Below are positions 1 through 64,000 of a stretch of DNA of 64,000 nt, piece by piece. The translations under genes were made by a program, and so were the position numbers. Where the stretch lies: NCBI RefSeq assembly GCF_002797895.1, contig NZ_PGES01000001.1, forward strand, positions 1,550,001 to 1,614,000, read 5' to 3'. The DNA is from Janthinobacterium sp. 67. Its GTDB lineage: Bacteria > Pseudomonadota > Gammaproteobacteria > Burkholderiales > Burkholderiaceae_D. The notes under the pieces were generated by a model. The model searched no databases and was not told the DNA's origin. It was given only the letters and a program-made list of their open reading frames with translations. Positions within the stretch are counted from its first letter, which is position 1. Each line of letters begins with the position of its first letter.

Positions 1-240
1 GAAAAGCACTTCGCCCAGGGCAATGTCGTCTGGGTCGCCAATGAACTGGACCTCGTCGAAGTGGCCGTGCGCATCTCGCACGACGACAAGGCGACCATCA
101 CGCAATGGATGGCCGACGGCAAGGTAGCCAAAGTCTCCGACCAGCAGGCGCTGGACTGGCAGGCAGCCGATAGCTCGCTATGGGCCGTCGTCGTCAGCCC
201 GTTCATTCTGGTGCAGCAGGAAAAGCCGACCAAGCACTGA
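1..240 (+). CDS. DUF2288 family protein (3' part only)
   Basis: The first 79 codons read open from base 1 to a TGA at 238-240, so the start lies outside the window. The visible part looks like a DUF2288 protein: a segment with NELDLVEVA, then a WMADG motif, then a C-terminal stretch WAVVVSPFILVQ. These small cytoplasmic proteins have no assigned function that I know of. No partner gene can be seen because the upstream side is cut off. The family call rests on recalled motif similarity, not on a search. Confidence 0.7.
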   Translation, partial: EKHFAQGNVVWVANELDLVEVAVRISHDDKATITQWMADGKVAKVSDQQALDWQAADSSLWAVVVSPFILVQQEKPTKH

Positions 241-381
241 TGCTTAGAGGCTGCGCTCGAATATCAGGCGCAGCGATGCATGCCCGAAAAGCCAAACGAA
301 GAGACTGTGTGACTGGCTAAATCTGGCACTCAATGTAGTCATATGATCCCATCATCGGTCTGCCAATTTATGGAGAGCGGC

Positions 382-654
382 ATGTACTTGAAGACGAACA
401 CCAGCGACGTGATCAAACAGGCACTTGAAATGCATGAGCCAGTCGCCATCACGGTAAACGGTAAAATTCAGGCAGCTGTGCCAGACCCTGTTAGTTATCA
501 AAAGACTCGGGATCAACTTGCCATGTTCCGCATCCTTGCGCTCGGCCGAAATCAGATCGAGAAAGGCAAAGTCATTGATCATGATGACGTTGTGGCTCTT
601 CTGGAAGCGGACGACAACAAGAGCAATACGCCCAGAACGTTTTACAGGACATGA
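382..654 (+). CDS. Phd/YefM-type antitoxin, apparently orphan
   Basis: A 90-residue protein with the Phd/YefM pattern: an N-terminal segment ending in EPVAITVNGK and a C-terminal HDDVVALLEAD segment. In this family the N-terminal part binds the operator and the C-terminal part wraps the cognate RelE/ParE-like toxin. I chose ATG 382 because GGAG at 372-375 is well spaced for it; ATGs at 343 and 370 are in frame but lack a ribosome-binding site. The stop overlaps an ATG at 651, as expected for a following toxin gene, but that frame closes after ten codons. The local base composition is lower in GC than the neighbours, which fits an acquired module. Confidence 0.75.
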   Translation: MYLKTNTSDVIKQALEMHEPVAITVNGKIQAAVPDPVSYQKTRDQLAMFRILALGRNQIEKGKVIDHDDVVALLEADDNKSNTPRTFYRT

Positions 655-683
655 ATTACCACCGCCAGCGTCAACATTCTTGA
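651..683 (+). pseudogene. possible remnant of a toxin gene start
   Basis: An ATG at 651 overlaps the antitoxin stop as ATGA, the usual coupling of antitoxin and toxin genes, and begins with Met-Asn-Tyr-His, a plausible ParE-like start. A stop follows after ten codons, and no continuation of a toxin fold is recognisable in any frame before the livF gene. This is an inference from gene order only; it may simply be chance. Confidence 0.3.
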
Positions 684-716
684 TCCACACGGTGGGAGTT
701 TGCAATGCAGAGGATT

Positions 717-743
717 TGACAATGCGCAGCAAGCGCATTGTCA
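717..743 (-). terminator. hairpin downstream of the liv operon
   Basis: A perfect 11-bp inverted repeat (TGACAATGCGC, loop AGCAA, complementary arm) lies 9 bases past the livF stop. It lacks a clear T-run on either side, so it may be a weak terminator or an mRNA 3' stabiliser rather than a strong intrinsic terminator. Confidence 0.5.
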
Positions 744-751
744 GGCCATCA

Positions 752-1474
752 TCAATGCCCTCCCCCCAGATACGCCGCGATCACCTTCGGATCGGTTTTC
801 AGGCTTTCCGCCGGGCCGTGCACGGAGATGCTGCCGTTTTCCAGCACGTAGCCGTAATCGGCCACGTTCAGGGCGGCGGCGGCGAATTGTTCGACCAGCA
901 GCATGGTCACGCCTTCGGCCTTCAATCGCGTGATGATGCGGAAGACTTCTTCCACCAAAATCGGCGCCAGGCCCATCGACGGTTCGTCCAGCAGTATCAC
1001 TTCGGGGTTCAGCATCACGGCGCGGGCCATGGCCAGCATCTGCTGCTCGCCGCCGGACAAGGTGCCGGCCAGCTGGTCGCGCCGCTCCTTCAGGCGGGGG
1101 AACAGTTCCAGTGCCTTGTCCAGGTCGCGCTTGATGTCGCCTTTCGGGCGCGCCCGTGTAAAGCGGGGGAAGGCGCCCAGCAGCAGGTTGTCCGTCACCG
1201 ACATCGAGGCGAACACGCGCCGCCCTTCCGGCGAATGGGCCAGGCCGGCGCGCGCGATCTTGTGCGAATCGAGGCCCGTGACATCCTTGCCGCCCAGGGT
1301 GACGGTGCCGGATTTCGGTTTCAGCATGCCGGAAATGGCGCGCATGGTGGTGGTCTTGCCGGCGCCGTTCGAGCCGATCAGGGTCACCAGCTTGCCCTTC
1401 GGGACGTCGAGCGAAATGCCGTGCAGGACTTCGACTTTGCCGTAGGCGGCGTGCAGATTTTGAATGCTCAGCAT
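752..1474 (-). CDS. livF: branched-chain amino acid ABC transporter ATP-binding protein LivF
   Basis: 240 residues, the usual LivF length. It has Walker A GSNGAGKT near residue 35, the ABC signature LSGGEQQM, Walker B VILLDEPS and the H-loop region. It would supply one of the two ATPase domains of a high-affinity Liv-type importer in the inner membrane. It is the last gene of a leftward operon, beginning 10 bases after the livM-livG fusion. The substrate (Leu/Ile/Val or a related compound such as an amide) cannot be told from the ATPase. Confidence 0.93.
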   Translation of the reverse strand: MLSIQNLHAAYGKVEVLHGISLDVPKGKLVTLIGSNGAGKTTTMRAISGMLKPKSGTVTLGGKDVTGLDSHKIARAGLAHSPEGRRVFASMSVTDNLLLGAFPRFTRARPKGDIKRDLDKALELFPRLKERRDQLAGTLSGGEQQMLAMARAVMLNPEVILLDEPSMGLAPILVEEVFRIITRLKAEGVTMLLVEQFAAAALNVADYGYVLENGSISVHGPAESLKTDPKVIAAYLGGGH

Positions 1475-1484
1475 GGTCTTCCTC

Positions 1485-3428
1485 TCAGTGCGCCGCAGGG
1501 CTCAGGGTTTCGGCGCTGCCGCCCAGGTAGGCTTCGATCACTTTCGGGTCGCTCTGGACAAGCGCGGGTGCGCCTTCGGCGATCTTCTGGCCGAAGTCCA
1601 GCACCGTCACCACGTCCGACAAGGCCATCACCACGTCCATGTGGTGCTCGATCAGGATGATGGTGATGCCGTGCTCCCGGATCTTGCGGATGATGGCCAT
1701 CAGCTCCTTGATGTCGGGCGCCGTCAAGCCAGCGGCCGGCTCGTCGAGCAGCAGCAAACGCGGATTGAGGCCCAGTGCGCGGCCGATTTCCAGCAGCCGC
1801 TGCTTGCCATACGGCAGATTGCGCGCCTCTTCATTGGCCAGGTCGGCCAGGCCGACGAATTCGAGGATGCTGGCGGCCCGCTCGCGCGCGGCCTTCTCTT
1901 CGCGCCTGTAGCGCGGCGTATGCAGCATCACGTCCAGCACGTTCGACTTGAAAGTGTTGTGCAGGCCCACCAGCACGTTCTCGGTGGCCGTCATCTCGCC
2001 GAACAGCTGCACGTTTTGGAAGGTGCGCGCCACGCCGCCCAATGCGATCTCGGACGGCGTGCGGCCCGAAATCACGGCGCCGGCAAATTCCACCTTGCCC
2101 GCCGTCGGCTTGTAGATCCCCGTGAGCACGTTCATCATCGTGCTCTTGCCCGAACCGTTCGGCCCGATCAAGCCGTGCACGGAACCTTGCGTGACGTTCA
2201 AGTCCACCTGGTTCAGCGCCTTCAGGCCGCCGAACTGCATCAGGGCCTGGTCCACGCGCAGCAGGGTCGCGCCCTGCTGGCCACCCTGTGCATGGTCGAA
2301 CGGCGCCACGCCGTGCGAAGCGACGGCTTGCACGTGGCGCCGGCCCTTGCCGATAAAGCTCATCAAGAAGCCCACGATGCCATCCTGCAGGTAGTACACG
2401 ACGAACAAGGTCATCAGTCCGAAGATGGTCAAACGCCAGTCGACCATGTTTTCCAGCTTGTAGGAAAACGCGGCCAGGCCGATGGTGGCCACCAGGGGGA
2501 CGAGCACGCCACGCACGGTGGAGCGCTTTTTCGCCAGCATGAAAGCGGAGCCGATCACGCCCAGCACGGCGGCGGTCACGGCGATCTTGCGGAACAATTC
2601 GATGTCCGACAAGAGGCTGGGCAGCATGACGACGATCAGGGCGCCGATCAGCGCGCCCGAACGGGTCTTGCGCCCGCCCATGATGACGGCCAGCAGGAAC
2701 AAGATCGTCAGCTCGAAATTGTAGGTGTTGGGCGAGATGTATTCTTCCGAATACGCGTACAGGCTGCCGGCCAGGCCCGCGAAACCGGCGCTGATGACGA
2801 AGGCGTACACCTTGTAGCGGTACACGGACACGCCCATGCAGTCCGAGGCGATGGGGCTGTCGCGCAAGGCTTCGAACGCGCGGCCCAGGTTCGACTTCAG
2901 GATGCGGTGCACCACCACCAGCGAGATCACCAGCAGCGCGGCGACCATGTAGTAGTACTCCACTTCCGTCAGTTTGTGGCCGAACAGGACGGGCTTGTGG
3001 ATCTTGATGCCCATCGGCCCTTCCGTCAGGAAGCTCATTTCATTGATCAGGATTTGCACGATGGTGCCGAAGGCCAGGGTCACCATGGCCAGGTAGGGGC
3101 CCGTCACGCGCAAGGCCGGCAAGGCCAGGATGGCGCCAAACACGGCCGCGCCCAGGATGCTGGCGGGGATGGCCAGCCAGAACGACACGCCCAGCTTGAA
3201 CACCAGCACGCCCGTGACGTACGAGCCGATGCCGAACAGGCCCGCGTGGCCCAGCGACACCTGCCCCGTGTAGCCGACGACGATATCGAGGCCGAACAGC
3301 AGGATGGCGTAGATCAGGATGGTCTCGGCCAGGTGGATGTAATACGGGTTCGGGATGAGGATGGGGAACAGCGCGAGCGCGGCCAGTCCCGCCGCGCTCA
3401 GCGCCAGCATGGTGATTTTCTTGTTCAT
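1485..3428 (-). CDS. livMG: fused LivM permease-LivG ATPase of a branched-chain amino acid ABC transporter
   Basis: 647 residues in one uninterrupted frame. Residues 1 to about 370 form a multi-span LivM-type permease, including the GYTGQVSLGHAGLFGIGSY segment typical of the family. From about residue 389 an ATPase of the LivG type follows, with Walker A GPNGSGKST near 422-430, signature LPYGKQRLLEIGRAL and Walker B LLLLDEPAAGL. In most Liv systems these are two genes of about 330-420 and 255 residues. The fusion fixes permease-ATPase stoichiometry and is followed by the separate LivF ATPase. The gene starts 7 bases after livH. Confidence 0.92.
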   Translation of the reverse strand: MNKKITMLALSAAGLAALALFPILIPNPYYIHLAETILIYAILLFGLDIVVGYTGQVSLGHAGLFGIGSYVTGVLVFKLGVSFWLAIPASILGAAVFGAILALPALRVTGPYLAMVTLAFGTIVQILINEMSFLTEGPMGIKIHKPVLFGHKLTEVEYYYMVAALLVISLVVVHRILKSNLGRAFEALRDSPIASDCMGVSVYRYKVYAFVISAGFAGLAGSLYAYSEEYISPNTYNFELTILFLLAVIMGGRKTRSGALIGALIVVMLPSLLSDIELFRKIAVTAAVLGVIGSAFMLAKKRSTVRGVLVPLVATIGLAAFSYKLENMVDWRLTIFGLMTLFVVYYLQDGIVGFLMSFIGKGRRHVQAVASHGVAPFDHAQGGQQGATLLRVDQALMQFGGLKALNQVDLNVTQGSVHGLIGPNGSGKSTMMNVLTGIYKPTAGKVEFAGAVISGRTPSEIALGGVARTFQNVQLFGEMTATENVLVGLHNTFKSNVLDVMLHTPRYRREEKAARERAASILEFVGLADLANEEARNLPYGKQRLLEIGRALGLNPRLLLLDEPAAGLTAPDIKELMAIIRKIREHGITIILIEHHMDVVMALSDVVTVLDFGQKIAEGAPALVQSDPKVIEAYLGGSAETLSPAAH

Positions 3429-3435
3429 GTGGTCC

Positions 3436-4326
3436 TCAGACTTTCTTGATCGCGGCTTTGCCGAACAGGCCGGACGGCTTGACGGCCAGCACCAGCAGCA
3501 GGAGCAGCAGGCCTGGCACTTCCTTGTAGCCGGTGGAAATGTAGTAGCCGGTGGTCGTCTCGGCGATGCCCAGGATCAGCCCGCCGACGATGGCGCCCAC
3601 GCCCGACGTCAGGCCGCCGATGATGGCCACGGCAAACGCCTTCAAGCCCAGCGAGGCGCCCATGGTCGCTCCCGTCAGTGTCAGCGGCGCCACCAGCACG
3701 CCCGCAAAGGCGGCCGTGGCCGACGACAGCGCGTAGGAAAACGTGATGACCATGCCCGTGTTGATGCCCATCAGGCCGGCCGCGTCGCGGTCGTTGGCCG
3801 TCGCCACGACGGCCTTGCCATAGATCGATTTGCGGTTGAACACTTCGACGGCCAGCATGATGGCCAGCGCGCCGACGATGACGGCCACCTGCATCTGCTG
3901 CACGTTGGCGCCAAACACCTGGAACGGCGCGGCCGACAGCGGCGACGGGAACATCAGGTCATCCTTGCCCCAGATGTTTTCCGCCACATTCTTGAAAATG
4001 ATCGCCAGCGCGATGGTCGACATGATCCAGCCGAATTCGGACTTGATCTTGATGGCGGGCCGCACGCCTATCCATTCGACGAACACGCCCTGCAAGGCGC
4101 CGAAGACGATGACGATGGGGATCATCAACAGATAACTCATGTACGGGCCGCCGTGGATGGTGCCCACCAGGGAAAGGCCCACGAGCGCGCCCAGCATCAG
4201 GGATTCTCCCTGGCCGAAATTGAGGGTGCCGGAAGTGGCAAAGGTCAGCTGGTAGCCGAAGGCGATGACGGCATAGATCATGCCCAGCGCGATGCCGCTG
4301 AAGACGAGCTGCAGGAAGATTTCCAT
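3436..4326 (-). CDS. livH: branched-chain amino acid ABC transporter permease LivH
   Basis: 296 residues, highly hydrophobic throughout, with the LivH N-terminal pattern (LVFSGIALGMIYAVIAFGYQ) followed by LNFGQGESLMLGA, the usual site in this family. It forms the second membrane subunit with the LivM half of the fusion. It lies between the solute-binding protein gene (85 bases upstream, with a hairpin between) and the livM-livG fusion (7 bases downstream), in the same leftward operon. Confidence 0.93.
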   Translation of the reverse strand: MEIFLQLVFSGIALGMIYAVIAFGYQLTFATSGTLNFGQGESLMLGALVGLSLVGTIHGGPYMSYLLMIPIVIVFGALQGVFVEWIGVRPAIKIKSEFGWIMSTIALAIIFKNVAENIWGKDDLMFPSPLSAAPFQVFGANVQQMQVAVIVGALAIMLAVEVFNRKSIYGKAVVATANDRDAAGLMGINTGMVITFSYALSSATAAFAGVLVAPLTLTGATMGASLGLKAFAVAIIGGLTSGVGAIVGGLILGIAETTTGYYISTGYKEVPGLLLLLLVLAVKPSGLFGKAAIKKV

Positions 4327-4351
4327 GGTATTCCCCGGAAGACGAACGATG

Positions 4352-4387
4352 AAAAAATGGCCAGTCCTGATTCCTCAAGGCTGGCCA
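4352..4387 (-). terminator. intra-operon attenuator between binding-protein gene and livH
   Basis: On the minus strand a TGGCCAG/CTGGCCA hairpin is followed directly by a run of six T residues. It lies inside the liv operon, just after the solute-binding protein gene. Such leaky terminators usually let the binding protein be made in excess over the membrane subunits. Confidence 0.65.
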
Positions 4388-4411
4388 CTGCGCGGCGAAT
4401 GTCTGCCAGGC

Positions 4412-5569
4412 TTATTTCGCGAGGACGACTTTGCCGTCCTTGACCTCACCGAAGACCGTCAGGTCGGCCGTGATCGCCTCATGGTTGGTTTTGCTGAACG
4501 GCTTGTTGTAGGTGGTGACGGCGCCTTCCACCTTTTCATTCAGGTTTTCCAGCGCGGCGCGCACTTTCGGGCCGTCCGTGCCGCCTGCCTGCGTGATGGC
4601 CGCGGCCAGCAGGTAGATGGAATCGTAGCCTTGCGCGGCCGAAACGGCCGACGGCATGCGTCCGCCCGATGGCTTGTAGGCGGCCACGTAGGCGTCGATG
4701 AAGGCCTTGCGCTTCGGCGTGCTGGCGTCCTGGATGAAGGTTTGCGGCATGCGCGTGCCATTGCCGTTCTTGCCCGCGTTGTCGATGAAGTTACCCATGG
4801 CCAGGGTCCAGCTGCCGATCAGCGGCACTTTCCAGCCCAGTTTTTCCATGCCGTTGGCGATCTGCGCCAGTTCCGGGCCGATGCCGTAGGTCAGCACGAC
4901 TTCCGCGCCCGCCTGCTTGGCTTTCAGCAGCTGGGCCGTCATGTCGACGTCCTTGATGTTGTATTTTTCCACGACGACGGGCTTGATGCCCTTCTTGTCG
5001 AGCGCCTTTTCCAGGTCTTCACGGCCCAGCTGGCCATAGTTGGTGGAGTCGGCCAGGATCGCCACTTTCTTGAACTTGCGGTTCTCGATGGCCTCGTGCA
5101 CGATCATGCCGGACTGGATGGTGTCATTGGCCGCATTGCGGAAGATGTAGTTTTCCGGCTGGTCGGCGAATTGCTTCGTGACGATGGAGCCCGTCGCCAC
5201 ATTGTTCATGACGGGAATTTTTGCTTCCTGGTAGAAGCGCTGCGAGGCCAGGGCCACGCCCGTGTTGATGTAGCCGACGGTGGCGGCGACCTTTTCCTTG
5301 TTGATCAGCTCCTGGGCGATCTGCACGCCGCGTTCGTTCTTCGCTTCGTCGTCGCGCTCGATCAGCAGCAGGGAACGGCCCAGCACGCCACCCTTGGCAT
5401 TGATTTCAGCGACGGCCAGCTTGACGCCGTCGCGCATCGACACGCCCATCGGCGCGGAACCGCCCGTGAACGGACCGGACACGCCGATCTTGATGGGGTC
5501 GGCTGCGACGGCCGCCTGCGAGAAACCCAAAACCAAACTTGCCACGAGCAATTTCTGTTTCAAATTCAT
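4412..5569 (-). CDS. Liv-type ABC transporter substrate-binding protein
   Basis: 385 residues from ATG 5569. An in-frame ATG ten codons upstream is possible, but the AGGAG at the correct distance supports 5569. An N-terminal signal peptide ends near AVAAD, so the mature protein is periplasmic. The body is a Leu/Ile/Val-binding type 1 fold: PIKIGVSGPFTGG at the start of the mature protein, then AEINAKGGVLGR and later VGYINTGVALA. It heads the leftward livH-livMG-livF operon and delivers the solute. Leu/Ile/Val are the default guess for the ligand. Confidence 0.9.
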   Translation of the reverse strand: MNLKQKLLVASLVLGFSQAAVAADPIKIGVSGPFTGGSAPMGVSMRDGVKLAVAEINAKGGVLGRSLLLIERDDEAKNERGVQIAQELINKEKVAATVGYINTGVALASQRFYQEAKIPVMNNVATGSIVTKQFADQPENYIFRNAANDTIQSGMIVHEAIENRKFKKVAILADSTNYGQLGREDLEKALDKKGIKPVVVEKYNIKDVDMTAQLLKAKQAGAEVVLTYGIGPELAQIANGMEKLGWKVPLIGSWTLAMGNFIDNAGKNGNGTRMPQTFIQDASTPKRKAFIDAYVAAYKPSGGRMPSAVSAAQGYDSIYLLAAAITQAGGTDGPKVRAALENLNEKVEGAVTTYNKPFSKTNHEAITADLTVFGEVKDGKVVLAK

Positions 5570-5947
5570 TGTCATCTCCTCTGATACAACGTTTTTCATG
5601 CCACTTATTTTTATAGTCGTACGCTGGATAACCGCCCCATCGATAAATCATTGTAGGTGAGTAAACATGCCCCAGCAACAACTACATATGACGCGTCGCA
5701 ACATGCGAAAAAGACCAGATTGCCGGCCCGCTGTCAGTTTTTTGTAAGGAAAATATGGCGCAAATTGGAGCACCTTGCACCATCGGGCAACAGTCCTGTG
5801 GCAAAACGCGACAGGCAGAAAGGCGAGCTCGGCGATTCATCTGGCCGCTGATCTGGCGCAATACTGCTACTCCTTAGCATGCTAACGTCGGCCATGCCAG
5901 CGCGTGCGCGCCGGACCCATCAGTTACTGCTACCGCATGGAGGCCAT
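5570..5947. promoter_or_regulatory. divergent intergenic region, liv operon / lipoprotein pair
   Basis: 378 bases separate the leftward liv operon from the rightward lipoprotein gene. The region is poorer in GC than the genes and must hold both promoters. I cannot assign -35/-10 boxes confidently. No conserved RNA gene, repeat or small coding region stands out. Confidence 0.4.
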
Positions 5948-6856
5948 ATGCAGCGCCCACAGAATTCATCCGTTTCCACCCTGCTTCTTTGCGCCACCGC
6001 CAGCCTGCTGCTGGGCGGCTGCGCCAGCAACCTGGCGCCCGTGCGCACCTTCGCAGAACAGACGCAAAAGATGTCGGTCCACTTCGAGCCCATGCTGGCG
6101 GGCGGCGTCCACAGCTGCATGGACAAGGCCATGCGCAAGCGCCTGATCCTGGCCGAGCGTTTCGATGCGCAAGCGAGCGAACAGGCGGCGCGCGCCGATT
6201 GCGCCGCCATCGAGCAGGCCACAGCGTCGATCGCCAGCCTGAACGACCTCCTGCTGCGCTATGCCCGCACCCTGGCGGCGCTGGCCGATGACAAGCTGCC
6301 CGTCTACAAGGAAGAGTTTGCAGGACTCGGCGATGCGCTGGGCGGCCTGGCGCAGCCGGGTGGCGGCGCGCCCCTGCTCGATGCGGGCAAGCTGGACAAG
6401 GTGATGAAACTGAGCGAACACCTGAGCCGCCTGGCCACGCAGCGCCTGCAGAAATCGGCCTTGCGCGAATTGCTCGACGAGCAGGAAGCCGTCGACATCG
6501 TCAGCAATGCGCTCAAGGAGTATGCGCAGCGCAGCTACCGCGCCGGCTTGCAGGATGAATTGCGCGACCTGGACCTGCTGCGCGGCGCCGTCGACAAGGC
6601 CGCGCCGCGCGAACCGCTGGCCGCCAACTACATCCGCACGCGACTGCACCTGGAAGGCCGGCAATTGCAGGAAAGGGAAAAGATCGTCGCCGCGTACGTC
6701 GCCGCCGTCGACGCGCTGCAGGCGAGCGTGGCCGCGCTGCGCGCCAATCTCGACCGCCTGCAGGCGCCCGCACTGGAACAACAGCTGGCGCAGTTTTCAC
6801 GCCAGGTCGACACGCTGCAAAAACAGGCTGTTTTCTATGCCCCCGCCCGCTGGTAA
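5948..6856 (+). CDS. hypothetical lipoprotein
   Basis: 302 residues. ATG 5948 is preferred over an upstream in-frame ATG (5879) because GGAGG lies just before it and it places the signal sequence at the N-terminus. Residues 10-25 form a type II signal peptide with lipobox LLGGC (Cys25), so the mature protein should be membrane-anchored in the envelope. The rest is Ala/Leu/Gln/Arg-rich and predicted helical, with coiled-coil-like stretches near the C-terminus. I do not recognise a family. A 137-residue gene follows 24 bases downstream and probably shares the transcript. Confidence 0.75.
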   Translation: MQRPQNSSVSTLLLCATASLLLGGCASNLAPVRTFAEQTQKMSVHFEPMLAGGVHSCMDKAMRKRLILAERFDAQASEQAARADCAAIEQATASIASLNDLLLRYARTLAALADDKLPVYKEEFAGLGDALGGLAQPGGGAPLLDAGKLDKVMKLSEHLSRLATQRLQKSALRELLDEQEAVDIVSNALKEYAQRSYRAGLQDELRDLDLLRGAVDKAAPREPLAANYIRTRLHLEGRQLQEREKIVAAYVAAVDALQASVAALRANLDRLQAPALEQQLAQFSRQVDTLQKQAVFYAPARW

Positions 6857-6880
6857 GCGGCGCGCACACAGGAGTATCCC

Positions 6881-7294
6881 ATGGCCCAACTGACCGAACT
6901 GACGAAAGACCAAAGCTACGCCATCGCCGACAGCCTGGCGCAGGCGTCGAGCCTGGTGCTGGAATTGCGCATCCGCGAACGCGAGACGCTGGCGCCGGAC
7001 GAGCGCGCGCTGCTGGAACAATATGAAAACCACCTGGACCAGATGGTGTCCCTGTTTCGCGCGTATGGCATCTACCTGACGGCCGAAGGCGCGGAACAGG
7101 CGCGCGGCGATATCGAGGGCGCCATCGCCAAGGGCAAGCAGCAGCTCAAGCGCATCGCCGACGTGAAAGCGGCCATCGGTGCGGCGGCCAAACTGGTCGA
7201 CCTGGGCGCGGCCATCCTGTCGCGCGACCCGTTCGCCATCGGCGAGGCGGCGGCCAGCTTGCGGGCCAAGCCTAAAAAAGACGCTCAGGCTTGA
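6881..7294 (+). CDS. hypothetical helical protein, partner of the upstream lipoprotein
   Basis: 137 residues, with GGAG about 10 bases before the ATG. There is no signal peptide. The sequence is charged and helical, with a slightly hydrophobic Ala/Gly-rich patch near residues 95-115. No known family is recognised. Its spacing (24 bases) and orientation behind the lipoprotein gene suggest co-transcription and perhaps a joint function in the envelope; this is inference from context only. Confidence 0.7.
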   Translation: MAQLTELTKDQSYAIADSLAQASSLVLELRIRERETLAPDERALLEQYENHLDQMVSLFRAYGIYLTAEGAEQARGDIEGAIAKGKQQLKRIADVKAAIGAAAKLVDLGAAILSRDPFAIGEAAASLRAKPKKDAQA

Positions 7295-7315
7295 CCCGGC
7301 CGGCAGGCAAGCGGC

Positions 7316-10300
7316 TTACTCGATGCTGAGCACGCCCTGGTCTGAACTCAGGTGCGTGCCCGTCCCTTCCTGCGCCTCGACCAGGCTCCTGGCAAAGGCG
7401 CTACCCGCCGTTGTCGACGTCAACGCATAATGGGCGCCCGGTTTCAATCCCGTGGCCAGGATGGCGCCGGCGGCCAGCGGCGAAGTCCAGTCCATGCGGG
7501 CGGCGGGCGCCACGTCGCGGTTGAACAGCACCTGCAGCTGACTGCCCAGCAACAGCGCCTCGGTGTTGGCCGCTGCCGCCAGGCGCCGCGCATCGGGCGG
7601 CTGGGCCGTGCCCGTGGCGCCATCATCGTTGGCGACAAACAGCGCGTGCAGGAAATATTCGGGGGCATTTACGGCGGGCGCGGTAGCCGATGTGACTTCC
7701 AGGCGCCAGACGCCCACATCCTCATTGGTGGTTTTTTGCTCGCTCTTTTGGGGTGGATGGTTGAACCACAGGTCGCTGCCATCGGCCTGGCGGCGGCGCA
7801 CCATGAAGCGGCAATCGCCGCTGCTGGGCATCGACTGGTTCGCCGTGACGGGGCTCATCTGTCTGCATTGTGTGCCATCATGATCGAGTCCGCCAACTTT
7901 ATGCACGACGGCATTTTCGGGCAGCATGGTTTGCACGATCAACATGCCGCCGCCATTGCGTACCGTGGCGATGCGCCGCTGTCCCGCGCTGTAGCCGAGC
8001 TTGTAGCGGCCATCCCCCAGATTGCTGGTACTGGCGGTATTGGCCGCCGTATCGTGCGCCGTATGCAGCAGGAAGGTGGCCGGCAAGCCGCGTTTGCTGC
8101 GCACGCTATCGAAGATCACCGTCACCGGCTTGGGCCAGAATGCGGGCTGACGCAGGAACAGCACTTGGCGCACGAAACCATTGTTGCGATCCAGCCGCAT
8201 TGCCGAATAGGCTTTGCTGGCATTACCACTGGTATAGGTATATTCCGGCGTATTTTCATAACGCACGATGCCATCGAGGGCATTGACGCCACCGGGCTTT
8301 ATCTCGTCTATCGTCGGATAGTTCTGTTGCAGCGCTTGCATCCACTGTCCGCCATCGCGGCTCAGGCCGCTCGTCCCCGTCATGAGACGCTCCGTCTGAT
8401 CGTCCGCCGTATCGTAGACCGTGATCGTGTTGTGCGCCACGCTGCGTGTGTAGTAATTCCACCAGTGCACGCTTTCATAGCTATCGTACAAGCCCGTATC
8501 GAGCAGCAATGGAGCCTTGTAATACAGCGCAAAACTGTTCTGGTCGGCGTGCTGGTGATTCTGTGCCGCGAACGAGGAGGATTTGAAATCCAGCAAAGTG
8601 GCATTCGCATAATCCCACGTGTCGCGCATCACTACCTGGCCCGACACGCGAAAATGGCGCGCCAGGGGCAAGCTTGCTATCGGCACGGCCGCCACTTCCG
8701 CCGGCCAGAACAAACGCTCCAGGATCTCGTCGTTCCAGTAAGTACGCTTGCCCACTTGCTCGCGGTAAAAAGACCAGGCCACGCCGTCATCGCCAGCACT
8801 GGCCACGCCGCGCGACAATTGTCCGAGCAGTGGATTAGCTACACGCAAATCATAAGTGTCCCCGCTGGCAGGAAAAAGACTGTCGCTACGCAAACCGTAG
8901 ATATACGGATAGAGCAGCTGCGCCTGCCAATCCGCCTGCAACAGCGGCGTGCCACTTGATTTATCGAGCGCCGTACGCCACAGCAACAAGCGCTCGGGGA
9001 TGCTCGACACGCCATAGGCAAAGCCCATCTGATGGCCGCCATCGGCCGAAATGGCGGCGCGCGCGGCCATGAAGCCCTTGTCGAAATGCGCATACGCCGT
9101 GTCGATCATCGGCACGACTTCGGGATACTCTTCCGCGATGGCCAGCAATCCCACCGCCATGTTTGTCACGGCACTAAAGGCGTGGCCACTGACATAGTAT
9201 TGGGCTACTGAGGGTCCATCAGTGCGGTTCCAGTGTTCATATATGGGTTTCTGCTCGCAATCGAAGACTGTACTCGTGTCGCGCAAGTGCTGCTTGCTGC
9301 CACACATGGATGCCACGAGATGGTCGCCCGCAACTGCCGTATTTTCAGCAGCAATCGTGTCCTTGATCCTCTGCGCCAGGGCGGACCGGTAAGATCCGGT
9401 ACCCATTGCGGCAGGCACATTCTCACTGCCCATCAGATCAAACAGCCAGTCATAGACGAGGCCCATGGCGGCCACCCTGCCGCCCATCGACCATTCATTG
9501 CCAGCGGGAAGCGGGCTCGCCAGCAACATGTCGACATACGTCAGCAGGCCCTGCTTGTATTTGTCCTGTTCCGTCAGCAGCCATGCCATGGACAGCAACT
9601 GCGCGCTTTCATAAATCGTTCCACGATGTCCGGTCTCCACCTTGCATGGTTTAGGGTAGTCGGACGACGTCGGTGCGATCGTGGCACAGCTGCGGATGTC
9701 CGCCAGGCGCATGTCGGCGGCATTACGGTAATCGGTCCAGGACTTTCTCAGACCGGTATCGAGCGACGCATATTGCATCAATTCCCGTCCCTGGCCGTCG
9801 CGCAAGATGAAATTACTCATGACTTCATTGCGCCGCGCACCGACATCGAATATCTGTTCGTTCGCAGTCCAGTCGGTGAACGGAGCGTCGGCATTCCCCC
9901 AAAATGCAGGCACCGATAGGCCATTGACCTTGATATTGATCGCATGCAGCTGGGTGTCCCACGCCACCCTGAGCTCGGTCCACGCGTCCGCCTTAAGATA
10001 AACGACGGTCGACGACATCGTTGTCGTGGTCGACGGAGATGTCGGCTTGCCGATAAACATAATTTGCAGACCGATCGTCCCGGGAGTGTCCCAGGCATCC
10101 ACATGACGGACGAGGATGGTGTTATTCGTGCCGCGGTACTGTCCAAAAATGGCTTGATCCCCGCCATCCTGGCTATCCTTGTGCTTTGCCAGCAAACTGA
10201 ATTGTATGCTGCCTTTGACTGCAGGAAATTTAGCGGATGGATAGTATGGCAATTGGCGTTTCAGGCCGTCAATTCCCGCCTGCGTCAGGAACAACCTGGG

Positions 10301-10453
10301 ATGCCCGGATTTGAGCGGCGCCGGCAGTTGCGCCATGGCCGACGATGCCATCACCACCAGCAGCAGACCCAAGCCCGCATGCCGCCATTTCTTTGCCAGT
10401 GCCCTCCGGCTCACGAGGGGGCAAGATTGCCTTGCCTTTGCCTGGAATGCCAT
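7316..10453 (-). CDS. secreted heparinase II/III-family polysaccharide lyase with lectin-like insert
   Basis: 1045 residues. A signal peptide (about residues 1-41, ending SSAMAQ) exports it. HPRLFLT at 51-57 opens the alpha-toroid domain typical of heparinase II/III-like lyases. Residues about 75-225 look like a concanavalin/LamG-type beta-sandwich inserted early in the toroid. The catalytic region near residue 630 carries NHQHADQNSF and, further on, SVAHNTITVYD, both characteristic of this family; a beta-rich C-terminal part follows. It likely cleaves an acidic polysaccharide by beta-elimination; the substrate is unknown. Base composition is visibly less GC-rich than the flanks, suggesting later acquisition. 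No transporter or sugar-degradation genes sit beside it. Confidence 0.85.
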   Translation of the reverse strand: MAFQAKARQSCPLVSRRALAKKWRHAGLGLLLVVMASSAMAQLPAPLKSGHPRLFLTQAGIDGLKRQLPYYPSAKFPAVKGSIQFSLLAKHKDSQDGGDQAIFGQYRGTNNTILVRHVDAWDTPGTIGLQIMFIGKPTSPSTTTTMSSTVVYLKADAWTELRVAWDTQLHAINIKVNGLSVPAFWGNADAPFTDWTANEQIFDVGARRNEVMSNFILRDGQGRELMQYASLDTGLRKSWTDYRNAADMRLADIRSCATIAPTSSDYPKPCKVETGHRGTIYESAQLLSMAWLLTEQDKYKQGLLTYVDMLLASPLPAGNEWSMGGRVAAMGLVYDWLFDLMGSENVPAAMGTGSYRSALAQRIKDTIAAENTAVAGDHLVASMCGSKQHLRDTSTVFDCEQKPIYEHWNRTDGPSVAQYYVSGHAFSAVTNMAVGLLAIAEEYPEVVPMIDTAYAHFDKGFMAARAAISADGGHQMGFAYGVSSIPERLLLWRTALDKSSGTPLLQADWQAQLLYPYIYGLRSDSLFPASGDTYDLRVANPLLGQLSRGVASAGDDGVAWSFYREQVGKRTYWNDEILERLFWPAEVAAVPIASLPLARHFRVSGQVVMRDTWDYANATLLDFKSSSFAAQNHQHADQNSFALYYKAPLLLDTGLYDSYESVHWWNYYTRSVAHNTITVYDTADDQTERLMTGTSGLSRDGGQWMQALQQNYPTIDEIKPGGVNALDGIVRYENTPEYTYTSGNASKAYSAMRLDRNNGFVRQVLFLRQPAFWPKPVTVIFDSVRSKRGLPATFLLHTAHDTAANTASTSNLGDGRYKLGYSAGQRRIATVRNGGGMLIVQTMLPENAVVHKVGGLDHDGTQCRQMSPVTANQSMPSSGDCRFMVRRRQADGSDLWFNHPPQKSEQKTTNEDVGVWRLEVTSATAPAVNAPEYFLHALFVANDDGATGTAQPPDARRLAAAANTEALLLGSQLQVLFNRDVAPAARMDWTSPLAAGAILATGLKPGAHYALTSTTAGSAFARSLVEAQEGTGTHLSSDQGVLSIE

Positions 10454-10627
10454 GCACTTCCTCTATTCAATATGCAGAATTATCAAAAAAATATCTACGG
10501 CATAATGCCATGAATATTTCTTGATTGATAATAAATTTACAATGAAGAGAAATAAAATATAAGGAAGGACGCTATTTAAGAAAATTAATATTTCTTGAGA
10601 AAAATAAGCAATTCCCCAGCCGCATCA
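10454..10627. promoter_or_regulatory. AT-rich upstream region of the lyase gene with a 12-bp direct repeat
   Basis: This strongly AT-rich gap precedes the leftward lyase gene. The 12-mer AATATTTCTTGA occurs twice, at 10513-10524 and 10587-10598, exactly 74 bases apart (about seven helical turns). That spacing fits two sites for one DNA-binding protein, but no regulator is identified nearby. Confidence 0.4.
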
Positions 10628-11116
10628 TCACGGCTCGCCAGCCCGGTGCCCCATCGCATGCGTGGCCATCTTCAGGTACAGGAAGGACTGCTCCTCGCTA
10701 TGCGCATAGCCCATCTGCCCTTCGGCCAGGGCGACGGATTTCTGCTGCAGCGCTTCCGGGTAGTCCAGGTCGCAGGCGGCGTCGAGCCAGTAACGCGCCC
10801 TGGCCTCGTCGCTTTCGAGCAGCATGTTCGCCGCGATGAACATGGCGGGCGCCACGCCCCGTTGTGCGGCCAGTTCCAGCCAGCGCAGCGCGGCGGCGCC
10901 GTCCTGCGGGCCGCCCGTGCCGTTCTTGTGCATCAGGCCCAGGTAATATGCGGCAGGACCGCTGCCCTGCCCCGCCGCCTGTTCGAACAGGGCGCGCGCC
11001 TGCGGCTGGGTCGATTCACCCGCGCGCATCAGCACCTTGGCCCGGGCCGTGACATCGGGCGCGGCCACAACGGGCGACGCCAGCGCGGCGGCCAGCAGCA
11101 AGTTTGCCAGCATCAT
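10628..11116 (-). CDS. Sel1-repeat protein with signal peptide
   Basis: 162 residues. An N-terminal signal peptide (residues 1 to about 18, ending VVAAP) points to the periplasm. Two to three Sel1-like repeats follow, for example AAYYLGLMHKNGTGGPQDGA and ALRWLELAAQRGVAPAMF. Sel1 repeats form helical solenoids used for protein-protein contacts. The ATG overlaps the stop of the cpdB-like gene as ATGA, so the two are translationally coupled. The specific role is unknown. Confidence 0.8.
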   Translation of the reverse strand: MMLANLLLAAALASPVVAAPDVTARAKVLMRAGESTQPQARALFEQAAGQGSGPAAYYLGLMHKNGTGGPQDGAAALRWLELAAQRGVAPAMFIAANMLLESDEARARYWLDAACDLDYPEALQQKSVALAEGQMGYAHSEEQSFLYLKMATHAMGHRAGEP

Positions 11117-13134
11117 TTCGACAAATCGAGCTGGTACAGCGCGAAGCCCTTGCCCGCGCCATCATCGGGCTTGAGCTGCGTGACGTTGTCGATGCCGGCC
11201 GCCTTGGCCAGGTCGATCACGCCCGGCGCCGAGTGGAAGACCACGGGGCCTTTGGTGACGGCCTTGGCGAAGCGCCAGCTGCGTGCCGAGCCGTTTTTCG
11301 CGCGCGTCAGGTTTTTCTCTTGCGTGACGTAGGCGATCAGCAGTTCGCGGTTGTTGTCGGGCGAGGCCACCACCGTCTTGCTGCCGTCCAGGCCAGGGAA
11401 ATTGCCGCCGCCGCTGGCGCGGTAGTTATTGGTTGCGATCAAAAACTCCTGGCTGGCGTCCACCGGCTTGCCCTTGTACGTGAGCGCCTGGATGCGCTGA
11501 CCGGGCTGTTGCGTGACGTCGATCTGGTAACGCACGTCGGCGCTCGTGATGGCGTCGAAGTTGTAGCTCGGGTGGGCCGTGTTGACCAGTTCCTGCGCTT
11601 CCAGCCGGTTCGGGTCGATGGTATTGAAACGCTGCGCCGACTGTTCCAGCCAGGCCTTCAGGTCCGCACCGTTCATCTTCACGCCATACAGCGCGTTCGG
11701 ATACAGATACAGATCGGCCGCATTATTCAACGCCACATTGCCCGCCTTGACGTCCGTGTAGTCGGACACGCCGGCCGAGCCGCTCTTGAACGGCGACGAC
11801 ATCGACAGCACGGGCAGATGCGCGTACTGCGGCAAGTTCGCCTTCACGTAGGCGGCAAGATAACTCGATTGCGCCTGGTTCACCACTTCGATGGCGCTCA
11901 CGTCGCCCACGTCGGCGAAATACGTCGACATGCGGAAATCCGTGGCACCAACCGGCGTCTGCACGTAGGCAATCGTCGCCGCGTGCTCCTCGGCCACCAG
12001 TTTGGCGATGGCAGGATCGGGCTGGACGTAACTCTTGTCCGCGTTCTGGATGCCGCGCGCTTCCACCGTCGTGGCGCTCTTGTCGACGACCCACTGCTTG
12101 CCGTCGTGGCGCAGATGCAGGCCGATCACGCCCAGGTGCTTGCCCCACAAATTGGCCATCACGGTCGGCACGCCGTTCACCAGCCCTTTGACCTTGTCGA
12201 CGCCGGGCAAATTAAACTGCGGCACCGTGCTGGCCGCGTTCGGGAACAGCTGGTGCGAGTGGCCGATCAGCATGGCGTCCACGCCCGGCACTTGCGACAG
12301 GTAGTAATTACCGTTTTCCATGGTCGGCGAATACGGGCTGTCATCGAGACCGCCGTGCGAAATGGCCACCACCAGTTCGGCGCCCTTGGCGCGCATCTCG
12401 GGGATGAATTTTTCCGCCGTCTCGCGCACGCCCTGCGTGTAGACGCGCCCTTCCAGCCAGCGCTTGTCCCAGGCCATGATGGTAGGCGGCGCAAAGCTGA
12501 TGATGCCCACCTTCACGCTGCTCGTCACGGGCTTGCCATCGGGACCGGTGGCCGTGATCTGCTTGTCGATGATGTGATATGGCGCAAACAGGGGTTTACC
12601 CGTCCTGACGCTGTAGACGTTGGCCAGCACTTGCGGGAACGCGGGGCCGGCGCAGCGCGGTTTGCCGGCGTCGACGCTGTCGACGTCAAACTGGTTGCCC
12701 GTCACCTGGCTCAGGAACGCCAGGCCGTAGTTGAATTCGTGGTTGCCGATGCCGCTGCCGTCCACTTTCAGCAAATTCATCGCCTTGTAGATGGCCAGGG
12801 TCTGGTCGCAGGCCAGCGGTTTTACCAATGCCTGGTAGTCGGCCAGCGCCGTGCCCTGGATAGTGTCGCCGTTGTCGAGCAACAGATTGTTCGGGAATTG
12901 CGCACGTGCCTGGGCGATCAGGGCCGCCGTGCGTTCCAGGCCGATCGACGGCTCCGCCTGCAGCTTGTAGTAATCATAACTGAGCACATTCGCGTGCAAG
13001 TCCGTCGTCTCGAGCAGGGCCAGGGTGGCGCTGCTGCCAGCCGGCGGCTGGACCGGTCCGGTGGCGGCGGATGGCAAGGCGCCGCAGCCGGCCAGCAGCA
13101 GCGGCAACAGGGCGAGACGGGGAGATTGAAGCAT
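11113..13134 (-). CDS. cpdB: 2',3'-cyclic-nucleotide 2'-phosphodiesterase/3'-nucleotidase, predicted lipoprotein
   Basis: 673 residues from ATG 13134, preceded by AGGA. A longer reading from 13224 lacks a leader and is rejected. Residues 1-17 end in LLAGC, a lipobox, so the enzyme is probably membrane-anchored rather than free in the periplasm as in E. coli. Metallophosphatase motifs appear in order: ETTDLHANV, LDNGDTIQGT, GIGNHEFNYG, a SHGG segment and GHSHQLFP. The C-terminal half is the 5'-nucleotidase substrate-binding domain. It would salvage nucleotides by hydrolysing 2',3'-cyclic and 3'-nucleotides. The Sel1 gene overlaps its stop. Confidence 0.9.
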   Translation of the reverse strand: MLQSPRLALLPLLLAGCGALPSAATGPVQPPAGSSATLALLETTDLHANVLSYDYYKLQAEPSIGLERTAALIAQARAQFPNNLLLDNGDTIQGTALADYQALVKPLACDQTLAIYKAMNLLKVDGSGIGNHEFNYGLAFLSQVTGNQFDVDSVDAGKPRCAGPAFPQVLANVYSVRTGKPLFAPYHIIDKQITATGPDGKPVTSSVKVGIISFAPPTIMAWDKRWLEGRVYTQGVRETAEKFIPEMRAKGAELVVAISHGGLDDSPYSPTMENGNYYLSQVPGVDAMLIGHSHQLFPNAASTVPQFNLPGVDKVKGLVNGVPTVMANLWGKHLGVIGLHLRHDGKQWVVDKSATTVEARGIQNADKSYVQPDPAIAKLVAEEHAATIAYVQTPVGATDFRMSTYFADVGDVSAIEVVNQAQSSYLAAYVKANLPQYAHLPVLSMSSPFKSGSAGVSDYTDVKAGNVALNNAADLYLYPNALYGVKMNGADLKAWLEQSAQRFNTIDPNRLEAQELVNTAHPSYNFDAITSADVRYQIDVTQQPGQRIQALTYKGKPVDASQEFLIATNNYRASGGGNFPGLDGSKTVVASPDNNRELLIAYVTQEKNLTRAKNGSARSWRFAKAVTKGPVVFHSAPGVIDLAKAAGIDNVTQLKPDDGAGKGFALYQLDLSK

Positions 13135-13294
13135 GATGTATTCCTGTGGAAAGACAATATCGCCAGCATCATACGCAGCACGCCAGCCCCTATCAAGGCA
13201 TAAATATTGTCGCAAATACAGCAAAATGACGATTTTATTGCCCCGGACGCCATCGATTCGGCGCCGTCGGCATCAGAAACGCGCCGCGCTCGCG

Positions 13295-13300
13295 TATAAT
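13295..13300 (+). promoter_or_regulatory. -10 box of the prfB operon
   Basis: A perfect TATAAT lies 36 bases before the prfB start codon. No good -35 hexamer is visible at the standard distance. Confidence 0.55.
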
Positions 13301-13336
13301 TCAGGGTTTGATTTCACCATAGAAGACCAGAACATT

Positions 13337-14441
13337 ATGGAAGCCGAACGCATCAATATCATCTCCGCCCTGCTCAACGACCTGACGGTCCGCGAAGCCG
13401 AACTTCGGAGGTATCTTTGACTTCACTGTCAAGTCGGAGAAACTAGAGCAAGTCAACGAAGAACTGGAAGATCCTACCGTCTGGAACGATCCCAAGCGCG
13501 CCCAGGACCTCGGTAAAGAGAAGAAGGCGCTGGAAGCCATCGTCTTCACCCTGGCCAAGGCCGATGCCGACCTGCGCGACACCCGCGACCTGTTCGACAT
13601 GGCCCGCGAAGAAGGCGACGACGACACGCTCGAAGCGATCGAGCAGGACGTGCAGGAAATCCGCAAGGTCATCGAAAGCATGGAATTCCGCCGGATGTTC
13701 AACAATCCGATGGACCCGAACAACTGCTTCATCGACATCCAGGCCGGCGCCGGCGGTACGGAAGCCCAGGACTGGGCGTCGATGCTGCTGCGCCAGTACC
13801 TGCGCTATTGCGAACGCAAGGGCTTCAAGGTCGAGATCCTCGAGCAGTCCGACGGCGAGGTCGCCGGCATCAAGACGGCCACCCTGAAGGTCGAGGGCGA
13901 TCACGCCTACGGCTTCCTGCGCACGGAAACGGGCGTGCACCGCCTCGTGCGCAAGTCGCCATTCGACTCGGCCAACGGCCGCCATACCTCGTTTACGTCG
14001 CTGTTCGTGTATCCGGAAGTCGACGATTCGATCGAGATCGACGTCAACCCGGCCGATATCCGCGTCGATACCTACCGCGCGTCGGGCGCCGGTGGTCAGC
14101 ACATCAATAAAACCGACTCCGCCGTCCGCATGACCCACGCGCCGACCGGCATCGTGGTGCAGTGCCAGAACGACCGTTCGCAGCACCGCAACCGCGCCGA
14201 AGCGATGGAAATGCTGAAAGCGAAGCTGTACGAGCATGAACTGCGCAAGCGCATGAGCGAGCAGCAAAAGCTGGAAGACTCGAAGACGGACGTGGGCTGG
14301 GGTCACCAGATCCGCTCCTACGTGCTGGACCAGTCCCGCATCAAGGACTTGCGCACCGGTTTCGAGACGGGCAATACCAAGGGCGTGCTCGATGGCGACA
14401 TCGACGACTTCATCTCCGCCTCGCTCAAGCAAGGCGTATAA
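13337..14441 (+). CDS. prfB: peptide chain release factor 2, with programmed +1 frameshift
   Basis: RF2 recognises UGA and UAA stops and triggers release of the finished protein on the ribosome. The gene is read in two frames: 27 codons from ATG 13337 to an in-frame TGA at 13418, then, after a +1 shift, 340 codons to TAA 14441 (367 residues in all). The tripeptide anticodon SPF is present in [12 protein letters not shown], and the catalytic GGQ loop in [15 protein letters not shown]. The low RF2 level that lets ribosomes shift rather than stop makes this an autoregulatory loop. It leads an operon with a HAD phosphatase gene (2 bases on) and lysS, an arrangement common for prfB-lysS. Confidence 0.97.
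13406..13421 (+). promoter_or_regulatory. RF2 programmed frameshift site
   Basis: The slippery CTT followed by TGA and C (13415-13421) is the canonical site, preceded by an internal Shine-Dalgarno-like GGAGG at 13408-13412 that promotes the +1 shift. After the shift the codon GAC at 13419 is read. Sequence and spacing match the well-known E. coli element closely. Confidence 0.95.
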
Positions 14442-14443
14442 GG

Positions 14444-15139
14444 ATGAATGCAGCCGCCCCAGCGCAGCGCGCCTTCCTGTTCGACATGGATGGCACGATC
14501 GTCGACAACATGGCCTTCCACACGACATCGTGGCTGGCGTTCTTTGAACGCCACGGCCATGCGCTGGATGCGGACGCCTTTTTCCGCGACACGGCGGGAC
14601 GCCATGGCCGCGAAATCATCGCCAAGTACCTGGGCGAGGACGCCGACCACGTCACCCTGCTCGCTGAAAAGGAAATCGTCTACCGCGAACTGTATGGCCC
14701 GCACCTGGCCACGGTCGCCGGCTTCGACGCCCTGACGGCCAGCGCGCGCCACAACAATGTCGCGCTGGTGGTCGGTTCGGCGGCGCCGACGGAAAACATC
14801 GATTTCACGCTCGACGGCCTGGACCTGCGCCAGCGTTTCGACGCCATCGTCGGCGCCTCTGACGTGGAACGGGGCAAGCCGCACCCGGACGTTTTCCTGA
14901 AGGGTGCGCAGCTGGCCGGCGCGCTGCCGCACAACTGCATCGTCTTTGAAGACGCGCCCCTGGGCGTGGAAGCGGCGCGCCGCGCCGGCATGCGCGCCGT
15001 GGTGCTCACCACCACCCTGCCGGCCGAAGCATTTGCCGCCTTCGACAACGTCATTGCCATCGTGCCGGATTTCTCCGCGCTCGACGTCGACGCACTGTTT
15101 GCCAGCGTGGCGCCTGCGCTGGCGCCACATCATCAATAA
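14444..15139 (+). CDS. HAD-superfamily phosphatase, beta-phosphoglucomutase-like
   Basis: 231 residues. HAD motif I is FDMDGTIVDN near residues 13-22 (nucleophile Asp). Motif II is reached at VVGSAAP, and the later GKPHPDVFLK and FEDAPLGVEAA give the Lys and acidic metal ligands. A helical cap lies between motifs I and II. Members hydrolyse or isomerise small phosphorylated metabolites; the substrate here is unknown. It starts 2 bases after prfB and ends 18 bases before lysS, so it is almost certainly co-transcribed and may be a housekeeping metabolite-repair enzyme. Confidence 0.85.
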   Translation: MNAAAPAQRAFLFDMDGTIVDNMAFHTTSWLAFFERHGHALDADAFFRDTAGRHGREIIAKYLGEDADHVTLLAEKEIVYRELYGPHLATVAGFDALTASARHNNVALVVGSAAPTENIDFTLDGLDLRQRFDAIVGASDVERGKPHPDVFLKGAQLAGALPHNCIVFEDAPLGVEAARRAGMRAVVLTTTLPAEAFAAFDNVIAIVPDFSALDVDALFASVAPALAPHHQ

Positions 15140-15157
15140 TCACCAACGAAGAACACC

Positions 15158-16687
15158 ATGACTACGGATATCCAAGAACAAGCCGCCGCACCCGATGAAA
15201 ACAAGATCATCGCCGAGCGCCGCGTCAAGCTGGCAGCACTGCGCGAACAAGGCGTCGCCTTCCCAAACGACTTCCGCCCCGAGCACAAGGCGGCCGACCT
15301 GCACGCGCAATACGGCGGCAAGACGCGTGAAGAACTGGAAGAAAACCCCGTACACGTGGTGCTGGCCGGCCGCATGATGCTCAAGCGCGAAGCGGGCAAG
15401 AAAGCCGCTTTCGCCACCCTGCAGGACGCTTCCGGCCCGAAGGCCGACGGCCGCATCCAGATCTACGCCACCCTGGACCTCACCGGCGAAGCGGCCATGG
15501 CCGCCCTGCACCACTATGACCTGGGCGATATCCTGGGCGTGCAAGGCACCCTGTTCAAGACCAAGACGGACGAACTGACCATCAAGGTCACGCAACTGCG
15601 TCTGATCACCAAGTCGCTGCGCCCGTTGCCGGACAAATTCCACGGCCTGGCCGACCAGGAAACGAAGTACCGCCAGCGCTACGTCGACCTGATCATGAAC
15701 GAAGAGACGCGCCGCACCTTCAAGGCCCGCACCGCCGCCATCTCGTCGATCCGCCGCTTCATGGAAAAGAACGAGTTCATGGAAGTGGAAACACCGATGC
15801 TGCACACGATCCCTGGCGGCGCGGCGGCAAAACCGTTCATCACGCACCACAATGCGCTGGACATGCAGATGTTCCTGCGTATCGCGCCCGAGCTATACCT
15901 GAAGCGCTTGGTGGTAGGCGGCTTCGATCGCGTGTTCGAGATCAACCGCAACTTCCGCAACGAAGGCGTGTCGATCCGTCACAACCCGGAATTCACGATG
16001 ATGGAATTCTACGCGGCCTACACCGACTACAAATGGCTGATGGACTTCACGGAAGCCGTCATCCGCCAGGCCGCCATCGACGCGCACGGCACCGCCACCC
16101 TGACCTACGGCGGCCGCGAACTGGACCTGGCAAAACCGTTCCACCGCCTGACCATCGTCGAAGCGATCAACAAGTACGCGCCTGGCTACACGCCGGAGCA
16201 GCTGAACGATGCGGACTTCATCAAGGAAGAGCTGAAGAAATTCGGCGTCAAGCCGTTCGCCACGGCCGGCCTGGGCGCGCTGCAACTGGCGCTGTTCGAA
16301 GAAACGGCTGAAGCGCAGCTGTGGGAACCGACCTACATCATCGACTACCCGGTCGAAGTGTCGCCACTGGCGCGCGCTTCCGACACGGTGGCCGGCATCA
16401 CCGAACGCTTCGAGCTGTTCATGGTGGGCCGCGAAATCGCCAACGGTTTCTCCGAGTTGAACGATGCGGAAGACCAGTCGGCCCGCTTCCTGGCGCAAGT
16501 GGCCGCCAAGGACGCCGGCGATGAAGAGGCGATGTTCTACGACGCCGACTACATCCGTGCGCTGGAATACGGCATGCCGCCAGCCGGCGGCTGCGGCATC
16601 GGCATCGACCGCCTGATGATGATCATCACGGATTCGCCGAACATCCGCGACGTCCTGCTGTTCCCTCACCTGCGCCGCGAAGAATAA
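15158..16687 (+). CDS. lysS: lysyl-tRNA synthetase, class II
   Basis: 509 residues, normal for bacterial LysRS. An N-terminal OB-fold tRNA-binding domain (about residues 60-155) is followed by the class II core: motif 2 in [19 protein letters not shown] and motif 3 in [13 protein letters not shown] near the C-terminus. The enzyme charges tRNA-Lys in the cytoplasm. It is the last gene of the prfB operon and is followed by an intrinsic terminator. Confidence 0.97.
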
Positions 16688-16703
16688 TCACGGGCGCAAG
16701 CCA

Positions 16704-16743
16704 ATAAAAAGCCGCCTGATTTTGCGATCAGGCGGCTTTTTTA
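16704..16743. terminator. bidirectional intrinsic terminator, lysS / sugar-acid operon
   Basis: A 15-bp perfect stem (16706-16720 with 16727-16741, loop TTTGCG) is flanked by A-rich and T-rich tails on opposite sides. It therefore terminates both the rightward lysS operon and the leftward sugar-acid operon, whose genes converge here. Confidence 0.92.
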
Positions 16744-16759
16744 TTTGTGCGGGCGGTCG

Positions 16760-17761
16760 TCAGCCGGCCAGGGTCACGCGCTGGTGGCTGCGGCTGGCCT
16801 GCTGGGCCGCCAGCGCCGTGGCCAGCGCGCGCATGCCGTCGTCACCGGTGGCGGCCGGCTGCCCTTCGCCGCGCATGGCGCGCTGGAAGGCGCGCACCGA
16901 GCGCACGTACAGGTTTTCATGCTCGACGGGGATGTCGACCTTGCCGCCGTCGCGCGTCAGGCTGATGGTGCCGACGGGGCGCTGCGTCATCACGCCGGTG
17001 GCGAAGATGGTGCCCTTGGTGCCGATGATTTCCACGCCGGACAGCGAATATGGCGCGTTGAACGCATCGTGCACCTGCACCAGGGCGCCGTTGTCGAACT
17101 CGATGACGGCCATCAGCCCCTCTTCCAGCCCGGCCACCGTCATGCCGCCGCTGGTGGCGCAGGCCGTGACGTGGCGCGGCTCCGAATCGAGCAGGAAGCG
17201 CAGGGTGTCGACGTCGTGCACGAACATGTCGAGCGTGACGCCGCCCGATTCGGGCGCATCGAGGCGCCAGCCGCGCAGGTGCTGCGGCAGGTTGTTCGCG
17301 TGCAGCACGCGGCCATACAGGGGCTGGCCGATCTCGCCGGCGCGTATCAGTTCGCGCACCTTGCCGTGGCTGGCCGCGTTGCGCAGGTGGTGGTTAATCC
17401 CCAGCACCACGCCCGCTTCGGCACAGCCATCGACCATGCGGCGGGCGTCGTCAAGGTTCAGCGCCAGCGGCTTCTCGCACAGCACGTGCTTGCCGGCGCG
17501 CGCCGCCTGCAAGGTCTGCACCATGTGCAGCTCGTTGGTGGTGCTGATATATACGGCGTCCGCGCCCGGATGCGCGAGCGCCGCATCAAGGTCCGTGTAG
17601 CTGGCGGAGATGCCGAACTGCCCGGCAAAGGCGGCGCCGCGTGCGGCATCGCGGCTGACCACGGCCAGCACTTCGGCGTCGCCCTGCTGGCCGATCGCAT
17701 CGACCATCCATTCGCGCGCCACGGTGCTGGCACCGACCAGTATCCATCCGATTTTCTTCAT
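16760..17761 (-). CDS. Gfo/Idh/MocA-family oxidoreductase
   Basis: 333 residues. An N-terminal Rossmann fold begins at KIGWILVGAST, and CEKPLALN provides the conserved EKP motif for nicotinamide and substrate binding; NHHLRN and HDVDTLRFLLD follow in the C-terminal domain. These enzymes are NAD(P)-dependent dehydrogenases of sugars, inositols or sugar acids. It is the last gene of the leftward sugar-acid operon, 12 bases after the porin gene and just before the shared terminator. It is absent from the standard Pseudomonas kgu operon, so it may widen the substrate range. Substrate and direction are inferred only. Confidence 0.85.
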   Translation of the reverse strand: MKKIGWILVGASTVAREWMVDAIGQQGDAEVLAVVSRDAARGAAFAGQFGISASYTDLDAALAHPGADAVYISTTNELHMVQTLQAARAGKHVLCEKPLALNLDDARRMVDGCAEAGVVLGINHHLRNAASHGKVRELIRAGEIGQPLYGRVLHANNLPQHLRGWRLDAPESGGVTLDMFVHDVDTLRFLLDSEPRHVTACATSGGMTVAGLEEGLMAVIEFDNGALVQVHDAFNAPYSLSGVEIIGTKGTIFATGVMTQRPVGTISLTRDGGKVDIPVEHENLYVRSVRAFQRAMRGEGQPAATGDDGMRALATALAAQQASRSHQRVTLAG

Positions 17762-17773
17762 TCGATTTTCCCC

Positions 17774-18796
17774 TTAAAAAGTGTGGCGCAGGCCAAGGTT
17801 CCAGGCCTGGTTGCCGGTGCCGTTGTCGGTGGCGTTGCCCACCAAATAAGCGGCGCCATTGCGGTTGTCGATGTGCGCGTAGGCCGCGTACAAGGTGCTG
17901 CGCTTCGACAGCGCGTAGGTGTAGCCGATGCCGATCTGCGTAGCGTCGCCGTTGGCGGCGCGCCGGTCGTCGCGCCGCACGTACGAGAACAGGACACGGT
18001 GCGGCCCGACAGGCACGGTGGCGCCCAGCATCAGGTCCGCGCTGTCGACCGTCGTGGCGGCGCCCGCCGTGCTCTTGCTGACGGCAACGGCGCCATGCGC
18101 CTTGACGACGCCGAAGTCCCAGGTGGCGCCCAGTACCGTGTTCCTCGCCCTGCCCGTCGCCAGCGCGCTTGATAGCGTATTGGCGTCCTGGTGCGCCATG
18201 CGCACGTACAGCGGCCCGCTGGCATAGGTGGCCGCCGCGCCCATGTAGCGTCTGGCCGACGCGTCGCCCGGCACTTCGCCAAAGCCGTACGCCAGTTCGC
18301 CGGAAAGGCCGCCACGCACGGGCGAGCTGTAGGTGATGCTGTTGTCGACCCGGCTGATGTAGCCGGCCGTGAAAACGTTGCTCATCCTGCCCGCAAAACC
18401 CAGGTAAAACGGGTCCAGCGCCCCCAGGCTGCTGTCGATGAAGGTGTACTGGCGGCCCAGGCGCAGCGTGCCCGCCGCGCCGGCGAGGCCGACGAAGGCC
18501 TGGCGTCCGAACAGCAGGCCGCCCTGGGCCGAAGCGCCCGTGTCGGCCAGGATGCCCGCGTCCATTGTGAATATCGCCGTCGTGCCGCCGCCCAGGTCTT
18601 CACTGCCCTTGAAACCGAGCCGCGAACCGTTGGCGATGCCGCTCGTCAGCTTGAGCACCCTGCCGCCGGGGCCGCCGTTCTCGGACACCACGCCCAGGTC
18701 CGCGATGCCGTACATGGCCACGTTCGACTGCGCGCTACACAGGCCGCCGCAAGCGCCTGCGCCGATGATCATTGCCCTTGCTACCTTGTTCTTCAT
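17774..18796 (-). CDS. Gram-negative porin, Burkholderia-type, trimeric 16-strand class
   Basis: 340 residues, typical for porins of beta-proteobacteria. A signal peptide of about 22 residues ends near GLCSAQS. The mature start SNVAMYGIADLGV, the motif GSRLGFKGSEDLGGG and the terminal Phe in NLGLRHTF are hallmarks; the C-terminal Phe directs outer-membrane assembly. Its place between the reductase gene (33 bases upstream) and the oxidoreductase gene (12 bases downstream) suggests it admits the operon's substrate, an acidic sugar, across the outer membrane. Confidence 0.9.
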   Translation of the reverse strand: MKNKVARAMIIGAGACGGLCSAQSNVAMYGIADLGVVSENGGPGGRVLKLTSGIANGSRLGFKGSEDLGGGTTAIFTMDAGILADTGASAQGGLLFGRQAFVGLAGAAGTLRLGRQYTFIDSSLGALDPFYLGFAGRMSNVFTAGYISRVDNSITYSSPVRGGLSGELAYGFGEVPGDASARRYMGAAATYASGPLYVRMAHQDANTLSSALATGRARNTVLGATWDFGVVKAHGAVAVSKSTAGAATTVDSADLMLGATVPVGPHRVLFSYVRRDDRRAANGDATQIGIGYTYALSKRSTLYAAYAHIDNRNGAAYLVGNATDNGTGNQAWNLGLRHTF

Positions 18797-18829
18797 TTCT
18801 TTCCCTGTCTGTTTTTATGGATGCTGCTC

Positions 18830-19789
18830 TTAGCCGACCAGGTGGCGCGGACGCTCGCCGCGCAGGCCGGCCAGCAGGTTGTCCACGGCCTGCTGCGCCA
18901 TGGCGTAGCGCGTTTCGTGCGTGGCCGAGCCGATGTGCGGCAGCGCCACCACGTTGGCCATGTGCGGCAGCGGATTGTCCGGCGCCAGCGGTTCGCGCTC
19001 GAACACGTCCAGGCCGGCGCCGTGGATGACGCCCTGCCGCAGCGCCTCGATCAGCGCCGCCTCGTCGACGATGCGCCCGCGCGAACCGTTGATGAAGATG
19101 GCGCCGGGGCGCATCAGCGCGAATTCGCGCCGGCCCATCATGCGTTCCGTCTGCGCCGTCAGCGGCAGCACCACGCAGACGAAATCGGAGCCCGCCAGCA
19201 GCTCGTCGAGCGCCACCTGGCGCGCGCCCAGCGCCGCTTCCACCTCGGGCACCGCTTCGCCGTTCACGTACAGCACCTGCATGCCGAAGCCCAGCGCGGC
19301 GCGGCGGGCGACGGCGCGGCCGATGCGGCCCATGCCCAGCATGCCGATGGTCTTGCCGTGCACATTGACGCCGTACTGGCTCTCGCCCACGCTGCGCGTC
19401 CAGCGTCCGGCCTTGACGAATTCGGCCAGTTCGACGACTCTCCGCGCGCTGGCGAGGATCAGCGCGAAGATGGTGTCGGCCGTCGTTTCCGTCAGCACGT
19501 CCGGCGTATTGGCCAGCAAGATGCCCCGTTCGCGCAGGTAGTCGACGTCGAACTGGTCGACGCCCACGGAAATGGTGGAGATGATGCGCAGGTCCAGGGC
19601 CGGGTCCAGCAATTCGCGGTCCAGGCGCACGCTGGCGCCCAGCAGACCGTGCGCGCCGCGGATGGCGGCGGCGAACGCGGCGCGGTTGCCCGCGTCGATC
19701 GCTTCGAAGTACGTCACCTCGCATTCGGCGCGCAGGCGCGCCAACAGCGGCTCGGCCAGCTTTTTATAGACAACGACATGTTTTTTCAC
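18830..19789 (-). CDS. kguD: 2-ketoaldonate / 2-ketogluconate-6-phosphate reductase, KguD/GhrB-like D-2-hydroxyacid dehydrogenase
   Basis: 319 residues from GTG 19789, which has AGGGGA at good spacing; the frame runs open much further upstream, but that part is antisense to the kinase. It has the D-2-hydroxyacid dehydrogenase layout: NAD-binding GMLGMGRIGRAVA near the middle, then NGSRGRIVDEAAL, DVFEREPL and catalytic LPHIGSATHETR. It strongly resembles GhrB and 2-ketoaldonate reductases (SVGVDQFDV, TPDVLTETTADT). In the kgu pathway it reduces 2-keto-6-phosphogluconate to 6-phosphogluconate. It follows the kinase gene by 20 bases. The substrate is inferred from the neighbours. Confidence 0.8.
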   Translation of the reverse strand: MKKHVVVYKKLAEPLLARLRAECEVTYFEAIDAGNRAAFAAAIRGAHGLLGASVRLDRELLDPALDLRIISTISVGVDQFDVDYLRERGILLANTPDVLTETTADTIFALILASARRVVELAEFVKAGRWTRSVGESQYGVNVHGKTIGMLGMGRIGRAVARRAALGFGMQVLYVNGEAVPEVEAALGARQVALDELLAGSDFVCVVLPLTAQTERMMGRREFALMRPGAIFINGSRGRIVDEAALIEALRQGVIHGAGLDVFEREPLAPDNPLPHMANVVALPHIGSATHETRYAMAQQAVDNLLAGLRGERPRHLVG

Positions 19790-19809
19790 GAGTATTTCCC
19801 CTGTTCGGT

Positions 19810-20757
19810 TCAAGATGGGTCCAGCGCGTCGAGCTGGGCGCGGGTGGGCAAGCCTTCCATGTCTCCGGCCACCTGGATGGCGAAGGCGCCGACCCGGTTG
19901 CCGCGCCCTACCGCCTGCGCCAGCGGCAAGCCTTCCAGCAAGGCGCTGACCAGGCCGGCCGCGAAGCCGTCGCCGGCGCCCACCGTGTCGACCACCTTGG
20001 CCACGCGCTCGCCCGCCACCATGCCGCTGTCGCCATCGGCCGTGCGGTAATAGGCGCCCTCGGCGCCCAGCTTGATGACCACCAGGCGCGCGCCCTGCTG
20101 CAGATAAAAGCCGGCGACGTCGTGCGGCAGGTCGTGGCCGGTGAGGATTTTTCCTTCCCCCAGGCCGGGCAGCACCCAGTCGGCCTTGGCGGCCAGGCGG
20201 TTGATCTGCTCGACCATGACGGCCTGTGACGGCCACAGCGAGGGCCGCAGGTTCGGATCGAACGACACGGTGCGGCCGTTGGCACGCATGAAATCGAGCG
20301 CCTGGCCGGCGAACGCCAGGCTGCTCCCGGACAGCGCCGCGGCCACGCCCGTGGCGTGCAAATGGCGCGCGGACAGGAAATAGGCGGGGTCGAAGTGCTC
20401 GGGCGCCAGCCGGCTGGCGGCGGAACCCTTGCGGAAGTATTCGACCAGCGGGTCGGCACCGTTCTCGGCCTTTTCCTTGAGCAGGAAGCCGCTGGACTGG
20501 CCGGCGACGGCGACGACCCGGCTGCAATCGACGCCCTCGGCCTGCACGCTGGCGCGGATGAAGCGGCCGAACGAGTCGTCGCCCACGCGGCTCAGCCAGC
20601 CGACTTTCAAACCCAGGCGCGCCAGGCCGATGGCGACATTCGTCTCGGCGCCGGCCAGGCGGCGCGTAAAGTGCGCCACGGCGGCCAGGTCGCCCGTTTG
20701 CTCGGCAACGAACATCGCCATCGCCTCGCCATAGGTAACAACGTCGAGCTTCATCAT
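19810..20757 (-). CDS. kguK: PfkB-family sugar-acid kinase, KguK/KdgK-like
   Basis: 315 residues of the ribokinase/PfkB fold: the N-terminal YGEAMAMF, LAGAETNVAIGLARLG substrate-site segment, and near the C-terminus DTVGAGDGFAAGL, which holds the catalytic Asp and the anion hole. It is most like 2-keto-3-deoxygluconate kinases; 2-ketogluconate kinase KguK is of the same family. Given KguE- and KguD-like genes on both sides, phosphorylation of 2-ketogluconate is the best guess, with 2-keto-3-deoxygluconate as the alternative. Its ATG overlaps the stop of the kguE-like gene. Confidence 0.8.
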   Translation of the reverse strand: MMKLDVVTYGEAMAMFVAEQTGDLAAVAHFTRRLAGAETNVAIGLARLGLKVGWLSRVGDDSFGRFIRASVQAEGVDCSRVVAVAGQSSGFLLKEKAENGADPLVEYFRKGSAASRLAPEHFDPAYFLSARHLHATGVAAALSGSSLAFAGQALDFMRANGRTVSFDPNLRPSLWPSQAVMVEQINRLAAKADWVLPGLGEGKILTGHDLPHDVAGFYLQQGARLVVIKLGAEGAYYRTADGDSGMVAGERVAKVVDTVGAGDGFAAGLVSALLEGLPLAQAVGRGNRVGAFAIQVAGDMEGLPTRAQLDALDPS

Positions 20758-21496
20758 GCGGCCTCCAGTATCTGAATGTAGCGGCCCGTTTCGGCCACCA
20801 GGTCGACGCCCTCGAGCGGGAATTCGATGGCCCGCTGCACGCCCGGCGCAAAGTGCGCAAAGACGGCGCGCCAGGCGGGATCGGCGTCGGAGACGGCGCA
20901 GGCGGACAGCCGGCCCCCGTCATCAAGAACCGCCTTGCAATGCACATAGCGCACGTACGGCGCCAGCAGGCGCGCCGCCTGCTGCGCGTCCTCGCCCACC
21001 CAGCGCCAGTTGCCGATGTCGAAGGTCAGCCCCACGGGCAGCCCGAGCTCGCGCGCCGCCGCCAGGAAGCGCGCCATCGTCGCCAGTTTGCCGCCGTGGG
21101 CCGTCTGGTCGTTTTCCACCAGCAGCGCCACGGGTGCGGCCTCCAGCTGCGCCTTCAAGGCCGGCAAGTCCGGCACGGGCGGGTAATGGCCCAGCGACAC
21201 CTTCAGGTAGCGCGCGCCCAGGCGCGCCGCCTCGTCCAGCATTTGCCGCAGCAGTTCTTGCTGCAGCTGCCCGTGCGCGTCCCACAATTCGATGGGCGTG
21301 GAATACACGCAGTACAGGCCGCGCGCGGCCACGGCCGCGCCCATGCGCGCCAGGTCCGGCACGTCGGAGGTGAACAATTCGCGGCGGATCTCGATGCCGG
21401 CGCCGCCCGCATCGGCCACCACGTCGATGAAATGGCTTTGCCCCAGCTGCCTCACCCTGCTTGCGCCGTAGGCCGACGCCGCCACCAGGACGGGGC

Positions 21497-21500
<4 letters not shown>
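20754..21500 (-). CDS. kguE: KguE-like sugar phosphate isomerase/epimerase
   Basis: 248 residues from GTG 21500, which overlaps the stop of the upstream ATPase gene as GTGA; a longer upstream reading overlaps that gene and is rejected. The fold is a xylose-isomerase-like TIM barrel. Metal-binding acidic and His residues occur in GIEIRRELF, LLVENDQT, GLTFDIGNW and VRYVHCKAV, ending with EFPLEG. It matches the role of KguE, the first gene of the Pseudomonas kgu operon, whose exact reaction is poorly defined. It is translationally coupled to genes on both sides. Confidence 0.75.
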
Positions 21501-22217
<717 letters not shown>

Positions 22218-22231
<14 letters not shown>

Positions 22232-22868
22232 GGAATTTCCTTTCCAGTGAATGGCTGTAGCGCGACAGCGGATAGCACATCGCGAAGTAGATCAGGGCGA
22301 CGATGGGGAAGACGATGAACGGCAGGAAGGTCGCATTGCTGACCAGTTGCCCTGCCCGCGTCAGTTCCACCACGCCGATGATCGAAGTGATCGAAGTGTT
22401 CTTGATGATCTGCACCATGAAGCCCACCGTCGGCGGCAGCGAATGGCGCAGCGCCTGCGGCAGGATGACGTAACGCAGCTGCTGGTAGCGGTTCAGCGCC
22501 AACGCGGCCGATGCTTCCCACTGCTGCCGCTGCACCCCTTCGATGCAGCCGCGCCAGATCTCGCCCAGGTAGGCGCTGGCAAAGATCGTCATCGCCGCGC
22601 CGGCCGCGATGACCGGCGACAGCTTGTAGCCGAACAGCGCCAGGCCGTAATAGGTGAGGAACAGCACGATCAGCACGGGCGTGCCCTGGACCAGCTGGAT
22701 GTACAGCGCGCTGATGCAGCGCAGGAACGGACTGCGCGCCGTGCGCAGCAGCGCCACCGCGAAGCCGGCGATGCCGCCCGTGACGAAGACGATCAGCGAC
22801 AGGCCGATGGTCCAGCGCGTGGCCTCGAGCAGGAATTGCAGGTTATCCCAGGAAAAATCACTGATCAT
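22218..22868 (-). CDS. polar amino acid-type ABC transporter permease (second)
   Basis: 216 residues with about five membrane spans. The family loop facing the ATPase is seen as EASAALALNRYQQLRYVILPQ, preceded by AYLGEIWRGCIEGV, typical of HisMQ-like permeases. It pairs with the permease gene one base upstream to form a heterodimeric channel, and its 3' end overlaps the ATPase gene. Confidence 0.9.
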
Positions 22869-22869
22869 G

Positions 22870-23562
22870 TCATGCTCCCATGCGCGCCGCGCCCAGACGG
22901 CGGCGGCGTTTGAAGACGATCTGGCCCAGCACCCAGAAGCTGAAGCGGAACAGCAGGGCCAGCAGGATGTACAGCACCATCACGACGATGTAGATCTCGA
23001 AGCTGCGGAAGGTTTCCGAGTCGAGCAGGTGGGCGGCGGCAGTCAGCTCCTCGGCGGAAATGGCCGACACGACGCTCGAGGCCAGCATCATCAAGGTGAA
23101 CTGGCTGGCCAGCGCGGGATAGACTTTTTCCAGCGCCGGCAGCAGCACCACGTGGCGCATCATCTGCCAGCGCGTCATGCCCAGGGCTTGGGCCGCCTCG
23201 AGCTGCGACGGATGCACGGCGCCGATGCCGGCCCGCACGATCTCGGCCGCATAGGCGCCCAGGTTGACCGTCATGGCGACGAGCGCGGCGCCGTTCGCGT
23301 CGAGCTGCAGGCCCAGCGACGGCAAGCCGAAGTAGATGATGAACAGCTGCACCAGGAACGGCGTGCTGCGGATGATCTCGACATAGGCGCGCACCACCGC
23401 GCGGGCATAGGCGGGACCGTTCTTCAGGATGACGGCGGCGCACACGCCCACCGCCAGCCCCAGCACCATCGACAAGGCGCTCAGGCGTATCGTCAGCGCC
23501 GCGCCCCACAACAGGCGGTCCAGCGATTGCATGACAAGTTCGAAATGAAATTCATACGGCAT
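22870..23562 (-). CDS. polar amino acid-type ABC transporter permease (first)
   Basis: 230 residues from ATG 23562, which has AAGGAG six bases before it. It contains about five membrane spans and the coupling-loop segment LEAAQALGMTRWQMMRHVVL after AAEIVRAGIGAVHPSQ. It forms the transmembrane pore with the next gene product. The 90-base gap to the binding-protein gene upstream contains a GC-rich hairpin that may temper expression of the membrane subunits. Confidence 0.9.
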   Translation of the reverse strand: MPYEFHFELVMQSLDRLLWGAALTIRLSALSMVLGLAVGVCAAVILKNGPAYARAVVRAYVEIIRSTPFLVQLFIIYFGLPSLGLQLDANGAALVAMTVNLGAYAAEIVRAGIGAVHPSQLEAAQALGMTRWQMMRHVVLLPALEKVYPALASQFTLMMLASSVVSAISAEELTAAAHLLDSETFRSFEIYIVVMVLYILLALLFRFSFWVLGQIVFKRRRRLGAARMGA

Positions 23563-23652
23563 ACTCAACTCCTTTCTACGTGCGCGTCCCCGGCCGCGCC
23601 ACCATGGCGGCGCGCCGTGCGGACGAGCACTATCGCTGTGCGGGTTGCGGTA

Positions 23653-24459
23653 TCAGAAGGTCGGCAGCGCCGGCAGCGGCGCGCCGCTCCACTTGCGCGC
23701 GATGGCATCGAGTTCGCCGTTCAGCTTGACGTAGTAGATGAAGTTGTTGAGCCACTGGTGCAGTTCGAAGTCGCCGCGGCGCACGGCCATCGAGTTCGGT
23801 TGCAGCGAGTAGGAGAAGCGGACCTCGATCTTGCCCGCGCCGCGCGTCTTGATGATGTCGAGCGCCATCGTGCTGGGGATCGAAACGGCGTCGACCTGCT
23901 TGCTGAGCAAGGCCTGGGTCACGGTGGCGTCATCCTCGAAACGCACGATGCTGGTGCCGGCCGGCGCCATGCGGCTCAGCGCCGTGTCATTCGTGGTGCC
24001 GCGCGTCACGCCCACCTTCTTGCCCTTCAGGTCGGCCAGGGCCTTGAATTTGCCGCCGACGGGCGCGACGATGGCCAGCTCGAAGGCGCTGTAGGGCATG
24101 GTGAACATCAGGGTCTTGGCCCGTTCCGGCGTGGGCGCCAGGGTGGCCACGAGGAAGTCGACCTTGCCCGATTCCAGCGACGGCACGCGCGACGGCGCCG
24201 TCAGCGGGACGATTTCCACGGGCAGGTTCAGATATTTGCCGATCAGGTTGGCGACGTCGACGTCATAGCCGACGGGCACGCCCTTGGCGTCGATGCTGCC
24301 GAACGGCGGCGTGCCGCTGACGACGCCGATGGTCAGCTTGCCCTTCTTGATCAAGTCGCCAAGCGTCTGGGCGCCGGCATCGGCCGCCGCGCCCAGGGCG
24401 CACGTTGCTGCCAGCGCGCAGGCCACGATTTTCGCGTAAAACAGTGTCGTCATCTTCAT
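23653..24459 (-). CDS. family 3 extracellular solute-binding protein of the sugar-acid operon
   Basis: 268 residues. A signal peptide of about 30 residues ends near DAGAQT. The mature part follows the family 3 pattern: KGKLTIGVVSGTPPFGSID, VGYDVDVANLIGKYL, and KGKKVGVTRGTTND. It captures the ligand in the periplasm for the ABC permeases. Family 3 proteins generally bind amino acids; the genomic context suggests a keto-sugar acid instead. It is the first gene of a nine-gene leftward operon and lies below a palindromic operator. Confidence 0.88.
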   Translation of the reverse strand: MKMTTLFYAKIVACALAATCALGAAADAGAQTLGDLIKKGKLTIGVVSGTPPFGSIDAKGVPVGYDVDVANLIGKYLNLPVEIVPLTAPSRVPSLESGKVDFLVATLAPTPERAKTLMFTMPYSAFELAIVAPVGGKFKALADLKGKKVGVTRGTTNDTALSRMAPAGTSIVRFEDDATVTQALLSKQVDAVSIPSTMALDIIKTRGAGKIEVRFSYSLQPNSMAVRRGDFELHQWLNNFIYYVKLNGELDAIARKWSGAPLPALPTF

Positions 24460-24604
24460 GCTTCAGTCTCCTGTGATCCCGGTACCGGCCTCGTCGAGGC
24501 ACTTCCGGGAATATTGTCAAATGGACGATTTACCTCGTCTCTTGCCGTTTTCCACCTTTACTACGCTTGACTATCCACGCCCCTTTCCAGTGTGAATACA
24601 ATCC

Positions 24605-24620
24605 ATGAAACCGGTTCCAT
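24605..24620. promoter_or_regulatory. PtxS-like operator upstream of the sugar-acid operon
   Basis: ATGAAACCGGTTCCAT is a near-perfect palindrome centred 24612/24613, about 150 bases upstream of the binding-protein start. Its core differs by one base from TGAAACCGGTTTCA, the operator I recall for PtxS of Pseudomonas. It is the natural site for the adjacent LacI-family repressor. Confidence 0.75.
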
Positions 24621-24629
24621 AACCTTCCC

Positions 24630-24649
24630 AAAAAAAAGGGCAAGGCCCT
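24630..24649 (-). terminator. intrinsic terminator of the LacI-family gene
   Basis: On the minus strand a short 5-bp GC-rich hairpin (AGGGC with loop CTT) is followed by eight T residues, 9 bases after the regulator's stop. It separates the regulator transcript from the operon it is thought to control. Confidence 0.7.
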
Positions 24650-24657
24650 CTTCCCCG

Positions 24658-25707
24658 TCAGTCGCCGCCCCGGGTGGAGTTGCGCACGATCAGCTTGCCC
24701 GGCAACAACACTTCGCGCGGCGGACATTGCTCGCCCTGCAAACGCGACAGCATGCACGTCATCGCCGAAAAACCGATCTCGTACGTCTGCTGCTCGATCG
24801 TGCTCAGGCCCGCCAGCGGCGACCACGGCAATTCGTCAAAACCCAGCAAGCCCACGTCCTGCGGCATGCGCAATGCGAGGCGCTGCAGCATCAGCGCCAG
24901 TTCCAGCGCCACCATGCCGTTCGAGGCCAGCAGCGCCACGCGGCGGCCGCGCCACTGCGCCAGGCATTGCCGCACCTGCGCGTCGATGGAAGGCCGGTCG
25001 TCCAGGTCCACGGCCAGCACTTCGCCCACGCAGCCCGGATGCTCGGCCATCACGGCCTGGAAACCGTCGGCGCGCATCAGGCGCGAACTGACGCCCGTCA
25101 AGGGCGGTGCGACGAAGGCGATGGCGTCGAAACCCTGTTCGATCAGATGCGCCGTGGCCAGGCGGCCCGCCTGCACATTGTCCAGGCCCACCAGGTCGAA
25201 ATCGGCGCCCTCGATGCGGCGGTCGACCAGCACGATGGGCATTTCCGCCTGCTGCAAGTCGGACGACTCGATGTTGCGTCCCTGCGTGTTGACGATCAGC
25301 CCTTCCACGCTGTACGAGCGCAGCGCGGCCAGCGACTGCCGTTCGCGCTGTTCGTCGTTGCCGGTATTACACAAAATCAAGGTATAACCATGCTGCTGGC
25401 AAGCCGCTTCCACGCCTTGCAGCACGGCCACGGTGTAGGGATTGAGCATGTCGGCCACGACCATGCCGATCAGGCGCGTGCGGCCCCGCTTGAGACCGCG
25501 CGCCATCTGGTTCGGCTGGTAGCCGAGGCGCGCGATGGTGCTGGTGATCTGCTGGCGGATGTTCTCGGACAGGGCGTCGAGTTCGCCGCCGAGAAAGCGC
25601 GACACGCTCGTCTTCGACACGCCCGCCTCGCGCGCCACCTGGGCGATGGTCACGGGCCGGGCCGGTTCGCCGACGGCTGTCTTTTTAATGCTGCGTACTG
25701 AATCCAA
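24658..25707 (-). CDS. ptxS: LacI-family repressor, PtxS-like
   Basis: 349 residues. The N-terminal helix-turn-helix is TIAQVAREAGVSKTSVSRFL, followed by the hinge helix (YQPNQMARGLKRGRT) and a periplasmic-binding-protein-like effector domain. LacI hinge helices of this type bind symmetric sites with a central CG, and two such sites flank the gene, one before it and one before the downstream operon. In Pseudomonas PtxS is released from DNA by 2-ketogluconate; the same effector is likely but unproven here. An 18-bp palindrome 41 bases before its start suggests autorepression. Confidence 0.82.
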   Translation of the reverse strand: MDSVRSIKKTAVGEPARPVTIAQVAREAGVSKTSVSRFLGGELDALSENIRQQITSTIARLGYQPNQMARGLKRGRTRLIGMVVADMLNPYTVAVLQGVEAACQQHGYTLILCNTGNDEQRERQSLAALRSYSVEGLIVNTQGRNIESSDLQQAEMPIVLVDRRIEGADFDLVGLDNVQAGRLATAHLIEQGFDAIAFVAPPLTGVSSRLMRADGFQAVMAEHPGCVGEVLAVDLDDRPSIDAQVRQCLAQWRGRRVALLASNGMVALELALMLQRLALRMPQDVGLLGFDELPWSPLAGLSTIEQQTYEIGFSAMTCMLSRLQGEQCPPREVLLPGKLIVRNSTRGGD

Positions 25708-25747
25708 GCTTGCTCTCCACTACCTGTTGACCTGCATATTTTTATTT

Positions 25748-25765
25748 TGGAACCGGTTCCAAAGA
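25748..25765. promoter_or_regulatory. 18-bp perfect palindromic operator before ptxS
   Basis: TTTGGAACCGGTTCCAAA is symmetric about 25756/25757 and shares the GAAACC/GGAACC-GGTTCC core with the site at 24605. It lies 41-58 bases upstream of the regulator start, where it could block its own promoter. Confidence 0.75.
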
Positions 25766-25895
25766 TAGCACCCAAGAATCGATGATGCAAGCGATTTGAT
25801 TGCCTGTGGCGGCGAAGGAACAGCATGGGAGCATCAGTGGAAAAGCGCCGCCCGCCCCCGGCAGATGCAGGCGGCGGGCGGCGCCGGCTGAAAAG

Positions 25896-27266
25896 TTACT
25901 GGATGACTGTATAGCAAGGCACGTACGCCGTGCCCGCCAGTTTCATGCGGTGCTGCGCCACGAAGGAAGCGAGCAGCGCATCCATGGGGCCCATGATGGA
26001 TTTGTCGCCATGGATCTCGAAGTTGCCGTGCTTTTCGATCGAGCGGATGCCGTCGTCCTTGACGTTGCCCGCCACCACGCCCGAAAACGCGCGGCGCAGC
26101 TGGGCTGCCAGCAAGTGCGTGGGCTGGTTCTTGTGCAGGCTCAGGTTGCGCATGTTTTCATGCGTGGGCTGGAACGGCTTCTGGAACTCGTGATCGATCT
26201 TCAACAACCAATTGAAGTAATACGCGTCGCTGTGCGCCTTGCGGAATTCGCGCACCTGGCGTATGCCTTCGAGCATCTCGCGCGCCACCAGTTCCGGGTC
26301 GTCGATGATGATCTTGTAGCGCTGCTGCGCTTCCGGGCCCAGGGTGTCGTGGATGAACTGGTTGATCTGCACGAAGTATTCGCGCGACGTTTCCGGACCC
26401 GTGAAAATCAGCGGGAAGGGAATTTCGGCGTTATCCGGGTGCAGCAGGATGCCGAGGATGTACAGAATCTCTTCGGCCGTGCCCGCGCCGCCGGGGAAGA
26501 CGACGATGCCGTGGCCCGCGCGCACGAACGCTTCCAGGCGCTTTTCGATGTCCGGCATGATGACGAGGTCATTGACGATGGGGTTCGGCGACTCGGCCGC
26601 GATGATGCCCGGCTCCGTGATGCCCAGGTAGCGGCCATTGTGCAAACGCTGCTTGGCGTGGCCGATGGTGGCGCCCTTCATGGGGCCCTTCATGGCGCCC
26701 GGGCCGCAGCCGGTGCAGATGTCGAGGCCGCGCAAGCCCAGCTGGTAGCCCACTTCCTTCGAATAATTGTATTCGGCGCGGTTGATCGAGTGGCCGCCCC
26801 AGCACACGACCAGGTTCGGGTTGAGCTGGGTTTGCAACACGTTGGCGTTGCGCAGGATGTGGAAGACGGCGTCCGTCACGCCTTCCGTGCTGTGCAAGTC
26901 GAATTTCGGATTGCCCGTCACTTCATCGCTGACGAAGATGATGTCGCGCAGCACGGCAAACAGGTGCTCGTGGATGCCCTTGATCATCTTGCCGTCGACA
27001 AAGGCGATGGCCGGCGCGCCCTTGATGTCGAGCTTGATGCCGCGCTCGCGCTGGATGATGGAGATTTCAAACGACTGGTAGCGCTCCAGCAGGGCGCGGC
27101 CATCGTCGATGGTGCTGCCGCAGTTCAAGACCGCCAGCGCGCAGCGGCGGAAGGTGTTGTAGAGGCCGCCCTGGCTGGTATCGAGCAGTTTGTTGACTTC
27201 AGTCTTGGAGAGCACGTCCAGGCGGCCTTCCGGTGAAACCAGAGTATCGATAACGTCGTGTTCCAT
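25896..27266 (-). CDS. ppnN: pyrimidine/purine nucleotide 5'-monophosphate nucleosidase, LOG family
   Basis: 456 residues, the length of E. coli PpnN (YgdH). The central Rossmann-like LOG domain has GHGIVVFPGGAGTAEEIL, the PGGxGTxxE nucleotide-binding and catalytic motif. N- and C-terminal extensions characteristic of PpnN surround it (for example LNCGSTIDDGRALLERYQ near the start). The enzyme splits nucleoside monophosphates into base and ribose 5-phosphate and in E. coli responds to (p)ppGpp. It stands alone as a leftward gene. A palindrome resembling the PtxS sites lies 114 bases upstream. Confidence 0.9.
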   Translation of the reverse strand: MEHDVIDTLVSPEGRLDVLSKTEVNKLLDTSQGGLYNTFRRCALAVLNCGSTIDDGRALLERYQSFEISIIQRERGIKLDIKGAPAIAFVDGKMIKGIHEHLFAVLRDIIFVSDEVTGNPKFDLHSTEGVTDAVFHILRNANVLQTQLNPNLVVCWGGHSINRAEYNYSKEVGYQLGLRGLDICTGCGPGAMKGPMKGATIGHAKQRLHNGRYLGITEPGIIAAESPNPIVNDLVIMPDIEKRLEAFVRAGHGIVVFPGGAGTAEEILYILGILLHPDNAEIPFPLIFTGPETSREYFVQINQFIHDTLGPEAQQRYKIIIDDPELVAREMLEGIRQVREFRKAHSDAYYFNWLLKIDHEFQKPFQPTHENMRNLSLHKNQPTHLLAAQLRRAFSGVVAGNVKDDGIRSIEKHGNFEIHGDKSIMGPMDALLASFVAQHRMKLAGTAYVPCYTVIQ

Positions 27267-27576
27267 AATGCGAAAAATCCTTTAAAAATCGATGCTCGAA
27301 GGTCTTGCAGCCTTAATATACGACAAGTCAGGCAAGTTGTGCTGTGCCGCCGCAAAATCGCCGGGCCCATCCTTGCATGCAAACCGGTTTGACCAATATG
27401 AAACAGTCATTCTTGCTAATGCGAATCGAAACCTTCGCTCAGCGCAATTTGTAGATTAGAATGCCAGCCTATTGGAATTCCCGTGCGTGAGGTTCTTCAT
27501 GAGAGTCCCCGCCGCCCGCAGGCTTCCATAAGTTTGTTTTATCGATCGACTATAATAATTTTTCAGGAGGAACCGC
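27267..27576. promoter_or_regulatory. divergent region between ppnN and the POT transporter
   Basis: 310 bases with both promoters. It holds the palindrome CAAACCGGTTTG at 27380-27391 and a TATAAT at 27551-27556 just before the AGGAGG ribosome-binding site (27565-27570) of the rightward gene. No coding region is convincing here. Confidence 0.45.
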
Positions 27577-29082
27577 ATGAGCGGTGCGACTACGCCCAAC
27601 AAGGAAGCCGTTATTCCCGAGTTCAAGCAGATTATGGGCCATCCAAGCCCATTGTGGATGTTGTTCATGACTGAATTCTGGGAACGCTTCGCGTTCTACG
27701 GAGTTCGCTGGGCGCTGGTACTGTACATCGTTGCCCAGTTCCACGCTGGTGACGCTTCGGGACAGGCAGCGGCCAACCTTACCTACGGTTCCTTCCTCGC
27801 GCTGGTGTACGCCGGCGCCCTGTTCGGCGGCTACATCGCCGACCGCGTCATCGGTTACCAGCGCTCCATCCTGCTGGGCGCCGTCTTCATGGCCGCCGGC
27901 CTGTTCTGCATCTCGGTACCGAACCAGGACATCTTCAACCTGGGCCTGGCCACCATGATCGTCGGTAACGGCATGTTCAAGCCGAACATCTCGACCATGG
28001 TCGGCAAGCTGTACACGACCGCCGATCCGCGCCGCGACAGCGGCTTCACGATCTTCTACATGGGCATCAACATGGGCGCCATGGTCGCGCCCGTCTTCAC
28101 CCAGTGGCTGGCCGAGTCGATCTTCGGCACCAGCGCCATGCCTTCGTACAAGATGGTCTTCATGGCCTCCGGTTTCGGTATGCTGATCAGCCTGGTATGG
28201 TTCTTCATCGGCCGCCGCGCCCTGAAGGGCATCGGTGCGCCGGAAGCCGGTTCCGGCAACCCGATGCGCGTCGTCTGGGTGGCCGTCGGCTCCCTGTGCG
28301 TGATCCCGCTGATGTACTTCCTCTTGACCGTCGGCGCTGAAAAGCTGCAAATCGTCCTGACCGTGCTGTTCGTCGGCCTGGCCGTGATGCTGATGTTCGA
28401 AGGCATCCGCAACGGCAAGGTGGCGCGCGATCGCGTCATCGCCATGCTGCTGATCTTCGTCTTCAACATCCTGTTCTGGATGTTCTTCGAACAGGCAGGC
28501 AGCTCGTTCACCTTCCTTGCCGACAAGATCGTCAACCGCGACCTGGGCTTCTGGATCTTCCCGACCGCCTACTTCCAGACCGTCAATTCGGTCGCCATCA
28601 TCGTCTTCGCGCCGATCATCGCCGCCGTCTGGGTCTTCCTGGCGCGCCACAACGTCAATCCTTCGATCCCGCGCAAATTCGGCCTGGGCTTGCTGGGCAA
28701 TGCCTTGGCCTTCGGCTTGCTGATCTTCGCTCTGTCGAGCCTGGTTGGCGCCGACAACAAGATCCCGTTCTGGACCCTGACCACCGTCTACGTGCTGCAA
28801 TCGATCGGCGAGCTGTGCCTGTCGCCTATCGGCCTGTCGATGGTCACCAAGCTGGCCCCGGTACGCCTGGTCGGCATGGGCATGGGTGGCTGGTTCCTGT
28901 CGACCGGTATCGGCAACAACCTGTCGGGCATCTTCGCCAGCTACGTCAGCGGCGAGAGCGGCATGTCGGTGCAGTCGGCCCTGTCCGGCTACACCTTCGG
29001 CTTCTGGTCCCTGCTGGGCGCCGGCGTGATCCTGTTCCTGATCGCACCACTGATCAACAAACTGATGCATGGCGTGAAGTAA
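27577..29082 (+). CDS. POT/PTR-family proton-coupled peptide transporter
   Basis: 501 residues with about 14 hydrophobic spans. The first helix bears EFWERFAFYG, the ExxERFxxY proton-coupling motif of the POT family, and the FTIFYMGINMGAM segment is typical of the substrate-binding region. It imports di- and tripeptides with protons across the inner membrane. A strong AGGAGG precedes the ATG. It is a single-gene unit with its own terminator; an OPT transporter 5 kb downstream suggests an overall taste for peptides. Confidence 0.93.
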   Translation: MSGATTPNKEAVIPEFKQIMGHPSPLWMLFMTEFWERFAFYGVRWALVLYIVAQFHAGDASGQAAANLTYGSFLALVYAGALFGGYIADRVIGYQRSILLGAVFMAAGLFCISVPNQDIFNLGLATMIVGNGMFKPNISTMVGKLYTTADPRRDSGFTIFYMGINMGAMVAPVFTQWLAESIFGTSAMPSYKMVFMASGFGMLISLVWFFIGRRALKGIGAPEAGSGNPMRVVWVAVGSLCVIPLMYFLLTVGAEKLQIVLTVLFVGLAVMLMFEGIRNGKVARDRVIAMLLIFVFNILFWMFFEQAGSSFTFLADKIVNRDLGFWIFPTAYFQTVNSVAIIVFAPIIAAVWVFLARHNVNPSIPRKFGLGLLGNALAFGLLIFALSSLVGADNKIPFWTLTTVYVLQSIGELCLSPIGLSMVTKLAPVRLVGMGMGGWFLSTGIGNNLSGIFASYVSGESGMSVQSALSGYTFGFWSLLGAGVILFLIAPLINKLMHGVK

Positions 29083-29100
29083 GCTTCTGCCTTAGCTGAC

Positions 29101-29127
29101 AACGGCGGCCTGCGGGCCGCCGTTTTT
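29101..29127 (+). terminator. intrinsic terminator of the POT transporter gene
   Basis: A 10-bp stem AACGGCGGCC with its complement, loop TGCG, runs into five T residues. It begins 18 bases after the stop codon. Confidence 0.9.
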
Positions 29128-29212
29128 CATTGCGGCGCCGGTTTCCCCCTTGCCGGGCGGTACAATACGGCCAGGGCCACCGGCCACTCCACCCACGTCA
29201 CCAAAGAATATT

Positions 29213-29890
29213 ATGTCCAGCATCTCCAACACCACGCCCCTCTCCGACGACGAATACGCCGAACTCGACACCCTGCTGGCCGCGCCTGCGCTGGAAAGCC
29301 GCGCCATGGACGTGTCGATGCTGGAAGGTTTCCTCACGGCCGTCGCCCTGAGCCCGAAGCAGATCGCGGCCGAACAATGGCTGCCCTGGGTATGGGACAA
29401 GGCGGCCGGCAGCGCCTTGGCGGCCCAGGACGAGGCCAGCGTACGGGCGGCCAGCCTGGCGCAGCGCCACCATGCCTACATGGTCGAATGGCTGGCGAAA
29501 GACCCGGACAGCTTCGAGCCCATCTACGTCTGCGGCCCCGAATGGAGCGTGCCCGCCTGGTGCGCCGGTTTCATCCTGGGCACGAGCCTGGACAAGCCCC
29601 AGTGGGCGGCCCTGGCCGTCAGCCATCCTGATTACCTGGCGCCGTTCCAGCACCTGGCCAGCGCCAGCGAACTCGATGACGATGCGGCCGAAGCGGCCAT
29701 GGATGGCGTGATTCCCGCCGTCATCGCCATCAACGCGGCCTGGGCGCGCCAGCGCCACCTGAAACAAAGCCAGCCCGGCGCCACCGTGCTGCGCGAACTG
29801 CCGAAGACGGGACGCAACGACCCGTGCCACTGCGGCAGCGGCAAGAAGTACAAGAAATGCTGTGCCGACGCCGATAGCGCGGCGACCTAA
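29213..29890 (+). CDS. UPF0149/YecA-family protein with C-terminal SEC-C zinc motif
   Basis: 225 residues from ATG 29213; an upstream in-frame start is less likely because a TACAAT promoter element lies at 29161. The N-terminal two-thirds is a YecA/YgfB-like helical domain ([16 protein letters not shown], and [15 protein letters not shown]). The last 25 residues have [18 protein letters not shown], the SEC-C zinc-binding motif also found at the SecA C-terminus. Related proteins bind ribosomes or SecB, so a role in translation or protein handling is plausible, though not established. A membrane protein gene starts 12 bases later. Confidence 0.88.
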
Positions 29891-29902
29891 GGCGATTCCT
29901 CC

Positions 29903-31597
29903 TTGCGCCAGCTGCTGACGTCCCTGCTGCGCTTCCTGCTGCGCCACGCGCTGCAGTTCGCCCTGTTCATCGTCATCCTGCTGGCCGGACGCATGCTGCT
30001 GGCCGAATGGCGCGCCTACAGCGCCGGCAGCGAGGCCGTGGCCGCGCTCAAAACAACATCCAGCATGGCGGACGGCCATGGCGCCGGCCTGGCCGCTGCC
30101 GCCACGGCGCGGGTCAACGCCTTGCAAAAGGCCTCGCAAGCGGCCATCGCCACCCGCCTGGAGGAAGTGCAGACGCAATTGACGGCCTTGCGCGCGCGGC
30201 AGCAGCCCTCACTGTTTAGCCTCCCCCTCCCCGACACGACCACCCTGGCCCTGCACGCGCAGGAAGAAGCCACGCGCCGCGTGGAAATCGAAGTGCTGGC
30301 GCAGGAAGCCCGCTATCTGACCGCCCTGCAGGCGGCGCTCAAGGGCGAGGATGCGCGCCAGACCCTGGCGCGCCTGCATGCGGAACATGTGCGCGCATAT
30401 GCTGCGCTGCAGAATAATGTGCGCCAGCGCCGGCAACTGGAAGCGCAGCACCCGCTGGCCGCGCACCTGCCCGGCAGCGACGCCTACGCGCAGCTGTCGC
30501 AGCTCGAAGCGCAGGGCCAGCGCCTGCGCGACATCAACCTGCAAGCGTATCAGGCCTGGGTAGCGCAGCACGCCCGCACCGGCGACGCTTCCCGTCCGGC
30601 GCCATTTGCCATCGACAGCACGGCCTTGGCCGGAGCCCTGGCGCCCGTGCAACAGGCCATCGCGGCCGGCGAAAACCAGCTGGCACGCAACTGGATCGCC
30701 CGCTGGCGCGCACCCGTGCTGGACGTGGCGCCCACGGCCGCCCTGCTGGTGCTGTCGGCCATTTTGCTGCCCGCCGCCATCAAGGCCTTCTTTTACTTCG
30801 TGCTGGCGCCCGTCGCTGCCCGATTGCCGCCGCTGTCGATCGCACGCGAGCTGCAAGTCGCGGGCAGCTCCCTGCCCCTGCCGCCACAGGGAGAATCACG
30901 CATTTCCGCCGTCTCGCAGGCGCTTCAACTGCAACCTGGCCAGCGGATGCTGATCCACCCCGAATACCTGCAATCGTCGCCCGTCAGCAGCTGCAAACGC
31001 ACGCAGTGGCTGCTGGACTGGCGCTTCCCGTTCACCAGCCTGGCCGCCAGCATGGTGGCGCTGACCCGGCTGGAAAGCGGCGAGCCTGCATCCGTGACGA
31101 TATCGGCCAGCGACGACCCGCTGCTGGAAGTGGCCGTCGTCCACCTGCCGGCCGGCGGCGCCCTCGTGTTCCAGCCGCGTGGCCTCGTGGGATTGGTCTG
31201 CGAGGCAGGCCAGCCGCTGGCGATATCGAGTCACTGGCGCCTGGGCAGCCTGCATGCCTGGCTCACCCTGCAGCTGCGCTTCATCGTCTTTCGCGGCCCC
31301 GTCACCCTGATCGTGCGCGGCTGCCGCGGCGTGCGCCTCGAGCGGGCCGGCCTGGGGCGCTCCATCAGCCAGTCCGCCACCCTGGGTTTCAGTACCGACG
31401 TGCTGTATTCGACGATGCGCAGCGAAACCTTCATCCCCTACCTGCGCGGCCAGCAGGCGCTGCTCAACGACCGCTTCGACGGCGGCAACGGCGTCTACCT
31501 GTACGAAGAAACCCCGCGCCACGGCAAGCAGCCGGGCAAGGTGGGCAGCTGGTTCGAGGGGCTCACGGACGCGATCTTGAAAGTGTTCGGCATCTAG
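29903..31597 (+). CDS. uncharacterised inner-membrane protein with coiled-coil and C-terminal beta-rich domain
   Basis: 564 residues. The start is a TTG at 29903 with AAGGCGA before it; no better start exists. One membrane span is at residues 9-29, a long Ala/Gln/Leu/Glu-rich coiled-coil region at about 50-240, and a second span near 275-300. The C-terminal 270 residues are beta-rich, with glycine turns such as HLPAGGALVFQPRGLVG that remind me weakly of AIM24-like domains. The coiled coil probably faces the periplasm, with the tail in the cytoplasm. Function unknown. It follows the YecA-like gene by 12 bases and precedes a 127-residue gene by 11. Confidence 0.75.
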   Translation: MRQLLTSLLRFLLRHALQFALFIVILLAGRMLLAEWRAYSAGSEAVAALKTTSSMADGHGAGLAAAATARVNALQKASQAAIATRLEEVQTQLTALRARQQPSLFSLPLPDTTTLALHAQEEATRRVEIEVLAQEARYLTALQAALKGEDARQTLARLHAEHVRAYAALQNNVRQRRQLEAQHPLAAHLPGSDAYAQLSQLEAQGQRLRDINLQAYQAWVAQHARTGDASRPAPFAIDSTALAGALAPVQQAIAAGENQLARNWIARWRAPVLDVAPTAALLVLSAILLPAAIKAFFYFVLAPVAARLPPLSIARELQVAGSSLPLPPQGESRISAVSQALQLQPGQRMLIHPEYLQSSPVSSCKRTQWLLDWRFPFTSLAASMVALTRLESGEPASVTISASDDPLLEVAVVHLPAGGALVFQPRGLVGLVCEAGQPLAISSHWRLGSLHAWLTLQLRFIVFRGPVTLIVRGCRGVRLERAGLGRSISQSATLGFSTDVLYSTMRSETFIPYLRGQQALLNDRFDGGNGVYLYEETPRHGKQPGKVGSWFEGLTDAILKVFGI

Positions 31598-31608
31598 CCG
31601 AAAAAACC

Positions 31609-31992
31609 ATGATAAACGACGTCCTGTTTGCCGATTTTCTCGATGACCGTGCCGTGTATGGGGTGGCCGAGGCCTGCTGGCAGGCACGCTTGGCTTTCCT
31701 CGACGGCCAGTGCACGCCGTATCTGCGCACCGCGTTTGCCAATGGCCAGCCGTTTTATGACGGTAATCCCATCATCAACCTGGCGGACCGCAACGCCGGC
31801 AAGGCGACGCGCATCGTGCAGCAATGCCCGCATGAATTCGGCCACGGCTACACGAGCTTCGAGCAAGCCATCGAACTGGCCGTCGGCGATGGCCACCGCC
31901 CGGCGCGGGAAAAAATCATCGTGCTGACCTTGACGCAGGCAACGGCGCAGAGGGCCGAGGATGAATTGCGCGTCTGGTTTGCACCAGCCTAG
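31609..31992 (+). CDS. hypothetical protein, 127 residues
   Basis: Begins at ATG 31609, 11 bases after the preceding membrane-protein gene; the frame extends upstream but only as a shadow of that gene. The protein has no signal peptide or membrane span and includes an NLADRNAGKATRIVQ segment and a HEFGHGYTSFEQA segment. The latter contains HEFGH, which looks like a HExxH zinc-peptidase site, but the rest of the protein does not look like a peptidase. No family recognised. The ribosome-binding site is weak, so translation may be coupled to the gene upstream. Confidence 0.6.
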   Translation: MINDVLFADFLDDRAVYGVAEACWQARLAFLDGQCTPYLRTAFANGQPFYDGNPIINLADRNAGKATRIVQQCPHEFGHGYTSFEQAIELAVGDGHRPAREKIIVLTLTQATAQRAEDELRVWFAPA

Positions 31993-32001
31993 AACTGCCG
32001 G

Positions 32002-32229
32002 CTACGCCGCAACCGAATGCGACACGCTCAGCCACTCGCCCGGCAGCAGATTGGCCGCCGCCTCGCGGGTGGCCAGCACGCTGTCGGGGTCCAGGTCCGA
32101 GCGTTTCAGCTTGTAGGAATAGGCAAAATCATCGGCATCGAATGCCTGCCCCGCCTTGACGTAATACTTGAAGCCGACAAAGGAGTCGGGATTGGTGACG
32201 ACTGTGTATGCAAGCGTGACGCTGTTCAT
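32002..32229 (-). CDS. small hypothetical protein, 75 residues
   Basis: I take ATG 32229, preceded by GAGG; an ATG 11 codons further upstream is also in frame. The protein is soluble, with aromatic and charged residues (GFKYYVKAGQAFDADDFAYS), and ends in a Ser/Val-rich tail. It lies opposite in direction to its neighbours, with its stop only 9 bases from the 127-residue gene. No family is recognised. Confidence 0.5.
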   Translation of the reverse strand: MNSVTLAYTVVTNPDSFVGFKYYVKAGQAFDADDFAYSYKLKRSDLDPDSVLATREAAANLLPGEWLSVSHSVAA

Positions 32230-32310
32230 GGCGGGCCTCGTCGACAACGGTGAAGTGGCCATTATGCGTCAATTCCGGCGGTAGCTGATCCTTGCGGCAA
32301 GTCAATAGCC

Positions 32311-33558
32311 GTGACGGCCGCCGGCGCTACAGTAGGCTGGGCCAACAACATCGCCAACACTGCCATGCGCACACTGCTCGGTACCATCAGGAACACTTTC
32401 ACTCTGCCAGCCAGGCTATCGCCGGCGGCACGCATGGAACGGCTGTCCGACCGCCTCGGCCTGCCCGCCGTTGACCCCGGGCCGGCCGCCATCGTCCAGG
32501 CCTGCACGGCCTGGCTGTGCGCGGCGCAGGACCATTCCAGTTCAAACGACGGCGGCGTCGCGCGCGACTACAGCCTGCAAACGGGCTGGTCGAGCTCCTA
32601 CCCGGAGACCACCGGCTACATCATTCCCACCGTGATCACCGTGGCGAGGCGCACGGGCGCGCATGGTAAAGATGAAGCGCTGCACGGGCGGGCGCGGCGC
32701 ATGCTCGATTGGTGCGTGGCCATCCAGTTCCCGGAAGGCGGTTTCCAGGGCGGGAAAATCGATTCCACGCCACGCGTGCCCGTCACCTTCAACACGGGGC
32801 AGATTCTGCTGGGCCTGGCCGCCGGCGTGGCAGCCTATGGCGCGCCCTACGAAGACGCCATGCACCGCGCGGCAAGCTGGCTGCGCGACAGCCAGGATGC
32901 CGACGGCTGCTGGCGCCGCCATCCGACGCCGTTCGCCAGCGCCGGCGACAAGGCCTATGAAACGCACGTGGCCTGGGGCCTGTTCGAAGCGGACCGCGTC
33001 GCGCCGGGCCACGGCTATGGCGATGCCGGCCTGCGCCAGGTCGACTGGGCGCTCACCAAGCAGCGCCCCAACGGCTGGTTCGCTTCGAACTGCCTGGACA
33101 ACCCGCTGCTGCCGCTGACCCATACCATCGGCTACGCCTTGCGCGGCCTGCTCGAAGCGCACCGCTTTTCGGCGCGCACCGACCTGCTGGACGCCGCCGC
33201 GCGCACCGGAACGAGCGTCGCGAAAGCCGTGGCGGCCGATGGCTACCTGGCCGGCCGCCTCGGTCCGGACTTCCAGCCGGGGGCCAGTTACGCCTGCCTC
33301 ACGGGTTCCGCGCAAAACGCGCATTGCTTGTTCCTGCTGTACCAGCTCACGGGCGAGCGGCGCTACCTCGATGCGGGGCGCCGTCTGAATAGCTTCGTGC
33401 GGCGCGCAGTCAGCATCGACGGTCCCGCGCACGCGCGCGGCGGCGTCAAGGGCTCGTTTCCCGTCGATGGCGACTACGGCACCTGGGCTTACCTGAACTG
33501 GGCGGCCAAGTTCTGCATCGACGCCAACCTGCTGGAACTGGAAATTGGCGATGCTTGA
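32311..33558 (+). CDS. alpha/alpha-toroid (squalene-cyclase-like) protein
   Basis: 415 residues from GTG 32311; ATG 32365 is an alternative and neither has a strong ribosome-binding site. Residues from about 60 on form repeated helix pairs with Gly/Trp-rich turns: SYPETTGYIIPT, FPEGGFQGG, FNTGQILLGL, DADGCWRRH, NGWFASN, LTHTIGYALRGLLE and a final VKGSFPVDGDYGTW. This repeat layout is shared by prenyltransferase/squalene cyclase and glycan epimerase/lyase toroids. No DxDD cyclase motif is present, so terpene cyclisation is doubtful. The stop overlaps the next gene's ATG by 8 bases. Homologues I recall occur in exopolysaccharide loci. Confidence 0.75.
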   Translation: MTAAGATVGWANNIANTAMRTLLGTIRNTFTLPARLSPAARMERLSDRLGLPAVDPGPAAIVQACTAWLCAAQDHSSSNDGGVARDYSLQTGWSSSYPETTGYIIPTVITVARRTGAHGKDEALHGRARRMLDWCVAIQFPEGGFQGGKIDSTPRVPVTFNTGQILLGLAAGVAAYGAPYEDAMHRAASWLRDSQDADGCWRRHPTPFASAGDKAYETHVAWGLFEADRVAPGHGYGDAGLRQVDWALTKQRPNGWFASNCLDNPLLPLTHTIGYALRGLLEAHRFSARTDLLDAAARTGTSVAKAVAADGYLAGRLGPDFQPGASYACLTGSAQNAHCLFLLYQLTGERRYLDAGRRLNSFVRRAVSIDGPAHARGGVKGSFPVDGDYGTWAYLNWAAKFCIDANLLELEIGDA

Positions 33559-34480
33559 CCAGGCCAAACGCGCCGCCCGGGCCGCGCTGGAAGCGTGGCG
33601 CCGCGCCGCCAGCGCCAGTCACGTGCGCCAGAGCCGGCCCCATGTGACGCGCGCCGCCTTGACCGCGGGCCTGGCGCGGCTGGGCATCGCGCCAGGCGAT
33701 ACGCTATTCGTCCATTCATCGCTGAAAAGCCTCGGCTACGTGGAAGGCGGCGCGCCGGCCGTGATCGGCGCGCTGCAGGACGCCGTCGGGTCACAAGGCA
33801 CCCTGCTGCTGCCCACCTATTATCTGCCCGGCGGCACGGTGCGCGCCACCTGCGCCATGCCCGACTATGTGTTCGACCCGCGCCGCCATGGCACGCACAT
33901 GGGGCGCCTGCCCGAAGCCTTCCTGGCCAGCGCCGGCGTCCGGCGCAGCATCCACCCCACCCACTCCGTATCCGCGTGGGGCCGCCACGCCATCCATCTC
34001 ACCGAGGCGCACCACCGCGCGCCCTCGATCTTCGGCATGGATTCGCCCTGGCAGCGCTTCATCGGCTGCGAGCACGCAAAGGTGCTGGGCCTCGGCATTT
34101 CCATGGGACCGGTGACGTTCTATCACGCGCTGGAAGACGCCATGGGCGGCGCCTTTCCCGTGCCCGTGTGGGAAGACGATACCAAGCTGCTGGCCTGCCT
34201 GGACCACGCCGGCCGGCGCTGGGAGGTGCCCGTGCGCCCTTTCGACCAGGCAGTCGCCCAGCGCCGCATCGACCATCCCGGCCGCGGCGACTTGCGCGAC
34301 TACTTTCACCGGGAATTCGACACTGCCGGCCTGCGCGTCAACGGCCAAGTGGGCGACGCGGCGTCGTGGTGCATACCGGCGCAGGCGTTTTATGCGCACC
34401 TGGGGCGGCTCGCGTCCGACAACGTGACGATCTACGCGAGCGCGGCGCAGCTGGCGGCGCGGCCCATCGGGCGCGCATGA
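33551..34480 (+). CDS. AAC(3)-family N-acetyltransferase
   Basis: 309 residues from ATG 33551, overlapping the toroid gene. It has the family's acetyl-CoA and active-site blocks: LFVHSSLKSLGYVEGG, GTLLLPTYYLPGG, and RRSIHPTHSVSAWG, whose His is the catalytic base in aminoglycoside 3-N-acetyltransferases. Although the family includes resistance enzymes, chromosomal members often acetylate amino sugars in glycan or natural-product pathways. The tight coupling to a toroid protein favours such a biosynthetic role over antibiotic resistance. The substrate is unknown. Confidence 0.82.
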   Translation: MLDQAKRAARAALEAWRRAASASHVRQSRPHVTRAALTAGLARLGIAPGDTLFVHSSLKSLGYVEGGAPAVIGALQDAVGSQGTLLLPTYYLPGGTVRATCAMPDYVFDPRRHGTHMGRLPEAFLASAGVRRSIHPTHSVSAWGRHAIHLTEAHHRAPSIFGMDSPWQRFIGCEHAKVLGLGISMGPVTFYHALEDAMGGAFPVPVWEDDTKLLACLDHAGRRWEVPVRPFDQAVAQRRIDHPGRGDLRDYFHREFDTAGLRVNGQVGDAASWCIPAQAFYAHLGRLASDNVTIYASAAQLAARPIGRA

Positions 34481-34515
34481 AAAAGCCGCCCGGTTCGTCA
34501 TGACACCGGGCGGCT
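34481..34515 (-). terminator. terminator of the OPT transporter gene, shared convergent region
   Basis: An 11-bp perfect stem (AGCCGCCCGGT and complement, 10-base loop) is followed on the minus strand by five T residues. It sits between the convergent acetyltransferase and OPT genes and is strongest for the latter. Confidence 0.85.
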
Positions 34516-34536
34516 CTCATTGGATCAGCGAGGACA

Positions 34537-36804
34537 TCAAGCCTGCGGGCGATCCGTCTTCTTCTCTCTTGCCACGATATACAGCAGCACGATGATAACG
34601 GCATACGGCAGCAGCGACAGCGCGTCCGAGTGCAGGCCCGCGTAGAACGGGTTGCCGTGCTCGGCCCAGTCGGCCATCATCTGGTCGAAGTGCGTGAGCA
34701 CGCCGGCCGTGATCGCGATGATGATGCCGGCCAGCGCGCCGCCGGCGATGTAGCCGGACGCCAGCAGCACGCCCGAGCTGCGGTCGCCCGCCAGCTGGCG
34801 CTCTTCCTCGTTCAGCTTCGCATTGTGTTCCAGCTTGTTGTTGCGACGATCCGCCAGCCAGCGCACCAGGCCGCCGACGAAGATCGGCAAGGTCGATGAC
34901 AGCGGCAGGTACACGCCCACGGAAAACGCCAAGGATGGAATGCCGGCCATTTCCAGCACCACGGCGATCATCACGCCGAACAGCACCAGGGTCCACGGCA
35001 GTTGCTGGTCGAGGATGCCCTTGATGATGTAGGACATCAGCACGGCCTTGGGCGCATCGTATTTCTTCACTTCCGAACCGTCCGGACGCTTGCTGTAATG
35101 GCCATTGATGCCCGGGTCGACCAGGTAAGCCAGCTGGCCGTCTTCCTTGACGAAATACTTGCCGGCCGGGCCGCCCACGGTATCGGTCTTTTGCCAGACT
35201 TTATACGTGTTGTGGTCGGTATCGGCTTGCGGGCCATGCAGCTCGCCCGTCACCGTCAGCTTCGACGCATCGACCGTCAGGCCAGGCGCCACTTGCGCGG
35301 CCGGCACGTAGACGGTGCTCGCTTCGTTCAGTTTCAGCAGAATCGGACCGAGGATCAGGGCCGACGACAAGGCGCCGGCCAAAATCGCGTACTGCTGCAG
35401 GCGCGGCGTGGCGCCCACCAGGTAGCCGGTCTTCAAATCCTGCGACGTGGTGCCCGCGTTGCTGGCGGCGATGCAGACGATGGCGCCCACCGACAGGGCC
35501 GTCACATAGTAACGCCCGCCCGTCCAGCCCATGATCAGGAAGATCAGGCAGGTAAACAGCAAGGTGGCCACGGCCATGCCGGAGATCGGGTTCGACGACG
35601 AGCCGATTTCGCCCGTCAGGCGCGACGACACGGTGGCGAACAGGAAGCCGAAGACGAGAATCAGCAGCGCGCCGAGGAAGTTCATGTGCAGCGGCGTGGC
35701 GAAGGTGATCACGGCGATGATGGACAGGCAGCCGATGACGACCCATTTCAGGGGGATATCCTGGTCGGTGCGCAGGGTGGAATTGCTCTTGACGCCCTTG
35801 CCGATGCCTTTCAGGCCGGCCGACAGGCTGCGCCAGATCATGGGCATGGCGCGCACCAGCGAAATCAGGCCGCCGGCGGCCACGGCGCCCGCGCCGATGT
35901 ACAGCACGTAGGCGCTGCGCACGTCATCCGCGCCCATTTCGCTGATCAACTTGGTGCCAGGAGACAGCACGGTGGTCAGGCTGTCGCCGAAGAACTTGAT
36001 CATCGGGATCAGCAGCAGGTAGGACAGCACGCCGCCGGCCGCCATGGTGGCGGCGATGCGCGGGCCGATGATGTAGCCCACGCCCAGCAATTCAGGCGAA
36101 ATCTCGGCACCGATGGAGCCGCCCTTGAGCGGTGCGGCAAATTCCACGCCCGGCGTATCCTTCCAGCCCTTGAACGAGATATTGAATACCTTGTACAGCA
36201 AGCCGACGGCAAAACCGCCGAAGATGATCTTGGCGCGGCGCTTGGCGTCCAGCGCGGCAGCCGAATCCTTCTCGATGCTTTCGCCGGCGGCGATGCGCGA
36301 TTCTTCCGTGGCGGCCGCCTTCAGCACTTCGGCGCACGCCGTGCCTTCGGGGAATTTGAGTTCCTTGTGCTGGTCGACGATCATCGTGCGGCGCATCGGG
36401 ATCATCATCAGAATGCCCAGCAGGCCGCCAAGTATGCCGACCAGCATGACGCGCGAGATTTCCAGGTCGAAGCCGAGGATCAGGATGGCGGGCATGGTCA
36501 CGCCCAGGCCGAAGGCCAGCGATTCGCCGGCCGAACCGGCCGTTTGCGTGATGCTGTTTTCCAGGATCGACGAATCCTTGCCGCCCACCTTCTTGGCCAG
36601 GCCGAACAGGGTGATGGCGATCACGGCGACGGGAATCGAGGCGCTGACGGTCAGGCCCACTTTCAGCACCAGGTACAGCGAGGAGGCGCCAAAGACCATT
36701 CCAAGTATCACGCCCATGAACAGCGCGCGGAAGGTCATTTCGGGCAGTTTCGCATCGGCCGGAATATACGGCTTCACGGCGCTCGGCATTGCATCTTTTG
36801 CCAT
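34537..36804 (-). CDS. OPT-family oligopeptide transporter
   Basis: 755 residues with about 16 membrane spans. It opens with the family pattern EMTFRALFMGVILGMVFGA and shows GSAGESLAFGLGVTMPA and FPEGTACAEVLKAA, hallmarks of prokaryotic OPT proteins. A soluble loop near residues 510-600 interrupts the helices. These are secondary transporters for oligopeptides or metal-chelate compounds. It is a single-gene transcription unit ended by an intrinsic terminator. With the POT transporter nearby it suggests peptide use, but the substrate is unknown. Confidence 0.9.
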   Translation of the reverse strand: MAKDAMPSAVKPYIPADAKLPEMTFRALFMGVILGMVFGASSLYLVLKVGLTVSASIPVAVIAITLFGLAKKVGGKDSSILENSITQTAGSAGESLAFGLGVTMPAILILGFDLEISRVMLVGILGGLLGILMMIPMRRTMIVDQHKELKFPEGTACAEVLKAAATEESRIAAGESIEKDSAAALDAKRRAKIIFGGFAVGLLYKVFNISFKGWKDTPGVEFAAPLKGGSIGAEISPELLGVGYIIGPRIAATMAAGGVLSYLLLIPMIKFFGDSLTTVLSPGTKLISEMGADDVRSAYVLYIGAGAVAAGGLISLVRAMPMIWRSLSAGLKGIGKGVKSNSTLRTDQDIPLKWVVIGCLSIIAVITFATPLHMNFLGALLILVFGFLFATVSSRLTGEIGSSSNPISGMAVATLLFTCLIFLIMGWTGGRYYVTALSVGAIVCIAASNAGTTSQDLKTGYLVGATPRLQQYAILAGALSSALILGPILLKLNEASTVYVPAAQVAPGLTVDASKLTVTGELHGPQADTDHNTYKVWQKTDTVGGPAGKYFVKEDGQLAYLVDPGINGHYSKRPDGSEVKKYDAPKAVLMSYIIKGILDQQLPWTLVLFGVMIAVVLEMAGIPSLAFSVGVYLPLSSTLPIFVGGLVRWLADRRNNKLEHNAKLNEEERQLAGDRSSGVLLASGYIAGGALAGIIIAITAGVLTHFDQMMADWAEHGNPFYAGLHSDALSLLPYAVIIVLLYIVAREKKTDRPQA

Positions 36805-36833
36805 AAATCAATCCTTAATCTTTTAAAATAAAC

Positions 36834-36856
36834 AGCCCGGATCGATGCCCGGGCTA
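36834..36856. other. short hairpin in the OPT / mrcA divergent region
   Basis: AGCCCGG pairs with CCGGGCT across an 8-base loop, about 30 bases upstream of the OPT start. It lies in the 5' leader of the leftward transcript or at its promoter and has no T-run to act as a clear terminator. Confidence 0.35.
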
Positions 36857-36959
36857 TTTGCTTGAAGCCGAGACTATCGCACAGCCGCGTTTCGATGAAA
36901 AGGTTTTTTGAGGTCCATGACGCCGCCCCGCCCGCACAGGAAGCGCCGCCGCATTGGTC

Positions 36960-36965
36960 TATAAT
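36960..36965 (+). promoter_or_regulatory. -10 box of mrcA
   Basis: A perfect TATAAT lies 38 bases before the TTG start of the penicillin-binding protein gene. Confidence 0.5.
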
Positions 36966-37003
36966 CGCTGCCACCGTGCCCTGCACGCTCACGTGAGACT
37001 GCC

Positions 37004-39331
37004 TTGACTGCCAAACGAACCGGATTTCCCTGGCCTTCCCGCCGCGCCACCGTGCGCGGCTTCATCATCGCCGGCTGCGCCGCGCTGGCCGCCGCTGTGC
37101 TGCTGGCCGCCTATCTGTTTATGTACGTGCGCCCCCGCCTGCCCGAACTGGACGTCATCACCGACTACCAGCCGAAGATACCGCTGCGCGTGTACACGGC
37201 CGACAATGTGCTGATCGGCGAATTCGGCGAGGAGCACCGCGACTTCGTGCCGATTGCGCAAGTGCCGGAAATGATGAAGAAGGCCTTGCTGGCCATCGAG
37301 GACAGCCGCTTCTACGAGCACCACGGCATCGACTTCGTGCGCGCCGGCGGCGCCGTGCTGTCGAACCTGCGCCATGGATTCGGCCACGGCGGCGGCTCCA
37401 CCATCACCATGCAGGTGGCGCGCAACTTCTTCCTGACGCGCGAAAAAGTCGCTTCGCGCAAGCTCAATGAAATCATGCTGGCCCTGAAAATCGAGGCGGC
37501 CCTGTCGAAAGAGCAGATTCTCGAGCTGTACATGAACCAGATGTACCTGGGCCAGCGCTCGTTCGGCTTCGGCAGCGCGGCGCAGACCTACTTCGGCAAA
37601 CCGCTCAATGAACTGTCGATCGCGGAAATGGCCATGCTGGCCGGCCTACCGCAAAACCCCTCGCGCCACAACCCGATCAGCAATCCGAAAAAGGCGCACG
37701 CGCGCCAGCGGCTGGTCCTGAAACGCATGCGCGAACTCGATTACATCAGCGAAGGCCAGTACCAGCAGGCGCTGGACCAGCCGCTGCATATCAACAGCCG
37801 CGGCAAGCAGGGTTTCGACACCCACGCCGAATACGTGGCCGAACTGGCGCGCCAGGCCGTCTACGCGCAGTTCAAGGAAGACAGCTATACCAAGGGCATC
37901 AGCGTCTACACGACGATCCTGAAAGCCGACCAGGACGCGGCCTACGCCTCGACGCGACGCAACGTCATCGCCTACGACCAGCGCCACGGCTACCGCGGCC
38001 CGGAAACCTTCATCGACATGCCAGCCGACCCGGAGCAACGCGACGACGCCATCGACGCGGCGCTGCAAAAACGCCCGGACAGCGATGGCCTGATCGCCGC
38101 CGTCGTCACGGAAGTGGCCAGCGGCAAGGTGGTGGCCGACACGGGCGACGGCGAGGCCAAGGCCATCACGGGCGAAGGCTTGCGCTTTGCCGCCCCGGCC
38201 TTGTCCGCCAAGGCGAGCGCCGGCATCAAGCTGCGCCCGGGCGCCGTGATCCGCATCACCAGAGATGGCAAGGACAACTGGGCCATCACGCAAGTGCCGC
38301 TGGTGGCCGCCGCCTTTGTGTCGCTCGACGCGGACACGGGCGCCTACCACGCCATGGTGGGCGGCTTCGACTACAACCTGCAAAAATTCAACCACGTGAC
38401 GCAGGCATGGCGCCAGCCCGGTTCGGCCATGAAGCCGTTCGTGTATTCGGCGGCGCTGGAAAAAGGCTTTTCGCCGGCCACCCTGATCAACGACGTGCCG
38501 TTGGAAATGCAGGCGGGCGGCAAGGTGTGGGCGCCGCAGAATGACGATTTCAAGTTCGACGGCCCCGTCACCATGCGCTATGCGCTGGCGCAATCGAAGA
38601 ACGTGGCCTCCGTGCGCATCCTGCGCGCGCTGGGCGTGTCGTACACGCACGACTTCCTCGAGAAATTCGGCTTCGACCCGGCCCGCCAGCCGAACAACCT
38701 GACCATGGCGCTGGGCACGGGTTCCGTCACGCCCGTGCAGATGGCGGGCGCCTACGCCCTGTTCGCCAATGGCGGCCACCAGGTGGAACCGTATCTGATC
38801 GACCGCATCGTCGACGCCAAGGGCGCCATCCTGATGCAGACCAAGCCGCCCGCGCCGAACGACGACAAGACCCTGGCGCTGGACCCGCGCAACGCCTTCG
38901 TGATGGACAGCATGCTGCGCGAAGTGGCGCGCACGGGCACGGGCGCGGCGGCGACGAAAAAACTGGGCCGGACTGACATCGCCGGCAAGACGGGCACCAC
39001 CAGCGACGCCGTCGACGGCTGGTTCGCCGGCTACAGCGGCGGCATCGTGGCCGTGGCGTGGATGGGCTATGACGAACCGAAATCGCTGGGCGGACGCGAA
39101 TTCGGCGCCACCCTGGCCATGCCGATCTGGATCGACTACATGCGCACGGCCCTGTCGACGCGCCCGCAAATCACGCGCGCCGTGCCGGCTGGCCTGAGCC
39201 AGGTCGACGGCGAGTGGCTGTACGACGAATTCATCGACATGAATGGTGTCAAGACGCTGGATATGGACGTGGAGACGCCGACGGATCCGGCGGCCGTGCC
39301 GGAGACGGTGCCGGTGGAAACCACGAACTGA
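37004..39331 (+). CDS. mrcA: penicillin-binding protein 1A, bifunctional peptidoglycan synthase
   Basis: 775 residues starting at TTG 37004, the only sensible start before the membrane anchor at about 20-42. The GT51 glycosyltransferase domain has EDSRFYEHHGID and GGSTITMQVARNFFL, containing the catalytic Glu residues. The transpeptidase domain has the SxxK motif in GSAMKPF, SxN in AQSKNVA and KTG in AGKTGTTSD. It polymerises and cross-links cell-wall peptidoglycan in the periplasm. An OB-like region lies between the domains. It is monocistronic, ending in front of a group of hairpins. Confidence 0.95.
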   Translation: MTAKRTGFPWPSRRATVRGFIIAGCAALAAAVLLAAYLFMYVRPRLPELDVITDYQPKIPLRVYTADNVLIGEFGEEHRDFVPIAQVPEMMKKALLAIEDSRFYEHHGIDFVRAGGAVLSNLRHGFGHGGGSTITMQVARNFFLTREKVASRKLNEIMLALKIEAALSKEQILELYMNQMYLGQRSFGFGSAAQTYFGKPLNELSIAEMAMLAGLPQNPSRHNPISNPKKAHARQRLVLKRMRELDYISEGQYQQALDQPLHINSRGKQGFDTHAEYVAELARQAVYAQFKEDSYTKGISVYTTILKADQDAAYASTRRNVIAYDQRHGYRGPETFIDMPADPEQRDDAIDAALQKRPDSDGLIAAVVTEVASGKVVADTGDGEAKAITGEGLRFAAPALSAKASAGIKLRPGAVIRITRDGKDNWAITQVPLVAAAFVSLDADTGAYHAMVGGFDYNLQKFNHVTQAWRQPGSAMKPFVYSAALEKGFSPATLINDVPLEMQAGGKVWAPQNDDFKFDGPVTMRYALAQSKNVASVRILRALGVSYTHDFLEKFGFDPARQPNNLTMALGTGSVTPVQMAGAYALFANGGHQVEPYLIDRIVDAKGAILMQTKPPAPNDDKTLALDPRNAFVMDSMLREVARTGTGAAATKKLGRTDIAGKTGTTSDAVDGWFAGYSGGIVAVAWMGYDEPKSLGGREFGATLAMPIWIDYMRTALSTRPQITRAVPAGLSQVDGEWLYDEFIDMNGVKTLDMDVETPTDPAAVPETVPVETTN

Positions 39332-39342
39332 GGAACCCGCAG

Positions 39343-39416
39343 GTCGGGTTAGCCGGAACGGCGTAACCCGACAAGCCGCAGTCGGCTCTTGTCGGATTAC
39401 GCTTCGCTAATCCGAC
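39343..39416. repeat. REP-like cluster of three hairpins
   Basis: Three imperfect palindromes lie head to tail: 39343-39372 (GTCGGGTTA arms with inner GCCG/CGGC), about 39369-39395 (GACAAG-CCG arms) and 39391-39416 (GTCGGATTA arms, TTCG in the loop). The first and third share the same arm core. This resembles REP/BIME elements that are often found between convergent genes, as here between mrcA and the TetR gene, where they may also act as terminator. Confidence 0.7.
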
Positions 39417-40108
39417 CTACCGGTCATGCTCAGGTACCCGCGCACCGTGCTGACGACGCTGTCGGCAAAATCGTCGACATTGACCTTCGCGGCGCGGTAC
39501 TTCCAGCGCTTCACGTACCAGTCCTGGAACAGGGCCAAGCAGTGCGCGGCCAGCAAGGTGGCGTCGCCCTGCGGCTTCGGTTCGATTTCGGCGATGGTGG
39601 CGGCGATCAGGGTCTGCACGTACAGTTCCGAATTCTTCGCCATGCTGCGCTGCTCCACCTGCAGCACGCGCGAATCCATGAAGACGAAATAAAACCACGG
39701 CTGCAGCACTTCGGACAGGTAGATCGACGAGCGTATCATCGCCTCCAGGCGGTCCAGCGGCGACTTCACGTCGGCGAACAGCAGCGGCAAGGCTTGCGTG
39801 GCGTGGCGCACCACGTCCTCGATCATTTCGGCCAGTTGATCCTTGCTGGTGATGTAACCATACAGGCCGCCCATCGACAGACCCGTCTCGCGGCACAGGT
39901 CGCGCAAGCTCATGGCGCGGAAGCCCACGTCATTGGCCAGGCGGAAGGTGGCGACGAAGATGCGTTCCAGATTTTCCAGCGCCGGCTTGCGGCGCTTGAC
40001 GCCGATACGTTCCGCGTGGCGGTCAAGAATATATTCCCAGATGTTTTCGCCATTTAAAGGCGTCATCTGCTGAAACTGTTCAAAATTAAAATGGGTCGAC
40101 AAGTGCAT
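39407..40108 (-). CDS. TetR/AcrR-family transcriptional regulator
   Basis: 233 residues if ATG 40108 is used; ATG 40066 and an upstream GTG at 40159 are possible. The DNA-binding part is FRAMSLRDLCRETGLSMGGL with YGYITSKDQL at the recognition helix end, preceded by an unusually long 60-residue N-terminal arm. The C-terminal helical domain would bind a hydrophobic ligand. It is divergent from the lipase gene 322 bases away, and tandem ATGCAATT repeats lie in between, so control of the lipase is a reasonable guess. Confidence 0.82.
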   Translation of the reverse strand: MHLSTHFNFEQFQQMTPLNGENIWEYILDRHAERIGVKRRKPALENLERIFVATFRLANDVGFRAMSLRDLCRETGLSMGGLYGYITSKDQLAEMIEDVVRHATQALPLLFADVKSPLDRLEAMIRSSIYLSEVLQPWFYFVFMDSRVLQVEQRSMAKNSELYVQTLIAATIAEIEPKPQGDATLLAAHCLALFQDWYVKRWKYRAAKVNVDDFADSVVSTVRGYLSMTGRSD

Positions 40109-40430
40109 TCCCAAATAACGGTGTAAGAGCGATATCCATGCAATGCCTGGGCAAGGCACTGCAAGACGGCGGGACGGCTGATGCGGGGCCGATTATAGCT
40201 CAGGAAAACAACTATTTTACTTTTCAACTATGCAATGGGCGCATAAGCAACGCCAAATTCCCACAGTTATTGCGCTGCATCATGCAATTCAAATGCAATT
40301 TACATCCAGCGGTGCTACATTCAAAAAACCGAGCGCTCGCTATATTTAATGCATCGATAGAATGTGAAGGCGCGCACGGCACATCGCTACAGCATCGACA
40401 TTTCCATACGATTCAAATAACGGAGACAAA
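40109..40430. promoter_or_regulatory. divergent control region between the TetR gene and lipA
   Basis: 322 bases, much richer in AT than the genes. ATGCAATT occurs at 40282-40289 and 40293-40300, 11 bases apart, and ATGCAAT again at 40230-40236. TATATT at 40341-40346 is a possible -10 box for lipA, with the palindrome GAGCGCTC just before it. No small gene is evident. Confidence 0.45.
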
Positions 40431-41345
40431 ATGAAGACTCGCTTTTGGCAACTGCTATCCACCCTGCTCCTCAGCATCGCCATCCTGCCCGGCAGCGCCA
40501 GCGCCGCCGGCTACACGCAAACGAAGTACCCGATCGTGCTCGTGCACGGCCTGTTCGGCTTCGACAAGCTCGGTCCCGTCGAGTATTTTTATGGCGTCCC
40601 CGACGCCTTGCGCAGCGGCGGCGCGCAAGTGTACGTGACCACCGTGTCGGCCGCCAACAGCACGGAAGTGCGCGGCGAGCAGCTGCTGTCGCAGGTGCGG
40701 CAAATCCTCGCCGCCACGGGGGCGGCCAAGGTCAATTTGATCGGCCATAGCCATGGCGGCCCCACGGCCCGCTACGTCGCTTCCGTGCGCCCCGACCTGG
40801 TGGCGTCCGTCACCAGCGTGGCCGGCGTCAACAAGGGCTCCAAGGTGGCCGACATCCTCAGCGGCGCCATTCCCAATACCAGCAATGCGCTGGGCAATGC
40901 GCTGGCCTCGCTGATCGGCATTTTGTCGGGCAACAAGGGCTTGCCGCAAAACGCGGGCGCCTCACTGGCGTCGCTGTCCACGGCCGGCTCGCTCGCCTTC
41001 AACAGCCGCCACCCGCAAGGCGTGCCTACCTCGGCCTGCGGCGAAGGCACCTATCAGGTGCAAGGCGTGTATTATTTCTCGTGGAGCGGCGCGCAACCGT
41101 ACACGAATGTGCTCGACATGGGCGACCCGGCACTGGCGGCCATCAGCCTGGCCTTCGGCGGCGTCAAGAACGATGGCCTGGTGAGCAGCTGTTCCAGCCA
41201 CCTGGGCAAGGTGATCCGCGACGACTACGCCATGAACCACCTCGATGAAGTCAACCAGTTCGTCGGCATCGTCAACCTGTTCGAAACGAACCCCGTCACC
41301 GTCTTCCGCCAGCAGGCCAACCGCCTGCAAGGCCTGGGACTGTAA
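40431..41345 (+). CDS. lipA: secreted triacylglycerol lipase (subfamily I.1/I.2)
   Basis: 304 residues. The signal peptide runs to about residue 26 (GSASAAG). The mature lipase starts TKYPIVLVHGLFGFD with the oxyanion-hole HGLFG, catalytic Ser107 in GHSHGG, catalytic Asp probably in GVKNDGLVSS and catalytic His in MNHLDEVNQ, which also helps bind calcium. Two Cys (TSACGE and SSCSSH) likely form the conserved disulfide. It hydrolyses long-chain triglycerides outside the cell after type II secretion, and its folding needs the foldase encoded 10 bases downstream. Confidence 0.94.
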   Translation: MKTRFWQLLSTLLLSIAILPGSASAAGYTQTKYPIVLVHGLFGFDKLGPVEYFYGVPDALRSGGAQVYVTTVSAANSTEVRGEQLLSQVRQILAATGAAKVNLIGHSHGGPTARYVASVRPDLVASVTSVAGVNKGSKVADILSGAIPNTSNALGNALASLIGILSGNKGLPQNAGASLASLSTAGSLAFNSRHPQGVPTSACGEGTYQVQGVYYFSWSGAQPYTNVLDMGDPALAAISLAFGGVKNDGLVSSCSSHLGKVIRDDYAMNHLDEVNQFVGIVNLFETNPVTVFRQQANRLQGLGL

Positions 41346-41355
41346 GGAGTAGCGC

Positions 41356-42267
41356 ATGCACGCAAAATGGATCATCGGCGGCAGCCTGGCGGCTTTGGCC
41401 CTGTACCTGGCGTTGCGCCCCGGCGAGCCGCCAGCCCCGCCGCCGGAAAGGGCGGAACCGGACCTGTTCGCGTTCGTGCGCTCAATGGAAGGCACGCGGC
41501 CAGACGGCAACGTCACGGTGGCCGCCGGCGACAAGCTGGTGGTCGACGCGGAACTGGGCCATCTGTTCGACTACTACCTGGCGGGCCTCGGCGAAAAGCC
41601 GCTGGCCGCCATCCGCAGCCAGATCGAGGCGGAGCTGGACCGGCGCCTGGCGCCCGTCCCCGCCCGCGAAGCGAAGCGTTTGCTGGGCGCCTACCTGGCC
41701 TACAAGCAGGCATTGCTCGGCGCGGAACAGGCCTTGCCGGCGCAAGCCGATGCGGCTCTGGCGGCGCGCGCGCGCCTGCATGCCATGCGCGCCTTGCGCG
41801 GCAATTACTTTACAGCCGAGGAAAGCGCGGGCCTGTTCGGCGCCAGCGACGCGTATGACGACGACGCCGTGGCGCGCATGACCATCCTCGGCGACACGTC
41901 GCTCGATGAAGCGCAGCGCCAGGCGCAACTGACGGCGCTCGATCAAAAAATGCCGCCCACCCTGCGCGCCGCGCGCGACGCGCCGCTGCAGGTGGCGCAG
42001 CTGGACGCCTCCGTCAAGGCCTTGCGGGCACAGGGCGGCGGCGACAATGAAGTCTACCGCCTGCGCGCCAGCACCTTCACGCCGGCGGCGGCCGCGCGTC
42101 TGGCGGAACTGGACCGCGAAGAATCGCAATGGCAGCAGCGCATCATCGCGTATCGAGCGCAGAAGGCCAGCCTGCCAGGCGGCGCGCAGGATGCGGCGGC
42201 CCTGCGGCAACTGCGCGACGCCAGTTTCACGCCGGACGAACAGCGCCGGCTGGGCGCCTACGAATAG
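41356..42267 (+). CDS. lifO: lipase-specific foldase (Lif chaperone)
   Basis: 303 residues. A membrane anchor at about residues 6-23 leaves a Pro-rich linker and a helical, periplasmic foldase domain. The Lif signature region reads GHLFDYYLAGLGE; in described foldases this is RxxFDY(F/C)L, so the conserved Arg is replaced by Gly here. Downstream are the long helices (ARARLHAMRALRG, LDQKMPPTLRAARDAPL) that wrap the lipase. It is co-transcribed with lipA. The Lif call is secure from context and helical pattern; the altered motif is noted separately. Confidence 0.88.
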   Translation: MHAKWIIGGSLAALALYLALRPGEPPAPPPERAEPDLFAFVRSMEGTRPDGNVTVAAGDKLVVDAELGHLFDYYLAGLGEKPLAAIRSQIEAELDRRLAPVPAREAKRLLGAYLAYKQALLGAEQALPAQADAALAARARLHAMRALRGNYFTAEESAGLFGASDAYDDDAVARMTILGDTSLDEAQRQAQLTALDQKMPPTLRAARDAPLQVAQLDASVKALRAQGGGDNEVYRLRASTFTPAAAARLAELDREESQWQQRIIAYRAQKASLPGGAQDAAALRQLRDASFTPDEQRRLGAYE

Positions 42268-42270
42268 CGC

Positions 42271-45048
42271 TCAAGCCAGCTGCGCCAGCAAGGCAGCCGC
42301 CGCCATCACGTCCACCGTTCCCCGCCCCTGCCGATAGCCCGCATGGACGGGGGCCAGCACGGCGTGCGCGGCCGCGCCGCGGCCTTGCGCCTGCAGCACG
42401 GCCGCCAGGCTGGTGGCGCAGCGCAGTTCCCAGCCTGGCGCCTGCTGCTCCCTGGCCAGCCGCAGCGCTTCTTCCAGTTGCACCCGCACCGCTTCCAGCC
42501 CGGCCGCATCGCCTTGCGCCAGCGCGCGCCAGCGCTGGTGCGCGTCACGGCGCAGCACTTCCGGCGCACTCCACGGCGCCTGGCCCGTGCGAGCGCGCCG
42601 CAGCGCCTGGCTATCGGCGGCAGCGTCGTGCAGGGTGGCCATCAAGTCGACCTGTATCGGCCAGTTGCGCACCGCAGGCCAGGGGAATGGCGTCAGCGCC
42701 TCGCCTCCATCGAGCAGGCGCTGGTAAGCGGCGCCCCAGGCGCTCCAGTACAGCAAGCCATAGCGGGCCGCATGCTCGCACAGCAGGCAAGTCCACGCAT
42801 CGGCCAGCTCCCGCTGCCCGCACCACAGGGCAACGGGAATGGCATTGATGGCCAGCGCCACGCACAGCGTGACGCCATTGTGCTCGAGCCCCACGGCCAC
42901 CGCCTCGCGCACCAGGGCCAAGGCGTCGTCGGGGCGGCCCTGCATCCATAGGCAGCGCGCCAGCGTGCCGCGCAGGCACACCTGCTGATCGGCCAGCAAG
43001 ACATTATTGAAGCCAAGCTGGCCTGCGCCCTCGGGATGCGCGAGCACCATGCGCGCCAGCGCCGCCGATTGCGCGTAACGTCCCTGCAGATACTCGCCCA
43101 CGGAGCGCATGCGCGCCAGCACCAGCCGCATCGGCGTATCGCCGCGCGCGTCGCACAGGACGGCAAGCTCGGTGACGTAACTGTCGGCGCGCTGGAAATC
43201 GGCCAGCTTCAGGCTGCAGATCCACATGCCGCAAATCGCTTCAAAGCGGCGGCTGCCATCGTCCGTGCGCATGGCCAGCGCATAGCCGCGCTGGAACGAG
43301 CGCAGCATGGTACCGGTGATGCCCTGCGTATGCAGCAGCAGGTGCGCCTGCGAGGCATGCAGCCGCATCTCGCTGTCCGGGTCGTCCAGCGCATGCGCGG
43401 CCATGCGCGCGAGCGCGCGCCCGACGCGCACGCGGTACTCGTCCATCAGCGACAGCTGGTAAAACAGGGTTTGCGCGGCCAGGGTCAGCGCCACGCCCAA
43501 CGCCACGTCGCCCTCCTCGCCGAAGGCCCAGTCGATGGCGGCGCGCAGGTCGTCGACGTGGCGGCCGTAGCGCGCGCTCCAGCGGGCCGGCGGCATGCTC
43601 TTCCAGTCGGCGGCGATGCGCCCGGCCAGGCCCAGGCAATGGCGCGCATGACGCAGCAGCACGGCGCCCGCGTCCCCGCCCGCCGACAGCTGCGCGCTGG
43701 CATAGGCGCGCGTGGTGTCGAGCAGCCGGTAATACACGTGCTGGTGGCAAAACTCGATGCTGACGAGGGACTTGGCCGCCAGGTCGGCCAGCGTATCGAA
43801 CACGTCGCATCCGGCCACGGCGCTGGCCGACTCGAGGCGGAAGCGGCTCCTGAACACGCTCAGCGCCTGCAGCACCTGGCGCTCTTGCGCGTCGAGCAGG
43901 CCGTAGCTCCAGTCCAGGGTGGCGCGCAGGGTCTGGTGGCGCAAGGGCATGTTGCGCGCGCCGCGCGTGAGCAAACGAAAGCGGTCGTCGAGCTGGCGGC
44001 GCAATTCGTGCAAGCCGAAATGGCCGATGCGCCCGGCCGCCAGTTCCAGCGCCAGCGGGATGCCATCGAGCCGCCGGCAAATGTCCACCACCACGGGCAC
44101 GTCGGCGTCGGCCAGCACGAAAGCATCGTCGACGGCCGCGCAGCGTTCGCAAAACAGCTGCACCGCGGCGAAATGGCGGGCCGCCGCCGCATCGGGCACG
44201 GCATCGGCCGGCGGCAATTCCAGCGCGGGCAGGCGCTGCAACTGCTCGCTGGTGAGACGCAGCGGCTCGCGGCTGGTGGCCAGCACGTGCAGCAGCGGCG
44301 CGCCCTTGAGCAAGGCGTCGGCCAGCGTGGCGGCCGCGCCGATCACGTGCTCGCAGTTATCGAGCACGATCAGCATGTGGCGCGGGCGCAGGTAGGCCAG
44401 CAGGACCGGCATGGCGTCGCCGGCCGCCACGGCCACCCCGAGCGCCGTGGCCAGCGCCAGCGGCACCAGGCGGCCCTCCTCCAGCGGCGACAGATCGACG
44501 AAACACACGCCGTCGGCATAGCGGCGCAGCACGCGCGTGGCCAGGCCGACGGCCAGCGTGGTCTTGCCGATGCCGCCCGGGCCGGCAATGCACAGCAGGC
44601 GCAATTGCAGCAGCTGGTTGGCCATCGTCTGCAGCACCTCGGCGCGGCCCAGCATGCGCGTCAGCATGACGGGCAGGTTGTGCCGGGGTTCGGCGCCGGC
44701 CGCACCGGGTGCCGGCCTGCCCGTGTGCGCCAACGGCGCGAGGAAACCGTAGCCGCGCCCGGGAACGGTGGTGATGTAGCGCTGGCCGTCGCGGCCGTCG
44801 CCAAGCGCCTTGCGCAGCGCCGCCAGGTGCACGCGCAAGGTCGCGTCGTCGACGACGGCATTGGGCCAGACAATGGCCACCAGTTCATGCTTGTCGACGA
44901 TGTCGCCGGCGCGCTCGAGCAGGGCCAGCAGCAAGTCCATGGCCCTGCTGCCCAGGCGTAGCGCGCGTTCGCCTTCGAACAGCACGCGCTCTAGCGGCAA
45001 AAGGCGAAACGGGCCGAAGACATAGGCCGGGGCGGGACTGTTTATCAT
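42271..45048 (-). CDS. winged-helix / STAND-ATPase / TPR transcriptional regulator
   Basis: 925 residues. An OmpR-type winged helix occupies about residues 10-105 (LRLGSRAMDLLLALLERAG, YITTVPGRGYGFLAPL). A STAND-type NTPase follows, with P-loop GPGGIGKTTLAV near residue 157 and LIVLDNCEHV as Walker B. The C-terminal 500 residues are helical and TPR-like. Such proteins act as signal-gated transcription activators resembling SARP or LuxR-type large ATP-binding regulators. It converges with the foldase gene, the two stop codons being 3 bases apart, so regulation of the lipase is possible but only suggested by position. Confidence 0.85.
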   Translation of the reverse strand: MINSPAPAYVFGPFRLLPLERVLFEGERALRLGSRAMDLLLALLERAGDIVDKHELVAIVWPNAVVDDATLRVHLAALRKALGDGRDGQRYITTVPGRGYGFLAPLAHTGRPAPGAAGAEPRHNLPVMLTRMLGRAEVLQTMANQLLQLRLLCIAGPGGIGKTTLAVGLATRVLRRYADGVCFVDLSPLEEGRLVPLALATALGVAVAAGDAMPVLLAYLRPRHMLIVLDNCEHVIGAAATLADALLKGAPLLHVLATSREPLRLTSEQLQRLPALELPPADAVPDAAAARHFAAVQLFCERCAAVDDAFVLADADVPVVVDICRRLDGIPLALELAAGRIGHFGLHELRRQLDDRFRLLTRGARNMPLRHQTLRATLDWSYGLLDAQERQVLQALSVFRSRFRLESASAVAGCDVFDTLADLAAKSLVSIEFCHQHVYYRLLDTTRAYASAQLSAGGDAGAVLLRHARHCLGLAGRIAADWKSMPPARWSARYGRHVDDLRAAIDWAFGEEGDVALGVALTLAAQTLFYQLSLMDEYRVRVGRALARMAAHALDDPDSEMRLHASQAHLLLHTQGITGTMLRSFQRGYALAMRTDDGSRRFEAICGMWICSLKLADFQRADSYVTELAVLCDARGDTPMRLVLARMRSVGEYLQGRYAQSAALARMVLAHPEGAGQLGFNNVLLADQQVCLRGTLARCLWMQGRPDDALALVREAVAVGLEHNGVTLCVALAINAIPVALWCGQRELADAWTCLLCEHAARYGLLYWSAWGAAYQRLLDGGEALTPFPWPAVRNWPIQVDLMATLHDAAADSQALRRARTGQAPWSAPEVLRRDAHQRWRALAQGDAAGLEAVRVQLEEALRLAREQQAPGWELRCATSLAAVLQAQGRGAAAHAVLAPVHAGYRQGRGTVDVMAAAALLAQLA

Positions 45049-45099
45049 TCTTGCGAGGGGGAGTAGGTGTTAACGCATGCGGCTTGCAGAGGACCTATT

Positions 45100-45975
45100 T
45101 TACTGAGCATGCGCGCCATGCCGTACCAGGCCGGCCGGCGCGCCCGCGGCCAGCAGCGCGGCCACCTCGGCCGCGGGCGCCGGGCGGTGCAGATAAAACC
45201 CCTGTACCTGCGGGCAGCCGAGCCGCCGCAGTTGCGCCATCTGCCCGCCGTTTTCCACGCCCTCGGCCAGCGCCTGCAAGCCCAGGCCCCGCGCCAGCGC
45301 CAGGGTCGAGGCGACGATGACGGCGTCGCGGCCACCGCTGCCACCGTTGCCCAGCTCATGGATGAAGGAGCGGTCGATCTTGATGGTGTCAATGGGCAGC
45401 ATCCTGACATGACTGAGGCCCGAATGGCCGGTGCCATAGTCGTCGAGCGAAATGGACAGGCCCAGCGCGCGCAGCCGGCGCAATCCCTGCGTCGCCTGCG
45501 CCATGTCGTCGATGCAGCAGCTTTCCGTCACTTCCAGCTCCAGCAGGCCGGGCGGAATGGCGTGGCGCCGCAAGCAGCCCAGCACGAAGTCGGGCAGGTG
45601 CGGCTGGCACAGCTGGCGCGCCGACACGTTCACGGCGACCGGCACCACGGGCAAGCCCGCCGCGCGCCACTGCGCCAGTTGGCGGCAGGCCGCGTCGATG
45701 CCCCAGTTGCCCAGCGCGGCGATGGCGTTCGTCCGCTCGGCCAGGCCGATGAATTCGTTCGGGTAGACCAGGCCGTGGCGCGGATGGTTCCAGCGCAGCA
45801 GCGCTTCCAGGCCGACCAGGCGCAATTGCGCCGTATCGAACTTGCCCTGGTAGTGAAAGCAGAATTCGCCGTTGGCGATGGCCCTGTCCAGGCGCCCCTG
45901 CAACTCCCGGCTGCGCGCCGGCGCCCGGCACAGCCGCGCCAGCGCGCCGTGCCAGAACCTTGCCAGGCGCGCCAC
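45100..45975 (-). CDS. EAL-domain cyclic-di-GMP phosphodiesterase, stand-alone
   Basis: 291 residues from GTG 45975, whose first base is the last base of the chemoreceptor stop (TAG/GTG overlap by one). An EAL domain fills residues 30-280. The active-site motifs are intact: VGLEALLRW, AVNVSARQL, LEVTES, SLDDYGTGHS, TIKIDRSF, ALAEGVENG and QVQGFYLHRP, so it should be catalytic. No sensor or membrane segment is present. It would lower cyclic-di-GMP and so favour motility. Translational coupling to the chemoreceptor suggests that chemosensing and cyclic-di-GMP turnover are linked. Confidence 0.9.
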   Translation of the reverse strand: MARLARFWHGALARLCRAPARSRELQGRLDRAIANGEFCFHYQGKFDTAQLRLVGLEALLRWNHPRHGLVYPNEFIGLAERTNAIAALGNWGIDAACRQLAQWRAAGLPVVPVAVNVSARQLCQPHLPDFVLGCLRRHAIPPGLLELEVTESCCIDDMAQATQGLRRLRALGLSISLDDYGTGHSGLSHVRMLPIDTIKIDRSFIHELGNGGSGGRDAVIVASTLALARGLGLQALAEGVENGGQMAQLRRLGCPQVQGFYLHRPAPAAEVAALLAAGAPAGLVRHGAHAQ

Positions 45976-47576
45976 TAGGCCAGCAGGCGCGGCAAGGCCG
46001 GCGCAGTGCGGCCCGCCAGAACCGCCGGCCCCTGGCGCAGGCGAAACACGCTGACCACCTGCAGCAGCCTGGCCGCTTCGCCTTCCAGCGATTGCGAAGC
46101 GGCCGCCGCTTCCTCCACCAGGGCCGCATTCTGCTGCGTCACTTCGTCCATCTGCACGACCGCCTGGCTGACCTGGCCGATGCCCGTGCTTTGCTCGGCG
46201 CTGGCGGCCGTGATGTCGGCCACCATCTGGCTCACGCGTCCCACGGCCGCCACCACGTCCCGCATCGTGGCGCCCGCCTGCGCCACCAACGCCGCGCCCG
46301 CGTCCACCTGCTGCGTCGAGTTGGCGATCAGGGCGCGGATATCGCGCGCCGCCGCCGCGCTGCGCTGCGCCAGGTTGCGCACTTCCGTTGCCACGACGGC
46401 AAAGCCGCGCCCCTGCTCGCCCGCGCGCGCCGCTTCCACGGCCGCGTTCAGGGCCAGGATATTCGTCTGGAAAGCCAGCATGTCGATCACGCCGATGATG
46501 TCGGCAATCTGCGCCGACGACGCGCTGATGGCGTCCATCGTATGGATCACCTGGCCCACGGCTTGCCCGCCGGCGCCGGCGATGTTCGCCGCCTCGACGG
46601 CCAGCACGCTGGCATGGCGGGCATTGTCCGCGTTCTGCTGCACGGTCGAGCTCAGTTCCTCCATGGCCGATGCCGTCTGTTCGAGCGAGCTGGCCTGCTC
46701 CTCGGTGCGCGAGGACAGGTCGATATTGCCGGCCGCGATCTGCGACGAGGCCGTCGCGATGGTGTCGGTGCCGCTGCGCACCTGCTGCACGATGTCGAGC
46801 AGGTTGCCGTTCATGATGCACAGCGCGTCGAGCAGCTTGCCCGTTTCATCGCCGCCGTGGCGGCCGAAGGTCGACGTCAGGTCGCCGGCGGCCACGGTCT
46901 GCGCCACGCTCAAGGCATGGCGCAGCGGATCGACGATGCTGCGCGTGACCAGCCAGGCCGTGACGAGCGAGAAGAGCACGGCCAGCGCGCTCAGCGCCAG
47001 CATCATGTTGCGCGCCGTGGCGTGTTCCGCGCGCACCTGGGCGCCCGCTTCCTCCATCAGCCCATGCTGGTGCGCGATCAGGCTTTCCAGCGCCGCCATG
47101 TAGCGCAGCTGCTCGCCGCGCACGGTGCCCAGCAGCAAACCGGTCGCTTCGTCGCGCGCGCCCTCGCCCAGCAGGGCCAGCACCTTGTCGCGCCCGCCAT
47201 TGAACGCGGCGCGCGCCTGCGTCACGGCCGCCATCAGCTGGCGGCCCTGCGGCGACAGCACCACCTGTTCCAGCTGCGCCAGCCCCTTTTCCGTTTCGCC
47301 GCCCGCCCTGGCGATGGTGGCGCGTTCCTGCGCCAGCTGCTGCGGCTCCGTCATCAGCAGCAGGTTGCGCGAGGAGCGTGCGATGATGTTGACATTCTTG
47401 ATGATGTCGTTGGCCAGCACGGTTTTCGGATATTTGTCATCGATCACGTCGCGCATGCGCAGCTCCAGGCTCGACAGGCGCAGCATGCCCAGCACGGCGG
47501 TCGCCAGCAGCAGCAAGGTCAACAATGCAAAGGCGCAGCGCAAGCGCGTGCCGATTTTCATATTTGCCATCTTCAT
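45975..47576 (-). CDS. methyl-accepting chemotaxis protein
   Basis: 533 residues from ATG 47576, with AAGGA five bases before it; two upstream codons are also in frame. It has two membrane spans (about 12-32 and 190-212) bounding a four-helix-type periplasmic sensor, then a HAMP domain and a signalling domain whose tip includes [20 protein letters not shown] and [18 protein letters not shown]. It has no CheR-binding pentapeptide at its C-terminus, ending in ALPRLLA. It leads a two-gene unit with the EAL phosphodiesterase. Ligand unknown. Confidence 0.93.
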
Positions 47577-47731
47577 TCGCATCCTTCAGTGTGGTGCATC
47601 GGTCATCGCGCCGGGCTCGCATGCAAGGCTGACGGCAATGGCTGCCGCCTGCCAGGTATGGCCGGACGCAGCAGGCGGAAGGGTCAGCCGGGATGTGGCC
47701 GAGGCGGGAACAAGGGCGGTACGGCAGGCAG

Positions 47732-47747
47732 TGTGAGTTATCTCACA
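47732..47747. promoter_or_regulatory. CRP/Vfr-type binding site
   Basis: TGTGAGTTATCTCACA has both perfect half-sites, TGTGA-N6-TCACA, of the cAMP receptor protein consensus. It lies about 160 bases upstream of the chemoreceptor start on the minus strand, a suitable place for activation of the receptor-EAL unit. Confidence 0.6.
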
Positions 47748-47857
47748 GGCAATGTCGCGTTAAGTTTTGCAAAGATTTGCTTAGATGGCAAAACAGCTAT
47801 TTTAATAACGCTGTTTTTTTAGTAAGTAGTAGCCGCAGTGCGCGCCGGCGCATACAT

Positions 47858-47882
47858 GTAAAAACGGCCGCGCAAGGCGGCC
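47858..47882 (-). terminator. intrinsic terminator of the second chemoreceptor gene
   Basis: On the minus strand GGCCGC pairs with GCGGCC across a 5-base loop and is followed by GTTTTTAC. It lies about 30 bases beyond the receptor stop codon. Confidence 0.8.
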
Positions 47883-47914
47883 ATCCGGTAGCGCATGCTG
47901 GCGCCTTCACGCCA

Positions 47915-49678
47915 TCAGAACACTTCCCACTCGTCGTCGCGCGGCGCGTTCTGGCGCTGGGACGGCACGGCGCGCAAGGCCGGGCGGCCCGCCGCGGGAC
48001 GTGATGCGGGACGCTGCGGCGCTACGCTGGCCGCCACGGCACGCGGCGCGGCCGGCTTTGCCTGCGCGTTTGCACGTGCGGCAGGCGCCTGCGCGCCATC
48101 GAGCTTGAAGACGCTGACCACCTGGGCCAGCTGGCCCGATTGCTCCTGCAGCGATTCGGCCGCGGCGGCCGCCTCTTCCACCAGGGCAGCATTCTGCTGC
48201 GTCACCTGATCCATCTGGCCGATGGCCTGGTTGATCTGGTCGATGCCCGAGCTTTGCTCCTGCGTGGCCAGGCTGATTTCCGCCATGATGTCCGTCACGC
48301 GCTGCACGCTGGCGACGATTTCGGCCATCGTGCTGCCCGCCTCGGCCACCAGTTTGCTGCCCGTATCGACGGCCACGACGGAGTCGCCGATCAGCGTCTT
48401 GATTTCCTTCGCTGCGCCAGCGGACCTTTGGGCCAGATTGCGTACCTCGGTGGCCACCACGGCAAAGCCGCGTCCCTGCTCGCCCGCGCGCGCCGCTTCC
48501 ACGGCCGCATTCAAGGCCAGGATGTTCGTCTGGAAGGCGATGCCGTCGATGACGGAAATGATGTCGACGATCTTGCGCGACGAATCGTTGATGGCGTCCA
48601 TGGTTTCGACCACCTTGCCCACCACGGCGCCGCCCTTGACCGCCACGCCCGAGGCGCTCAGCGCCAGCTGGTTCGCCTGCTGGGCGTTGTCCGCGTTCTG
48701 GCGCACGGTCGACGTCAGCTCTTCCATCGACGACGCCGTCTCTTCCAGCGAGCTGGCCTGCTCTTCCGTGCGCGAGGACAGGTCCAGGTTGCCGCTGGCA
48801 ATTTCCGACGAGGCCGTGGCGATGGTTTCCGTGCCGCTGCGCACCTGGCCCACGATGCTGACCAGGCTGGAATTCATGTCTTTCAGCGCCTGCAGCAGCT
48901 GGCCCGTTTCTTCCGTCGTGTGCACTTCGATCCGGCTCGTCAGGTCGCCCGAAGCCACCGTTTGCGCCACTTTCACGGCCGAATTGATCGGCTGGGTAAT
49001 GGCGCGCGTGATGTAGGCGGCGCAGCCGATGCCCAGCGCGGAGGCCAGCAAGCCGAGGATGACCATCAGGCTTTCCGAGCGGACCACGGCCGCGCTGCCG
49101 TCCTTGACGCTGGCGTCGGCCACGCCGTTATTGAGCTTGATGATCTCGTTGAGCGTGCCTTCGGCCTTGCCGAATAACGCGCGCGAATCCTGGTACTGCT
49201 TGTAGAACGCCACGAACAACTCTTTCTGCCGCGGCTCGTCGCGGTTATCGGCCAGCTGGCGCAAGATGGCCCGCACCTTGTCGTCGTCGCCCTTCCAGGC
49301 CGCCCACTCGCCCTGGAAGCGCTGCCACAGCACGGCTTCCTCGGGGGTTTGCGGCAGCGGCTCGTACAGCTTGCGGCCCGCCTCGATATTGTTCCACGCC
49401 TTGGTGCGCAGCTGCAGCGCTTCCGCAAACTTGTCCTGTGCCTGGTAATTGTTTTCATAGATGGCGGCCGTCAGGGTGGCGGCGGCGACGGCCGTCTGGC
49501 CTTCGCTCATCATCATCAGGCCCTGGATCGACGGCAGGCGCACCACGCCGATTTCATTGACGGCATTGCCCACGGTGGCGATGCCCGCGTAGCCGCTGAT
49601 GCCCACCACCAGCAAGGCCGCCATCATCACGGCAACGAGCGTCGCCAGTTTCCATTTGATCAGTAAATTCTTAAACAT
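47915..49678 (-). CDS. methyl-accepting chemotaxis protein with C-terminal CheR-docking pentapeptide
   Basis: 587 residues from ATG 49678, preceded by AAAGGAT; an upstream in-frame reading is discarded. Two spans (about 10-32 and 190-212) enclose a periplasmic four-helix sensor, then HAMP and a signalling domain nearly identical at the tip to the next receptor ([18 protein letters not shown]). A Pro/Ala/Arg-rich flexible linker leads to the end DDEWEVF, which fits the xWxxF pentapeptide that tethers CheR/CheB in E. coli. This makes it a full-length, adaptation-competent receptor that may help methylate the shorter one nearby. Confidence 0.94.
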   Translation of the reverse strand: MFKNLLIKWKLATLVAVMMAALLVVGISGYAGIATVGNAVNEIGVVRLPSIQGLMMMSEGQTAVAAATLTAAIYENNYQAQDKFAEALQLRTKAWNNIEAGRKLYEPLPQTPEEAVLWQRFQGEWAAWKGDDDKVRAILRQLADNRDEPRQKELFVAFYKQYQDSRALFGKAEGTLNEIIKLNNGVADASVKDGSAAVVRSESLMVILGLLASALGIGCAAYITRAITQPINSAVKVAQTVASGDLTSRIEVHTTEETGQLLQALKDMNSSLVSIVGQVRSGTETIATASSEIASGNLDLSSRTEEQASSLEETASSMEELTSTVRQNADNAQQANQLALSASGVAVKGGAVVGKVVETMDAINDSSRKIVDIISVIDGIAFQTNILALNAAVEAARAGEQGRGFAVVATEVRNLAQRSAGAAKEIKTLIGDSVVAVDTGSKLVAEAGSTMAEIVASVQRVTDIMAEISLATQEQSSGIDQINQAIGQMDQVTQQNAALVEEAAAAAESLQEQSGQLAQVVSVFKLDGAQAPAARANAQAKPAAPRAVAASVAPQRPASRPAAGRPALRAVPSQRQNAPRDDEWEVF

Positions 49679-50018
49679 GGCTAGATCCTTTATAAAGTCA
49701 CGACGACTGCTGGCAAAGTTGAGGCTGGCATGTTCGAGTAAAACAGCTGACACTTGTATAAAGGTGGCGGGGATGGGGCGTACGCTTCGTTACAATTGGC
49801 GAGATTTGATAAGTGGAAGCATAGAGGAAAAATATGGTTCTGGCTGATACATACTTGATACAAAACAAGATTTATTTCTTTCCTGTGGCGCGTGTTGCAC
49901 AGCGGTCAAAAAAATTGACAGGGCGCCCCGCTTTGGTGCAAAAAATCCCCGTGCCTCCCTATTGGCTGCGCAGTTGATAGTCGTATAAGATGAGCAACAA
50001 GCAAACAACAGGCAGACC
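49679..50018. promoter_or_regulatory. divergent region, chemoreceptor / 5'-nucleotidase
   Basis: 340 bases, AT-richer than its surroundings, with promoters for both directions. A GTATAAGAT near 49982 could be the -10 element of the rightward gene. No RNA gene, repeat or coding sequence is recognised. Confidence 0.35.
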
Positions 50019-50954
50019 ATGGCTTATCCTATCGAACACAAACTGGTGATCGGGGTCGCTTCCAGCGCCCTGTTCGACCTGGCCGAATCGCACCAGGTCT
50101 ATCTGGACAACGGCCCCGAGGAATACCGCAAATACCAGGAAACGCATATCGACACGGTGCTGCCGCGCGGCGTGGCCTTCCCCTTCATCCGCCGTTTCCT
50201 GAACATCAACAAGCACTATCCGCGCCAGTCGCCCGTGGAAGTGGTGCTGTTTTCGCGCAATTCGCCTGAAACGGGCTTGCGCGTGATGCACTCGATCGCC
50301 CACTACGGCCTGGACATTTCGCGCGCCGCCTTCATGACGGGCAAGTCGCCCTACCCCTACCTGCCCGCCTTCAACGCCTCGCTGTTCCTCAGCGCAAATG
50401 AAGGCGACGTGCGCAGCGCGCTGGCCTGCGACTATCCGGCCGGCCTGGTGCTGCCGTCGCGCACGGAAGACGATGAAAACGACGAGGAACTGCGCGTGGC
50501 CTTCGATTTCGACGGCGTGATCGCCGACGACGAAGCGGAAACCGTCTTCAAGCGCAACAACGACGTCGATGAATTCCACGCCCATGAAACCCTGAACGTG
50601 GGCACGCCGCACCGCCCCGGCCCGCTGGCCGGCCTGTTCCAGAAGCTGGCCACCATGCAGCGCCTGGAAGAAAGGGCCCAGCGGCGCGACCCCGGCTATA
50701 AAAAGATCCTGCGCATCGCCATCATCACGGCGCGCAACGCGCCCTCGCACGAGCGAGTCGTGACGACCCTGAAAAGCTGGGGCGTGGCGGCCGACGAGAC
50801 GTTTTTCCTCGGCGGCATGGACAAGTCGCGCGTACTGGCCGTGTTCAAGCCGCATATCTTCTTCGACGACCAGCTGAGCCACCTGAAATCGGCGGGCGGC
50901 ACCATACCGATGGTGCATGTCCCCTTCGGCATCGCCAATGCCCGCGCGGGATAA
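50019..50954 (+). CDS. cytosolic 5'-nucleotidase family protein
   Basis: 311 residues, matching the 5'-nucleotidase family related to eukaryotic cN-I. It starts KLVIGVASSALFDLAES, then has VEVVLFSRNSPETGLRV, and the HAD-type nucleophile motif FDFDGVIADDEAE around residue 165. Later IAIITARNAP and FFDDQLSHL supply the other HAD motifs. It would dephosphorylate nucleoside 5'-monophosphates in the cytoplasm, balancing pools. It is a single gene, ending before a palindrome-bearing gap and mfd. Confidence 0.87.
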   Translation: MAYPIEHKLVIGVASSALFDLAESHQVYLDNGPEEYRKYQETHIDTVLPRGVAFPFIRRFLNINKHYPRQSPVEVVLFSRNSPETGLRVMHSIAHYGLDISRAAFMTGKSPYPYLPAFNASLFLSANEGDVRSALACDYPAGLVLPSRTEDDENDEELRVAFDFDGVIADDEAETVFKRNNDVDEFHAHETLNVGTPHRPGPLAGLFQKLATMQRLEERAQRRDPGYKKILRIAIITARNAPSHERVVTTLKSWGVAADETFFLGGMDKSRVLAVFKPHIFFDDQLSHLKSAGGTIPMVHVPFGIANARAG

Positions 50955-50992
50955 AACCTGCTGCGCGTCGTGCTTTGCGGCCTGCGATGCTC

Positions 50993-51010
50993 ACCGTACC
51001 AGCGTACGGT
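50993..51010. repeat. palindromic hairpin between the nucleotidase gene and mfd
   Basis: ACCGTAC pairs perfectly with GTACGGT across CAGC, surrounded by sequence that reads like a dispersed intergenic repeat (GCGGCCTGCGATGCTC before, TTGCGCTTCTTAG after). It may be a REP-type element or terminator for the nucleotidase gene; no T-run follows. Confidence 0.45.
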
Positions 51011-51080
51011 TGCGCTTCTTAGCCACAAATCACTGCCGCTCGCGACGGTTTTCTCAAGCGCGGAGATAAGGGCGATGGTC

Positions 51081-51086
51081 TATAAT
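51081..51086 (+). promoter_or_regulatory. -10 box of mfd
   Basis: TATAAT lies 86 bases before the mfd start codon, giving a leader of about 80 bases. Confidence 0.45.
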
Positions 51087-51172
51087 CTCGCCTGTCAGCG
51101 CCGTCACTGGCGGCGCGGCGCGCACCACAGCTGTTCCACTCAACTGCCTCTGCCACTAGTGTCATCGCCTGC

Positions 51173-54100
51173 ATGTCCTTAGACTTAACAAAAGCCCTCC
51201 CCAAGCCCGGCAACCGCTATGCGCTGCCCGCCCTGTATGGTTCATCCGACGCCTATGCCCTGGCGCTGGCCGCCTTGGCCTTGAAAGCGCGGGGCCAGAT
51301 GCTGGCCGTGGTGGTGGCGCAGGCCAGCGACGGCCAGCGCCTGCTCGATGAAATCCCCTGGTTTGGCGGCAAGGACCTGCGCTGCCACCTGCTGCCGGAC
51401 TGGGAAACCCTGCCCTACGACGCGTTCTCGCCGCACCAGGACCTGGTCTCCGAGCGCCTGGCCACCTTGCACGAAATCCAGACACGCCAGTGCGACGTGC
51501 TGATCGTGCCGGCCACCACGGCGCTCGTGCGCCTGGCCCCGCCATCCTTTTTGGCCGCCTACACCTTCTTCTTCAAGAAGGGCGAAAAGCTCGACGAAGC
51601 GCGCCTGAAGTCGCAGCTGACCCTGGCCGGCTACAGCCATGTCTCGCAAGTGATGTCGCCCGGCGAATACTCGGTGCGCGGCGGCCTGCTCGACCTGTTC
51701 CCCATGGGGTCCGCCCTGCCCTACCGCCTCGATTTGTTCGGCGACACCATCGAAACCATCCGCACCTTCGACGCCGACACCCAGCGCTCGCTGTATCCCG
51801 TGCATGAAGTGCGGCTGCTGCCGGGCCGCGAATTTCCCATGGACGAAGCGGCCCGCACCACCTTCCGCAACCGCTGGCGCGAACAGTTCGAAGGCGATCC
51901 ATCGCGCTCGGTCGTCTACAAGGACATCAGCAGCGGCATCGCCTCGGCCGGCATCGAGTACTACCTGCCCCTGTTCTTCGAGCACACGGCCACCCTGTTC
52001 GACTACCTGCCGCCCGACGCCTCGCTCGCCCTGGTGGGCGAGATCGACGCTGCCATCGGGCGCTTCTGGACCGACACGCAGTCGCGCTACCGCTTCCTGA
52101 AGGCGGACCGCGAGCGGCCGATTTTGCCGCCCGAATCGCTGTTCCTGTCCGACGAGCAGTTCTTCGGCCTGGCCAAGCCGTATGCGCGCCTGGCGATCAG
52201 CAAATCGAACGATGCGCTGGCGTCCGAACTGTCCGCGCCCATGCCGAACATCGCCGTCAACCGCCGCGCCGACGATCCGCTGGCCAACCTGCGCAGCTAT
52301 TTGCTGCAATCGGGACGCCGCGTGATGATCTGCGCCGAATCGAACGGCCGCCGCGAAACCTTGCAGCAGTACTTCAGCGAATACGATCTGCACCTGACGC
52401 CCGTGGAAGGCAGCGACGGCTTCCTGCAATCCGACGCCAAGCTGATGCTGGGCGTGGCGCCGCTGCATGCGGGCTTCGAGCTGTTTACGCCCGAGGGCAA
52501 TCTGGCCTTCATCACCGAAACGGAGCTGTACGCCGGTTCCGGCCGCCGGGTCGGCAGCAAGAAGCAGGAAGGCGTGACGCAGGTCGAGTCGATGGTGCGC
52601 GACCTGTCGGAGCTGAAAATCGGCGACCCCGTCGTGCACATCAACCACGGCATCGGGCGCTACATGGGCCTGACCAGCATGGACCTGGGCGAAGGCGAGA
52701 CGGAGTTCCTGCATCTGGAATACGCGAAGGACACCAAGCTGTACGTGCCCGTGTCGCAGCTGCACGTCATTTCCCGCTATTCGGGCGCTTCGCCGGAAGA
52801 CGCGCCGCTGCATTCGCTCGGTTCGGGCCAGTGGGAAAAGGCGAAGAAGCGCGCGGCCGACCAGGTGCGCGACACGGCCGCCGAGCTGCTCAACCTGTAT
52901 GCGCGCCGCGCGCTGCGCCAGGGCCACTCGTTCGAATTCTCGTCGCACGATTACCAGCGCTTCGCCGACAGCTTCGGCTTCGACGAAACGCCGGACCAGG
53001 CCGAGGCCATCCACAACGTCATCAAGGACATGACTTCCGGTAAACCGATGGACCGCCTCGTCTGTGGCGACGTCGGCTTCGGCAAGACGGAAGTGGCGCT
53101 GCGCGCAGCCTTTATCGCCGTCATGGGCGGCAAGCAGGTGGCCATCCTGGCGCCCACCACCCTGCTGGCCGAGCAGCATGCGCAAACCTTCGCCGACCGC
53201 TTCGCCGACTGGCCCGTGCGCATCGCCGAGCTGTCGCGCTTCCGCAGCGGCAAGGAGATCACGCAGGCGTTCAAGGGCATGGCCGACGGCACCATCGACA
53301 TCGTCATCGGCACCCATAAACTGCTGTCGGACGACGTGAAATTCACGCGTCTGGGCCTCGTCATCATCGACGAGGAACACCGATTTGGCGTGCGCCAGAA
53401 GGAAGCGCTGAAAGCGCTGCGCGCGGAAGTGGACGTGCTGACCCTGACGGCCACGCCGATCCCGCGCACCCTGGGCATGGCCTTGGAAGGCTTGCGCGAC
53501 TTTTCCATCATCGCCACGGCGCCGCAAAAGCGCCTGGCGATCAAGACGTTCGTGCGCAGCGAAGGCGAAGCCATCATCCGCGAAGCGTGCCTGCGCGAGC
53601 TCAAACGCGGCGGCCAGATCTATTTCCTGCACAACGAGGTGGAAACCATCCAGAACCGCCTGGCCATGCTGACGGAACTGCTGCCCGAGGCGCGCATCGC
53701 CGTGGCGCACGGCCAGATGCACGAGCGCGACCTGGAAAAGGTCATGCGCGACTTCGTCGCCCAGCGTTTCAACATCCTGCTGTGCACGACGATCATTGAA
53801 ACGGGCATCGACGTGCCGACGGCGAACACCATCATCATGCACCGTGCCGACAAGTTCGGCCTGGCGCAGCTGCACCAGCTGCGCGGCCGTGTGGGCCGCT
53901 CGCATCACCAGGCCTACGCCTACCTGCTGGTGCACGACGTGCAGGGCCTGTCGAAGCTGGCGCAGCGCCGCCTGGACGCCATCCAGCAGATGGAAGAACT
54001 GGGCAGCGGCTTTTACCTGGCCATGCACGACCTGGAAATCCGCGGCGCCGGCGAGGTGCTGGGCGAGAGCCAGTCGGGCGAGATGACGGAAATCGGCTTC

Positions 54101-54616
54101 CAGCTGTATTCGGACATGCTCAACGAAGCCGTGCGTTCGCTGAAAGCGGGCAAGGAGCCGGACCTGGCCGCGCCGCTGGCGTCGACCACCGAGATCAACC
54201 TGCACGTGCCGGCGCTGCTGCCGGCCGACTTCTGCGGCGACGTGCACGAGCGCCTGTCGATCTACAAGCGCCTGGCCAACTGCGCCACGCAAGAGAAGAT
54301 CGACGATATCCAGGAAGAGCTGATCGACCGCTTCGGCAAGCTGCCCGACGCCGTCAAGGCCCTGGTCGAGACGCACCGCCTGCGCATCGGCGCGAAAACC
54401 GTGGGCATCGTCAAGATCGACGTGCATGGCGAGGCGGCCACCCTGCAATTCATGGCCAAGCCGCCGATCGACCCGATGCGCATCATCGACCTGATCCAGA
54501 AAAACCGCCATATCAAGCTGCATGGCCAGGACAAGCTGAAAATCACGGCCGCCATGCCGGACCTGGCCGCGCGCGTGACGCAGATCAAGACCACCATCAA
54601 GCAATTGACGGTATAG
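51173..54616 (+). CDS. mfd: transcription-repair coupling factor Mfd
   Basis: 1147 residues, the usual Mfd length. The N-terminal UvrB-like module (to about 330) is followed by the RNA polymerase-interacting domain (HINHGIGRYMGLTSM, near 480), the ATPase lobes with Walker A GDVGFGKTEVALRAA and IIDEEHRFGVRQKEALK as the DEExQ-type motif, TATPIPRTL, and QLRGRVGRSHH, then the C-terminal D7. It removes stalled RNA polymerase at DNA lesions and recruits UvrA. serB follows 31 bases later. Confidence 0.96.
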   Translation: MSLDLTKALPKPGNRYALPALYGSSDAYALALAALALKARGQMLAVVVAQASDGQRLLDEIPWFGGKDLRCHLLPDWETLPYDAFSPHQDLVSERLATLHEIQTRQCDVLIVPATTALVRLAPPSFLAAYTFFFKKGEKLDEARLKSQLTLAGYSHVSQVMSPGEYSVRGGLLDLFPMGSALPYRLDLFGDTIETIRTFDADTQRSLYPVHEVRLLPGREFPMDEAARTTFRNRWREQFEGDPSRSVVYKDISSGIASAGIEYYLPLFFEHTATLFDYLPPDASLALVGEIDAAIGRFWTDTQSRYRFLKADRERPILPPESLFLSDEQFFGLAKPYARLAISKSNDALASELSAPMPNIAVNRRADDPLANLRSYLLQSGRRVMICAESNGRRETLQQYFSEYDLHLTPVEGSDGFLQSDAKLMLGVAPLHAGFELFTPEGNLAFITETELYAGSGRRVGSKKQEGVTQVESMVRDLSELKIGDPVVHINHGIGRYMGLTSMDLGEGETEFLHLEYAKDTKLYVPVSQLHVISRYSGASPEDAPLHSLGSGQWEKAKKRAADQVRDTAAELLNLYARRALRQGHSFEFSSHDYQRFADSFGFDETPDQAEAIHNVIKDMTSGKPMDRLVCGDVGFGKTEVALRAAFIAVMGGKQVAILAPTTLLAEQHAQTFADRFADWPVRIAELSRFRSGKEITQAFKGMADGTIDIVIGTHKLLSDDVKFTRLGLVIIDEEHRFGVRQKEALKALRAEVDVLTLTATPIPRTLGMALEGLRDFSIIATAPQKRLAIKTFVRSEGEAIIREACLRELKRGGQIYFLHNEVETIQNRLAMLTELLPEARIAVAHGQMHERDLEKVMRDFVAQRFNILLCTTIIETGIDVPTANTIIMHRADKFGLAQLHQLRGRVGRSHHQAYAYLLVHDVQGLSKLAQRRLDAIQQMEELGSGFYLAMHDLEIRGAGEVLGESQSGEMTEIGFQLYSDMLNEAVRSLKAGKEPDLAAPLASTTEINLHVPALLPADFCGDVHERLSIYKRLANCATQEKIDDIQEELIDRFGKLPDAVKALVETHRLRIGAKTVGIVKIDVHGEAATLQFMAKPPIDPMRIIDLIQKNRHIKLHGQDKLKITAAMPDLAARVTQIKTTIKQLTV

Positions 54617-54647
54617 ACCATTTCGATAATTAATGCAGGACTGCCAC

Positions 54648-55514
54648 ATGACCACTACCAAGACCATCACCATGAATCTGATCCTGCAGGGCCTTGACGG
54701 CGATAGCGCCCGCCTCGAGCGCATCGCCGCGCTGGCCGCGCCGACGTCCGTCACGCGCCTCGGTCCGAACGCCGTGCGCTGCGAACAGATCGCCTACTCG
54801 CCCGCGCTGCGCCCCACGATCGAAGTGGCGGCGCAGGCGGCGCAGCTGGACGCCACCTACATGATGGGCCAGCGCGAACTGCGCGAATTCAAGCTCGTGG
54901 CGATGGACATGGATTCGACCCTGATCACCATCGAGTGCATCGATGAAATCGCCGACATGCAGGGCTTGAAACCGCAAGTGGCGGCCATCACGGAAGCGGC
55001 CATGCGCGGCGAACTCGATTTTGCCGCCAGCCTGAAGCAGCGCGTGGCCCTGCTCGAAGGGCTCGACGCGTCGGCCCTGCAGCGCGTCTACGACGAGCGT
55101 CTGAAACTGTCGCCGGGCGCGGAAGCCATGCTGGCGGCCGTGCAAAAGGCCGGCCTGAAAACCCTGCTGGTGTCGGGCGGTTTTACCTTCTTCACCGAAC
55201 GCCTGAAGGAACGCCTGGGCCTCGACTACACGCATGCGAACGCACTGGAAATCGTCGACGGCAAGCTGACGGGCAAAGTCCTGGGCGGCATCGTCGACGC
55301 GGAAGAAAAGCAGCGCACGGTGGAGCGCGTGTGCGCGGAACTGGGCATTTCCCCATCCGAAGCCATCGTCATGGGCGATGGCGCCAACGATTTGAAAATG
55401 ATGGGCATCGCCGGCCTGTCCGTGGCCTTCCGCGCCAAGCCCGTGGTGCGCTCGCAAGCCGACGTGGCGCTGAACTTCGTGGGACTCGATGGCTTGCTCA
55501 ACGTCTTGAGCTGA
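54648..55514 (+). CDS. serB: phosphoserine phosphatase SerB
   Basis: 288 residues from ATG 54648, preceded by CAGGAC; an ATG five codons upstream is less well placed. An N-terminal ACT-like region (about 1-75) precedes the HAD phosphatase core: DMDSTLITIECIDEIAD (nucleophile Asp), VSGGFTFFTERL, and MGDGANDLKMM. It catalyses the last step of serine biosynthesis, phosphoserine to serine, in the cytoplasm. It lies 31 bases after mfd and may be on the same transcript. Confidence 0.95.
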   Translation: MTTTKTITMNLILQGLDGDSARLERIAALAAPTSVTRLGPNAVRCEQIAYSPALRPTIEVAAQAAQLDATYMMGQRELREFKLVAMDMDSTLITIECIDEIADMQGLKPQVAAITEAAMRGELDFAASLKQRVALLEGLDASALQRVYDERLKLSPGAEAMLAAVQKAGLKTLLVSGGFTFFTERLKERLGLDYTHANALEIVDGKLTGKVLGGIVDAEEKQRTVERVCAELGISPSEAIVMGDGANDLKMMGIAGLSVAFRAKPVVRSQADVALNFVGLDGLLNVLS

Positions 55515-55622
55515 GTCGGCGCCAGCTTAGCCCTATCGGGCGGGCGGTGCGCGCGCGATGGCATAAGTTTGCTATATTGAAAACTTGTGACCATCCGCCA
55601 GCCCATTGTGAAAGAACGCCGC

Positions 55623-56351
55623 ATGCCGCCACCGCTGCCAGAAGAGATACAACGCCACCTCGATATATTCGTCGCCGCCGCGCAAAAGGCCTTCGGCGCC
55701 GACCTGGCCGCCGCCGTACTGTTTGGCTCGGCCGCCGATGGCCAGCTGCGCGCCACCTCCGACGTCAACCTGCTGTTGCTGCTCAAGCGCTTTACGCCAC
55801 AGGCAGCCGATGCGCTGCGCGGCCCCTTGCGCCTGGCGCACGCCGCCATCGATTTGCAGGTGATGTTCTTGCAAGAAAACGAATTGGCGCAGGCCGCCGA
55901 CGCCTTTGCCGTCAAGTTTGCCGACATCATCGCGCGCCACCGGGTGCTGCATGGCGCTGACCCTTTCGCCAGCCTGCACACGAGCCGCGACGCCGTGCTG
56001 CGCCGCCTGCGGCAAGTGCTGCTGAACCAGCAGCTGCGCATGCGCGAACGGTATATGCTGTTGAGCCTGACAGAAGAACAGCTGGCCAGCGCCATCGCGG
56101 ACGCGGCCGGCCCCCTGCGTTCGGCGGCGGCCTCGCTGGCGCAACTCGATGGCAAGTCTGCACAATCTGGCAAGCAGGCGCTCGAAGCGTTTGTCGACCA
56201 GCTGGGCGACCCGGCCCTGCACGCCGCCCTGCAAGCCATGTCGGCCGCGCGCGAAACGGCACGCCTAGCGCCGGGGCAGGCCCTGCCCGCCTTCACAAGC
56301 CTGATGGCGATTACCGAACGCCTGCGCGAACACGCGGAGCAGATGCGGTGA
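55623..56351 (+). CDS. nucleotidyltransferase-fold protein, first gene of the MNIO unit
   Basis: 242 residues if ATG 55623 is used; GTG 55587 and GTG 55608 are in frame, but a TATATT -10 element at 55573 leaves hardly any leader for 55587. The MNT-like core is AVLFGSAADGQLRATSDVNLLLLL: GS and the first Asp are present, but the usual second Asp of GSx10DxD is Asn. A further Asp follows in AAIDLQVMF. The rest is helical and perhaps HEPN-like. Its stop overlaps the next gene's GTG. Whether it transfers nucleotides is open because of the altered motif. No link to MNIO chemistry is known to me. Confidence 0.72.
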   Translation: MPPPLPEEIQRHLDIFVAAAQKAFGADLAAAVLFGSAADGQLRATSDVNLLLLLKRFTPQAADALRGPLRLAHAAIDLQVMFLQENELAQAADAFAVKFADIIARHRVLHGADPFASLHTSRDAVLRRLRQVLLNQQLRMRERYMLLSLTEEQLASAIADAAGPLRSAAASLAQLDGKSAQSGKQALEAFVDQLGDPALHAALQAMSAARETARLAPGQALPAFTSLMAITERLREHAEQMR

Positions 56352-57265
56352 ACGGCTTCAATCCCTTTGACTGGAGCGGGCCATCGTTCCTGCTGGCCTA
56401 CCTGATCTTCGGCGCGCTCGTGTACTACCTGGCGCGCGAGCTGCTGATCCGCATGGAATTGCGCAATCCGCACGCCCAGCTGTCGCTGGCAGATGATCCC
56501 TACCGCATCGCGTTCCTGCGCGGTGGCGCCCTCGAAGCCGTGAAAATCGCCGCCATCGTGCTGGTCGACCGGGGCTTGCTGCGCGCCGACGGCCCGCTGC
56601 TGGAAACGGCCAACGCCGACAGCCTGCGCTTTGCCAGCCACGATATCGAACGCGACGTGCTGCGGCTGTACCTGGGGCGCCAGGGGCACAGCAAGGAACT
56701 GGCCGTGCAAGCCGAGATGCTGCCGTCGTGCCGCGCCTACGAGGAGACGTTGACGCAGCAGGAATTGCTGGTCGGCCCGCAGCTACTGCGCCGGCGCGCA
56801 CGCATCACCTGGGCCGCGCACTGGCTGCTGCTGACGGTGGCCGGCGTCAAGGCCGTCATCGCCATCAGCCGCCAGCACTACAATCTGCTGTTCCTGGCGG
56901 TCCTGCTGGCGATTTTTCTCCTCATGCTGCGCGGCTTGCGCACCAGCGCGAGCAGCTGGAGCGCGCAGCGGCTGCTGACCGACCTGCGCATGCTGTTTGG
57001 CCGGCTGAACATGCGCTCATCGCGCCTGCAGGCGGGCAACAGCAGCGCCGACATGGCGCTGCTGGCCGCCATCTTCGGCATCAGCGCCCTGCCCTTGTCC
57101 GTGTACGCGTATGTCGCCGAGCTGTATCCGGTGCCCCGGCAAAATGGCGGTGGCGACTCCTCGTCCGGCAGCACGGGCGACTCGGGCGACTCGTCATCGG
57201 GCGGTGGTGACGGCGGCGGCAGCGGCTGTGGGGGATGCGGCGGTGGCGGCGGCTGTGGCAGTTAG
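56348..57265 (+). CDS. TIGR04222-type membrane protein with cysteine-bearing Gly/Ser tail
   Basis: 305 residues from GTG 56348, overlapping the upstream stop as GTGA. Four spans are likely: about 13-32, 155-173, 178-195 and 240-260. The part up to about 165 fits the TIGR04222 domain of uncharacterised membrane proteins. From residue 273 the tail consists only of Gly, Ser, Asp, Thr and three Cys (294, 297, 303), with CGGC and then a run of five Gly before the last Cys. Such tails are a family feature, and a DUF692 oxidase gene overlaps its 3' end, so the tail may be the peptide it modifies; this is inference. Confidence 0.82.
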   Translation: MNGFNPFDWSGPSFLLAYLIFGALVYYLARELLIRMELRNPHAQLSLADDPYRIAFLRGGALEAVKIAAIVLVDRGLLRADGPLLETANADSLRFASHDIERDVLRLYLGRQGHSKELAVQAEMLPSCRAYEETLTQQELLVGPQLLRRRARITWAAHWLLLTVAGVKAVIAISRQHYNLLFLAVLLAIFLLMLRGLRTSASSWSAQRLLTDLRMLFGRLNMRSSRLQAGNSSADMALLAAIFGISALPLSVYAYVAELYPVPRQNGGGDSSSGSTGDSGDSSSGGGDGGGSGCGGCGGGGGCGS

Positions 57266-58109
57266 CCAGGAGACCGCGCGCGACCGTGTCGGCCTGGGCT
57301 GGCGCGCCGAACTGGCTGCCGGCATCCTGTCCAACCTGGCGCGGATCGACGTGCTGGAAGTGATCGCCGACGATTATTACGGCGCCTCGCGCGCCGGCAT
57401 CGCCGCCTTGCGCAGCCTGGCGCGGCAGGTGCCGGTCAGCCTGCATGGCGTCGGCATGGGACTGGCGTCGACGATTCCCGCCGAGCCGCGCCGGCTGCAT
57501 GCGATGGCGCGCCTGATGCAAGCGGTGCAGGCGGAATCGTGGTCCGAGCACCTGAGTTTCGTGCGCGCCGGCGGCATCGAGATCGGCCACCTGGCCGCGC
57601 CGCCGCGCACGCCGCACAGCGCCGCCGGCGCCATCGCCAATATCGCGCTGGCCACGCGCATCGTCGGCAGCGCGCCGCTGATGGAAAACATCGCCACCCT
57701 GGTCCAGCCGCCGGCCAGCACCATGGACGAAGCGGCATGGCTGGCGCAGATTATCCACGGCGCGCAAGTGCCGCTGCTGCTCGACCTGCACAACCTGTAT
57801 GCAAATGCCGTCAATGCCGGCGAGTCGCCGCAGGAACTGCTGCTGCGCCTGCCGCTGGACAGGGTCGGCGCCGTGCACCTAAGCGGCGGCCACTGGATCG
57901 CTGCGCCGGACGGCGGCCAGCGGCTGCTGGACGACCACCTGCACGACGTGCCGCCCGAAGTCTTTGCTTTATTGACCGTGCTGGCGCGCCATGCGCCGCA
58001 ACCGTTGACGGCAATCGTCGAACGCGACGGCAATTACCCGTCGTTCGAGCATGTGCTGGGCCAGCTGGAACTGGCGCGCGCGGCCTTGCGCGCGGGGCGA
58101 GCCGCATGA
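57255..58109 (+). CDS. DUF692/MNIO-family iron-dependent oxidase
   Basis: 284 residues from GTG 57255, which overlaps the TIGR04222 gene by 11 bases; the true start could be slightly different because the frame is open upstream through the low-complexity region. The TIM-barrel family motifs are all visible: SLHGVGMGL (His64), WSEHLSF (Glu98, His99), LMENIATL (Glu144, Asn145), LLDLHNLYANAVNAG (Asp177), VHLSGGH (His208, His213), LLDDHLHDVP (Asp227, His228) and VERDGNYPS (Glu256). Family members such as MbnB and TglH use two or three irons to oxidise peptide cysteines. The iron ligands appear intact, so it should be an active enzyme. Confidence 0.85.
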   Translation: MAVSQETARDRVGLGWRAELAAGILSNLARIDVLEVIADDYYGASRAGIAALRSLARQVPVSLHGVGMGLASTIPAEPRRLHAMARLMQAVQAESWSEHLSFVRAGGIEIGHLAAPPRTPHSAAGAIANIALATRIVGSAPLMENIATLVQPPASTMDEAAWLAQIIHGAQVPLLLDLHNLYANAVNAGESPQELLLRLPLDRVGAVHLSGGHWIAAPDGGQRLLDDHLHDVPPEVFALLTVLARHAPQPLTAIVERDGNYPSFEHVLGQLELARAALRAGRAA

Positions 58110-58363
58110 GTTCCCCCGCACTGGAAACCTATCTGGCAAGGCTGTACACGGACGACGCCCTGCGTGCCGCCTTCCTGCTCGAACCCCATGCGCAAGCCCT
58201 GCTGCATGGCTTGTCGCCGCAGGAAGCGGAAGCGATGGCGGCGATCGACCGCATCGGCCTGCAGATGGCGGCGGCCAGCTATCGTTCCAAGCGCACCGCA
58301 CACGGTACCCGGGCGGCACCGGCGCAACGCTGGTGGCGCCGGCTGATTGCTGGCTGGACCTGA
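58106..58363 (+). CDS. small partner protein of the DUF692 oxidase
   Basis: 85 residues starting at ATG 58106 inside the oxidase stop (ATGA overlap). It is charged and helical: LETYLARLYTDDALRAAF, then GLSPQEAEAMAAIDRIGLQ and AAASYRSKR, with a basic tail. Small proteins encoded after MNIO genes often bind the precursor peptide leader (as MbnC and TglI do), and I suggest this role, but the sequence does not clearly belong to those families. It could also be the modified substrate, though it has no cysteine, which argues against that. It is not a usual length for a free-standing enzyme. Confidence 0.72.
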   Translation: MSSPALETYLARLYTDDALRAAFLLEPHAQALLHGLSPQEAEAMAAIDRIGLQMAAASYRSKRTAHGTRAAPAQRWWRRLIAGWT

Positions 58364-58367
58364 CGGC

Positions 58368-60239
58368 CTACAGCTGCCACATACGCAGCGGCAGCAATCC
58401 CCACCAGGCCAGCACCAGCAGCAGTTGCAAAGCCGCCAGCAAGGCCACCCAATCCCATTTCGCCCACGAGCCCGCCTCGGCCGGCGTGCCGCGGCTGCGC
58501 CAGCAGCGGGCCAGGCCGAACGCCGTCGCCAGCGGCAGCGCGCCCGTCACCAATACCAGCAGCACACTGGCGATGGTGACGTCGCCCAGGCGCAGGTAGG
58601 ACTGGAAATAGAAAAACGGCAGCGGCAAGAGCAGCGCCAGCATGGCCAGCAAAGGCGCGAACAGATGGTCGCCCCGCTCCAGGCTGCGCAGCGCGGCGCG
58701 CCACACGCCCACCACCAGTACGTACAGCAAGCCGGCAGCCCCCAGGGCCAGGCTGCCCCACAGCACCAGCATGCGCAGCATCGACGCGCGCTCATAGCTG
58801 CGCAGGCCGTCGCTGAGGATATGCTTGCCGTCTTCCTGCATCAGCACGTGCGACGGCGTGCTGCGGTCGCTGGCGCGGAACAGCAGGCCGCCCACCGGTT
58901 CCAGTTCCTTCGGCTCGCCCTGGAACGGGATCAGGAACAGCGACTCGCCATCCCATTTCAGCCGCGTAAAACCGAAGACGGCATCGACCCAGGCCATGCT
59001 GGCCATGGGGCTCGGCGACGGCACGTAGACGCCCTGCCAGTTTTCCACCGTGGGCGCGGGCGTACCGCGCGGGGCCGGCGCGCGCAGCGGCAGCTCCAGG
59101 TCGCGCAGCAGCAGGCGGTTGAAGCGTTCATAGTCGGCCCGCTCGGCATCCGTATTGAAGGCCACGAAGAAGGCGCTGTCCTGCTCCGGGTAGATGCACA
59201 GCATGGCGCGAAAACCGACGGCCGTGCCAGGGTGGCAGGCGCCGACCACGTTATGGCGGTCGCGCACGGCCAGCGCCAGGCCGTGGCCCGTGGCCAGGCC
59301 CGCCTGCGCCGCATCCGTGCCGGCCGGCTCGGACAAGGCGCCCATCAGGGCCAGGTCGATGAACTGCGCGCCCTGCAGCTTGCCGTCTCCCATCAGGAAG
59401 CGCGCCAGCCTGGCCATGTCGGCCGCCGTGGTGGTGAACTGCGCGGCCGGGCGCAAATACTGGGGCACGGCCGGCTGCGCCACGCCATGCTCGAAGTGGC
59501 CCATGGCCAGGCGCGGGTCCGCGAGCGATCCCGCCTGACTGACGAAAGCAAACGTGCTGTCCGCCATGCCCAGCGGCTGCAGCAGCTGCGCATCGAGGTA
59601 GCGCTCATAGGGCTGGCCCGTGACCTTCTCGATCACCATGCCCAGCAAGCCATAGCCCATGTTCGAGTACGCATAGCGGCTGCCGGGCCGGGCGCGCACG
59701 CGCAGCAGATTGCCGCCGCCGTCGAAGGCCTCGGCCAGCGGCGTGTCCGGCGCCGGGTTCAGGCTGAACGCCTGCCAGAAGCGCACATTATCGATACCCG
59801 ACGTATGCGCGAGCAAGTGGCGGATGCGCACGGGGTCGCTGGCCAGCCACGGATTTCTCAGGGCGACTTCCGGCAGCACCTGCTGCAAGGGCGTGTCGAG
59901 CGTGAGCTTGTCTTCGCTGACGAGGCGCAGGACGCCCAGTGCCAGCGCCACCTTGCCCACGGAGCCCACCTGCATGCGCGTGTCCGCCTGCATCGGTATT
60001 TGCTTGGCGGCATCGCGCAAGCCGGACGCGCCGACTTTGACTGTTCCGTCGGGCAAGACTTCGCTCCAGACGGCACCCGCCAGGCCCTCGTCCTTCAAGC
60101 CGGCCGCAAACTCCGCCTCCAAGGTAGGGCCGGCGGCGTGGGCCACGGTGGCACAGCACAGCAGCAAGGCCGGCACGGCCCGCTGCAGCCACGACCTGGC
60201 GCGCGCGGCCAGGGTCGGATATCGATCTCGTTTCAACAA
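58368..60239 (-). CDS. serine hydrolase (class C beta-lactamase-like) with C-terminal membrane domain
   Basis: 623 residues from TTG 60239, preceded by AAAAGGCGG at good spacing; a longer reading to 60311 lacks a leader. A signal sequence ends near TVAHAAG. The catalytic domain has SxxK in VGSVGKVALAL and YxN in YSNMGYGLLG, the pattern of DD-peptidase/beta-lactamase-like hydrolases, and a following lipocalin-like region. The last 120 residues hold about four hydrophobic spans. The substrate might be a peptide or ester, or cell-wall fragments; antibiotic resistance is unlikely. It converges with the 85-residue gene, 4 bases apart. Confidence 0.83.
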   Translation of the reverse strand: MLKRDRYPTLAARARSWLQRAVPALLLCCATVAHAAGPTLEAEFAAGLKDEGLAGAVWSEVLPDGTVKVGASGLRDAAKQIPMQADTRMQVGSVGKVALALGVLRLVSEDKLTLDTPLQQVLPEVALRNPWLASDPVRIRHLLAHTSGIDNVRFWQAFSLNPAPDTPLAEAFDGGGNLLRVRARPGSRYAYSNMGYGLLGMVIEKVTGQPYERYLDAQLLQPLGMADSTFAFVSQAGSLADPRLAMGHFEHGVAQPAVPQYLRPAAQFTTTAADMARLARFLMGDGKLQGAQFIDLALMGALSEPAGTDAAQAGLATGHGLALAVRDRHNVVGACHPGTAVGFRAMLCIYPEQDSAFFVAFNTDAERADYERFNRLLLRDLELPLRAPAPRGTPAPTVENWQGVYVPSPSPMASMAWVDAVFGFTRLKWDGESLFLIPFQGEPKELEPVGGLLFRASDRSTPSHVLMQEDGKHILSDGLRSYERASMLRMLVLWGSLALGAAGLLYVLVVGVWRAALRSLERGDHLFAPLLAMLALLLPLPFFYFQSYLRLGDVTIASVLLVLVTGALPLATAFGLARCWRSRGTPAEAGSWAKWDWVALLAALQLLLVLAWWGLLPLRMWQL

Positions 60240-60327
60240 TGTATTCCGCCTTTTCCATGGACTGCGCTCCCGCGCAAGATAGCTTGTTACAATCAAAACC
60301 TGAGCAAACAATCAAGCAGGAGCCCGC

Positions 60328-60690
60328 ATGTCACAAGATATTATTTTGGATACCCAACTTCAGCAGACCAAGAAACTGGCCTGGTGGTTGTACCTGATAC
60401 ATGGCGCCAGCTTCGTGTTTTCGCTGGGCGCGTTTTCCTTCATTCCGCTCATCATCAATTATGTGAAGCGGGACGAGGCGGCCGGGACCTTCGTGCACAG
60501 CCATCACAGCTGGATGATCCGCTCCTTCTGGTGGTACGTGGTCTGGATCGTCGTCGGCGCCATCTTGTGGGTCACGCTGATCGGCCTTCCGCTGGCGCTC
60601 ATCGTGTGGGGCGTGGCCTGGCTGTGGAAAGCCTACCGCCTGCTGCGCGGCTTCATCGACCTGAACAACAACAGCCCCGTCCCCATGTAA
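60328..60690 (+). CDS. small membrane protein, COG3671/DUF4870-like
   Basis: 120 residues with three hydrophobic spans (about 20-45, 62-82, 85-107) and conserved-looking polar turn NYVKRDEAAGTFVHSHHSWM between the first two. This layout fits the COG3671 predicted membrane proteins, whose function is unknown. A good ribosome-binding site (GCAGGAG) precedes the ATG. It is divergent from the serine hydrolase gene. Confidence 0.8.
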   Translation: MSQDIILDTQLQQTKKLAWWLYLIHGASFVFSLGAFSFIPLIINYVKRDEAAGTFVHSHHSWMIRSFWWYVVWIVVGAILWVTLIGLPLALIVWGVAWLWKAYRLLRGFIDLNNNSPVPM

Positions 60691-60728
60691 ATGCTTGTGG
60701 GCAAGCCATCGTGCTTGCCCGCACAGGG

Positions 60729-61895
60729 CTACATCGCCGCGAACGCCCGTTCGATATCGGCGATCAAGTCCTGCGGATCTTCCAGCCCCACGTTCAGGCG
60801 CACCAGCTGGCCCGGCAGTTGCCAGCCCTTGCGCATGGCGGCGATGCGGTACGGCATCACCAGGCTGTTCGCGCCGCCCCAGCTGTAGCCAATCTTGAAC
60901 AACTGCAAGGCATCGACGAAACGGTCCGTCTGCGCCTCCGTGTAGCGGGCATCGAACAGCACGGAAAACAGGCCGCCCGCGCCGGTAAAGTCGCGCTGCC
61001 AGATGGCGTGGCCCGGGCAATCCTCGAATGCGGGATGCAGCACCGTGGCAATCTCGCTGCGGCCCTTGAGCCAGGCGGCCACCGTGCGCGCGCCCGCGTC
61101 ATGGGCGTCGAAGCGCAGCTTCATGGTCGGCAAGCCGCGCAGCACCAGATAGGCGTCGTCCGCCCCCACGCCCATGCCCAGACGCATGTGCGCCTGCGCC
61201 AGGCGCTCGTGCAGCGCCCGCTCGCGCGTAATGAGCGCGCCCATCAGCACGTCCGAGCCGCCCGACTGGTATTTCGTCAGCGCCTGCATGATGATGTCCA
61301 CGCCCAGGTCGAAGCCGCGCAGGGCCAGGCCGGCCGACCAGGTGTTGTCCAAAGCCACCAGCACGCCGCGCGCACGGGCGGCCGCGCAGATGGCGGGCAA
61401 GTCCGGCACTTCCATCGTCACCGAACCCGGTGCTTCCGTCCAGATGAGTTTGGTGTTTTCCTGGATCAGGGCGGCGATGCCGGCACCGATGAGCGGATCG
61501 TAATAGCGGGCCGTGATGCCGAAATCCTGCGCCAGCCAGCGTCCCAGTTCGCGGTTCGGGTTGTATATATTTTCCGGCAATAAAACGTCGTCGCCCGTTT
61601 TCAACAGGGCAAAGTCCGCCATGGCGATGGCCGCCAGCCCCGACGGCGCCAGCAGGCAATGCTTGCCCCCTTCTATCTCGGCCAGCCGCGCTTCCAGGGT
61701 GAACGTGGTGGGCGTGCCGTGCAAGCCGTAGGTGTAGGCGTTCTTGTCTTTCCAGTCGCCCGAGCGCATGGCCGCGACGTCCTTGAACAGCACGGTCGAG
61801 GCGTGATGGATGGCGTTGGGAAACGCGGCAAAGCCTTGCGGCGCCTGGTAATCGCTGTGGATCAGCGCCGTCTGGAGGGATTTGGGTGTGGTCAT
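60729..61895 (-). CDS. metC: cystathionine beta-lyase (PLP-dependent)
   Basis: 388 residues of the Cys/Met metabolism PLP family. The tyrosine stacking and substrate segment NAYTYGLHGTPTTF, the glycine-rich CLLAPSGLAAI and the PLP-binding Lys in ALTKYQSGGSDVLMG are present; the C-terminal part has SWGGANSLVMP. It would split cystathionine into homocysteine, ammonia and pyruvate in methionine biosynthesis. Other family members (cystathionine gamma-synthase or O-acetylhomoserine sulfhydrylase) are similar, but the SWGG sequence favours MetC. It lies after the rimO terminator as its own unit. Confidence 0.88.
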   Translation of the reverse strand: MTTPKSLQTALIHSDYQAPQGFAAFPNAIHHASTVLFKDVAAMRSGDWKDKNAYTYGLHGTPTTFTLEARLAEIEGGKHCLLAPSGLAAIAMADFALLKTGDDVLLPENIYNPNRELGRWLAQDFGITARYYDPLIGAGIAALIQENTKLIWTEAPGSVTMEVPDLPAICAAARARGVLVALDNTWSAGLALRGFDLGVDIIMQALTKYQSGGSDVLMGALITRERALHERLAQAHMRLGMGVGADDAYLVLRGLPTMKLRFDAHDAGARTVAAWLKGRSEIATVLHPAFEDCPGHAIWQRDFTGAGGLFSVLFDARYTEAQTDRFVDALQLFKIGYSWGGANSLVMPYRIAAMRKGWQLPGQLVRLNVGLEDPQDLIADIERAFAAM

Positions 61896-61916
61896 GGCGT
61901 CGTCGGCAAAAATAAA

Positions 61917-61946
61917 AAGGCGGGCCAGTCTGTGCTGGTCCGCCTT
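61917..61946 (-). terminator. intrinsic terminator of rimO
   Basis: A 12-bp stem (one G-T pair, loop TCTGTG) is followed on the minus strand by TTTTTATTTTT. It lies 66 bases past the rimO stop and just before the metC start on the same strand, so metC needs its own promoter or readthrough. Confidence 0.9.
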
Positions 61947-62011
61947 GATTGTAAGGGCTTATGCCCTTGCCTGCCGTACGTATGACAGAGTGTTACACCT
62001 GCATAAAATTT

Positions 62012-63424
62012 TTATTCTGCGGCGCCCCACAGGTCGTGCGCGTCCGCTGAGGTGATGGTCACGTCAACAAACTGGCCAACGGCCAGCTTGCGGTGCGGCT
62101 CGAACGGCGGTTTCACATACACGACGCCGTCGATTTCCGGCGCATCGGCGGACGAGCGGCCCACGCCGCCGGAGCGGGTGACTTCATCGATCAGCACGCG
62201 CACGGTCTTGCCGACCTTCGCTTGCAGGCGCTTGCGAGAAATCTCTTCCTGCAGCAGCATGACGCGGCCGCGGCGCTCTTCGCGCAGCTCTTCCGGCACG
62301 GGGTTGGCGATTTCGTTCGCGGTCGCGCCTTCCACAGGAGAGTACGCGAAGCAGCCCAGGCGGTCGATCTGCGCTTCCTTGAGGAAATCAAGCAGGTACT
62401 CGAATTCCGCTTCCGTTTCGCCTGGGAAACCGGCGATGAAGGTCGAGCGGATGGTCAGGTCCGGGTTGATGGCGCGCCAGGCCTGGATGCGGTCGAGGTT
62501 TTTCTCGCCGCTGGCCGGGCGCTTCATGCGCTTCAGGACGTCAGGATGCGCATGCTGCATCGGAATGTCGAGGTACGGCAGGATGTGGCCGCCGCTCATC
62601 ATCGGGATGATCTGGTCCACGTGCGGGTACGGATACACATAGTGCAAGCGCACCCAGGCGCCGTAGGACTTGGCCAGCTCGCCCAGCGCTTCCGTCAGCT
62701 GCGTCATGTGGGTTTTCACGGGACGGCCATTCCAGAAGCCGGAGCGGAATTTCACGTCCACGCCATACGCCGACGTATCTTGCGAAATGACCAGCAATTC
62801 CTTGACGCCGGACTTGAACAGGTTTTCCGCTTCCATCATCAGTTCGCCGATCGGACGCGAGACGAGGTCGCCGCGCATGGACGGGATGATGCAGAAGCTG
62901 CAGCGGTGGTTGCAGCCTTCGGAAATTTTCAGGTAGGCATAGTGCTTCGGCGTCAGCTTGACGCCTTGCGGCGGCACCAGGTCGAGGAAAGGCGCATGCG
63001 GCTTCGGCAGGTGCAAGTGGACGGAATCCATCACTTCGGCCAAGGCGTGCGGACCCGTGACGGACAGCACTTTCGGATGCACCTTCATGATGATGTCGTC
63101 GCCGGCAGCATCTTTCTTGGCGCCCAGGCAGCCGGTCACGATCACTTTGCCATTTTCAGCCAGCGCTTCGCCGATGGCGTCCAGCGACTCTTGCACGGCA
63201 GCATCGATAAAACCGCAGGTATTGACGATCACCAGATCGGCGCCAGCATAGGATTTCGCCGTTTCGTAGCCTTCGGCGCGCAGTTGGGTCAGGATTTGTT
63301 CGGAGTCGACCAGCGCTTTCGGGCAGCCGAGCGAGACAAAGCCCACTTTCGGCGCCGCACCTGGCATGGCCAGCATGGCCTCGGGCTGGGCGGAAGGAAC
63401 GGGAATACGGTGAATTTCAGACAT
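62012..63424 (-). CDS. rimO: ribosomal protein S12 methylthiotransferase RimO
   Basis: 470 residues. The N-terminal MTTase domain carries cysteines in [23 protein letters not shown] and [10 protein letters not shown], which bind the auxiliary iron-sulfur cluster. The radical SAM cluster motif is CNHRCSFC in [18 protein letters not shown]. The C-terminal TRAM domain begins after EEISRKRLQ. RimO adds a methylthio group to Asp of S12. Compared with the usual size of about 440 residues, there is a 25-residue extension at the N-terminus that may be translated or may reflect a start further in. It stands alone. Confidence 0.94.
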
Positions 63425-63536
63425 GGTTGGCAGCTAATAAAATGGTGAGGCGAATCGGCTATTGTACCCCGAGCCGCCCCATGCTGTCAGGGCCGGCTTC
63501 TTTTGCTGGCGCATCTGCAACGCTGCAACTGCCGTT

Positions 63537-63574
63537 TTGTTCCGGCCACTGCCATCGAAGCAGTGGCCGAACAA
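63537..63574. repeat. strong hairpin in the rimO / lipoprotein divergent region
   Basis: TTGTT plus CGGCCACTGC pairs with GCAGTGGCCG plus AACAA across the 7-base loop CATCGAA, a 15-bp stem with a single bulged C (63542). It has no T-run that would mark an intrinsic terminator, so it may be a dispersed repeat or a small structured RNA. Confidence 0.45.
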
Positions 63575-63643
63575 GCTCCCACCATGCATCATCGGTATCA
63601 AGAAATTAAAAATAATGCCTTAGGGAAATTAATGGTCTGACAT

Positions 63644-63649
63644 ATAATT
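63644..63649 (+). promoter_or_regulatory. -10 box before the window-end lipoprotein gene
   Basis: TATAAT lies 27 bases before the start codon, with a poor TTAGGG at 63621 as possible -35. The intervening region is very AT-rich. Confidence 0.5.
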
Positions 63650-63675
63650 GTTTTTTAAAAAACTAAATCAATTCC

Positions 63676-64000
63676 ATGTCTTTTTCCTTTTCCAATCTGA
63701 AAGCGCGACGCCTGGCTGTCGCGGCTTGCGGCATGTCTGTATTGCTGCTGAGCGGCTGCGTCGTCAACACGTCGGTCGTTGACCCACTGAAAATGAGCGC
63801 ACAATCGGGAGAGACCCCGGTGGTGGTCAGCATCACGTCGAACACCAAAGATATTTACGGATTCAATTCGATCAAGTTACGCCAGGTGGTGGCGGGCGAG
63901 CAGCGCAGTGATTTCAAGCTGGTCTCCGCAAACCTGGTGATGACAAAGGTCGAGAGCGCGATGGCAGGGGATACCTCCCTGTTTATTGGCACCCTGCCCC
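63676..64000 (+). CDS. hypothetical lipoprotein (5' part only)
   Basis: 108 codons are visible and no stop is reached. The signal sequence (about residues 8-27, MSVLLLSG) ends in LLSGC, a lipobox with Cys28, so the product is a lipid-anchored envelope protein. The mature part contains a mixed hydrophilic sequence, SVVDPLKMSAQSGETPVVVS, with no recognised domain. It has an AT-rich leader. The gene continues past the right edge. Confidence 0.7.
   Translation, partial: MSFSFSNLKARRLAVAACGMSVLLLSGCVVNTSVVDPLKMSAQSGETPVVVSITSNTKDIYGFNSIKLRQVVAGEQRSDFKLVSANLVMTKVESAMAGDTSLFIGTLP

Follow-up and report, generated by a model that had tools for sequence, protein, structure and literature searches.

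A conserved MNIO gene cassette in Janthinobacterium sp. 67 with a cysteine-tailed TIGR04222 membrane protein as its probable substrate and a leader-type partner

The window, a stretch of 64,000 nucleotides from Janthinobacterium sp. 67, contains a four-gene cassette (Table 1) that probably serves the maturation of a membrane protein. In the proposed mechanism, a partner protein (PART) docks on an MNIO, which would oxidise cysteines of Cys-Gly motifs within the C-terminal tail of a TIGR04222 protein (TIG), most likely yielding a thiooxazole or a similar metal-binding heterocycle. This reading builds on the gene order, the conservation of the cassette, the tail cysteines present in all MNIO-linked members, natural fusions between MNIO and PART, and a locus in Ramlibacter aurantiacus (L155).

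Table 1 Features of the cassette, in window coordinates
Feature	Position	Strand	Basis or remark
NT, nucleotidyltransferase-like	55623..56351, start ATG 55623 or GTG 55587	+	sub-threshold MntA, Polbeta and NTP_transf_2 matches
TIG, TIGR04222 (near_uncomplex) membrane protein, 305 aa	56348..57265	+	TIGR04222 profile match
C-terminal Gly/Ser tail of TIG, 40 residues, proposed modification site	57143..57262	+	sequence
MNIO (PF05114)	57255..58109, start GTG 57228, 57243 or 57255	+	profile match
PART, 85-residue helical protein	58106..58363	+	related to LigA/Os1348/SonA leader-type domains

The original prediction of four overlapping genes in this order agrees with both the sequence as read and the same-genus loci described below. 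NT and TIG overlap by GTGA and MNIO and PART by ATGA, while the predicted 11-base overlap between TIG and MNIO is one of three options, as the two other GTG starts give overlaps of 38 bases (57228) or 23 bases (57243). With any of these candidate starts, the beginning of the MNIO gene sits within the tail codons, and translational coupling would place the enzyme next to the tail before insertion or folding can put the tail out of reach. Just past PART, and outside the cassette, a convergent gene for a Beta-lactamase-family protein (PF00144, 181 bits) lies at 58368-60311 on the minus strand. The genome encodes a single TIG and two further MNIOs, both with a higher PF05114 score than that of the window, and one of these two genes is followed by a gene for a DUF2063 protein.

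The window MNIO matches PF05114 with 203.1 bits against a cut-off of 25. Counterparts to all nine iron-binding residues of TglH (PMC10880893) are present (H73, H108, E153, D186, N189, H217, D235, H237 and E265), of which seven were placed by direct alignment to TglH, and His73 and His108 through 3bww and MbnB, so that the description of the enzyme as a complete MNIO is borne out. The protein falls below the cut-offs of the equivalogs BufB (NF050167, 173 of 310 bits) and HvfB (NF003818, 123.2 of 360 bits), and among the best 80 of 97 relatives, its closest named relatives are from Janthinobacterium. The oxidation chemistry would follow by analogy from HvfB, whose target cysteines also sit in CG motifs.

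TIG matches TIGR04222 with 70.1 bits (NCBIfam cut-off 43) and has cysteines at positions 128, 294, 297 and 303, the last three lying in the tail and each followed by glycine. Of the window's 173 stop-to-stop frames with a length of 150 aa or more, only one carries at least three cysteines and at least 18 glycines in its C-terminal 45 residues, all four genes occur in order at 15/15 same-genus loci, and tail cysteines are kept across phyla; thus, this is not a chance feature. Four transmembrane segments are predicted. For three of them, the insertion energy calculated for most homologues is clearly favourable, while the fourth is mostly marginal (median over 103 rows 1.16 kcal/mol, window value -0.52). 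The predicted side of the membrane on which the tail lies is therefore ambiguous, as the tail would be outside, away from the cytoplasmic enzyme, if the fourth segment is inserted, and cytoplasmic with the enzyme if it is not. An outside location of TIGR04222 tails has been suggested previously (Antoine et al. 2025, PMC12452194). We infer that the modified tail binds metal; if it is modified, an integral membrane protein would be the site of RiPP-type chemistry, which could anchor a heterocycle with metal-binding capacity at the membrane.

Within the genus, TIG was found in 15 of 18 relatives, and NT, TIG, MNIO and PART are all present in order at each of the 15 loci. The three genomes without TIG (G395, G406 and G438) likewise contain no MNIO in the score class of the window enzyme, as their six matches score 324-368 bits, compared with 183-224 bits for eight full-length TIG-linked MNIOs (PF05114). 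Outside the genus, TIG is rare, with matches over the cut-off in 6/200 genomes of the order, 19/245 of the family and 14/398 of the phylum, where the three samples overlap, and in 14/297, 11/246 and 2/251 genomes of three phyla reached through fetched loci; all of these counts may include the centre genomes. Most TIGR04222 proteins are reported to belong to the Actinomycetota, a group outside the genome samples used here, and the sample named for the phylum of G816 gave matches only in genomes already counted for the phylum of G818. Searches of viral contigs yielded no relative, and searches of plasmids with the TIG protein yielded no match.

Scanning genomes with the MNIO subfamily of the window gave 97 relatives, and among the best 80 of these, 70 loci carry a TIG with two to eight tail cysteines (including L140 and L153 with broken frames and L179 with an incomplete MNIO). 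Among the ten loci without TIG, three start at a contig edge, six have distant MNIOs, and one is L155. The MNIO loci come mostly from metagenome assemblies and cover Proteobacteria, Acidobacteria, Verrucomicrobia, Planctomycetes, Myxococcales, Chloroflexi, Bdellovibrionales, Armatimonadetes and Leptospirales. At L142/L143, two Cys-tailed TIG genes stand in tandem ahead of a single MNIO. In a pooled set of 112 TIGs, which excludes weak or partial domains and keeps near-identical Janthinobacterium rows, 85 are MNIO-linked, and all 85 have at least three tail cysteines. An NT match is found at 66 of these loci and a PART match at 80, confirming the expected co-occurrence of the 85-residue gene with the cysteine tail. 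A TIG tree, built by a quick method, comprises 88 of the 112 rows after removal of L190, L217, L218, L153, short domains and near-copies, and only there does L151, with its MNIO 2 kb away, join the MNIO-linked class.

The tree also holds 18 TIGs with neither an MNIO nor a radical SAM gene adjacent, including L070, which was counted here as its PqqE-like neighbour (by sequence) lies on the other strand. Two of them, L069 and L073, run into a contig end, leaving their tails and neighbours incomplete. Intact cysteine tails without DUF692, which the original prediction had set as evidence against the substrate idea, do occur to some extent, as 13 of the 16 untruncated TIGs of this class have at least two tail cysteines, and of the nine genomes with such tails that were searched, three lack a PF05114 match (G588, G486 and G575, with completeness of 100%, 96% and 80%, respectively, and with the TIG of G575, the L073 genome, cut by the contig end). 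The other six genomes have one to three PF05114 matches elsewhere, all above 310 bits. The idea that every cysteine tail needs an MNIO was consequently rejected. Moreover, cysteine is followed by glycine in 49 of 57 cases in the enzyme-less TIGs, and since the bias is similar in the MNIO-linked class, it is not specific to MNIO. Several of these TIGs have an N-terminal part or a neighbour that we take to be GRDP-like, and four such proteins gave no Pfam match. An association between MNIO and the number of cysteines cannot reach significance on the TIG tree, as only one or two supported independent pairs are available. One suggestive pair is formed by paralogues in G1226, where the MNIO-linked TIG has six tail cysteines and the copy without MNIO has none (L216/L211).

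These enzyme-less tails, together with the absence of MNIO from 490 of the 1,372 genomes that encode TIGR04222 proteins (Antoine et al., PMC12452194), are what would be expected if the tail cysteines had a metal-binding, thiol or disulfide function without being modified, while the operon's MNIO acted on a different substrate or helped insertion. This explanation is unlikely, however, as at 83 of the 85 MNIO-linked loci no further Cys-(Gly/Ser) repeat is found on the same strand up to 4 kb away, locus ends permitting, all 85 loci retain their tail cysteines, and an MNIO of the same clade at L155 stands beside a free peptide with a CGG-repeat tail. As the putative MNIO substrate, the tail is well supported by comparison.

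The original prediction held that MNIOs usually work with a small leader-binding protein. While a small partner gene is indeed present, PART resembles, at profile and fold level, the leader-type helical domains of LigA, Os1348 and SonA themselves. Both a PDB profile search and a fold search with PART return LigA, Os1348, SonA and OphA clasp chains, although the Foldseek E-values are not significant (best 0.26, probability 0.97). Against NF038399 (Os1348 family NHLP clan), the window PART scores 22.5 of 40 bits and thus stays below the curated cut-off, and 32 of the 33 members of the PART alignment, the window among them, match this family at E 0.01. At nine loci of other genomes, PART is fused to MNIO. 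We infer a role of PART at the enzyme, where it would represent a leader-type domain moved from the substrate to the enzyme.

A less unusual possibility would be that PART belongs with the DUF2063-like partners published as PME-type 2. Published MNIO partners are mostly DUF2063/RRE proteins. Antoine et al. 2025 (PMC12452194) place PME-type 2 partners in 10% or more of the TIGR04222 clusters, and their small 'adjamnio-V' proteins could equal PART. The comparison of PART with 14 DUF2063 proteins, which were chosen first by position and eye and then all confirmed over the Pfam cut-off, gave an hhalign probability of only 0.2%, the NGO1945-type structure 3dee was not among the PDB-profile or fold matches listed, and the matches found are the leader-type chains named above. 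An identity of PART with DUF2063 proteins is thus not supported, and this alternative appears improbable.

In Ramlibacter aurantiacus, no TIG was found at E 1e-6, yet the genome encodes an MNIO (L155) that is 54% identical to that of the window and is placed inside the TIG-type clade. Upstream are genes for an exporter with a C39 peptidase, for a protein whose N-terminus is PART-like (E 3e-20 to the PART profile and only 0.015 to NF038399) and for a 120-residue precursor (L155:2336-2695), and the cluster also includes a TauD-type oxygenase. The precursor is microcin-like, with a double-glycine leader, a glycine-rich middle and a CGG-repeat C-terminus, and it matches PF10439 with E 8e-5 and 22.9 bits, below the cut-off of 27.1. 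Although a single locus, L155 gives the strongest hint that the enzyme pair may recognise the tail, and its free peptide, together with the fused enzymes, offers a small soluble test system for tail modification. That TIG itself is a cleaved carrier, whose modified tail is cut off and released as a free peptide, is quite unlikely, as the core-peptide-like, low-complexity C-terminal extension and the same kind of tail on an exported precursor at L155 are set against the lack of a protease among the four conserved genes and the position of L155 within the TIG-type clade, which makes it look derived rather than ancestral.

Some other Cys-tailed TIGs are encoded near radical SAM enzymes. At L067 and L068, a radical SAM/SPASM gene directly follows the TIG gene, at L051, NT and TIG lie tail to tail with a radical SAM gene in a genome without a PF05114 match, and at L222 (G885), a TrkA/ion-channel gene comes after NT and TIG, with a full SbtM gene behind it and no MNIO in the locus of 17 kb. 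The L222 enzyme passes the curated SbtM cut-off (TIGR04082, 496.6 against 350 bits), while those of L051, L067 and L068 fall below it with 137.8, 114.5 and 142.3 bits, SbtM still being their best family. In the TIG tree, the MNIO-linked clade (98) includes L051 and L222 (row L194) at separate positions, whose local support is only 92 and 83, and L067 and L068 belong to another clade (99) together with the truncated L069. No further radical SAM-TIG pair was found in the class of G571 (48 genomes, 6 with TIG, all already sampled), and among plasmids, the radical SAM protein of L067 has matches in 112 records, of which the ten listed bear other radical SAM names. Another possible pair of tail and enzyme is seen at L230:3539-8082, where a long membrane-type protein ending in a (CHSA)n Cys-repeat tail is directly followed by the start of a radical SAM/SPASM-type gene. 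The membrane protein matches TIGR04222 partially (43.2 bits against a cut-off of 43) and no NCBIfam family at E 1e-10, and the radical SAM protein exceeds no NCBIfam cut-off among the 25 families listed.

As the same kind of tail occurs both on a secreted peptide of its own and in the neighbourhood of another type of enzyme, the tail itself is the likely target. It could be speculated, tentatively, that the CGG module is a portable Cys-Gly tag, carried by a membrane protein or a free leader peptide and served by unrelated maturases, namely MNIO with a leader-type partner or SbtM-type radical SAM enzymes, while the leader-type domain, which in other RiPPs is attached to the substrate, would have joined the enzyme, either in trans or by fusion. 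If enzymes can be swapped at one tail, the tail, and not a leader, would be common to them.

The remaining gene of the cassette encodes NT, with the motif GSx(9)SDVN, in which asparagine replaces the second aspartate of the usual DxD. This DxN is seen in 65 of the 66 NT domains covering the motif, including that of the window, so these domains depart from the GS...DxD signature of an active nucleotidyltransferase. By its sequence, NT may be a degenerate nucleotidyltransferase that binds nucleotide without catalysis, and a regulatory or scaffold role would be a guess.

The main substrate idea is already known. The original prediction, that the Cys-Gly tail is the substrate, gains comparative support from the 70 TIG-bearing loci and the free peptide of L155, yet modification of the C-terminal tail was already proposed for a subset of TIGR04222 proteins in 2025 (Antoine et al. 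2025, PMC12452194), and a claim of new discovery was therefore rejected. In that study, more than 1,000 signal-less proteins with cysteines are encoded ahead of MNIO genes, and 40% of these are TIGR04222 proteins, of which more than a quarter are without C-proximal cysteines. The clusters described there resemble the window in that a TIGR04222 protein with C-proximal cysteines, the proposed substrate, is encoded next to an MNIO without a DUF2063 gene; the window likewise combines cysteines in a C-terminal low-complexity tail with an adjacent MNIO and no DUF2063. In its main text, 'nucleotidyl' and 'LigA' do not occur, 'radical SAM' appears in the reference list only, and neither this type of MNIO-partner fusion nor the free-peptide relative was found. 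The partner type, fusions, free-peptide relative and radical SAM neighbours were likewise not found in the literature searched by title and abstract, with most subscription journals outside its reach.

Several characterised systems are similar in part. SbtM is a thio(seleno)oxazole radical SAM maturase, and the L222 enzyme is alike and lies near a Cys-tailed TIG, but unlike in SbtM systems, no separate Cys/Gly-rich or Sec-reading repeat is found within the 17 kb, and the TrkA/ion-channel gene separates TIG from the enzyme. TglHI and MbnBC (PMC10880893; PDB 8hi7, 7dz9) differ from the window in their partners and in acting on free precursor peptides. In the HvfABC/oxazolin (PMC13419390) and bufferin systems, the MNIO, with an obligate partner, turns the cysteines of CG motifs (AEGKCGEGKCG) into 5-thiooxazoles, and thiooxazole formation is described as oxidising Cys by four electrons (PMC13419390); there, the substrate is a small Sec-exported peptide and the partner, of the DUF2063 kind, has an RRE domain, whereas here, the tail of a membrane protein would be the substrate and a LigA-type domain would be the partner. 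An engineered HvfB-HvfC fusion is active (PMC13419390). Finally, in SonA, whose borosin-binding domain resembles Os1348 and LigA (PMC8429565), the leader-type domain serves as the leader of the substrate, while in the present cassettes it stands alone as a protein or is joined to the enzyme.
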